Assembly (NCBI GenBank): GCA_016191645.1
Contig: JACPVQ010000260.1
Coordinates: forward strand, 1 to 39,018
Length of the DNA stretch: 39,018 nucleotides
Reading direction: 5' to 3'
Source of the DNA: Candidatus Solibacter usitatus
GTDB taxonomy: Bacteria; Acidobacteriota; Terriglobia; Bryobacterales; Bryobacteraceae
This document shows, piece after piece, positions 1 to 39,018 of this stretch. Within the stretch, counting starts at the first letter, position 1; each line of letters starts with the position of its first letter. The translations under genes were made by a program, and so were the position numbers. Below the pieces are notes generated by a model. That model was not told the origin of the DNA, did not search any database, and was given only the letters and a program-made list of their open reading frames with translations.

Positions 1-2
1 AT

Positions 3-1193
3 GCGGGCGGGAGGCTCTTTACGTTTGCGCTGGATCGCGTCACAGGCAAGATTCTCTGGCGCAAAGAAGGCCCGCGACCGCGGCTTGAGCGCTATCAGCC
101 GACCAACTCTTAGGCGTCGCCGAGTCCTGCTACGGACGGAGAAAATGTTTACGTATTCTTTGGGGACTACGGGCTACTGGCATACACGCGCGACGGAAAG
201 GAGCTCTGGCGAGTCCCGCTTGGGCCCTTTAATAATGTCAACGGGCACGGATCGTCGCCGATTGTTCATAAGGGCCTCGTGATCCTGGTTTGCGATCAGG
301 ATACGGAATCGTACATGATCGCGGTGGACAAGCGAACCGGCAAGACGCGCTGGAGAATTCAGCGGCCGGAATCAACGCGAAGCTATGTTACTCCGGCCAT
401 CTACCAACCGGCGGGCGAACCGGCGCAATTGATCGTGCCGGGCGCATATCAGGTGACTTCTTACTATGCGGAAACGGGGGAAAAGGCGTGGTGGGTGCGC
501 GGGTTTTCGTGGCAGCCGAAGTCACTGCCGGTGATCGCGAATGGGACGATCTACGTGCATGGATGGGAGGGCGGCGGCGATGCGGAGTCGCCGACGGAGA
601 CGCCTACGTTTCAGGATACGCTGGCCGCTCGCGACAAGAATAAAGATGGATTCCTGACGGTGGACGAATTCGCCGATGACGCGCGAATGCAAAAGGCGTT
701 CTACATGATCGATCTGGACAGCGACGGGAAAGTGGATCAACGCGACTGGGATTTTCATCGCGCCAAGCGCTCGGCGCGCAATACGATTCTGGCTATCCGG
801 CCGGGGGGTCGAGGGGATGTCACCAAAGCGAACGTGCTGTGGAGCATGCAGAAATTCCTGCCGAACTGCCCGTCGCCTCTGGTCTATCAAGGCGTCGTCT
901 ATCTCATCAAAGATGGAGGCATCCTGACCGCACTCGATCAGAAGACAGGGAAGATCTTGAAGCAGGGAAGACTGACGGGCGCGTTGGACACCTATTACGC
1001 TTCGCCTGTAGCTGCGGCAGGCAAGATCTATTTTCTGAGCCAGCACGGGAAGGCGACCGTTCTGCAAGCCGGCGCGGAGTGGGAGGTCCTCGCAACCAAC
1101 GATCTGGAGGAGGAAACGTTCGCGACGCCGGCCATTGTCGATGACAAAATTTATCTGCGCACGCGGAGCGCACTGTACTGCTTCAAGGAGTAA
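3..1193 (+). pseudogene. PQQ-like beta-propeller protein with EF-hands, 5'-truncated, in-frame amber stop
   Basis: The frame enters from the left edge and reads as outer-membrane-type PQQ/WD-like beta-propeller blades: repeated blocks such as ALDRVTGKILWR, YTRDGKELWRVPLG, VDKRTGKTRWRIQ and ALDQKTGKILKQGRL. A TAG lies in frame at 111-113, between ...YQPTNS and ASPSPATDGENVYVFFGD. The propeller motif continues without a frame change on both sides, so the stop interrupts one protein. An initiation at GTG 279 would begin in the middle of a blade. About nt 630-745 encode two EF-hand-like loops, DKNKDGFLTVDEF and DLDSDGKVDQRD, inserted between blades. The gene ends with TAA at 1191-1193. The family is usually exported; the signal peptide lies outside the window. 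It could be a recent pseudogene or carry a sequencing error. Substrate or role unknown. Confidence 0.75.
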
Positions 1194-1195
1194 GG

Positions 1196-2011
1196 CTACT
1201 TTTTCTTGCGGATGTAGATGGAGCCGTTGTAAGTGGTCAGTTGAATCTCCTGACCTCCCCCGTTGATGGTGCCGTAGGAGACTTTTTCAAAGCGGACGGT
1301 TCGAGTTCTTGTGCGCGGGGAAGAATTTTTGTTCGAGGCAGGCGGTTCTTTCTTCGATTCCTCAACGACGGGAGCGCCTTTCAACGTCACGTCGAAGTCC
1401 GTGAAGATTTCACCGTTCTGCGACTTCAGCTTAACCGAAGCCTTGGCATCGGCGGGCAGAGTCAGGTCGACATCCTTGTTGAACGTGCTCAGACTCATGG
1501 CCTTGCCGGAGTCAAGCTTGCTAAGACTGACGGTGAGTTTACCGTTCAAGGCATGGGCAACGACAGGACCTGAAACATCGGTCAGGGTGATGTTGCCATT
1601 GATGTTGTTGGTGTCGATTTCACCCGCGATGCCTTCGACAATGATGTCGCCTCCATTAATGGTGTTGAGCTTGAGCGCGGTTTCAGCGGGGACCCAAATG
1701 GTCACGTTGGCCTTGTGAATGGCGTGCAGCTTAATGGTGTTTCCGGTTTGCTCCGAACCTAAGCCGGGCAGCCCGGTGTCCAGCCTCTTCATGCCGGGAG
1801 GCGGCTGTTTGCGCTGCGTGGCGGCAACGTTGCCCTCGATAATGGCTTCCTTCGCGGCGTGCGTTTTCACTGTGATGCTGCCGTTGACAAGGCTCACTTC
1901 GAGCCGCTTCGCAGCCGCGGGATCGCTGAATGAGAGGGTCTGTTTTTGCGCGTTCGATTCGGCGGCCGTCAGCAAACTGGCCGCGATGAGAAATGCACTG
2001 ATTGGTTTCAT
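1196..2011 (-). CDS. Exported DUF4097-type beta-helix protein
   Basis: 271 residues. The N-terminus MKPISAFLIAASLLTAAESNA is a clear Sec signal peptide, so the protein is expected in the periplasm or on the surface. The mature part is rich in short beta-strand repeats of the type NGSITVKTH, NTINGGDIIVEGIAG, TNNINGNITLTDVSG and ALNGKLTVSLSKL, which is the pattern of DUF4097 (putative adhesin) right-handed beta-helix proteins. It ends in a basic tail (IYIRKKK). It starts 17 nt after the stop of the anti-sigma factor gene and is probably the last gene of a sigma/anti-sigma/DUF4097 operon, an arrangement that suggests a role in envelope stress sensing. No catalytic motif is seen. Molecular function unknown. 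Confidence 0.8.
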   Translation of the reverse strand: MKPISAFLIAASLLTAAESNAQKQTLSFSDPAAAKRLEVSLVNGSITVKTHAAKEAIIEGNVAATQRKQPPPGMKRLDTGLPGLGSEQTGNTIKLHAIHKANVTIWVPAETALKLNTINGGDIIVEGIAGEIDTNNINGNITLTDVSGPVVAHALNGKLTVSLSKLDSGKAMSLSTFNKDVDLTLPADAKASVKLKSQNGEIFTDFDVTLKGAPVVEESKKEPPASNKNSSPRTRTRTVRFEKVSYGTINGGGQEIQLTTYNGSIYIRKKK

Positions 2012-2028
2012 GAGTTCTTCTTCCTTAT

Positions 2029-2814
2029 TTATTGAAAACTTCGGATTGCTTCCCGCAGCCGCACTCGAACGGCGGGGTGTAATTCAGGCTGCCGCTCCAG
2101 TTGCCGCAGCGGATCCATTGCGCCGCGGTCCTTGTTATTCACTGCCCAATCGATCAAAGCGATTTGCAGGAGAGGCGATTCCTGATACGTGATGGCATCG
2201 CGAATTCCTTTGCGGACGGACGGGCTGGCGGGGTTCCGCGTGAGCGCGTCGAAAGCGGCGAGGCGGACGTTGACGTTGGGATCATTGCTGAGAGCGCGCA
2301 CCAGCGCGGAGAGTACTTCGTCATCGGTGGCGGACATGCTTTCGCTGAAGCTCACGCCGCGCAATCGGTCGCCTGCCGATTCCTGACGCAGCAGGCTCAA
2401 TGTGACCAAATGCTTCATGGTCTTCATCTCGACACCGAGTTGGGCAATAGTGGCCTGATCCTGCGTTCGCGCGGTGTACAAATGTCCGGCAACCAACCCG
2501 AACACGAGCGTCAACGAGGCCACGGCGAGTTGCCAAAGTGGCTGGCGAGGCGCGGCGATCCGTTTTCGCACGCTGCTTTCGGCGACGCCCATGCGATAAG
2601 CCTGCATCATCCATTCGAATCCGGCGCGCAACTGGCGGCCTGGCTCTTCGGTGGGAACATCTTCCATGGCCTGCCATAGTGCGTTCAATGCCGTGGATTC
2701 TTCCCGGCACGAAGGGCACGCGGCCAGATGAGTCTCCAACTCGATGCGTCTGGACTCATCGAGACCATGCAGCCAGCGCTCCGACATTCTCTCTTTCGCC
2801 GCATCGCAATTCAT
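2029..2814 (-). CDS. Zinc-finger anti-sigma factor with C-terminal HEAT-like domain
   Basis: 261 residues. The N-terminus carries the zf-HC2 anti-sigma signature: Cys3, then His29-x3-Cys33-x2-Cys36 (HLAACPSCREE). This is followed by one hydrophobic segment at about residues 93-113 (LWQLAVASLTLVFGLVAGHLY), which places the zinc finger in the cytoplasm and the rest in the periplasm. Residues about 145-261 form helical repeats (DDEVLSALVRALSNDPNVNV, VRLAAFDALTRNPASPSV) of HEAT type. The start ATG at 2814 overlaps the TGA of the sigma factor gene (ATGA), so the two are translationally coupled. It most likely holds the neighbouring ECF sigma factor inactive at the membrane; the HEAT part may sense a partner. 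Confidence 0.88.
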   Translation of the reverse strand: MNCDAAKERMSERWLHGLDESRRIELETHLAACPSCREESTALNALWQAMEDVPTEEPGRQLRAGFEWMMQAYRMGVAESSVRKRIAAPRQPLWQLAVASLTLVFGLVAGHLYTARTQDQATIAQLGVEMKTMKHLVTLSLLRQESAGDRLRGVSFSESMSATDDEVLSALVRALSNDPNVNVRLAAFDALTRNPASPSVRKGIRDAITYQESPLLQIALIDWAVNNKDRGAMDPLRQLERQPELHPAVRVRLREAIRSFQ

Positions 2815-3374
2815 GACGCCCTCCTTCCCGAAAGCCTGACAAACAGTCCACTCAATTCCTTCATAGCGCGAAAGACGCGCGACTTGACGGTGCCCGGCTC
2901 GCAGCCCATCACGCGAGCGATCTCGTCATAGGGCAGCTCCTGATACCGGGCCAACACCAGCACTTCTCTCTGTGCCGCGGGGAGCCGCAAGAAAGCACGG
3001 CGCAACGTGGCGACGTCGGCGGCGCGCATCATGGTCCAATCCTGCTGCGGGCTGGGGTCGGCGGGCTCCCATAACTTTCTTTCTTCCGCCACCGGCATCT
3101 CGATGGTGCGCTTGCGGCAATGATCGAAGTGAACATTTCTGGCGATCTGGTACATCCACGGAGTGAACTTCCCGCCGCTTTGAAATGTTTCCCGGAATTT
3201 CAACATGCGAAAAAACACCTCTTGCGTCAGATCCTCCGCCGTGGAGGCGGAGCCGGTGAGATGAGAGAAGAAGCGGTGCAAGGCCCTGTGGTGACGCTCA
3301 AACAACTGCGTCAAACCGTCCACCAGCCCGCCGCTCACCTCCGCCATCAATTCGTCGTCTGTTCGCTCGGTCAA
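2811..3374 (-). CDS. ECF-type RNA polymerase sigma factor
   Basis: Region 2 is visible as LFERHHRALHRFFSHLTG, ASTAEDLTQEVFFRMLKF and FTPWMYQIARNVHFDHCRKR. Region 4 is LRRAFLRLPAAQREVLVL followed by the helix-turn-helix YDEIARVMGCEPGTVKSRVF. The open frame extends upstream to an ATG at 3506, but that extension runs through the palindromic repeat at 3459-3487 and is unlike the family. I therefore prefer the TTG at 3374 (LTERTDDELMAEV), preceded by GGACGA 5 nt upstream, giving 187 residues. ATG 3347 is the alternative. It is the first gene of a three-gene unit with the anti-sigma factor (ATGA overlap) and the DUF4097 protein. It probably directs its own promoter, as is usual for such pairs; no promoter was identified. 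Confidence 0.9.
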   Translation of the reverse strand: MTERTDDELMAEVSGGLVDGLTQLFERHHRALHRFFSHLTGSASTAEDLTQEVFFRMLKFRETFQSGGKFTPWMYQIARNVHFDHCRKRTIEMPVAEERKLWEPADPSPQQDWTMMRAADVATLRRAFLRLPAAQREVLVLARYQELPYDEIARVMGCEPGTVKSRVFRAMKELSGLFVRLSGRRAS

Positions 3375-3458
3375 ATCGTTCGTCCGTACACAGCAGAATA
3401 CTGCGTTTCCTGAGGAAGGTTCCGTGAAAAGCACCGGCGGGAGACTACGAACACTCCC

Positions 3459-3537
3459 GGCAGAGGCGGTCTGGAGATCTGCCACACAAAATCGGCGAGT
3501 GTCCAAACTCCAGGGGCGGTCTGGAGACCACTCTGCC
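3459..3537. repeat. Two degenerate copies of the palindromic TGGA-loop repeat
   Basis: At 3459-3487 the left arm of the first hairpin (GAGGCGGTC), the TGGA loop and the right arm of the second hairpin (GATCTGCC) are joined directly and followed by ACAC. This looks like a deletion between the two hairpins of a complete unit. A second remnant with GGTC-TGGA-GACC lies at 3518-3529 and keeps CTCTGCC afterwards. Both sit between the start of the sigma factor gene and the divergent TIM-barrel gene. Confidence 0.7.
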
Positions 3538-3556
3538 GCACTGTTACAGTAACTCT

Positions 3557-4531
3557 ATGGAGAGACGACGATTTCTTGCCAAAGTGGCGTTGGGGCTTGG
3601 TGCATTAAAGGAGCGATTGGATGCGGCCACATCCCACGATCGCAATATCCGCTGGGCTGTCAGTTCGTTTCTATGGACGTCGACGCAGTGGAAGGACGAC
3701 GGCTCGGCGAAGTTCACCGACATGCTGGACGTTATTAAGGACTGCGGTCTGGACGGGTTCCGGTTGAACGGGTGGCCGAGAACATTGGAACGATTCAAAA
3801 TGCCACAACCGGTGCTGGAAAAGGAGTTGTCCAAGCGCGGATTGAGACTGGCGACGCTGTCCTTCGGAGGGCAAGCCGATGACGCCTCGCAGCACAAGGC
3901 CATCGAGGCCAACGCTCACGAGGCATGCAAGTTTCTGAAGAGTTTCGGTTCGGACGTGTTGACAGTCTTTGCGCCGCGGCGGCCGAACAAGGTGCTGGTT
4001 CGTCAGCACATGAAAGTGGCGTGCGAACTGTGGAATCGCATCGGCGACGTGTGCGCGGGATATGGAATTCGCGCCGGGCAGCACAATCATTCGCAAGGCC
4101 AGCTTGTGGAAAACCAGGATGAGGTGGAGTTGATGCTGCGGCTCACCGATCCCAAACGGTTTCATTGGTCGCCGGATACGGTTCATCTTTACCTGGGTGG
4201 GTGCGACATCTATCATTTGTTCGAGAAGCATGGCCACCGGTTGATCTCGATGGACTATGTCGATGCGAAGTACGTTTACGCGGCGAAAGATGTCATTGCG
4301 GCGAATGGCGCAGTGGAGAAGGCGGGCGCGCAGAACACAACGTTCCTGCTGTGCAATCAGGATATGGGCGATGGGGAGATTGATTTCCGGCGGCTGCATC
4401 GGGTTTTGAAAAGGAATCGATTCAAGGGGTGGATTACGATCGATCATCACTACACGCCGGTGAGTCCGCGTCACAGCTTCACTCGCTGCAAGGCGTACAT
4501 CCGGGAGAAGTTGGATCCGATTTATCGTTGA
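3557..4531 (+). CDS. Sugar phosphate isomerase/epimerase-like TIM-barrel protein
   Basis: 324 residues. The N-terminus MERRRFLAKVALGLGAL resembles a Tat signal (RRRFL followed by a hydrophobic stretch), so export is likely. The body matches the xylose-isomerase-like TIM barrel (AP_endonuc_2 fold). Visible core segments are MLDVIKDCGLDGFRLNG, LRLATLSFGG, FGSDVLTVFAPRRP, GIRAGQHNHSQGQLVENQDE and WSPDTVHLYLGGCD, with acidic and His residues at the usual metal-site positions. The C-terminus YTPVSPRHSFTRCKAYIREK fits the usual closing helix. Such proteins act on sugars or inositols, but the substrate cannot be read from the sequence. No Shine-Dalgarno is obvious before ATG 3557. It stands alone and is divergent from the sigma factor gene. 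Confidence 0.82.
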   Translation: MERRRFLAKVALGLGALKERLDAATSHDRNIRWAVSSFLWTSTQWKDDGSAKFTDMLDVIKDCGLDGFRLNGWPRTLERFKMPQPVLEKELSKRGLRLATLSFGGQADDASQHKAIEANAHEACKFLKSFGSDVLTVFAPRRPNKVLVRQHMKVACELWNRIGDVCAGYGIRAGQHNHSQGQLVENQDEVELMLRLTDPKRFHWSPDTVHLYLGGCDIYHLFEKHGHRLISMDYVDAKYVYAAKDVIAANGAVEKAGAQNTTFLLCNQDMGDGEIDFRRLHRVLKRNRFKGWITIDHHYTPVSPRHSFTRCKAYIREKLDPIYR

Positions 4532-4581
4532 GTGAACTTTTTTTGGGCGCCCACCGTATCATGGGGAGAAGGGGAGGCTGC

Positions 4582-5098
4582 ATGTATCTCAAGTATTCAT
4601 TGGTCGCCGCGACACTGACATTCGCGCTGTTGAGCCAGGAGCGTTTTTGATTACAAGGTGCGCAATGATTTCTTTGCGGGCTTTACAGGGAACAAAGAGG
4701 CGATGGCGGAGATGGACAAGGCTGTTGCACTTGAGCCGGACCATATCGGCGTGCGAATTCCGCGCGGGGCGATTCTGCTTACGGCCACGATGAGCCAGCC
4801 GATGGACGACCGGGTCCGCGGCGAGGTGAAGCGTGGAATTGAAGACTCTCAACGAGCCTACGACTTGCAGAAGGATTCTTTGTCTTCGCTGGGCGAGCAT
4901 CCGCTCGGTCAATTGCTGATGGATTTGGGGAACGCGTATTCGCGCGTTGGTGAAAACGAGAAGGCCAAGTCGTATTTCGATCAGATCGATCAACTGATTC
5001 CGAAGAGCGTGTATGCGAAGCGCGCGGCTGCATGGCGGCAGAACGGGAAGCTCACGATGCAGGAGGGCGCATGCATCGGGTGTCACGTTTCGAAGTAG
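4582..5098 (+). pseudogene. Exported TPR-like protein with C-terminal CxxCH, frameshifted after the signal peptide
   Basis: ATG 4582 opens a signal peptide (MYLKYSLVAATLTFALLSQ) that runs into TGA at 4648-4650. The next frame carries the rest without interruption to 5098: DYKVRNDFFAGF, MAEMDKAVALEPDHIGVRIP and LMDLGNAYSRVGENEKAKSY, a TPR-type repeat. The shift falls in a run of five T at 4644-4648; with four T the reading would be ...QERFDYKVRNDFF. This is either a real frameshift or a homopolymer error. From my memory of related acidobacterial proteins, some tens of residues between FFAGFTGNKEA and the MDKAVALEPD repeat also appear to be missing, which I could not verify. The C-terminus has CIGCH, a possible c-type haem motif. 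Function unknown. Confidence 0.65.
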
Positions 5099-5136
5099 CG
5101 AACGTCGCCGATTCTTCGGAGATATCGATCACTGCC

Positions 5137-5187
5137 GGCAGAGGCGGTCTGGAGACCGCCTCGCAGATCTGGAGATCTGCCCCACAC
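5137..5187. repeat. Complete two-hairpin palindromic repeat (copy A)
   Basis: The first hairpin at 5141-5162 has a perfect 9-bp stem (GAGGCGGTC / GACCGCCTC) around TGGA. The second at 5163-5180 has a perfect 7-bp stem (GCAGATC / GATCTGC) around TGGA. It is flanked by GGCA before and CCCACAC after. About 45 nt downstream, the tail AAGGATGATTTCAGAGAG followed by AGTAGTAC also resembles the tail of copy B, so the element may be longer. The rest of the 172-bp gap (5099-5270) shows no gene. Confidence 0.88.
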
Positions 5188-5270
5188 AGCAGCACGGCCG
5201 CAACCAAAGAAAATCTTTGCAGCCAAGGATGATTTCAGAGAGTAGTAGTACACAAACTCGGTTTAGATGG

Positions 5271-6440
5271 TCAGAGTACCTGGAGGATGATGCACTTCAA
5301 ATAGTGTGTTTCCGGGACTGTTAGCAAGATGGGGTGATCCTGGGATTGCGTTCTGCGTTCCAGAACGCGTAGTTGCCGGCCGGTATCGAGCGACGCACCG
5401 GCGATGGCTTCGAGCATCATCGCTTCACTCACATGATGGGAGCAGGAGCAGGAGATTAGAACGCCGCCGGGCTGCAATAACTGCAACGCACGGAGGTTGA
5501 TCTCCTTGTAGCCGCGCATGGCGGCTTCCACCGCGGAACGGGATTTGGTGAAGGCGGGAGGATCGAGCACAATGACGTCGAAGCTGCGCCGGGCTGCGGC
5601 GTGGCCCGCAAGCAGATCGAACGCGTTGGCTTCGAGAAATTGAATGTTGCCGAGTTGATTCCGCTGAGCGTTCGCCTGGGCAACCGCCAGTGCGTTTGCC
5701 GAGGAGTCAATGGCTTCGACGGTGTCGCATTTCGATGCCATGTGCAGAGCGAATCCTCCAGTGGAGGTGAAGCAATCGAGGACGCGCCCTTTCGCGTAAC
5801 GCGATGCCGCCGAGTAGTTTTCGCGTTGATCGAGGTAGATGCCGGTTTTTTGCCCGCCTAACAAATCGGCACGCAGTTGCAAACCATTCATGGTGATGGT
5901 GAGATCGTTCGGAAGGACGCCATGTAGGATTTTCGATTCGAGCGGCAAGTCTTCTTGCGTTCTCACGGCAACATCGTTGCGGGCTATGATTGCCGTTGGT
6001 GACAGCAACTCCGTAAGGGCATCGACAATCAATGGAGTGAGTCGATCGATGGATTGGTTCAAAGCCTGCAGGACGAGGCAATCGGCGTAGCGATCGACTA
6101 CAAGGCCGGGGAGCAGATCCGCTTCGCCGTAGATGACGCGATAGGCGTCGCAATCGAGAACCATGCCGCGGCGCAAGTCCAAGGCATTTTGCATGCGACG
6201 CAGTAGGAACACGCGGTCCACCGGCTCGACGCGAGAGGAGATCATGCGCAGGGTGATCTTCGATTTGGCGCTGTAGAGCGCCATGCCCAAGGCGCGGCCA
6301 CCGGGAGCGGCAACGCACACTGTATCGCCGCCGCGGGCTTCGCCGCGATCGGTCACGTCGCTTTCAAATATCCATGGGTGCCCGGAAGCGACGCGCTGGG
6401 CCGCTTTCCCATTCACTTTTACACGAGAAGGTCCGTCCAC
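5271..6440 (-). CDS. rlmI: Class I SAM-dependent 23S rRNA methyltransferase, RlmI-like
   Basis: 389 residues, the family length. The N-terminal PUA-like domain reads VKVNGKAAQRVASGHPWIFE and GDTVCVAAPGGRALGMALYS. The middle EEHUD-like region includes YRVIYGEADLLPGLVVDRYAD. The C-terminal Rossmann methyltransferase has motif I VLDCFTSTGGFALHMA, the acidic EAIDSS after beta-2, and the catalytic loop VIVLDPPAFTKSRSAVE, followed by GGVLISCSCSHHV. These match the RlmI/YccW type, which methylates C5 of a 23S rRNA cytosine, though related RNA m5C enzymes cannot be excluded. It follows the small zincin gene by 2 nt on the same strand, so the two are probably cotranscribed. Confidence 0.88.
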   Translation of the reverse strand: MDGPSRVKVNGKAAQRVASGHPWIFESDVTDRGEARGGDTVCVAAPGGRALGMALYSAKSKITLRMISSRVEPVDRVFLLRRMQNALDLRRGMVLDCDAYRVIYGEADLLPGLVVDRYADCLVLQALNQSIDRLTPLIVDALTELLSPTAIIARNDVAVRTQEDLPLESKILHGVLPNDLTITMNGLQLRADLLGGQKTGIYLDQRENYSAASRYAKGRVLDCFTSTGGFALHMASKCDTVEAIDSSANALAVAQANAQRNQLGNIQFLEANAFDLLAGHAAARRSFDVIVLDPPAFTKSRSAVEAAMRGYKEINLRALQLLQPGGVLISCSCSHHVSEAMMLEAIAGASLDTGRQLRVLERRTQSQDHPILLTVPETHYLKCIILQVL

Positions 6441-6442
6441 GT

Positions 6443-6814
6443 TCAGCGTCTTTCCCGCGCAGCCCGGCGGGTCTCGGCGCGCATTACTTCCAACTCATTC
6501 AATCCGAAATAGTGGGCAATCTCATGCCACACGGTTTCGTACACGATCTTGCGCAGATGCTCCTCATCGTGCGCCATGCGTTCGTGCGGACCTTGATAGA
6601 TGGTGATGGTGTCGGGTTCGGCGAACGGTTCGGAAACGCTGCGTTTGGGCAATGGCCGTCCGTAGTACAGGCCAAGCAAACCTGGGCGAGGCGGCTCTTT
6701 TTCGACGATGAAGGCGATGTTCATCAGCCTGCGCCGGAAGCGTGAGGGAATTTTGGCGATGGCATCTTCGACAATTCCATCGAACTCGCGAGTCGTCATC
6801 ATCGGTGAAACCAT
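6443..6814 (-). CDS. Small zincin-like metallopeptidase family protein
   Basis: 123 residues. It carries the zinc motif HEIAHYFGLNE (HExxHxxGxxE) within TVWHEIAHYFGLNELEV, with the upstream block LLGLYYGRPLPKRS and a loop TITIYQGPHERMAHDEEHL. This is the pattern of the short bacterial Zincin_1 family (DUF-type metallopeptidases, about 115-135 residues). No signal peptide is seen, so it is cytoplasmic. The substrate is unknown. Its start codon overlaps by 2 nt the start chosen for the divergent amidohydrolase gene, so both promoters must lie inside the neighbouring coding sequences or in the shared few bases. Confidence 0.85.
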   Translation of the reverse strand: MVSPMMTTREFDGIVEDAIAKIPSRFRRRLMNIAFIVEKEPPRPGLLGLYYGRPLPKRSVSEPFAEPDTITIYQGPHERMAHDEEHLRKIVYETVWHEIAHYFGLNELEVMRAETRRAARERR

Positions 6815-8108
6815 GATAGCGAGCCTGTGTTGGAAAACGCTTCATGCCATACTTTTCTTTTCTATGTTTGTACTATTGCTGATTGCCTCGAACGCCTTCG
6901 CAGAGCCGATTGCGCTGCGCTGCGGAAAACTTCTGAACCCCGTTAGCGGCGTCTATGAACAGAACGCGGTGGTGGTGGTGGACGGGGCGAAGATCGCATC
7001 GATGGGCAGTGCGCCCGCCGTCGCGCGGGCGGTGGATCTGACGCGCGGAGTCTGCATGCCGGGCTTGATGGATGTGCACGATCATCTTACGGGCGATCCG
7101 TCGCATTCCGGTTATCAAGGTCTTGGCATTTCCGTGCCGCGATCCGCGCTAACCGGCGCGAAAAATGCCCGCATCACATTGCAGGCGGGTTTCACGACGG
7201 TGCGGAATGTCGGTGCGGACGGCTATGCCGATGTGGCTTTGCGCGACGCGATTGAGGCCGGCGAAATCGAAGGGCCGCGATTGTTTGTATCCGGACCGGC
7301 GATTGGCATCACGGGAGGGCATTGCGATGAAACAATGCTTGCGCCGGAGTTCAAGTTTTTCGGTCCTGGAGTGGCTGACGGTCCTTGGGCGGCCAGAGCC
7401 AAGGTGCGGGAGGTGGTGAAGTATGGAGCAGACCTGATCAAGATCTGCGCATCGGGCGGAGTGCTTTCAAAGGGCGATCAACCGGGAACGCCGCAGTATT
7501 CTCCGGAAGAGATGAGGGCCATCGTGGAAGAGGCGGGCAGATTGGGGCGCAAGGTTGCCGCGCATGCGCACGGTACGCAATCGATCAAAGAGGCGGTCCT
7601 GGCGGGGGTTGCGTCCATTGAGCATGCGAGCCTGATTGACGACGAAGGAATCGCTTTGGCGCGGAAGCACGGAACTTTTCTGGTGTTCGATATCTACAAC
7701 GACGATTACATTTTGGAGAACGGGCTGAAGGTGGGAATGCTGCCGGAGTCCATTGAAAAAGAACGGAAGATTGGGAAGCTGCAACGGGAGAATTTTCTGC
7801 GAGCGTGGAAAGGCGGCGTGCGAATGGCGTTCGGCACGGACGGCGGCGTTTATCCGCATGGCGACAACTGGCGGCAGTTTCCCTACATGGTGGAGTTCGG
7901 AATGAAGCCCGCTGATGCGATTCGCTCGGCCACGTTGCACGCGGCTGAACTGCTTGGCAGGGCCGATTCGCTCGGGGTGATTAAGAACGGGATGCTCGCG
8001 GATATTATCGCCGTGGAAGGCGATCCGCTAGCCGATGTCAGCGCGATCAAGAACGTGCGCTTTGTGATGAAGGACGGGAAGATTTATCGCAACGATTGGG
8101 GCAAGTAA
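6813..8108 (+). CDS. Exported amidohydrolase-family protein
   Basis: 431 residues from ATG 6813, chosen because it gives a complete signal peptide ([16 protein letters not shown] then [14 protein letters not shown]). ATG 6864 would give a shorter one without a basic n-region. Metal-binding marks of the amidohydrolase superfamily are present: MDVHDHL (HxH) on strand 1, IKICASGGV with Lys at the carboxylated-lysine position, [19 protein letters not shown] and [11 protein letters not shown] (late Asp). The C-terminus [20 protein letters not shown] is the usual composite-domain return. The type resembles Xaa-Pro dipeptidase or imidazolonepropionase-like periplasmic enzymes, but the substrate is not determinable. 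Its stop overlaps the next start by 1 nt. Confidence 0.88.
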
Positions 8109-8467
8109 TGACGAATCTGGATACGGTTGCGAAGAATCTGGGAATCGGGAAGATCCAGCGACATATTTTTCTGTGTGCCGATCAGACGAAGCCGAAGTGC
8201 TGCGATAAGGAAGCAGGTCTGGAAAGTTGGGACTACCTCAAGAAAAGACTTTCCGATCTGGGGCTGACGCAAGGCGAGAATTGTGTGTATCGCACCAAGG
8301 CGAACTGCCTTCGCGTTTGTGAGCAGGGTCCGATTGCGGTGGTGTATCCGGAGGGCACCTGGTATCATTCGGCGACGCCTGAGGTGATCGAACGGATCAT
8401 TCAGGAACACCTAATCGGTGGACGTCCCGTCGAGGAATTCCAGTTCGCTTCCAATCCGCTACTGTAG
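8108..8467 (+). CDS. Thioredoxin-like [2Fe-2S] ferredoxin
   Basis: 119 residues from ATG 8108, which overlaps the preceding TAA by one base. The protein begins with [18 protein letters not shown], then [29 protein letters not shown]. The cysteine pattern (a Cys pair about 10 apart, then C-x3-C before a GP turn) and the strand [11 protein letters not shown] fit the thioredoxin-fold [2Fe-2S] ferredoxins of the NuoE / Aquifex ferredoxin type. It probably carries electrons in the cytoplasm; its partner is not visible here. It lies in a tight plus-strand run with the amidohydrolase and the MFS transporter. Confidence 0.85.
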
Positions 8468-8510
8468 GCGGCCACCACGCGACGCCGCGTTTTGGTAAGA
8501 TTCTCAAGCC

Positions 8511-9635
8511 ATGCTTATCGTAGCCGCAATTCTCGCTATTTTTGTGTACGGCATGATCGCCGCCATGCTCGGCACGGTCCTGCCGGACTTCTCCAAACGT
8601 TTCTCGCTCACCCCGAAGCAGAATGGCAACATCGCCATGTCGCAAGCTATCGGTCTGATGATTGGATCGTTCTTCATTGGGCCGCTGGTGGACACGCAAG
8701 GCGTTCGCGTAGGCCTATTGCTGGGCTTGGGGCTGATCTCTCTCGCGTTGTTCGGATTACGCACCGCACAAAGCGGAGCGGTGATTGCGGGCATGATGAT
8801 GCTGCTGGGGACGGGCGGCGGCTGCATAGTGACCGCCGCAAATACGCTGCCACCGCACATCAAGATGGAGGCTCTCACAACGGCCGGCGTTTACAACCTG
8901 CTCAATCTGTTTTTCGGGCTTGGGGGACTGGTGACGCCGCTAATCGCCGCGAGTCTTTTCAAGAACAACTCCAACAAGCTGCTTCTTTTTGCCGGATCGT
9001 TGTGTCTGGTCACGTTTGTCGACCACGCGGCGACGGAGATGCCTCCGGCCGCGGGCAAGGTTGGATTTCAGGTCAGCAGCGTAACGGAACTGTTGAGTCA
9101 AGGTTCCCTGCTGGCGATCGCCCTGGTGCTGTTTGTCTATGTAGCCGCCGAAGTGGGAGTGTGGAACTGGCTGACGCGGCATCTCATCGCGCAGGGCGTG
9201 GATGAGAAGAAGGCGCTCACCATTCTGTCTCTGGGATTCGCGCTCGGCTTGCTGCTGGGGCGTGTGGCGATTTCACCGATGCTGGGGAATATCAAACCGG
9301 AACAAGCGCTAATCGGCGCGTCCGTTCTGATGGCAATCACAACATTTCTGATTGCGCAAAGCACGAAACCAAGTGTCGCCTGGGGGCTTGTGTTTCTGGC
9401 AGGAGTTGCCATGGCGCCGGTGTTTCCGACGGCGCTGGCCATTGTGGGTACGAAGTTCCCGGATAAGGCTGCCACGGCGATCGGGATCGCCGTTACCGCG
9501 GGCTGGTTTGGGCTTGTGGTGAGTTCGCCGATCATCGGCGGCATTGCGGGAGACGATCCAAAGCGGCTGAAGAAGGCACTGCTCGTGTTGCCGGCTTGCT
9601 CTGTGATCATGCTGCTTGCGGCGCTCGCGCTGTAG
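8511..9635 (+). CDS. MFS transporter
   Basis: 374 residues, almost entirely hydrophobic with about 11-12 transmembrane segments. Typical MFS features are visible: the first helix IFVYGMIAAMLGTVLPDFSKRF, the loop 2-3 region GPLVDTQGVRVGLLLGLGL (G-x-x-x-D-x-x-G-x-R-like motif A) and a second half beginning SLLAIALVLFVYVAAEVGVW with RVAISPMLGNIKPE. It resembles the FucP/NarK-like sugar transporter branch by general layout, but the substrate cannot be told. The sulfatase start lies 4 nt after its stop, which suggests they are cotranscribed and may handle a sulfated carbohydrate together (inference). Confidence 0.85.
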   Translation: MLIVAAILAIFVYGMIAAMLGTVLPDFSKRFSLTPKQNGNIAMSQAIGLMIGSFFIGPLVDTQGVRVGLLLGLGLISLALFGLRTAQSGAVIAGMMMLLGTGGGCIVTAANTLPPHIKMEALTTAGVYNLLNLFFGLGGLVTPLIAASLFKNNSNKLLLFAGSLCLVTFVDHAATEMPPAAGKVGFQVSSVTELLSQGSLLAIALVLFVYVAAEVGVWNWLTRHLIAQGVDEKKALTILSLGFALGLLLGRVAISPMLGNIKPEQALIGASVLMAITTFLIAQSTKPSVAWGLVFLAGVAMAPVFPTALAIVGTKFPDKAATAIGIAVTAGWFGLVVSSPIIGGIAGDDPKRLKKALLVLPACSVIMLLAALAL

Positions 9636-9639
9636 CCCG

Positions 9640-11088
9640 ATGCTGTCGCGACGATCGTTTCTGGGGGCAGCAGCCGCCCCACTTGCGGGCGCGGCTCCGC
9701 CGCCCAACGTTCTTTTCATCTCCGTCGATGACATGAACGATTGGGTGGGTTGCCTGGGCGGTTACCCCGGCGTGCGCACTCCGAACATTGACCGCATGGC
9801 GGCGCGGGGCGCGCTGTTCAGTAACGCGCATTGTGCGTCACCGCTTTGCAATCCTTCGCGCACGGCGTTGCTCACCGGGATGAGGCCAACTACAACGGGC
9901 GTCTATGGCAATGAACAGTGGTGGCGTCCGGCATTGCCGAACGCCGTCACCCTGCCGATGCACTTCCGGCGCAACGGCTATTATGCCGCGGGCGCGGGGA
10001 AGGTGTTTCATCATGTAGCGGGATTCAATCCGCCGGATCAATGGGACGAGTTTCAATTACAGGTCTTCGACGATCCGTGGTACCGGCGCACGGAATGGTA
10101 TCCATGGGTGAAGAAGATTCCCAATCCGCCGGGCCATCCCTTTAATGGATTGCAGAATTTCCAAGGGGAATTCGATTGGGGCGTTCTTGATAAGCCCGAA
10201 TCCGAGTACGGCGATTTCAAAGCGGTGCAATGGGCTTCCGATTTTCTAAAGAAAAAGCAGGAGAAGCCGTTCTTTCTTGCGGTGGGTTTATGGCATCCCC
10301 ACATCCCGATGTTCGCGCCGAAGAAATACTTTGACATGTACCCCGATCCGCGATTGCCGGAAGTTCCGGAGAACGATCTGGATGATGTGCCGCCCATTGG
10401 GAAACGGCTGGCGGCGGCGAGGATCGAGGAGCACGACCGTATTTTTAAGGAAGGCAAATGGCGCGACGCCGTGCGCGCTTATCTGGCGAGCATCAGTTTC
10501 GCTGATGCGCTGATCGGACGGCTGCTGGCGGCGCTGGAAACTAGCGCCTACGCGAACAACACGGTGATTGTGCTGTGGTCGGACAATGGCTGGCATTTGG
10601 GAGAGAAGCAGCACTGGCACAAATCGACGTTGTGGGAAAGGGCCACGCATGTGCCGCTGTTGATGGCCGGTACGGGAGTGAAGTCGCCGGGGGTTACGCG
10701 CACGCAGCCGGTGAGTTTGCTGGATATTTATCCGACGCTGGTGGAGTTGTGCGGTCTGCCGAGGCGAGCGGAATTGGAAGGGGAGAGCCTTGCTCCGCTG
10801 CTGGCGAATCCGAAAGCGCCGCATAAGCCTGTTGTGTCGACGTTTGAACCGGGGAATCACGCCGTGCGCGATGAGCGCTGGCGGTACATACGATATCGCG
10901 ATGGGACGGAAGAGTTGTATGACCGTCACGCTGACGCCAATGAGTATCGGAACATTGCGGGGGATGCGCGATACGACGGGGTGAAGGCGTCGCTGGCGCG
11001 GTACCTTCCTGCAAAGAGCGCGCCGCAGGTGCCGGTGCGCGCCGATTACGATTTCGACTTTGCCACGCATACGTGGCGGAGGAAGTGA
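9640..11088 (+). CDS. Tat-exported type I sulfatase (iduronate-2-sulfatase-like)
   Basis: 482 residues from ATG 9640. The N-terminus MLSRRSFLGAAAAPLAGAAP is a Tat signal. The alkaline-phosphatase fold metal site begins with PNVLFISVDDMNDWVGCLGG. The active-site motif CNPSRTALLTG is the C-x-P-S-R sequence whose Cys is oxidised to formylglycine by the anaerobic/aerobic maturases. Later blocks LAVGLWHPHIPMFAPKKYFD and VIVLWSDNGWHLGEKQHWHK carry the DN/H metal ligands and the Lys-His pair, as in iduronate-2-sulfatase-like enzymes. It probably cleaves sulfate esters of glycans in the periplasm. It follows the MFS gene by 4 nt. No maturase gene is in the window. Confidence 0.92.
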   Translation: MLSRRSFLGAAAAPLAGAAPPPNVLFISVDDMNDWVGCLGGYPGVRTPNIDRMAARGALFSNAHCASPLCNPSRTALLTGMRPTTTGVYGNEQWWRPALPNAVTLPMHFRRNGYYAAGAGKVFHHVAGFNPPDQWDEFQLQVFDDPWYRRTEWYPWVKKIPNPPGHPFNGLQNFQGEFDWGVLDKPESEYGDFKAVQWASDFLKKKQEKPFFLAVGLWHPHIPMFAPKKYFDMYPDPRLPEVPENDLDDVPPIGKRLAAARIEEHDRIFKEGKWRDAVRAYLASISFADALIGRLLAALETSAYANNTVIVLWSDNGWHLGEKQHWHKSTLWERATHVPLLMAGTGVKSPGVTRTQPVSLLDIYPTLVELCGLPRRAELEGESLAPLLANPKAPHKPVVSTFEPGNHAVRDERWRYIRYRDGTEELYDRHADANEYRNIAGDARYDGVKASLARYLPAKSAPQVPVRADYDFDFATHTWRRK

Positions 11089-11125
11089 GGGGCGTGCACG
11101 CGGGGCGGAGACTCCGGTTTCTTCA

Positions 11126-11175
11126 GGCAGAGGCGATCTGGAGATCGCCTCGCAGGTCTGGAGACCTGCCACACA
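11126..11175. repeat. Complete two-hairpin palindromic repeat (copy B)
   Basis: The hairpin at 11130-11151 has stem GAGGCGATC / GATCGCCTC and the hairpin at 11152-11169 has stem GCAGGTC / GACCTGC, both with TGGA loops. Relative to copy A, each stem differs by one base pair with both partners changed. It is followed by CACACAACGAAGGATTTGG and then AGAGCAGTAGTAC, resembling the tail after copy A. It lies between the convergent sulfatase and TonB-receptor genes and could act as a bidirectional terminator. Confidence 0.88.
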
Positions 11176-11219
11176 ACGAAGGATTTGGAGAGCAGTAGTA
11201 CAAATCTAAGAAAAGTAGA

Positions 11220-13184
11220 TTATGGCTTGTCCCAGCGGAGGCCGATGCGCCAGAGGCGGGGGGCGCCGATGTTTGGGGTTGGGCTGAAGCCTGTGACGAA
11301 CGTCCGGTCGAAGGCGTTTTCCAGCGAGAAGAGTCCGGAAACGCCGTGCGCAATTCGCTGGCGAGCGGTCATCTGAAACGTTGCGAAGCCGGGGAGAAGA
11401 AAGAGATTGCGATCGTCTTCGAACTGAGCCGCAAAGCTGCGCAATCCGGCGGCGAACAAAGTGCCGCCTCGCGTATAGGTGAGCTGCGCGGAGCCTTGAT
11501 GGCGCGGGATCTGCGGAAGACGTTCTCTCGTAATGTAGCGGGAATCGGCAAGCAGGTAACTTGCTTCGGCGGTGAAGTTGCGCCAACGCTGGCGAGCGTC
11601 CACTTCGATGCCGCGGCTAAGACCGGCGGCGGCGTTTCGTCGCTGCCGTACGATCTGCGCGGGAGTGGAACTCAAGGTGACGTTGGTGATAATTCTTTCG
11701 ACGGAGTTGCGAAATAGGGAAACGCCAAGCCGGCGCGTTTCTCCCAGGAAATCGACACCTGCTTCGACGCCTGTGAGTGTTTCGGGCTGAAGCGAACTGT
11801 TGGCCTGGGTTATGGTGTTGCCTTGTCGAAACTCGCGGAACAGTTCGTTCAATGTTGGAGCGCGAAAGCTTCGAAAGGCCGAAGTGCGGAAGCGCACGGG
11901 ACCGCGGCGAAGAGTGAGACCGCCACTGGGGCTGAGGAACCGGTTGCCTTGTCCGGTGAAGTGATGACGCAGACCAAAGAAGAGACGAGCAGGACCGAGG
12001 TTGGCGTTGGCCTGACCGAAGATGCCCTGCTGCCATTGCACGCCGCCGCCTACGCGCTGTCCGGTGGGAACCAGCGCGTCAGTGGATGTGCCTTCGACAC
12101 GCGACATATCGGAACCGAACAAAACGTTGACGGGCGCGAAAGAGCGTTGATAGAGAAACGCCGCGCCGGTTGCGTTGGACGGCACCGTTTGGCGGAAACT
12201 GATGCGCTCCGTGTTGCGATCGGCGGTGATGGTGGAGAACGATTGATGGTAGCCCTGTTGGGTGCGGTAGAAGAGAAGCGAGACACGATCCTTGACGCCG
12301 CCAGAGTAGTGGCCCGCCACAGTGCCGCTGCTGGTGGAGTTGCGCTGCAGCGAAGTTCCGTTATCACGGTCCTCGATGAGGATGTCGGACTTGAGGAACA
12401 AGCGGTGACTGCCGGTGAAGTAATCGAGCTTGAGAACGGGCGCAACGAAATCTACGCCGGCCTGCGTGTCGATCCTGCCGCGAATGGTTGCGGGCACAAT
12501 GAAGTAGCCGCTGGTGGCATAGCCGCGCAAGCTGCCGGAGACGGCGAACGAGCGAAGAAACGGAATTGCGAAGGATGTGGCGAGAAGGCTTTGGTCGCGA
12601 TTGCCTCCCTCATAGGCGAAGCTGAGGCGGTTACGATCCACGGGGAGTGAGAAGAGAGCAAGCGCTCCGCCCATGGCGCGATCGCCAAAGACGCTGGTGG
12701 ACGCGCCGCGGAGAACTTCGACACGATCGATCTGATCGGGCGAGAGCCGGGTCCAGTAAACCCATCCGCCGAAGGGATCGTTGACGGGGACGCCATCCCA
12801 GAGAACAAGCGTGCGGCTTGCACCGGTGCTGCCTAACCCGCGTAGCGAAACGCCCTGCGTAGTAGGGTTGGCAATGATGCTGGAGGTACGGCGGAAGAGG
12901 CTGAAGCCGGGAATGGACCGCATGCGGTCATCGAGATTGAGGCCGGGGATGGCCGCCAATTGCGGAGCGCCGAGAACGGAGATGTTGGCGGGTGTTTCGG
13001 ATTCGAGTTCAGCGGCGACTGTGATGGCCGTTCTAATGGGGGGCAGAGCGGGAAGATCCGGCAGAGGGTTCTGGGGGATAGCCATCGAAGGCATCAGCAG
13101 CGAGTAGACGATCGGCGCGCCAACCCGCGTTAGCAATGGATTGCGGAGAAAGGCTGAAAACGATTTGGAAGCTGCTCTCTTCAT
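11220..13184 (-). CDS. TonB-dependent outer membrane receptor
   Basis: 654 residues from ATG 13184, the only nearby start giving a signal sequence (MKRAASKSFSAFL then VGAPIVYSLLMPSMAIP). ATG 13094 is the alternative. The plug domain is clear: ISVLGAPQLAAIPGLNLDDR, TTQGVSLRGLGSTGASRTLV, WDGVPVNDPFGG and IDRVEVLRGASTSVFGDRAM. The remaining part is an alternating aromatic beta-barrel with blocks such as FRSFRAPTLNELFREFRQ and LQPETLTGVEAGVDF, and it ends FDRTFVTGFSPTPNIGAPRL...GLRWDKP, which fits a TonB-receptor C-terminus. The type resembles vitamin B12/siderophore receptors (BtuB-like layout), but the ligand is unknown. Its 5' end overlaps the DUF58 gene by 152 nt in another frame. Confidence 0.9.
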   Translation of the reverse strand: MKRAASKSFSAFLRNPLLTRVGAPIVYSLLMPSMAIPQNPLPDLPALPPIRTAITVAAELESETPANISVLGAPQLAAIPGLNLDDRMRSIPGFSLFRRTSSIIANPTTQGVSLRGLGSTGASRTLVLWDGVPVNDPFGGWVYWTRLSPDQIDRVEVLRGASTSVFGDRAMGGALALFSLPVDRNRLSFAYEGGNRDQSLLATSFAIPFLRSFAVSGSLRGYATSGYFIVPATIRGRIDTQAGVDFVAPVLKLDYFTGSHRLFLKSDILIEDRDNGTSLQRNSTSSGTVAGHYSGGVKDRVSLLFYRTQQGYHQSFSTITADRNTERISFRQTVPSNATGAAFLYQRSFAPVNVLFGSDMSRVEGTSTDALVPTGQRVGGGVQWQQGIFGQANANLGPARLFFGLRHHFTGQGNRFLSPSGGLTLRRGPVRFRTSAFRSFRAPTLNELFREFRQGNTITQANSSLQPETLTGVEAGVDFLGETRRLGVSLFRNSVERIITNVTLSSTPAQIVRQRRNAAAGLSRGIEVDARQRWRNFTAEASYLLADSRYITRERLPQIPRHQGSAQLTYTRGGTLFAAGLRSFAAQFEDDRNLFLLPGFATFQMTARQRIAHGVSGLFSLENAFDRTFVTGFSPTPNIGAPRLWRIGLRWDKP

Positions 13185-14172
13185 GGGGAGAAATAGTTTT
13201 TGCTGATAAGGACGGTTCGGCGCGAGCCAGAAACTCAAGGATAGTATATACGCTGGCCGACTCAGGAAGCCGGAGATCGCAGGTTTGCGTGACGAAGCGG
13301 AGGCGGACATTGCGTTCGGCGAGACGCCACGCAAGATAGGCGCAGCAATCGATGGCTCGCTCCAGCCATTGGTGGTGGGAGTGGAAACCGGGGAGAGCCA
13401 AATCGAGAAAAACCTCAACCAGATAGTCCTCTTCGCGGACAAACTCCCGGACCTGAAGAGCGCCTGTGTGCGCGGTGGATTTCCAATCGACGTGACGCAC
13501 GCTTTCATTCGATTCATAAGGACGAATGCGATAGAAATCGGCTCCGCGTCCGCGGAAACCGGCGGCGATATCCGCTTCGAAGGAGAGCATGAGCCCTTCC
13601 ATTCCCGGTCTTGGATCGATACTCGGATAAACAAGAACTTCGCGCTCCAGCGGAACGTGAAGACGTCTTTCGGTGAACCCGAATGGAAATCGCGTCATGA
13701 ACTGATACTGGCTGTTGCCATGGATGCCGCGGCGGGAAAAGTAGACCGTGGTGAGAGTTTCCACGCTGGATGCGGCGGGGATGACGGGGAAGTAAATGCG
13801 CAGCGGCGACTCATTCTGGTCGCTGGATGCGAGTTGGATGGAGAAGGAGGACATCCAGCTCTTGGAGTTGTGAAGTTGGAGACGAGCGGGGAGCCTTCGT
13901 CTGGCGAAGACGTGGTCAGGAAGGAGGAGTTTCAACTCGAGACCGGCGAGAGATAATCTGCTGACGAGGCCGGAGACCAACATGGTGGAGAGCAACGCGG
14001 CCAATACGAGGAAGAGGAGATTATTGGCGGAAGCGAAAGCGGCCAAACCGATGGTGAGGATGAGGAAGGCGAATGCGACGCCACCCCACGTGACGGATTG
14101 ACGAACGCCGCTCCAGGCCCAGACCTTGCGCCACAAAGACCTGACGCTATTTCGGTCTATCCGTGGGCGCAT
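13033..14172 (-). CDS. DUF58 domain-containing membrane protein
   Basis: 379 residues. Two hydrophobic helices near the N-terminus (TWGGVAFAFLILTIGLAAF and NNLLFLVLAALLSTMLVSGL) are followed by a beta-rich part. The DUF58 signature region is GFRGRGADFYRIRPYESNES followed by VRHVDWKSTAHTGALQVREF, then a vWA-like segment YLVEVFLDLAL. DUF58 proteins usually accompany MoxR ATPases and transglutaminase-like proteins; here the gene follows a BlaI-type regulator instead, with 3 nt between them. The last ~50 residues overlap the TonB receptor gene and have no DUF58 character, so the original stop may have been lost. Role unknown. Confidence 0.85.
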   Translation of the reverse strand: MRPRIDRNSVRSLWRKVWAWSGVRQSVTWGGVAFAFLILTIGLAAFASANNLLFLVLAALLSTMLVSGLVSRLSLAGLELKLLLPDHVFARRRLPARLQLHNSKSWMSSFSIQLASSDQNESPLRIYFPVIPAASSVETLTTVYFSRRGIHGNSQYQFMTRFPFGFTERRLHVPLEREVLVYPSIDPRPGMEGLMLSFEADIAAGFRGRGADFYRIRPYESNESVRHVDWKSTAHTGALQVREFVREEDYLVEVFLDLALPGFHSHHQWLERAIDCCAYLAWRLAERNVRLRFVTQTCDLRLPESASVYTILEFLARAEPSLSAKTISPHEESSFQIVFSLSPQSIANAGWRADRLLAADAFDGYPPEPSAGSSRSAPH

Positions 14173-14175
14173 CGC

Positions 14176-14556
14176 TTAGAGAAGAGCGTCGTCGAGGCGT
14201 TCATTGCCTTCCGGCGCGGGTTCGCGGGAAGCGCCGTTTTTCAAATACGCAAGTAAGAGATTGGGCGAGCTCTCAAATAAGGAATCGAGGAGGTCGCGTA
14301 TGGCCGCGCGGCGCAATGCCTCGCGGCCGGCGACGGGCGAATAAATAAAAGCGCGGCCGACTTTGCGGCGGGAGACACAGCCTTTCCTGGCAAGACGTTC
14401 GAGCAAAGTCATCACCGTGGTGTAGGCAAGTTTCTTTTTGGGGTTGAGGGAATCCTGAACCGCATGTACGTTCGCTTCGCCAAGTTCCCACAGTGCTTTG
14501 AGACATTCCAATTCCAGCGGCGGCGGAATCTCCTTTGGCGGACGGGAATGACGCAT
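14176..14556 (-). CDS. BlaI/MecI/CopY-family transcriptional repressor
   Basis: 126 residues from ATG 14556, preceded by the strong Shine-Dalgarno GGAAGGAAAG. The winged helix reads LELECLKALWELGEANVHAV then TTVMTLLERLARKGCVSRRK and VGRAFIYSPVAGREALRRAA, the standard BlaI/MecI pattern. The C-terminal dimerisation region IRDLLDSLFESSPNLLLAYL is present. No BlaR1/MecR1-type sensor protease lies in the window, so how it is released from DNA is unknown. It sits 1 nt downstream of the YhaM-like gene and 3 nt upstream of the DUF58 gene, in one operon. Confidence 0.9.
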   Translation of the reverse strand: MRHSRPPKEIPPPLELECLKALWELGEANVHAVQDSLNPKKKLAYTTVMTLLERLARKGCVSRRKVGRAFIYSPVAGREALRRAAIRDLLDSLFESSPNLLLAYLKNGASREPAPEGNERLDDALL

Positions 14557-14557
14557 G

Positions 14558-15643
14558 CTACTTTCCTTCCGCCGCTTCCGTGACCATCGCCTGTTTGAGC
14601 TGCTGAGCAAATGGGGAAAGCGATTTCTGCCGCGCGGGCGCGGAGTTGGATGGCGCGGGGGGATGGCCGGCGGCAGGCGCGGTATCCGTTTCCAGGTACT
14701 TATCTTTTTTGAATATCTGGCGATCGAGCGCGGGGTTATAGCCGGTGAGAAAACCGTCGAGGGAACGGTCCTTTTCCAACGTGTGGCGCATTGCTTCCAT
14801 CTTCGAATCGAGGTTGTCGATGTGGTGGAGAAGGAGCGCCTCGGGAAAGGCAGGGAGTTTCGGGGAGCCGAACTCATATTGGCCATGATGGCTAAGAATC
14901 AGATGTTCGAGCAGAGTTCGCAGTTTGGGAGGGAAACCGGGGATGGCCCGGACCTTGTCGTCCAACATTCGCAACCCGATGTGCATGTGACCCAGAAGGT
15001 GACCGTCAACACTATAGCCGAAACTCCGGTCGTAGGTAAGCTCGTGAATTTTGCCGATGTCGTGGATGAGAACGCCGGTGAGGAGAAGGTCGAGATCGAC
15101 TTTGTAATGCGGCGCGGTCATTCGCGCGAGGCCGCACATGGAGAGCACGTGTTCGAGCAATCCGCCGAGGTAGGCGTGATGCATCGACTTGGCGGCGGGG
15201 GCGATTTTGTAGAGTCGCGAGATCTCCGAATCGTTCAGAAACGCCTGGCAGAGATCGCGCAAGTGGGGATTGGAAACCTCGCTGAGAATTCCTTTCAATT
15301 CGCTGAACATCTCCTCCGGATCGCGGCGCGAGGCGGGGAAAAAATCGCAGAGCTCGACGGTGTTCTCTTCGACCTTTTGGAGTTTCTGAATGGTGAGTTG
15401 GATGCGGTTCTGATGAATCTGAACCAAGCCGCGGACTTTTACAAAATGATCACGGCCGAAGGTTTCCAGGATCTCCCCCGCGTTGTCCCACATCTTGGCG
15501 TCCACCTCGCCCGTTCTGTCGGCGAGCATCAGGGAGAGGTAAGGTTCGCCCGTCTTTTTAGACCGGACGTCTTTGGAGGCAACCAAAAAGACGGCAGTGA
15601 CGACTTGGCCTGGTTGCAACTCTGTTACGTAAGGAGATTTCAT
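14558..15643 (-). CDS. YhaM-like 3'-5' exoribonuclease (OB-fold plus HD domain)
   Basis: 361 residues. The N-terminal OB-fold nucleic-acid-binding domain reads VTAVFLVASKDVRSKKTGEP, YLSLMLADRTGEVDAKMWDN and VKVRGLVQIHQNRIQLTIQK. The HD phosphohydrolase domain follows with MHHAYLGGLLEHVLSMC, GVLIHDIGKIHEL (HD pair), LEHLILSHHGQYEFGSPKLP and LLHHIDNLDSKMEAM. This order and spacing match YhaM/CBF1 exoribonucleases. The last ~50 residues after the HD domain are low-complexity Pro/Ala-rich. It is expected to be cytoplasmic and act in RNA turnover. Confidence 0.92.
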   Translation of the reverse strand: MKSPYVTELQPGQVVTAVFLVASKDVRSKKTGEPYLSLMLADRTGEVDAKMWDNAGEILETFGRDHFVKVRGLVQIHQNRIQLTIQKLQKVEENTVELCDFFPASRRDPEEMFSELKGILSEVSNPHLRDLCQAFLNDSEISRLYKIAPAAKSMHHAYLGGLLEHVLSMCGLARMTAPHYKVDLDLLLTGVLIHDIGKIHELTYDRSFGYSVDGHLLGHMHIGLRMLDDKVRAIPGFPPKLRTLLEHLILSHHGQYEFGSPKLPAFPEALLLHHIDNLDSKMEAMRHTLEKDRSLDGFLTGYNPALDRQIFKKDKYLETDTAPAAGHPPAPSNSAPARQKSLSPFAQQLKQAMVTEAAEGK

Positions 15644-15696
15644 AAAAGGGGAACGCCGCCCAGACAGGCTGGCGGACCAATTGTACAGGATCTATG

Positions 15697-16851
15697 TTAT
15701 TTTGTGACGGTTCTGGATGTGATCACGGAGCCAATTTTTTTGGTTCCAGGGATGGGCACGGTCCAGAGAAGCTTCTTGCGCCGCGGCCGGGAGGAAACCA
15801 ACTCTTTGCTGATGGTTTCGGGCTTCAGCTGAGCGGGATCCTTCCACGTGGTGTCCTTGCCGGGGGAAGCACCGGCATCCAGGAAGCCGGGCTTGATTTC
15901 GAGGAAGGCCAAATCGCGGAGCTTCGTGAGGTATTCCCGGATCTTGGGTTGGAAGGCGGCATCGTAGAACTTGCCGGTGATTTCCTGCTCGACATCCTCG
16001 AAGCCGGCTTGGCCTGCCTGATGTTTTTCCAGGACTTTGAGAATGAGAAAACCGTCGGGGCGTTTAATGGGGTCGGTGACGAAGTTGCGATCTTTATCCC
16101 AGATGAGCGCTTCGATGTCGGGGCTTAGCTCCCCTTTCTTCCACGTGCCAAGGTCGCCGCCGTTCTGCGCCGTCTGAGAATCGGAATTGTCGCGGGCGAG
16201 TTCGGGGAACTTTTCGCCTTTCTTGGTGCGGGCGACAAGGTCTTTGGCTTTCTTCTCTAACTGGGCTACGGCATTGGCGTCCTTATCTTTTGTAGAGAGA
16301 AAGATCTCGGCGAGGAAGATGCGGGCTTCGCGAACAAACTCGGCCTTGTGATCGTCGTAGTATTTGCGGATTTGAGCACGAGGGATGTTCACCATCGCGC
16401 CGACTTCCTGGCGAATGACACGCTCGGTGAGCATCTGGTTGCGCATTTCGTTCTTGTAATCTTCGAACGGCATGCCGAGTTGCTCTTTGACGTAGGTCTG
16501 GAATTTGTCAGGATCGGCGATGCCGGTGCGTTTTTGAATCTCGGCCATCTGCTTGGAGATTTCGGTTTCGACATTCACGCTGAGGTCCTTGCCTTTTTGG
16601 ACAAGGAGGAGCTGGTCGATGCGATCGCGGAGGACAAGGCCTTCGCGGTCCTTAACCTCTTTGTCGAATTGACCGCCGGTCACTTTGTTCTTGCGGAGTT
16701 CCTCTTCGATCTGGCGGCGTCCGCGGGCGAGTTCGGTGCGGGTGACGATGTCGCCATTCACCTTGGCGACAATCTCCTCGATAACAGCGATGTCGGCCGC
16801 GGGGAGGCAGGCGGAAAAAACCAGTGGGAGAAACAACGTGCGCATGTACAT
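15697..16851 (-). CDS. Periplasmic PpiC/SurA-type peptidyl-prolyl isomerase
   Basis: 384 residues. The N-terminus MYMRTLFLPLVFSACLPAAD is a signal peptide (ATG 16845 is an equally good start). The SurA_N chaperone region follows: IVAKVNGDIVTRTELARGRR and EQLGMPFEDYKNEMRNQMLT. The parvulin rotamase domain is visible as VREARIFLAEIFLS, FPELARDNSDSQTAQNGGDL, GTWKKGELSPDIEALIW and DGFLILKVLEKHQ, including the conserved D/G/G residues. The C-terminal 60 residues are a basic, Pro-rich tail. It probably chaperones outer-membrane proteins such as the TonB receptor encoded further down the same strand. Confidence 0.92.
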   Translation of the reverse strand: MYMRTLFLPLVFSACLPAADIAVIEEIVAKVNGDIVTRTELARGRRQIEEELRKNKVTGGQFDKEVKDREGLVLRDRIDQLLLVQKGKDLSVNVETEISKQMAEIQKRTGIADPDKFQTYVKEQLGMPFEDYKNEMRNQMLTERVIRQEVGAMVNIPRAQIRKYYDDHKAEFVREARIFLAEIFLSTKDKDANAVAQLEKKAKDLVARTKKGEKFPELARDNSDSQTAQNGGDLGTWKKGELSPDIEALIWDKDRNFVTDPIKRPDGFLILKVLEKHQAGQAGFEDVEQEITGKFYDAAFQPKIREYLTKLRDLAFLEIKPGFLDAGASPGKDTTWKDPAQLKPETISKELVSSRPRRKKLLWTVPIPGTKKIGSVITSRTVTK

Positions 16852-16964
16852 TATTATCGCTTAGGTTTGTGGGTAACGGCTTGGCGGTGGGAGTTGCGAC
16901 GGCGGCGCGGACCACGCACGATGGCCCCTTCGCGGGACTTGAGTTTGGACAATTCCCGCGTTTG

Positions 16965-17014
16965 TGTGGGGCAGATCTCCAGATCTGCGAGCCGGTCTCC
17001 AGACCGGCTCTGCC
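16965..17014. repeat. Two-hairpin palindromic repeat, inverted (copy D)
   Basis: Read on the plus strand, the order is the mirror of copy A: TGTGGG, the hairpin 16971-16988 (GCAGATC / GATCTGC, loop TCCA), the hairpin 16989-17010 (GAGCCGGTC / GACCGGCTC, loop TCCA), then TGCC. The larger stem has C:G where copy A has G:C at the fourth position, again with both sides changed. Confidence 0.88.
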
Positions 17015-17037
17015 TGAGGTAATCGCAATCTCCCGGG

Positions 17038-17133
17038 CGGCTGCAAAGCAGCCGATGGCCTCTTGCGAGGCCATGCGGGATCTGGAGATCCCGCTGCAGA
17101 TCTGGAGATCTGCCCCACATCGATCTCCAGATC
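17038..17133. repeat. Array of four adjacent hairpins plus a remnant (copy E)
   Basis: Four perfect hairpins follow each other with at most one base between them: 17038-17054 (GGCTGC / GCAGCC, loop AAA), 17055-17074 (ATGGCCTC / GAGGCCAT, loop TTGC), 17075-17094 (GCGGGATC / GATCCCGC, loop TGGA) and 17096-17113 (GCAGATC / GATCTGC, loop TGGA). CCCACA follows, then a reversed remnant GATC-TCCA-GATC at 17122-17133. The array ends 9 bp before the stop of the selenoprotein gene and may terminate its transcript. Confidence 0.85.
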
Positions 17134-17142
17134 AGGAGCGGC

Positions 17143-18180
17143 CTACTGCTTGCGAAGTCCCGCCGGCACGCGCTCGGAATCCATGCGCGTCAATTCCAGT
17201 TCCCACTTCAACGGCACGGTTTCCGGTGGATAACAGAGGCGGTCATTGCAAGCCTGATAGCGCAGACCCGCTTCGATGATCACTTTGTTGCCTTCGCCCA
17301 TTGCTCCGCGCAGGGCTTTATCCGGGCCCATGGTGACATCGCGCAGCAGCCGGATCTTCCCTTCGAAAACCGGAACCTTCTCCTTGATGGCTTCCAGATA
17401 CAACACGCGCGATTTTGGATACACCACCTCGTGCGCTTTCGCCAGCGGGGTTTCGGGCATCTTCCATTCCGTCGCGATGTAGCCTTCCACTCCGGGGGCG
17501 TAGAGATGAAGACCCTTTGCCATCTCAATCTCCACGGCCAGCAGGATTCGCTGCCCGTGCGAGATTTTTTCCGTGCTCGCGGTTGTCGTTATCTTGACGT
17601 GCTTGGCTTGCGGCGTTCCCTTGGCCGATCCCGGGGCGATACCGTAATCCTTCGCCAGCAAGCCAGCCAGCGTCTGCCGTTCCTTATAGTCTTCCTCGAA
17701 ATACTTCGATTTCACGACGCCGCCGTGATCGGTAACAAACGTCACCGGATGCGGAATCCCGTGGAAGGCATGCGTCTTGGGAACGCTTTCATTGAGGATG
17801 CCGAACTCGCGAATGGTTTTCGAATCGGCGTCGGAAAGAAGCGGGTATCGGATCTTTCTGCGCTCGGCGAAGTTCTTCAGAATCGCTTCCGAATCGTAGC
17901 TTACGGCGGCCAATTCCAAACCCTGCTTGCGGAGTTGCTCCAGGTTTTGATCCAACTCGACCAGTTGGGTTTTGCAGTAGGGTCACCAATCGGCGGAGCG
18001 AACAAAGACCAGCATCAATCCTTTTGGTCCGCGCAAACTCTCCAGAGTCTGCGTCTTCCCGTTTTGATCGCGCAACTGGAAAGCCGGCATCTTCTCGCCT
18101 GCTTTGATCCCAGGGTCTTTGGGGACGGCTTGACCCCATAACGCCGTTGTGACTGCCAGCACACTAAACAGCATCTTCAT
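17143..18180 (-). CDS. Periplasmic UxxC redoxin (selenoprotein) fused to a DsbD-N-like domain
   Basis: 345 residues from ATG 18180, read through one in-frame UGA at 17985-17983 (codon 66). A signal peptide MKMLFSVLAVTTALWGQA is followed by an AhpC/TSA-like thioredoxin fold: MPAFQLRDQNGKTQTLESL, then LMLVFVRSADW-U-PYCKTQL, and the cis-Pro loop HGIPHPVTFVTDHGG (Pro145). In related redoxins the UGA position is Cys of a WCxxC motif, so the active site here is Sec66-Pro-Tyr-Cys69. Residues about 190-335 resemble the DsbD N-terminal (alpha) domain, with the Cys311/Cys316 pair in YQACNDRLCYPPETVPLKW. The frame has no other stop and remains coding on both sides. A SECIS-like hairpin lies just downstream of the UGA. 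Likely a periplasmic thiol oxidoreductase or peroxidase; the reaction is not established. A nonsense mutation is the alternative. Confidence 0.85.
17952..17968 (-). promoter_or_regulatory. SECIS-like hairpin for UGA decoding
   Basis: In the mRNA the stem CCAACU pairs with AGUUGG (6 bp, no mismatch) around the 5-nt loop GGUCG. The stem begins 14 nt after the last base of the UGA, and the loop GG stands at positions 24-25 counted from the U of UGA. Bacterial SECIS elements have a short stem whose apical loop starts with G within about 16-37 nt of the UGA; E. coli fdhF uses loop GGUCU at nearly the same distance. The hairpin lies inside the coding sequence, as bacterial SECIS elements do. Confidence 0.75.
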
Positions 18181-18218
18181 ATGATCTAGAATCCCACGAG
18201 ACAACCTTGTTATTCCAA

Positions 18219-19772
18219 CTATCCTGTTAATTTCTTCAGCGCCACTTCGCACAATTCGAAGAACCGGGCGCGCTCGCGCTCCGACGGAAACACCAACGGC
18301 GCGGTGCGGTAGTATTCCACCTCTTTGCGCCAACGATCGGCGGCATTGCGGCGCGCCTGCGAGTCCGGAGCCGATCCATCCCATCGCATGTAGCGCGGAT
18401 TCGTGTGCGCCTGGATCTCCGTTGTGCCCGCCACGTCAGGGTCCGCCAACGCGCGCGCCGCCACCCAAACCGGACCTTGCGGCGGGATCGACGCCGAAGC
18501 GCGCAGCGACGCGCCCGCCTTTGCACTGGCAATCACTTTCCCGTTGGCGACAATTTCCAGCTTCGTCATTGGGCGGTAGAACTTCGCCTCGGCTTCCAAC
18601 TGCCCGGATTGCTCATTCAAGCGCAATTCGATCAGCGGCCCGTTGGTGACCACGCCTTCGCCGCGCTTCACTGCCGCCGCCCAGGTTTCGTAGGCCGATG
18701 TGCCTGCCGCCGCTTTCACCAGCATCCGCTCCGGTCCCAACAGGGGAATCCATCGCGACCATTTCTCCAGCTTCGTCGCATTATTCACGTTCACCGGAAA
18801 GTCGCTGCCGGCGACTCCCGTCAAACGGAATCCGGCGTTCAACAGTTCGTACCACTGTTCCGTACGCAACCGGCCAAATTGAAAAACCTCCGCGAAGTCC
18901 AGGTTGCCCAGCGCCAGATCCATGAGCAATGCCGAATTCTTCTGCGATCCGTCGAAGTGCGCATATCCAACCAACGCGCCCAACTTCCGCCCCATTCCAA
19001 AAAGCACGTACGGGTAAGGAAATGTTTCAGGGGAATTCGAGTAGACTGTCCCCAAACTCAAGGGACGGATCATCTCGCGCCCACCTAAAACATTGACATG
19101 GCCAAAGAACGCCGAACGCGATTCATGACCGGGCCGAATGGAACGGCCGCCGCGTTTCGCCTCGGCCTGCGGCCCATATCCATATTGCGAAGCCGCGTCC
19201 ATCTGACGCTGTAGCTGCAAGAAGTTGGCTACGGTGAGATCTTCCGCATCCATCCAACTGAGGAAGACGGCATCGTCTTCGCGGTCGCGCACAAGGTGGA
19301 TGTGATCGTCGCTGGAGATCCACTTTGCGCCTTCGCCGGCAGTCCAATCCTCCATCTTCAGAACCGCGCGCGTCTGCTTGCCGGCTTCCAACGTGAACTC
19401 CGCTGAGAAGGGCTTGTAGAAAAGCCCGCGGTAGGCTTCCACCCGGTAGTTCCCCGCCGGCAAATCGAAATTGGCGCGCCCCTTCAAAAGGAAGAAGTGC
19501 GAAATGTCGTTGCACGTCACTTCCAGCACGGAAGGGTTCGCGCCGCGCCGCCACAAACGCTCGCGATAAAAAAGGTCGACGCGCAGCGGAAGCATCGCAT
19601 CGACGGGACTCAGCCGGAACGGCTTGCCGTCTTTGAACAGGTAGACACGCGCGGGCATCAGTGGTTCGGTCGCCAGTTCCAGATGTCCGGCAATCTCGCG
19701 CAATCCCGATTCGCGATATTGCGTCCAAGCTAAAGCGACGCCAAACACCGCTACCAGCCAGCCTCGTTTCAT
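18219..19772 (-). CDS. CehA/McbA-like metallohydrolase (PHP-type)
   Basis: 517 residues. The N-terminus MKRGWLVAVFGVALAW is a signal peptide or anchor. A beta-sandwich-like part (FDLPAGNYRVEAYRGLFYKP and FSAEFTLEAGKQTRAVLKME) precedes the metallohydrolase domain, with ISSDDHIHLVRDREDD (HxH metal site), DLTVANFLQL, LVGYAHFDGSQ, and GVAGSDFPVNVNNATK followed by TNGPLIEL. This layout fits the exported CehA/McbA family, named after carbaryl hydrolase; natural substrates are unknown in most members. It starts 4 nt after the DUF418 gene and ends 38 nt before the selenoprotein start, so cotranscription is likely. Confidence 0.82.
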   Translation of the reverse strand: MKRGWLVAVFGVALAWTQYRESGLREIAGHLELATEPLMPARVYLFKDGKPFRLSPVDAMLPLRVDLFYRERLWRRGANPSVLEVTCNDISHFFLLKGRANFDLPAGNYRVEAYRGLFYKPFSAEFTLEAGKQTRAVLKMEDWTAGEGAKWISSDDHIHLVRDREDDAVFLSWMDAEDLTVANFLQLQRQMDAASQYGYGPQAEAKRGGRSIRPGHESRSAFFGHVNVLGGREMIRPLSLGTVYSNSPETFPYPYVLFGMGRKLGALVGYAHFDGSQKNSALLMDLALGNLDFAEVFQFGRLRTEQWYELLNAGFRLTGVAGSDFPVNVNNATKLEKWSRWIPLLGPERMLVKAAAGTSAYETWAAAVKRGEGVVTNGPLIELRLNEQSGQLEAEAKFYRPMTKLEIVANGKVIASAKAGASLRASASIPPQGPVWVAARALADPDVAGTTEIQAHTNPRYMRWDGSAPDSQARRNAADRWRKEVEYYRTAPLVFPSERERARFFELCEVALKKLTG

Positions 19773-19776
19773 GCGT

Positions 19777-21072
19777 TCAGCTTAATACAGTTTTCGATCG
19801 CAAGGGCTGCCGTTCCCAATAGGTGAGCGATCTCCATGCCCATTCCACGGGGCCGAAACGGAACCGGCTCAGCCACAAGGAGCTGAACACCAGTTGTAGC
19901 AGCCAGATGACACCCACCACGTAGTACAACTGGTATCGCTCCAGTTTTCCGAACCAGCCGAAGCCGTAGCCATAGAACAGCGTCGTGCAGAGGACCGATT
20001 GGAGCAGGTAGTTCGTCAACGCCGTTTGTCCAACGCAGGATAGGGCTCGCGTTAGCTTTTGGAATATTCCCGCGCGGCACACCAGCATCAACACGCTCAA
20101 ATGACCGGCCGCGGTCAGCAATCGCGTGATTTCATAAGTGAATTGAAATTGTAATGCGCTGAAAACATCGAACCCGGCATAGTACTGATTCAGACAAGCA
20201 GCGACGCGCACGGGCAGCCCAATCCCATATCCAATCAACAACAGCACAATGTAGAATCGCGCCGACCGGCGCGCGCTGAGGATTTCCCACTTGCACAATG
20301 ACATCCCGATGAGCATCATTCCGAAGCTATCGGCGAACACAAAGGTATAAAAACTCAACGAGTGCAGCCCCGGCACTCTGGCGGCGCGCTCGCGAAAAAT
20401 CTCGCCATAGCCGGACCGGAATCGCTTCACAATCTTTTGAAGTTCTTCGTCAGCCGGCTTGTTGGCCTTGACGCGCTCCTCCCAATCTTCCTTTCCCTGT
20501 TGCAGTTCAGATGTTAACGGAAGCTTGGTGTTCTCCACCTCCCGCGCGATATCCCACTCCAGTTTCTGCACTCTGGCGTCGTTGTATTCCACCCACGCCT
20601 TCGGCAGTTGCATGGACAGCGCCGACAACCCGGCGATCAACAATCCCGTAGATGCCAGCTTGCGGAATGGATACAGAAACAGACCTGCCAGCGCGTAACT
20701 GAACAGAATGTCGCCGTCCCAGAGAAACCATGCATGCAACGAAGCGATGAACATCAACCAAAGGCAGCGCCTCAGCCAGATATCGGCAATCCGAGCGTCG
20801 CCTCCGCGCGCCTCACTGCGTGACGTCATTAAGATCATGCTTGCGCCGAACAGCATGGAAAACAGCGCCCGCATCTTTCCTTCAAACAGCACATCGACGG
20901 CGAACCACGTCCACAAATTGACACCACTATCGCCGTCCATCACCGTGGGGTTATAGGTGACTGCGCCGGGAAGGCTGAACCCAAGAATGTTCATCGTCAA
21001 AATGCCGAGCAGCGACATGCCGCGCAACGCATCGACGGAACTCACGCGTTCTGTGACGGGTGCGGGGGTCAT
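19777..21072 (-). CDS. DUF418 family membrane protein
   Basis: 431 residues with about 8-10 hydrophobic helices. The start region RVSSVDALRGMSLLGILTMN is the signature of DUF418/YeiB-type proteins, followed by LFEGKMRALFSMLFGASMIL and the C-terminal DUF418 block GQTALTNYLLQSVLCTTLFY ... GPVEWAWRSLTYWERQPLR. A soluble helical insert (residues about 165-215) lies between membrane segments. Located in the inner membrane; proposed to be a transporter or acyltransferase-like protein, function unknown. It starts 3 nt after the stop of the large unknown gene. Confidence 0.9.
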   Translation of the reverse strand: MTPAPVTERVSSVDALRGMSLLGILTMNILGFSLPGAVTYNPTVMDGDSGVNLWTWFAVDVLFEGKMRALFSMLFGASMILMTSRSEARGGDARIADIWLRRCLWLMFIASLHAWFLWDGDILFSYALAGLFLYPFRKLASTGLLIAGLSALSMQLPKAWVEYNDARVQKLEWDIAREVENTKLPLTSELQQGKEDWEERVKANKPADEELQKIVKRFRSGYGEIFRERAARVPGLHSLSFYTFVFADSFGMMLIGMSLCKWEILSARRSARFYIVLLLIGYGIGLPVRVAACLNQYYAGFDVFSALQFQFTYEITRLLTAAGHLSVLMLVCRAGIFQKLTRALSCVGQTALTNYLLQSVLCTTLFYGYGFGWFGKLERYQLYYVVGVIWLLQLVFSSLWLSRFRFGPVEWAWRSLTYWERQPLRSKTVLS

Positions 21073-21075
21073 CGC

Positions 21076-22944
21076 CTACCAGATGTAGTCCTTTGCAGTC
21101 TCGCGCCGCGCATGGCTGTCCAGCACGTGCACGACGCGCATCTTCTTGCGCACGGTGGGCGAGAGCTGCCCCAGCGGGATGTAGATGATCTTTCGGCCCA
21201 GGTGATTGGCGATGGAGCGGAACAGGCTGCGCGGCGGCTTCGACGCCACGTAGACAACATAGCGATCGGTAGAGTAATCAAGCGCGGCCAGCAGCAAACG
21301 TTCCGGCTTGTTCTCCGCCATTTCGTAATCGGAGTCGGTCCACACGTCGAACAGACGCCGCGGCGGCAGCGTCATCAACAAGCCTCCGTATTCCGCTCTT
21401 CCAATGCCGGGCCCGGTCATGTTGTCGAACGGATTGGTGGCATAGAACGCCATATCCGATTCGTTTTGATTTTCCCCCAGCCACGTCGTCAGATAACGGT
21501 AGCGGTCTTCGGCGTCTTCATCGAACACAATCACCACCGCGCCCACTTCGCCAAAGAGCCGCTGCACGTGACGGACGTAAATGCGCCCCTGATGCCAGTT
21601 GCGAATGGTCTCGCGGATATCGATGCCATCAAGGATGGAGGTGACGAACGGTTCGACGCGCGAACGTTCTTCGGAAAGTACGCTCTTGCCTTTCCGCTTG
21701 AGAAAGCGGCCATAGTCTTCAATTACCAAGTCCTCCGGAGGGTAGGAGCAGATAGTGTTCCCGTCCAACGACGCGGCCCATTCGCCGGGTTTCTTCTCGC
21801 GCTTATGAGGCTTCAAGGAGACGGGACGCGTGAGTTGTTTTGGCCGCGGCATGCGACGCCGTATGCGCAGTTTGCGCGTGTTCAGAAAAACCTCGCGCGC
21901 GGTGAGCATCGCAGTTTCCACGTCGCTCAGTTCGCGTTGGTGCGAATAGCCGTTCGCGGTGCGCCAGACTTCCCATGCGAAGTTGTCATCGACAATCGAT
22001 CGCGCCGCGAGAGTGAGGTCGTAGAGGCTGGCCATGAGATCACCGGAAATCCGCGCCAGGTTGCGGGTGAACCGCGCGAGCATGCGGCGCTGCCAGTGCT
22101 GCATCTTTTCGCCCGTAATCGCCGTGTAATTGGATTCCGCCTCCTTCAGCAGCGCGTATTGGAGCCGGGGGCGATCCGGCAATTCTCCCGGCGCGGATTC
22201 GCGCAGGTTCAAGTACCGCTCCTGCAGCCACGGGGTCTCAACGGTGATTTCGGCCAGACACTCCGGATGCGGTTGAATGAGCCGAACCCCAAGCTCCGTG
22301 TTCGCCTCCGGTGCTTCCTGCGGCTGCTCCATGGCATCCAGCATGGAGTCCAACAGATTGAGCGAAAGCACAATCATCGTCGGAGCCAGCGGATCCGCGC
22401 CCTGCAACTTCCACGCCATGGCGGCGGCGTGCGCGTCCATCTGCTCATTGCGCGGCTGCGGAAACAATCGATATTGTTCCAGGTACCGGTTCAGCCCGAT
22501 GCGCGCGATGGAGTAGGTGTCCGGATACGAGCCTTCGACGTGCGGGCGCTGCAGAGTATCAGGCTCCAGAAAAAGCAAGCGCGCGCCGATTTCGGAGGCC
22601 GTTCGAGCCGCCTCCACAAACGGATCGGCGGGCTCAATGGGGAAATAGGTTGCTTCATCCAAAGGATCGCCCGGAATCTCATCCTCCATCTCTGGATCGT
22701 CTTCCATCAGCGTCCGCGGAGCACAGAGGATCACCGACAGTTCCGGCAGTCTGCGTAGTCCGTGGCGGAACGCCGCCTCCCAACACTCGGGCAGTTCCAG
22801 CGCGACAATTGCCGGCCGCATTTCCAAAATTGCTTTGCGCGCCAGTACGGCGAATTCCGCCCGCCCGGGCACGACGGGAAAATAGGTGAACGCGCCGCGG
22901 CGCAGATTGACCGGATCGAAAACCGATTCAGGGCCGGGGGGCAT
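21076..22944 (-). CDS. Large MoxR-associated protein, unknown function
   Basis: 622 residues from ATG 22944, which overlaps the end of the MoxR gene by 17 nt. An upstream extension in this frame lies wholly inside the MoxR gene and is rejected. No signal peptide or membrane helix is seen. The N-terminal block FAVLARKAILEMRPAIVALE followed by LPECWEAAFRHG recalls the TraB/ChaN/DUF5682 type of fold, where an 'ALEL' strand precedes a helix; that resemblance is weak. The middle carries acidic stretches (LMEDDPEMEDEIPGDPLDE) and a basic region (RRRMPRPKQLTRPVSLKPHK). The C-terminus holds VGAVVIVFDEDAEDRYRY, IGRAEYGGLLMTLPPRRLFD and RRETAKDYIW. It is best described as an unknown partner of the MoxR ATPase. 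Confidence 0.75.
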   Translation of the reverse strand: MPPGPESVFDPVNLRRGAFTYFPVVPGRAEFAVLARKAILEMRPAIVALELPECWEAAFRHGLRRLPELSVILCAPRTLMEDDPEMEDEIPGDPLDEATYFPIEPADPFVEAARTASEIGARLLFLEPDTLQRPHVEGSYPDTYSIARIGLNRYLEQYRLFPQPRNEQMDAHAAAMAWKLQGADPLAPTMIVLSLNLLDSMLDAMEQPQEAPEANTELGVRLIQPHPECLAEITVETPWLQERYLNLRESAPGELPDRPRLQYALLKEAESNYTAITGEKMQHWQRRMLARFTRNLARISGDLMASLYDLTLAARSIVDDNFAWEVWRTANGYSHQRELSDVETAMLTAREVFLNTRKLRIRRRMPRPKQLTRPVSLKPHKREKKPGEWAASLDGNTICSYPPEDLVIEDYGRFLKRKGKSVLSEERSRVEPFVTSILDGIDIRETIRNWHQGRIYVRHVQRLFGEVGAVVIVFDEDAEDRYRYLTTWLGENQNESDMAFYATNPFDNMTGPGIGRAEYGGLLMTLPPRRLFDVWTDSDYEMAENKPERLLLAALDYSTDRYVVYVASKPPRSLFRSIANHLGRKIIYIPLGQLSPTVRKKMRVVHVLDSHARRETAKDYIW

Positions 22945-23755
22945 ACCGCGTTGCTTCTTCACCCAGCGTTTCGAGCATGGCCGTTTGCAATGCCTGCCGG
23001 TAACTGATTTCATCGGCGGCAAGCTTGCGTAGTTTGGTCGCGTAGCGCGCCATGTTGATGCCGTCGCGCACGGTGTAGCGCTCATCGGCGGCATGAGCGT
23101 TCTGCAGGAAATCCGTCACGTACTCCAAAATGGCCTCTTCTCCAAACGGGAGGTTCTCGCGAAGAATGGCCATCTCTTCGTCGCGCTCGGGAAAGTCGAT
23201 GAGGATCTGCGGCTGCAACCGCGAGTGGATGTATTCGGGAAGATCGAACGTCGATGCGTCATCGTTCATGGTGGCGACAAAACGGAACTCCGCGTGAGCG
23301 TGAATCTTGATGCCGGCGACAATCGATTCGACATAGCGCCGGTTGTCGAGCAGCGGCGCGAGGCTGGCCCACGATTTTTCCGACATGCGGTTGCCTTCGT
23401 CGAGAATCGCGATGCCGCCGCGTAGCATTGCCGTCACCAGTGGCGACGCCACATAGCGCAGCTTGCCCGCCTCTTCAATGACCGGAGTGACAATCAAATC
23501 TTCCGGCCGCGTGTCCACGGTCGCCTGCAAAATGTAGACGTCGCGTCCCAACCGCTTCGCGGCAGTGTAGGCCAGCGTCGTTTTACCGACTCCCGGCTTC
23601 CCAATCAAGCGAGGGTTCATCGGCAAGTCGCGCTCTTCCACGACTAGCCAAGCGGCAAGCAACTGCCGCATGACATCCTGCTGGCCAACCCAATTGATAG
23701 GCAATTCATCGGGGTGCGACAAGTGCAGGTTCACACCTTCCACGGCGGCAATCAT
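22928..23755 (-). CDS. MoxR-family AAA+ ATPase
   Basis: 275 residues. Walker A is GKPGVGKTTLA, Walker B is GGIAILDEGNRMS, and sensor 1 lies in FRFVATMNDDASTFDLPEYI. Arg residues in HSRLQPQILIDFP follow, as in MoxR/BchI-like AAA+ ATPases, which act as chaperones that mature or remodel metal- or vWA-containing partners. No vWA gene is adjacent; the next gene is the large unknown protein, overlapping by 17 nt. This is the first gene after a 160-bp gap with possible leader structure. Confidence 0.9.
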   Translation of the reverse strand: MIAAVEGVNLHLSHPDELPINWVGQQDVMRQLLAAWLVVEERDLPMNPRLIGKPGVGKTTLAYTAAKRLGRDVYILQATVDTRPEDLIVTPVIEEAGKLRYVASPLVTAMLRGGIAILDEGNRMSEKSWASLAPLLDNRRYVESIVAGIKIHAHAEFRFVATMNDDASTFDLPEYIHSRLQPQILIDFPERDEEMAILRENLPFGEEAILEYVTDFLQNAHAADERYTVRDGINMARYATKLRKLAADEISYRQALQTAMLETLGEEATRYAPRP

Positions 23756-23774
23756 GAAGCTATGCTAGCGCATG

Positions 23775-23847
23775 CCTGACGAAAAAGATCCATGCGGGTA
23801 AACCCTCACGAGCAGGCACCGTCAGGAGAGATAGACAAAGGGTGCCT
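23775..23847 (-). promoter_or_regulatory. Possible structured leader of the MoxR gene
   Basis: In the 162-bp gap 23756-23917 no gene is seen. On the minus strand AGGCACC (23847-23841) can pair with GGTGCCT (23820-23814), 7 bp with a 20-nt loop. The loop contains CCTGAC, which is complementary to GTCAGG at 23780-23775, 19 nt before the start codon. Together they could form a pseudoknot. No known riboswitch family was recognised. Confidence 0.3.
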
Positions 23848-23917
23848 CTTCCATAGCGCGACGGGACGCGGAACGGCTCGAACGACACCGGGCCGATTTC
23901 GGGTCCCTATGCGCGTT

Positions 23918-24280
23918 TTACCCCAGAGTCGACGCGCCGCCTTCGCTGATGTAGTTGCGATTCCAGCCGGGAATTTCCAGAACCACGTCTCCCTTGATCA
24001 CGGCCTGGCAACCGAGCCTGCTGTGCAACGTCAAGCCGGCAGCCATATCCAGACGATCGGCCTCTTCCTCATCCATGGGAGAAAGATTCGCGTCGCCTTG
24101 CTTCACCACCACGTGGCAGGTCGTGCAGGCACAAGATCCACCGCAGGCGTGTTCCAGGTGAAAGCCGAGATGGATCGCCAGGTCGAGCACGGATTCGGGC
24201 TTGCCGTGATCGCCATAGGGCAGTTCGCCGGATTGAAATTCGAACGTCTGGTTGGCGGGCAAGAAGGTAACTTTGGGCAT
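23918..24280 (-). CDS. [2Fe-2S] ferredoxin, ISC/adrenodoxin type
   Basis: 120 residues from ATG 24280 (ATG 24283 directly before it is equivalent). The cluster ligands are in HACGGSCACTTCHVVV (C-x5-C-x2-C) with a fourth Cys in SRLGCQAVIKGD, the arrangement of vertebrate-type/ISC ferredoxins. MDEEEADRLDMAAGL matches the conserved acidic helix of the family. It is cytoplasmic and probably donates electrons for Fe-S assembly or an oxygenase, although no isc/suf genes are nearby. It follows the HEAT-like gene by a few nt. Confidence 0.93.
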   Translation of the reverse strand: MPKVTFLPANQTFEFQSGELPYGDHGKPESVLDLAIHLGFHLEHACGGSCACTTCHVVVKQGDANLSPMDEEEADRLDMAAGLTLHSRLGCQAVIKGDVVLEIPGWNRNYISEGGASTLG

Positions 24281-24285
24281 CAAAC

Positions 24286-24708
24286 CTACAGTTTAGCAAG
24301 CGATCTCGATTCCTGTACGGAAATATCAGGTTTCGGCAAGCGTCTTGCTCTTGCAATGAGACGCAGCGCCTCGGACCGTATGTTCGAATCAGCGTGGCCG
24401 GTGAGCGTCACCAGCGCCGGAATCAAACGGCTGTATCCGCCGGCCTCCAACAGTAACCCGACCAGGTAATCCCGACCCGGACCCGGCAGCCCCTCTTGCA
24501 ATATTCGCAAACCGCAGGCGAAGACTTGCTCCGGACTGTGAGTCATCAGGTCCCGCATGCCCCTTCTCGCCGGCACCAAGTTCTGTGAGAACTTTACAAC
24601 AAGCTCTTGCAGTCGAATCTGTTCGCGCGGCACGGGGTGTAACGCGCGCAGAAGCTTCGACATTTGATGGCCGGTGCAATCTTCTTCCATTCCGGCGCTT
24701 ATCGGCAT
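24286..24708 (-). CDS. Small HEAT-repeat-like protein, unknown function
   Basis: About 140 residues from ATG 24708; ATG 24690 and 24663 are also possible and none has a clear Shine-Dalgarno. The sequence is helical throughout: MSKLLRALHPVPREQIRLQE, LVVKFSQNLVPARRGMRDLM, GRDYLVGLLLEAGGYSRLIP and ALVTLTGHADSNIRSEALRL, the last like a HEAT repeat. No catalytic residues stand out. It lies between the ABC ATPase (26 nt upstream) and the ferredoxin, on the same strand. Confidence 0.65.
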   Translation of the reverse strand: MPISAGMEEDCTGHQMSKLLRALHPVPREQIRLQELVVKFSQNLVPARRGMRDLMTHSPEQVFACGLRILQEGLPGPGRDYLVGLLLEAGGYSRLIPALVTLTGHADSNIRSEALRLIARARRLPKPDISVQESRSLAKL

Positions 24709-24733
24709 GCAAAGTGGAAGTCTTAGTTCCGCT

Positions 24734-25486
24734 TCAAAGCTCAACCCGATCCATGGCGAGGAACTCAACAATATGCGGATGATCCGATTCGTCCAATTCG
24801 GCTACGGGACCAAAATAGATCACGTGTCCTTCAAACAGAACCACGACGCGGTCCGCCACGCGGCGCATCAATTCCAGATCGTGGGTCACTACTACCGATG
24901 TCAGGTTCAGGTGCGTTTTCAGCCGCAACATGAGGCTGCTCAAATGAGCCGACATGATGGGGTCCACCATGGTGGTGGGCTCATCGTACAAGATGCAGGA
25001 AGGCTGTGCGGCCAAGGCCCTGGCGATCGCCACAGCACGTTTATAGCCTACGGACAGGTCCGTCGGATAGGCGTCTTTATACTCTTCCAGATCGACCATC
25101 CGGAGCAGGCCCGCGACGACGTCTTCCTTGTTCTTCTCATCGTAATCTTCGCGAAGTTCCAGCGAAAACAGAATATTCTCGGCCACTGTCAAAGAATCGA
25201 ACAACGCCCCGCTCTGGAAGACCATTGTCACTTTGCGCCGGATCTCACGCAGTTCACTTTCCGTGAAGGTCGTGATATCTCTATGCTCTACAATCACTTG
25301 CCCCTTATCGGGCTTCAGGAACCCCATGATGTGGCCCAGCGAGACGGATTTCCCGACGCCGCTTCTGCCGATCACCGCTACGGTTTCGCCCGGATCAACA
25401 TGAAAACAGGCATCGACTAAAACGGGCCGGTCGAACGTCTTAAATACATGCCGGAACTCGATGTAGTGCGGGTATTGGTCGATCAC
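24734..25486 (-). CDS. MlaF-like ABC transporter ATP-binding protein
   Basis: 250 residues from GTG 25486, which overlaps the MobA stop as GTGA; an ATG at 25513 would overlap it by 31 nt. Walker A is IGRSGVGKS, the Q-loop is TMVFQSGALFDSLTVAENI, Walker B with the following Glu is CILYDEPTTMVDP and the switch His is VVVTHDLELM. The signature LSVGYKRAVAIARAL departs from LSGGQ. GALFDSLTV and the DP after the DEP are typical of MlaF/Ttg2A ATPases of MCE-type lipid transport. No permease or MCE gene is adjacent, so the partners must lie elsewhere. Confidence 0.9.
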   Translation of the reverse strand: MIDQYPHYIEFRHVFKTFDRPVLVDACFHVDPGETVAVIGRSGVGKSVSLGHIMGFLKPDKGQVIVEHRDITTFTESELREIRRKVTMVFQSGALFDSLTVAENILFSLELREDYDEKNKEDVVAGLLRMVDLEEYKDAYPTDLSVGYKRAVAIARALAAQPSCILYDEPTTMVDPIMSAHLSSLMLRLKTHLNLTSVVVTHDLELMRRVADRVVVLFEGHVIYFGPVAELDESDHPHIVEFLAMDRVEL

Positions 25487-26103
25487 GCGCTTTTTTCCAG
25501 TATGCGACGCCACTCCTGCGGGGTGTTAGCGTTTGCCATCAAATTCATGTCCTCCACGGCGACAAGTTCGGTTCGATTCGCAACGAATGCATCCGTCACT
25601 TTGTACCGCCCGGACTCCAACGCCCGGTTGACGCCATCCAAAGCCGCCCGCCTGTACACGGCGCACAAAGGCTCCGGCAACCCGCCTGGACCCATCGGCA
25701 TCACCGCATCCGCGCCCGATTTCCGCGCCAGTCCGATCAATCTGAGCAGGAATTCCGCGGTCACGTTGGGCAGATCGCACGCTACTACAAGGCTCCATTC
25801 CGCACCGCTGTCCAAGAGCGCGGCATGGATTCCGCCGAGGGGGCCACAATCCGGGAAGCGGTCCTCCACCACTCGAAACCCTAGTTCAGTAAACGGTTGC
25901 GACGGTCCGACAATAGTCACCACCCCGGTGGCAAGTTGGACCTGCAGCGCAACATGCTGCACCAAGACTCCACCATTCAGAGGTAATAACGCTTTGTTGG
26001 AACCCATTCGCGAGCTTTTGCCGCCTGCCAGGACATATCCGGCAGCGGAGCCGGCGTCCGCGCCAAACGTCCCCGGGGAGGCTGCCGCATGATGCCCGGA
26101 CAT
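25483..26103 (-). CDS. mobA: Molybdenum cofactor guanylyltransferase, MobA
   Basis: 206 residues. The nucleotide-binding signature AGYVLAGGKSSRMGSNKALL is followed by VVEDRFPDCGPLGGIHAALL and LVVACDLPNVTAEFL, with the metal-binding Asp. LPEPLCAVYRR and the C-terminal MNLMANANTPQEWRRIL (N-x-N-T-P) complete the MobA pattern. It transfers GMP from GTP to molybdopterin to make the guanine dinucleotide cofactor in the cytoplasm. No molybdoenzyme gene is in the window. It is divergent from the transglycosylase gene (72 bp between starts). Confidence 0.92.
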   Translation of the reverse strand: MSGHHAAASPGTFGADAGSAAGYVLAGGKSSRMGSNKALLPLNGGVLVQHVALQVQLATGVVTIVGPSQPFTELGFRVVEDRFPDCGPLGGIHAALLDSGAEWSLVVACDLPNVTAEFLLRLIGLARKSGADAVMPMGPGGLPEPLCAVYRRAALDGVNRALESGRYKVTDAFVANRTELVAVEDMNLMANANTPQEWRRILEKSA

Positions 26104-26175
26104 GCCATGGATGATACCATCGAGGGGAAGAGGACTGGAAGTAAGGCAAAAACCGTGTATACTAGGAAAAACAGA

Positions 26176-26895
26176 ATGCTGCGGTTTTGTTTTATTGGAC
26201 TCACGCTAGCGGCCCCCCCCAGCCTCAAGCTTGGAGCGGCGGAGCCAGTTCTGTCTTCACCAAAGCCGATCACTACTGTCCGCGCCGACCGCTCCAGCGG
26301 CCGGCTGGTTCGCACCGAGGTCATCACCCCCAAAGTTATTGCCGCTAAGGTGATCTCCCCGGGTCTTACACCGGAACCCGAACCCGAGACGCCGAAACTG
26401 GGCCCCGACGCCAGCATCGGTGAAATTGTGGCCGATGCCGCCCGCCGCCACGAGGTCGATCCTCTTCTGGTACATTCTGTGATTAAGGTGGAAAGCGCAT
26501 ACAACAAGTACGCCGTTTCGAAGGCCGGGGCTCAAGGCCTGATGCAGCTGATTCCATCCACGGCCCAACGATTGGGCGTAAAGAACGTCTTCGACCCCAG
26601 GGAAAACATCGAAGCCGGGGTTCGCTATTTGAAGCAGTTGCAGTTGCAGTTCAAGGACGACCGTCTAGCCTTAGCCGCTTACAACGCGGGCGAAGGCGCA
26701 GTGGCGCGCTACGGAAACATTCCCCCCTATTCGGAAACGCAAAACTATGTTTACCAAGTGGGCAAAAACTGGGGGGCGGCCAAACGAGCGGTACAGGCGA
26801 CGCCTGCGCAACCGGTTTCCCAGAAGCCGGACGTGAAGAAAATCGTAACTTTCGTCGATGCAGAAGGTAGAGTGCATTACGAAATGCGGGATTAG
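26176..26895 (+). CDS. Lytic transglycosylase (SLT domain)
   Basis: 239 residues from ATG 26176, chosen for the Shine-Dalgarno AGGAAAA 6 nt upstream and because it opens a signal peptide (MLRFCFIGLTLAAPPSLKLG). A Pro/Val-rich linker leads to the goose-lysozyme-like SLT domain: VDPLLVHSVIKVESAYNKYA (catalytic Glu), SKAGAQGLMQLIPSTAQRLG, NIEAGVRYLKQLQLQF and LALAAYNAGEGAVARYGNIP. The tail TFVDAEGRVHYEMRD resembles DUF4124. It cleaves the peptidoglycan glycan strand in the periplasm. The amidase gene follows within 30 nt, so the two form a cell-wall pair. Confidence 0.93.
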   Translation: MLRFCFIGLTLAAPPSLKLGAAEPVLSSPKPITTVRADRSSGRLVRTEVITPKVIAAKVISPGLTPEPEPETPKLGPDASIGEIVADAARRHEVDPLLVHSVIKVESAYNKYAVSKAGAQGLMQLIPSTAQRLGVKNVFDPRENIEAGVRYLKQLQLQFKDDRLALAAYNAGEGAVARYGNIPPYSETQNYVYQVGKNWGAAKRAVQATPAQPVSQKPDVKKIVTFVDAEGRVHYEMRD

Positions 26896-26924
26896 AGAAC
26901 ACGCGGAGGAGCGTGGTGGAGCAA

Positions 26925-28466
26925 ATGCGACCCAATATAAGAAGTCGTACGATTGCCGCGGCGTGGACGATGATGCTCATCGCCATGACGCCTCTCTCGC
27001 TGGTGGCGGCAGACCACATGGGAGTTACCGCTGTGCGTTTCTGGTCGATCTCCGACGCCACGCGGATTGCCATTGAAACTACAGGCCCATTTAAGTTTGT
27101 CTCCGCGCGCCTGGAAAGTCCCGCCCGCATCTATTTCGATATCAAAGACGCGCGGCCGCAACTTTCGAAATCCATGCAGCACGTCATCGCTGTCAAGGAC
27201 TCCCGCATCAAACAGATTCGCGTCGCCGAGACCAGTCCCGGCACCACGCGCATTGTGATGGATCTGGAAGAGGGAGCGCTGGACATTCAGTCATCGCAGC
27301 TCGACGGACCGAATCGATTGATGATTGAAGTGAAGGGGAATGCCGTCAAGCCATCCTTCAGCGCTCAGCCGAGTGTTGCCGCGGTGCACCAGATATCGCG
27401 CCGCACCTTGCCGCCTTCGCCGCCCGCAAAGCCCTTTGATCCACCGCCAGTCTTGGGAAAAACGGCGCCTCTCCGCAACTTGCCAATGCAGGCCGTGAGT
27501 CTGCCGCCCGCTCCCGCCGAGCCCGAACGGGTGCATGTGGAACCAGTCACGCTGCCCGAGGTCCGGAAACAGGTTGCGGAAAAGAAGACGGAGCCGAAGA
27601 AAGACGATTCGCTCCACGCGGTTCTGAGCAATCCTCCGCCCATCATGCCGCCCTCGCTGGCTCAGGCCGCCGAAAGCGGCTACGCGTCACGCCCGGCCAC
27701 GCGCAACAGTAACGGCGACCGCAGCCTGACACGCGCCTTGGGTTTGAAGATCCGCCGCGTCGTCATCGATCCCGGTCATGGCGGTCATGATCATGGAACC
27801 ACAGGCGCGGGCGGATTGACGGAAAAAGAGCTGGTGCTCGATGTCTCCAGACGTTTGGGCGCGCTGATCACCGAAGGGTTGGGAAGTGAAGTCATCTTCA
27901 CGCGCACCACCGACGACTTCATCACGCTGGAGGATCGCACGGCGTTCGCCAATTCCAAAAAGGCCGATCTGTTCCTCTCCATCCACGCCAACGCTTCGCC
28001 GTACAAAGCCGTGGGTGGAGTGGAAACATACTATTTGAGCCTCACCACTTCTCGCGCCGCCATGGATTTGGCCAGCCGCGAAAATGCCTCGTCGCAGAAA
28101 TCGATCAGCGATCTGCGCGACCTGCTGCAGAAGATTGCTCTGCGCGATACCATCGACGAATCCCGCGAGTTCGCCGTGAAAGTCCAGCATTCCTTGACTT
28201 CTCTTCTGCCTCCCGCTACGCGTGGCACGCAGCAGAAAGACCGCGGCGTGAAACGCGCACCTTTTATCGTGCTCATCGGCGCGAAAATGCCCGCCATCCT
28301 CACCGAGGTCGGCTTTGTAACGAACACGCGCGAGGAAGTCCTGCTGAAGAAGCCGGAATACAGGCAGAAAGTTGCGCAAACCATCTACCGCGGCTTGCAG
28401 CAGTATGCGGAGAGCTTGAGCAAGATCGAAGTGGCGCAATCCGCTAAGCGAACCGACAGCGAGTAA
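26925..28466 (+). CDS. N-acetylmuramoyl-L-alanine amidase with AMIN domain
   Basis: 513 residues from ATG 26925; GTG 26913 or 26916 lie closer to GGAGGA at 26905-26910 and may be the real start. After a signal peptide (RTIAAAWTMMLIAMTPLSLV), the AMIN domain shows VRFWSISDATRIAIETTGPF and SRIKQIRVAETSPGTTRIVM. A Pro-rich linker (about residues 145-245) precedes Amidase_3: RRVVIDPGHGGHDHGTTGAG, GSEVIFTRTTDDFITLEDRT, ADLFLSIHANAS and PAILTEVGFVTNTREE, with the two His and the Glu zinc and catalytic residues. It cuts the stem peptide from muramic acid, as AmiC does in daughter-cell separation. Confidence 0.93.
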   Translation: MRPNIRSRTIAAAWTMMLIAMTPLSLVAADHMGVTAVRFWSISDATRIAIETTGPFKFVSARLESPARIYFDIKDARPQLSKSMQHVIAVKDSRIKQIRVAETSPGTTRIVMDLEEGALDIQSSQLDGPNRLMIEVKGNAVKPSFSAQPSVAAVHQISRRTLPPSPPAKPFDPPPVLGKTAPLRNLPMQAVSLPPAPAEPERVHVEPVTLPEVRKQVAEKKTEPKKDDSLHAVLSNPPPIMPPSLAQAAESGYASRPATRNSNGDRSLTRALGLKIRRVVIDPGHGGHDHGTTGAGGLTEKELVLDVSRRLGALITEGLGSEVIFTRTTDDFITLEDRTAFANSKKADLFLSIHANASPYKAVGGVETYYLSLTTSRAAMDLASRENASSQKSISDLRDLLQKIALRDTIDESREFAVKVQHSLTSLLPPATRGTQQKDRGVKRAPFIVLIGAKMPAILTEVGFVTNTREEVLLKKPEYRQKVAQTIYRGLQQYAESLSKIEVAQSAKRTDSE

Positions 28467-28486
28467 GCGGTATCATTTGTAGACGC

Positions 28487-30604
28487 ATGTCTACTCTTGT
28501 TACCTACGCAACGGACAACACCGTCGCCATCCTAACCGTTGAGAATCCGCCTGTAAATGCATTGAGCCCCGGCGTTCCGGAAGGAATCTCCGCCGGGCTC
28601 AAACAAGCTATCGCCGATCCGGCAATTCTCGCCGTCGTGCTCATCGGAGGCGGACGCACTTTCATCGCCGGAGCCGACATCAATGAATTCGTGAAGATCC
28701 ATTCAGGGGGTGGCGGCGATCTCAGCGTCATCCTGCACACGATTTCCGCAATCGAGAACAGCCCTAAGCCCGTCGTCGCGGCCATCCATGGCACGGCGTT
28801 CGGCGGTGGTCTCGAAGTGGCCATGTCCTGCCACTACCGGGTTGGGGTCGCGTCGGCGCAAGTGGGACAGCCGGAAGTGAAATTGGGAATCATTCCCGGC
28901 GGGGAAGGAACGCAGCGGCTTCCTCGTTTGGCAGGTCCCGCCAAGGCCGCCGAGATATGCGCTTTCGGCGAGCCGGTACAAGCATCCGAGGCTCACGAAC
29001 TTGGCATCCTCGATGAGATTGTCGATGGTGACCTGCGTGCCGGGGCTATCGCTTTTGCGCGGCGCGTGGCCGGCGTCAAGCCGCCGAAGACCAGCGAACG
29101 CGCGGAAAAACTGGGCAATTCCGCGGAGAACGAAAAAGCGTTCAGCGCCGTGCGTAACGCGGCGAAGAAAAAGCTGCGCGGACAAACCGCGCCGCTCGCG
29201 GCCATCGATGCCGTCGCAGCCGCGACGCGTTTGCCTTTCCGTGAAGGCTGCCAGGCGGAAGCCGATCTGTTCGCGCAGTGCCTTTCCTCGGATCAATCGA
29301 AGGGGCTCATTCATGCATTCTTCGGCGAACGCGCCGTTTCGAAAATTCCGGGCATCGGCAAAGACACTCCGCTGCTGCCCGTTCGCAAAGCCGCGGTCAT
29401 CGGCGCGGGCACCATGGGCGGCGGGATCGCCATGGTTTACGCCAACGCCGGCATCCCCGTTTTGTTGAAAGAAACCACGCGGGAGGCCCTCGACCGCGGC
29501 ATCGCCACCATCACGAAGAACTACATGAATTCCGTACAGCGGGGCCGTTTCACCGAAGCGTACGCGCGCGAGCGGCTGGCTTTGATTACGCCGCAACTTT
29601 CCTGGGACGGATTCGATCAGGCGGACATCATCGTGGAGGCGGCCTTTGAAAACATGGCGTTGAAGAAGGAGATTCTTGCCGCCATCGACAAGATCGCCAA
29701 ACCCGAATGTATTCTTGCGTCGAACACCTCAACGCTGAGTATCGACGAAATTGCCTCGGCTACTAGCCGGCCGCAGTCGGTGATCGGCCATCATTTTTTC
29801 AGCCCTGCGAATGTCATGCGGCTGCTCGAGATTGTGCGCGGCAAGGCGTCCTCGAATTCCGTGATCGCGACTTCCATGGACCTGGCGAAGAAGCTGCGCA
29901 AGGTCGGCGTGCTGGCGGGGAATTGCCGCGGCTTCATCGGCAACCGCATGTTTGCGCCCTACTGCCGGGAATCCATCTTTCTGGTGGAGGAAGGCAACAC
30001 ACCCGAATCGGTGGACGCGGCGCTCTACGAATACGGAATGGCTATGGGGCCACTGGCCGTTCAGGACCTCGCCGGACTCGATGTCGGCTGGCGCATTCGC
30101 AAAGAGTACAAACATCTGGAAACTCCTGGAGCACGATACGCCGAACTGGATTCCCTGCTTTGCGAGCAAGGCCACTACGGGCAAAAAACAGGAACGGGTT
30201 TCTTCGTTTACGATCAGAACCGCAAAGCGTCTCCCAACGGTGAACTTATGGCGATGGCCGCGGACTACGCGGCGAAAGCCGGCATTGCCGCAAGACCGTC
30301 CACGGCAAGCGAGATTGTCGAACGCTGTGTCTATGCGCTGATCAACGAAGGCGCCCTCCTTCTGGAAGAGGGCTTCGCGCTGCGCGCCGTCGACATCGAC
30401 ATTGTTTATCTCAACGGCTACGGTTTTCCGTCGTGGCGCGGCGGGCCCATGAAATATGCCGATCTGGTGGGTCTGCGGCTTGTTCTAGCCAAGATCCGCG
30501 AGTTCGAAAAACAGTTCGGCAGCGCCTGGACTCCCGCGCCGCTGCTCGTCCGGCTGGCAGAATCCGGATCCACTTTTACGCAGCATGACAAGGCAGTATC
30601 ATGA
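28487..30604 (+). CDS. Bifunctional enoyl-CoA hydratase / 3-hydroxyacyl-CoA dehydrogenase
   Basis: 705 residues. The crotonase domain (about 1-190) has GGGRTFIAGADINEF (oxyanion hole), HGTAFGGGLEVAMSCHYRVG and GQPEVKLGIIPGGEGTQRLP, both catalytic Glu included. The dehydrogenase domain (about 295-480) has the NAD site AAVIGAGTMGGGIAMVYANA and SNTSTLSIDEIA then GHHFFSPANVMRLLEIVRG (catalytic His-Glu region). C-terminal dehydrogenase domains follow with GFIGNRMFAPYCRESIFLVE and YLNGYGFPSWRGGPMKYADL. The length and order match the FadJ/peroxisomal bifunctional type, performing two successive beta-oxidation steps. It is coupled to the next gene by an ATGA overlap. Confidence 0.93.
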   Translation: MSTLVTYATDNTVAILTVENPPVNALSPGVPEGISAGLKQAIADPAILAVVLIGGGRTFIAGADINEFVKIHSGGGGDLSVILHTISAIENSPKPVVAAIHGTAFGGGLEVAMSCHYRVGVASAQVGQPEVKLGIIPGGEGTQRLPRLAGPAKAAEICAFGEPVQASEAHELGILDEIVDGDLRAGAIAFARRVAGVKPPKTSERAEKLGNSAENEKAFSAVRNAAKKKLRGQTAPLAAIDAVAAATRLPFREGCQAEADLFAQCLSSDQSKGLIHAFFGERAVSKIPGIGKDTPLLPVRKAAVIGAGTMGGGIAMVYANAGIPVLLKETTREALDRGIATITKNYMNSVQRGRFTEAYARERLALITPQLSWDGFDQADIIVEAAFENMALKKEILAAIDKIAKPECILASNTSTLSIDEIASATSRPQSVIGHHFFSPANVMRLLEIVRGKASSNSVIATSMDLAKKLRKVGVLAGNCRGFIGNRMFAPYCRESIFLVEEGNTPESVDAALYEYGMAMGPLAVQDLAGLDVGWRIRKEYKHLETPGARYAELDSLLCEQGHYGQKTGTGFFVYDQNRKASPNGELMAMAADYAAKAGIAARPSTASEIVERCVYALINEGALLLEEGFALRAVDIDIVYLNGYGFPSWRGGPMKYADLVGLRLVLAKIREFEKQFGSAWTPAPLLVRLAESGSTFTQHDKAVS

Positions 30605-32298
30605 CAATTCTTTCGTCACTTCTCGTTTTTCTGGCGGCGGCGCAAATCCCGGACAGAGACGCCAGGCTCACCGCGCCGCAAGGCACCAACTACGCTTACG
30701 TCATGCCGTCGTATGCGACGCGCGCCGAATGGGAGGCCAGAAAGCAGCATCTGCGCAAACAGATTCTGGCGGCGGCCGGATTGCTTCCGCTTCCCGCTCG
30801 CGGCCCGGTGAAGGCCGAGGTGTTCGGCAAGATTGCGTACACGGGTTACACCATAGAGAAAGTTCTGGTGGAGACGATGCCGGGCTACTTCCTGGGCGGG
30901 AATCTCTATCGCCCCTTAGGCAAGTCCGGAAAATTCCCGGGCGTCGTTTCGCCGCACGGGCATTGGAAAAAAGGGCGTCTGGAAAATACCGACCTCGGAT
31001 CCATTCCCGGCCGGTGCATCAATCTGGCGCGCCAAGGCTACGTCGTGTTCGCCTACGACATGGTGGGCTACAACGACACCAAGCAGACTCCGCATGCCTT
31101 TGGAGGCGCGCGTGAAGATTTGTGGAATTTCAATCCGCTCGGTCTGCAATTGTGGAATTCCATTCGGGCGCTCGACTTTGTGGAATCGCTCCCCGATGTC
31201 GATAAAGAGAGGCTTGCCGCAACCGGGGCTTCGGGCGGCGGAACACAGACTTTTCTTTTGGCCGCCGTCGATGAGCGCATCCGCGTCGACGTTCCCGTGA
31301 ACATGGTCTCCGGCATCATGCAGGGCGGGTCGCCGTGTGAGAATGCTCCCGGCTTGCGGCACGACGCATTCAACGTGGAATTCGGCGCGATGATGGCGCC
31401 CCGCCCCATGCTTCTGGTGGCCGCCACGGGCGATTGGACGAAGAATGATCCGCGCCTGGAGTATCAAGCCATCCGCGCCATCTACCAACTCTACGACGCC
31501 GCTTCGCAGGTGGAGCAGAAACAATTCGATTCGCCGCACAACTATCACCAGGGCAGCCGCGAAGCGATGTACGGTTTTTTTGCGCGCCGCATTCTGGGTA
31601 AAGACGGAGAGGTGAAGGAAGAGCCATTCACCGAGGACGCAGACGATCAGATGTTGGCTTTGAGCGGCCGCACGCTTCCGCCGGGCGCTCTCGATTACGA
31701 AGGAGTTTTCGCAGCGTGGCGCAAACTCACGACTGTTCGGGAAGCGGATCGCGAAGTGCTTCGCTACGCGCTGTCGGTGGAGAATCCGGCGAGCGTGGTT
31801 GCTGTGGAGACCGCCGACGCCATCGCCTTTACGCGCCCGGGTCGAGGCGACCGGATCGGGGGAATCTACCGCCGCGGAACGGGTGCGCCGCTGCTGGTCG
31901 TTCATCCCGATGGCGCCGAAGCGGCACGCGCCGCCGTGGCGTTTTCCGGCCGGCCAACGTTGTGGCTCACAGCGTGGCAAGGCGGGCGCGACGTTTCCGC
32001 GCGCCACTATTACACGTTTCATCGCACGGACTCGCAGAATCGGGTGCAGGATATCCTTACCGCGGTTCGCTGGCTGCAAATGCAGCATCCGGGTGCGGTG
32101 GAAATCCGAGGAGTGGGGCAGGCTTCGGTGGCTGCGCTATTCGCCGCGGCAGTTGCAGAAGGTCAGGTTCGTCTTGGTTCCACAGTGGAAAACTTCGCTG
32201 GAACAGACGAGCAGTTTCAAAAAGATTTCCACGTACCTGGGATTCAGAGGACCGGCGGGCTTGCCGCCGCGCGCAAGCTTACAGCAGGCGGAAATTAA
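30601..32298 (+). CDS. Exported alpha/beta hydrolase, acetyl xylan esterase-like
   Basis: 565 residues. The N-terminus MTILSSLLVFLAAAQ is a short signal peptide. The hydrolase domain shows PGVVSPHGHWKKGRLENTD (HGH oxyanion region), YVVFAYDMVGYNDTKQTPHA, ERLAATGASGGGTQTFLLAA (nucleophile Ser in GASGGG) and APRPMLLVAATGDWTKNDP. The likely catalytic His is in FDSPHNYHQGSREAM. The C-terminal 200 residues have no recognised motif and resemble a second, degenerate hydrolase half. Such proteins in acidobacteria are annotated as acetyl xylan esterases or dienelactone-hydrolase-like; the substrate is unknown. Its 3' end overlaps the convergent TonB gene by 20 nt. Confidence 0.82.
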   Translation: MTILSSLLVFLAAAQIPDRDARLTAPQGTNYAYVMPSYATRAEWEARKQHLRKQILAAAGLLPLPARGPVKAEVFGKIAYTGYTIEKVLVETMPGYFLGGNLYRPLGKSGKFPGVVSPHGHWKKGRLENTDLGSIPGRCINLARQGYVVFAYDMVGYNDTKQTPHAFGGAREDLWNFNPLGLQLWNSIRALDFVESLPDVDKERLAATGASGGGTQTFLLAAVDERIRVDVPVNMVSGIMQGGSPCENAPGLRHDAFNVEFGAMMAPRPMLLVAATGDWTKNDPRLEYQAIRAIYQLYDAASQVEQKQFDSPHNYHQGSREAMYGFFARRILGKDGEVKEEPFTEDADDQMLALSGRTLPPGALDYEGVFAAWRKLTTVREADREVLRYALSVENPASVVAVETADAIAFTRPGRGDRIGGIYRRGTGAPLLVVHPDGAEAARAAVAFSGRPTLWLTAWQGGRDVSARHYYTFHRTDSQNRVQDILTAVRWLQMQHPGAVEIRGVGQASVAALFAAAVAEGQVRLGSTVENFAGTDEQFQKDFHVPGIQRTGGLAAARKLTAGGN

Positions 32299-33283
32299 CT
32301 TCGATGGTTGCGGCCACGGCGACCGGTTTGCCGTCCTTGTAGCCGGGCTTGAACCGCCATTTCATGACGGCCTCAACGGCTTTCTCATCCAAGCCGAGGC
32401 CGAGCGGCCGGATCACACGCAAATCGCGAGGCTGGCCTTTTTCATCGACCACCACCTGCAAGACTACAGTTCCCTGGAACTTCGCCTTGCGCGCTTCTTC
32501 GGAGTATTCGGGCTCTACCTTGTAAACAATGGATGGGGATGAGACACCGCCGCCAATGCGGTACACGCCTCCGCCCATGTTGCCGCCTTCGCCGGGACCA
32601 AAGCCCGCTCCGCGCCCCGATCCGACACCGCCGCCTGAGCCGCTTCCGATTCCCGCGCCCGATCCTGGACCATTCGACGGCGGACCGATGCCCGCCAGCG
32701 GATTGCCGAACATCGGCAGGTTCGGTTTCGGAATATTGGCATCCGGCTGAATCACCAGCGTCGGCTCCATGATCAGCTTGGGATTTTCATTGCGGATCAC
32801 CGCCGTGGGTGGGGTGAACTGCTTCGGCGCAAGTTTCGGAAGTTTGCCTTTGCTGGGAGGAGTGGGGGAACGATCGCCGCCGCCGCCACCGCCGCCCATC
32901 TGTTTTGGCTTCGGCCGGTAAGGCGCCAAGTCCGGAGCGATTAGAGTAACCGTCTCACGAACCTTCTTTTGAATCGTCTCGTTGGTTCCCAGCACCAGCA
33001 GCAGGCTGATTACCGTTACATGGATGATGATGGAAATGCTTCCGGCGCGCGTCTCCTGACCGGTTGTCAGGCCCCAAATATCCTTTACCGCCACCGGGCG
33101 GGAAGTGACTTCCAACGGCGGGAGCTTCGGAGGGTTGAACGCTTCCTTGACACGGTTAATAAAGGAGCGGAACCAGTTCTCCTGCGTCTCGGCAACCAGC
33201 ATTCGCTGCAGGTGTATGTCTGGGTCGTGATCCAGAAGGGAGGGTTCTCTGTGGCCTTGCCTGTTCATCATTTCCACGGACAT
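32279..33283 (-). CDS. TonB-family energy transducer
   Basis: 334 residues. A cytoplasmic N-terminus of about 80 residues precedes one membrane helix (SISIIIHVTVISLLLVLGT). A Pro/Gly-rich periplasmic linker follows, with MGGGGGGGDRS and a long run of GSG/GAG repeats at about residues 205-245. The TonB C-terminal domain is VEPEYSEEARKAKFQGTVVL, QVVVDEKGQPRDLRVIRPLG and AVEAVMKWRFKPGYKDGKPV. It transmits proton-motive-force energy to TonB-dependent receptors, such as the one encoded at 11220-13184. The start is uncertain: ATG 33283, 33271 and 33268 are in frame and close together. Confidence 0.92.
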   Translation of the reverse strand: MSVEMMNRQGHREPSLLDHDPDIHLQRMLVAETQENWFRSFINRVKEAFNPPKLPPLEVTSRPVAVKDIWGLTTGQETRAGSISIIIHVTVISLLLVLGTNETIQKKVRETVTLIAPDLAPYRPKPKQMGGGGGGGDRSPTPPSKGKLPKLAPKQFTPPTAVIRNENPKLIMEPTLVIQPDANIPKPNLPMFGNPLAGIGPPSNGPGSGAGIGSGSGGGVGSGRGAGFGPGEGGNMGGGVYRIGGGVSSPSIVYKVEPEYSEEARKAKFQGTVVLQVVVDEKGQPRDLRVIRPLGLGLDEKAVEAVMKWRFKPGYKDGKPVAVAATIEVNFRLL

Positions 33284-33477
33284 CTAGGTATTACCCGCAC
33301 GTCGAATAGAGTTCTTCCAAGAACTGGAATCCGGTTGTTAGGACGTTCCACGGATGAGGTACGTTGCGCCTTAAGAAAAGAAAAGGCAAGCCCACATCTG
33401 AGTTCAGTGTACCACGATTGTCAATTTAGACACCTGTAGGAATAAGCTGGAGAATCCTAGGGGTCCGAAGTAAATAG

Positions 33478-33545
33478 TTGACATTAGTACACTCATGTTA
33501 TTGCATATGTGTCCGCTAATATGATAGACTCGTTCCTGTAGGAGA
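33478..33545 (+). promoter_or_regulatory. Candidate clpB promoter region and ribosome-binding site
   Basis: The 267-bp gap 33284-33550 holds no gene. TTGACA at 33478-33483 is a full -35 match but the best -10 candidate at normal spacing is weak (TTGCAT at 33501-33506). TATGAT at 33520-33525 is a better -10 with no good -35. GTTGACA at 33477-33483 and ACTCATG at 33491-33497 sit exactly 7 nt apart, like a degenerate HspR (HAIR) site. GGAGA at 33541-33545 is a clear Shine-Dalgarno 5 nt before the clpB ATG. Confidence 0.4.
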
Positions 33546-33550
33546 TCCGC

Positions 33551-36205
<2,655 letters not shown>

Positions 36206-36227
36206 TCACATGAGAAGAGAGGAATCC

Positions 36228-38585
36228 ATGGAACTGGTTCGCCAGGAGCAACACATTCGGGAACTGCCGCTCTTGCCTTTGAAGAACGTCGTTCTCTACC
36301 CGCAACTGCTTTTGCCTTTGACCGTGGGACGGCCCGCCACGCTCGCGGCTGTGAATGCCGCGCTCAGACAGGAGTCGCAGGAGATCATCCTGGTCGCGCA
36401 GCGTGACGCCGAAGTAGACGAACCCACGCAGGGCGAGCTTTACACCATCGGCACGCGCGCGACCATTCGCCGCATCTCCAAAAGCGAAGATCACACCGAC
36501 ATCTTCGTGCTGGGCCTGGAGAGAGTGGTTCTGATCAAAGTGGATCATCATGGGGACTACCCCGTGGCTCGCTTCCAATCGTTGCCGCTCGCCGAGGATT
36601 CAGGCGCGGAAGTGGAAGCGCTGGGACGCGCCATTTCGGAACTGACGTCGAAGGCGATTCAGCTGACGCAAGCGCAAGGGTCGATGGAGATCGACCGCCT
36701 GCTCTCGGCTACCGAGGATCCGCTGCGGCTGGTCTATCTGGTTGCCTCCATGCTCAGTCTCGATCTGCCCAAGGCGCAGGCGCTGCTGGAAGCGCCCACG
36801 CGCCTGGATGCCTTGCGGCTGATGCACACCTACCTCTCTTACGAGGTGCAAGTGCTGGAGTTGCGCAACAAGATCGCCAATGAAGCGCGCACGGAGATGT
36901 CCAAAGAGCAGCGGGACTATCTGCTGCGGCAACAGTTGCGCGCCATTCAAACGGAGCTGGGCGAAAAGAATTCCGAACAGGCGGAAGCCGATCTGCTGCG
37001 GGAACAGTTGGACAAGGCCGGTCTTCCTGAGGAGATTAAGAAGGAAGCCGAGCGCGAATTGCGGCGATTGGAAAAGCTGCCTTCGGCATCGCCTGAGCAT
37101 CACGTCATTCGCACCTATCTGGAATACGTCATCGAGCTGCCGTGGAACAAATACAGCGAAGATTCTCTGGACATCGCCGCGGCGCGCAATGTTCTGGATG
37201 AAGATCACTACAACTTGAAGGATGTGAAGGAACGCATTCTCGAACACCTCGCTGTGGTCAAGTTGAATCCCAAGGCGAAGGCGCCCATCCTCTGCTTTGC
37301 CGGCCCTCCGGGAGTGGGCAAGACCTCGCTGGGCCAATCGATCGCGCGCGCCATTGGGCGCAAATTCGAACGCATGAGCGTCGGCGGGTTGCACGACGAA
37401 TCCGAATTGCGCGGGCATCGCCGGACTTACATCGGTGCTCTTCCGGGCCGCGTCATTCAAGCCCTGCGCCGTGCCGGCACCGCGAATCCCGTGATCATGC
37501 TCGATGAAGTGGACAAGCTGGGCCGCGACTATCGCGGCGATCCGGCCGCGGCGCTGCTGGAGATTCTCGATCCCGAACAGAACGGCAAATTTCGCGATAA
37601 CTATCTCGACCTGCCATTCGATCTCTCGAAGGTGCTTTTTATCGCCACGGCGAACGCGCTCGACACCATTCCGCGTCCGCTGCTGGACCGCATGGAAGTT
37701 CTGCGGCTTTCCGGCTACAGCGAAGAAGAGAAGCTGGAGATCGCCAAACGGTACCTGGTTCCACGGCAATTGCGCGAGACCGGATTGAATCCGGAGAAGA
37801 TCGCGATTGAGGACTCCGCCCTGCGCGGCATCATCGGCGGCTATACAAGAGAAGCCGGGCTGAGGCGCCTGGAGCAAAACATCGGAAGACTGGCGCGCAA
37901 GGTTGCCTTGCGCGTTGCCGAGGGTTCCAACGAACAACTGCGGGTGGACGCCGGCGCTCTCGCCGATCTGTTAGGGCCTGAGCCGTTCCACATGGAGCAA
38001 ATGCGGCGCAACTTGCAGCCCGGCGTTGCAGCGGGACTCGCCTGGACGGAATCCGGCGGCGATGTTCTGTACATTGAAGCGTCTCTGCTTCCGGACAGCA
38101 GAGGGCTGACGCTCACCGGACAACTAGGTGAGGTCATGCAGGAATCGGCCAAGGCCGCGCAGAGTTATTTGTGGTCGCACGCAAAGAATTTCCGCATCGA
38201 TACGCAGCGGTTCAAGGAGTGTGGCGTTCACATTCACGTGCCCGCCGGCGCTGTACCCAAGGATGGTCCGTCGGCGGGTATCACGATGGCCGTTGCGTTG
38301 ACGTCGCTTTATACGGCATGTCCGGCGCGCGGAGACACGGCCATGACCGGGGAAGTCACGCTCACGGGATTAGTGTTGCCCATCGGCGGTTTGAAGGAGA
38401 AGGTTCTGGCGGCCAGAAGGGCAGGCATGACGCGTGTCATTCTTCCGAAAGCCAATGTGAAGGATTTGCGCGATCTGCCGGAGCAAGTCCGGAAGGAGAT
38501 GGAGTTCATCCCCGCGGAACGAATCGAGCAGGTGATTGCCGCGGCGATTCCGCAACTGGCGGAACTGATGAGTCTGGCGGCCTGA
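36228..38585 (+). CDS. lon: ATP-dependent protease Lon
   Basis: 785 residues from ATG 36228, chosen for the Shine-Dalgarno AGAGAGGA just before it; ATG 36210 is in frame. The LON substrate-binding domain opens with ELPLLPLKNVVLYPQLLLPL. The AAA+ module has Walker A GPPGVGKTSLG and Walker B NPVIMLDEVDKLG. The protease domain has the catalytic Ser682 in PKDGPSAGITMA and Lys725 in GGLKEKVLAARRAG, the same 43-residue spacing as in E. coli Lon. It degrades misfolded and regulatory proteins in the cytoplasm. Placement directly behind clpB joins disaggregation and degradation in one unit. Confidence 0.97.
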   Translation: MELVRQEQHIRELPLLPLKNVVLYPQLLLPLTVGRPATLAAVNAALRQESQEIILVAQRDAEVDEPTQGELYTIGTRATIRRISKSEDHTDIFVLGLERVVLIKVDHHGDYPVARFQSLPLAEDSGAEVEALGRAISELTSKAIQLTQAQGSMEIDRLLSATEDPLRLVYLVASMLSLDLPKAQALLEAPTRLDALRLMHTYLSYEVQVLELRNKIANEARTEMSKEQRDYLLRQQLRAIQTELGEKNSEQAEADLLREQLDKAGLPEEIKKEAERELRRLEKLPSASPEHHVIRTYLEYVIELPWNKYSEDSLDIAAARNVLDEDHYNLKDVKERILEHLAVVKLNPKAKAPILCFAGPPGVGKTSLGQSIARAIGRKFERMSVGGLHDESELRGHRRTYIGALPGRVIQALRRAGTANPVIMLDEVDKLGRDYRGDPAAALLEILDPEQNGKFRDNYLDLPFDLSKVLFIATANALDTIPRPLLDRMEVLRLSGYSEEEKLEIAKRYLVPRQLRETGLNPEKIAIEDSALRGIIGGYTREAGLRRLEQNIGRLARKVALRVAEGSNEQLRVDAGALADLLGPEPFHMEQMRRNLQPGVAAGLAWTESGGDVLYIEASLLPDSRGLTLTGQLGEVMQESAKAAQSYLWSHAKNFRIDTQRFKECGVHIHVPAGAVPKDGPSAGITMAVALTSLYTACPARGDTAMTGEVTLTGLVLPIGGLKEKVLAARRAGMTRVILPKANVKDLRDLPEQVRKEMEFIPAERIEQVIAAAIPQLAELMSLAA

Positions 38586-38598
38586 AGATTGCGGCCTG

Positions 38599-39018
38599 CT
38601 AGATCATGTTCGGGATCTTGATGATCTTCTTTTGAATGGCGTACTGAACCAGTTGCGCTTTGTTGTGGATGTCCAGTTTGCGCATGAGGTTGAATTTGTG
38701 CGCTTCCACGGTTTTCACGCTCAGGTTCAGGTCGCAGGCGATTTCCTTAACGGATTGGCCTTCGGCCAGCATTTTGAGCACTTCGCGTTCGCGCGTGGTC
38801 AAGGTGGCAAAGCGGGGCAACCGGTTTGCGGACTTGATGCGTGACCGGAAGTCATCCACCAGTTGCGACAACATGCGCGGGCTGAGATAGCTGCCGCCGC
38901 GGCCGACGTCGCGAATGGCGGCCACCAGTTGCGCGGCTGGGGAATCCTTCAGCACGTAACCGTTGGCCCCTACTTCCATTCCTTCGACGAGATAATCTTC
39001 GTCGTCGTACATGGTGAG
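38599..39018 (-). CDS. NarL/FixJ-family response regulator, N-terminus beyond the window
   Basis: The frame is open to the right edge; only the C-terminal ~139 residues are inside. They begin in the last part of a receiver domain (GANGYVLKDSPAAQLVAAIR, with the conserved Lys in YVLKDS) and continue to a LuxR-type helix-turn-helix: LTTREREVLKMLAEGQSVKE, IACDLNLSVKTVEAHKFNLM and RKLDIHNKAQLVQYAIQ. The phosphorylated Asp and the cognate histidine kinase lie outside. It converges on lon with 13 nt between the stops. Confidence 0.93.
   Translation of the reverse strand, partial: LTMYDDEDYLVEGMEVGANGYVLKDSPAAQLVAAIRDVGRGGSYLSPRMLSQLVDDFRSRIKSANRLPRFATLTTREREVLKMLAEGQSVKEIACDLNLSVKTVEAHKFNLMRKLDIHNKAQLVQYAIQKKIIKIPNMI

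Follow-up and report, generated by a model that had tools for sequence, protein, structure and literature searches.

A predicted selenocysteine redoxin with a DsbD-type N-terminal domain in Candidatus Solibacter usitatus and its acidobacterial relatives

A gene on the minus strand of a Candidatus Solibacter usitatus contig (JACPVQ010000260.1 of assembly GCA_016191645.1; the whole stretch analysed, positions 1 to 39,018, is called the window) carries a single in-frame TGA. Comparison of sequences indicates that this codon is almost certainly read as selenocysteine (Sec), with tRNA-Sec and SelB as the decoding factors and a SECIS hairpin 20 nt downstream as the guiding signal. Taken as a whole, the gene is best explained as probably encoding an exported protein of two domains, in which a Sec-bearing redoxin is combined with a putative built-in relay of the DsbD type. 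An earlier sequence-only reading of the same DNA had proposed an exported redoxin selenoprotein. The TGA-interrupted frame on which it was built is confirmed and its selenoprotein interpretation is supported, although the strand (minus) had been left out, no SECIS had been named and the second half of the protein had not been recognised as a DsbD N-terminal domain, a point that alters how its function is read. The features of the gene are collected in Table 1.

Table 1. Features of the predicted selenoprotein gene in the window
Feature	Position	Strand	Basis
Whole selenoprotein gene, ATG at 18180 to TAG at 17143, 345 codons + TAG, one in-frame TGA	17143..18180	-	Translation, Pfam, relatives
Probable signal peptide, MKMLFSVLAVTTALWGQA	18127..18180	-	Inspection; cleavage after A18 by eye; hydropathy
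AhpC-TSA/redoxin domain, residues 26-170	17671..18105	-	PF00578 E 7.1e-31, PF08534 E 6e-19; Foldseek matches to Bcp, AhpE, ResA
UGA codon 66, predicted to be read as selenocysteine, first of U-P-Y-C	17983..17985	-	Cys/Sec pairing, SECIS, tRNA-Sec
Cys69, second position of UxxC	17974..17976	-	63/63 aligned proteins
Predicted bacterial SECIS core, stem 17968-17963 with 17957-17952, loop GGUCG 17962-17958	17952..17968	-	Fold -7.9 kcal/mol (not distinctive); covariation
DsbD N-terminal (nDsbD/ScsB alpha) domain, residues 208-321	17218..17559	-	PF11412 E 7.8e-10; 63/63; Foldseek
C311-x4-C316 (QACNDRLCYPP), invariant Cys pair of DsbD_N	17233..17250	-	63/63; 18-residue match to own DsbD

At the level of the reading frame, translation gives 345 residues interrupted only at codon 66, behind which 279 further codons follow without a stop. 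As the earlier reading had stated, the UGA occupies the first CxxC position of an otherwise continuous redoxin frame (RSADW-U-PYCKTQLVELDQNL, site motif W-U-P-Y-C), and a gene caller does produce two fragments from it, the list of open reading frames under translation table 11 giving 17143-17955 (270 aa, TTG start) and 17983-18384 (133 aa, ATG start). Because the frame continues without a stop on the 5' side of 18180, the ATG start was assigned from homology and from the signal-peptide-like N-terminus. A single Pfam redoxin domain crosses the TGA (PF00578, residues 28-157), as do the alignments of the relatives, and the codons 3' of it show purifying selection (omega 0.14-0.22 against seven relatives, with dS near saturation). 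A scan of the window for TGA-interrupted Cys-like sites returned 12 places, 17985 among them, and Rfam models gave no match above their cut-offs over the window. The plus-strand frame over the same interval was also considered and is unrelated to the selenoprotein gene. The signal peptide claimed earlier is supported by inspection and hydropathy (mean 2.03 in a 10-residue window at the N-terminus) and, together with the envelope character of DsbD_N, suggests that the protein is exported. A hydrophobic N-terminus was found in 95 of 147 rows, a weak and crude hydropathy count in which duplicates were kept and starts were chosen by script.

To see how the TGA is distributed among relatives, 257 genomes of the order were searched in all six frames (E <= 1e-20). 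Matches were present in 124 of these genomes: 109 have one or more that carry a TGA in frame, 10 have Cys forms only and 5 have only partial matches without the site. The site was checked codon by codon in 70 fetched genes, a selection from the matches of the order that includes the window's own. One of them was unreadable (start missing, undetermined bases), and the 69 readable genes carry TGA in 58 cases and a Cys codon (TGC or TGT) in 11, within W-[UC]-x-x-C; the expectation of the earlier reading that homologues with Cys at position 66 should exist is thereby borne out. A second set, drawn from named loci and sharing members with the first, comprises the 80 best of 492 relatives, found with patterns that themselves include the motif of the site; it contains 71 TGA and 9 Cys codons. 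Both sets together thus have TGA or a Cys codon at the site in 149 of 150 gene loci, the remaining one being the unreadable gene. On a tree of 107 proteins, built with a quick method after removal of identical proteins and of those shorter than 300 residues, Sec and Cys were interchanged at least 11 times. Beyond the order, 55 of 396 genomes in a sample of the phylum match the profile at E <= 1e-40, and the record titles of the best 80 of the 492 relatives almost all name acidobacteria, in many cases Bryobacterales. Two UGA relatives on VFZE01 contigs of one metagenome-assembled genome (MAG) titled Acidimicrobiia (L108 and L133) fall among acidobacterial sequences in the tree, and mislabelling of that genome or gene transfer is possible.

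Downstream of the UGA, with its U numbered 0, a stem joins positions 17-22 to 28-33 and encloses a five-base loop, which starts 20 nt after the UGA. The bacterial SECIS model given in the accessible text of PMC13188914 comprises a loop of 3-9 nt, a stem of 4-16 bp, G in the first two loop positions, a distance of 16-37 nt from the UGA and a minimum free energy <= -7.5. The hairpin of the window agrees with it, with 6 bp, the loop GGUCG, 20 nt and -7.9 kcal/mol, this energy being unremarkable against shuffled sequences (z -0.47). After removal of identical proteins, five core pairs with G in the first two loop bases are found in 92 of 94 distinct UGA genes, and the core stem is intact in 2 of 15 Cys genes and lost in the other 13. 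The energy threshold over +3..+44 is reached by 93 of the 94 UGA genes and also by 8 of the 15 Cys genes, which means that only the core pairs discriminate and that the energy proves nothing. The comparative evidence is strong and includes covariation at the central pair, in which the third base of a Gln codon meets the first of a Leu codon, the changes on either side being synonymous. CAA occurs with TTG in 38 genes and CAG with CTG in 52, only 3 being mixed (1 and 2), so that 90 of 93 are matched (Fisher p 1.7e-22 with no correction for kinship). Compared with the same Gln codon, eight further Leu sites gave p 0.043 to 1, and in the rest of the gene the two Gln groups have similar shares of TTG (0.289 vs 0.246). 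When kinship was considered by means of 14 independent pairs across well-supported branches, 12.9 pairs on average changed the same way, 0 in the opposite way and 1.1 showed no difference (median p 0.00024 over 200 pairings).

The earlier reading had also credited acidobacteria of this group with selenocysteine genes and proposed to look for selA, selB, selD and tRNA-Sec in the genome. The source genome, a MAG in 267 contigs estimated as 79% complete, contains a tRNA-Sec with anticodon UCA (78.3 bits) and SelA (405.6 bits), but no match to SelB or SelD reaching the cut-offs was found in it. Among the 12 genomes of the genus, SelB is present in 10 (all except the source genome and G059) and SelD likewise in 10 (all except the source genome and G061), that is, each in 10 of the 11 congeners. 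The SelD of the genus has one in-frame TGA in all 10 matches (L181, L182, L183 and those of seven further genomes) and is probably itself a selenoprotein. At the level of the order, tRNA-Sec was found in 193 of 257 genomes and a SelB match at E <= 1e-60 in 206, 204 of them above the cut-off. Of more direct relevance, tRNA-Sec and/or SelB is present in 106 of the 109 genomes with the UGA form; the three in which neither was found at the thresholds used are G053 (79% complete), G101 (58%) and G089. The last of these, 99% complete with 7% contamination, stands as an exception, a UGA gene with neither component. Among the genomes with Cys forms only, 4 of 10 (G182, G189, G190 and G192) have neither and 6 of 10 have tRNA-Sec and/or SelB, a difference from the UGA genomes with Fisher p 0.0008 when kinship is ignored. 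Loss of the machinery may therefore explain some of the Cys forms, though not all of them.

These observations bear directly on two readings in which no selenocysteine is made. The TGA might be a nonsense mutation or a sequencing error, leaving a decaying gene or two separate fragments, as the two open reading frames under table 11 and the fragmented state of the MAG could suggest. However, the recurrence of TGA at the same codon in 94 distinct genes makes a sequencing error very unlikely, and the spread of TGA-bearing matches over the order, the purifying selection 3' of the codon and the covarying hairpin all speak against a pseudogene. This explanation is extremely improbable and was ruled out. 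It is also very improbable that the UGA is read as Trp or Cys through a changed code or a suppressor tRNA. Such decoding would agree with the open frame in the relatives, but 7 of 22 selected larger open reading frames of the window end in TGA, the site has TGA or a Cys codon in the readable loci, and the genome has tRNA-Sec(UCA) and SelA alongside a hairpin that fits the SECIS model. A changed genetic code was rejected on these grounds.

With regard to the protein, the AlphaFold model of the 345 residues has a mean pLDDT of 93.2 and a pTM of 0.86. Among the best PDB matches that Foldseek gave for the full model are Bcp, AhpE and ResA, aligned across some 140 columns, which is the length of the redoxin part, and ResA and Bcp also lead in the profile search. 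The UxxC lies at the start of a helix (WUPYC, helix 67-78 in the model), as the CxxC does in thiol:disulfide oxidoreductases of the TlpA/ResA/CcmG type. In an alignment of 63 proteins, consisting of that of the window and 62 from the best 80 named loci, the Pfam domains AhpC-TSA and DsbD_N are both present in 63/63, and C69, P145, C311 and C316 are invariant. P145 is a candidate for the cis-Pro that faces the active site in oxidoreductases of the TlpA/ResA/CcmG type. For the protein of the window, all NCBIfam models stay under their cut-offs: ResA PRK03147 scores 57.6 bits against a cut-off of 170 and DsbE TIGR00385 21 against 123.15, the peroxiredoxin models fall well short of theirs, and the other aligned proteins match the same kinds of families. 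The N-terminal domain is a redoxin resembling ResA and PrxQ, in which, to judge from their places in the UxxC, Sec66 is very probably the attacking and Cys69 the resolving residue. Two short UGA relatives with W-U-P-Y-C are L089 (G154) and L090 (G103), of 183 and 187 residues; the former has a redoxin domain without DsbD_N according to Pfam and is a possible stand-alone form. A Cys-form relative (L093 972-2294, G071) is fused to a histidine kinase (HisKA + HATPase_c) and is a possible redox-sensing kinase.

The redoxin named in the earlier reading and the position of its active site were correct, but the second half of the protein belongs to another family. PF11412 (DsbD_N) scores 39.3 bits there against a gathering score of 25. 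For the C-terminal part modelled alone (pLDDT 92.9), Foldseek ranks the N-domain of ScsB first (6c29, E 5e-5, TM 0.58) and the nDsbD of the meningococcus second (6dnv, E 1.2e-4, TM 0.51), both TM values being normalised by query length; unrelated beta-sandwich proteins appear at lower ranks. A profile of this domain found nothing among PDB sequences, its one match having E 0.33. Only seven columns of the domain are invariant in the 63 proteins, C311 and C316 being two of them. The genome also encodes a DsbD of its own (L180, 621 aa) with DsbD_N, membrane and thioredoxin domains, and the best local match between it and the selenoprotein is an 18-residue segment corresponding to the Cys loop (RYQACNDRLCYPP vs RYQVCNETQCLPP, E 4e-4 in a single comparison). 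Neither the membrane domain nor the C-terminal thioredoxin domain of DsbD gave a Pfam match in the 345 residues. Homology thus places the second half of the protein with the N-terminal domains of DsbD, and C311/C316 would, with good confidence, be its redox pair.

How the two domains might work together is suggested by the relatives of the second one. Within the known DsbD pathway, nDsbD passes electrons on, and because of this role a flow from DsbD through C311/C316 to Sec66-Cys69 can be proposed. Sec66 would attack the substrate and Cys69 would resolve the intermediate, giving a Sec66-Cys69 selenenylsulfide. In a proposal whose chances appear evenly balanced, C311/C316 would accept electrons from DsbD's membrane part and transfer them to this selenenylsulfide, so that oxidised thiols or peroxides of the envelope could be reduced. 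Reduction of envelope oxidoreductases by DsbD and ScsB is described in the accessible text of PMC5403849 and PMC5909903. An alternative is that the selenoprotein is mainly a periplasmic peroxidase with the DsbD-type domain as its private reductant, in line with the PF00578/PF08534 and PrxQ/Bcp/AhpE matches and with the scavenging of envelope peroxide by ScsB, TlpA and PprX reported for Caulobacter (PMC5403849, accessible text). Against it, and besides the low scores of the peroxiredoxin models of NCBIfam, the peroxidatic signature PxxxTxxC is missing: counting to Cys69, the Pro slot is S62 (62/63) and the Thr slot is residue 66 itself (Sec or Cys, 63/63). Counting to U66 for the Sec form of the motif, quoted as PxxxTxxU in the accessible text of PMC13188914, F59 and A63 are found in the Pro and Thr slots. 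Because PxxxTxxC is lacking, a canonical peroxiredoxin is unlikely and a mainly peroxidatic role appears doubtful, while some peroxidase activity of the Sec redoxin is possible.

The nDsbD-like domain could also serve only for docking or as a structural element, exchanging no electrons with Sec66, which another thioredoxin would then recycle. Compatible with this are the remoteness of the matches to solved nDsbD and ScsB and the lack of a gene-neighbourhood link to DsbD: in 81 loci, many with short flanks, no widespread neighbour pointed to DsbD, the widest cluster covering 12/81, and the window is in none of the 18 clusters listed, which were defined without family annotation. Yet the invariance of both C311 and C316 in a domain with so few invariant columns makes a purely passive role unlikely. 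Returning to the relay from DsbD to the Sec site, a broader and more tentative extension of it, which we favour slightly less than not, would be a selenium branch of the DsbD reducing pathway contained in one polypeptide chain. The redoxin would bring its own electron-accepting domain of DsbD type, the transporter would feed the Sec site directly without a separate thioredoxin, and the protein would act as a lineage-wide envelope antioxidant whose Sec-to-Cys switches came after some lines had lost their machinery for selenium.

Redoxin selenoproteins with UxxC are already known, and it is the fusion with DsbD_N that is apparently undescribed. Prx-like thiol:disulfide oxidoreductase selenoproteins (PF00578, UxxC/UxxU) are tabulated in PMC13188914 and PMC9312934 and counted in PMC1794560; they share with the present protein a redoxin with Sec at the first UxxC position, but in the accessible parts of these papers they are given by the redoxin domain alone with no mention of DsbD_N. 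A selenoprotein listed as Redoxin family protein (PF08534, UxxC, HEU0032618.1; PMC13188914) has the same Pfam superfamily and motif, its architecture is not given in the accessible text, and it could be a relative or even a member of this family. The Prx-like 3 fusion of the GOS survey (PMC2398784) also joins a UxxC redoxin to a Cys-bearing second domain; as described in the accessible text, however, that domain is Unknown_3 with three conserved Cys including a CxxC, whereas here it is DsbD_N with two Cys as C-x4-C. The N-terminal domains of DsbD and ScsB resemble the C-terminal domain in their Pfam family, Foldseek ranks and Cys loop, but they lie N-terminal to a membrane domain instead of C-terminal to a soluble redoxin. 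In the ScsB-TlpA-PprX system of Caulobacter, a DsbD-type transporter likewise feeds envelope redoxins, although through separate proteins and with no selenium mentioned in the accessible text of PMC5403849. No description of a redoxin-DsbD_N selenoprotein fusion was found in the literature searched, including the accessible parts of PMC13188914, PMC9312934, PMC1794560, PMC2398784, PMC12013277 and PMC5029168.

These results are relevant in several respects. Given that the list of open reading frames splits the gene and that no NCBIfam model attains its cut-off, this acidobacterial redox enzyme of the envelope has probably been annotated in pieces. The fusion would also connect the use of selenium in bacteria with the DsbD/ScsB pathway, and the natural Sec/Cys pairs of the family, some of them in genomes without detectable tRNA-Sec and SelB, offer a way to ask what selenium adds outside the cytoplasm.

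Next to the gene, a cluster of short palindromes with inverted arms of up to 20 nt occupies 16931-17142, between the selenoprotein gene and a gene for a SurA-like PPIase. Allowing <=1 mismatch, the window contains 7 copies of the 12-mer GATCTCCAGATC against 0.23 expected, among them copies at 3468, 5166 and 11135, and this 12-mer looks like an interspersed extragenic palindrome.
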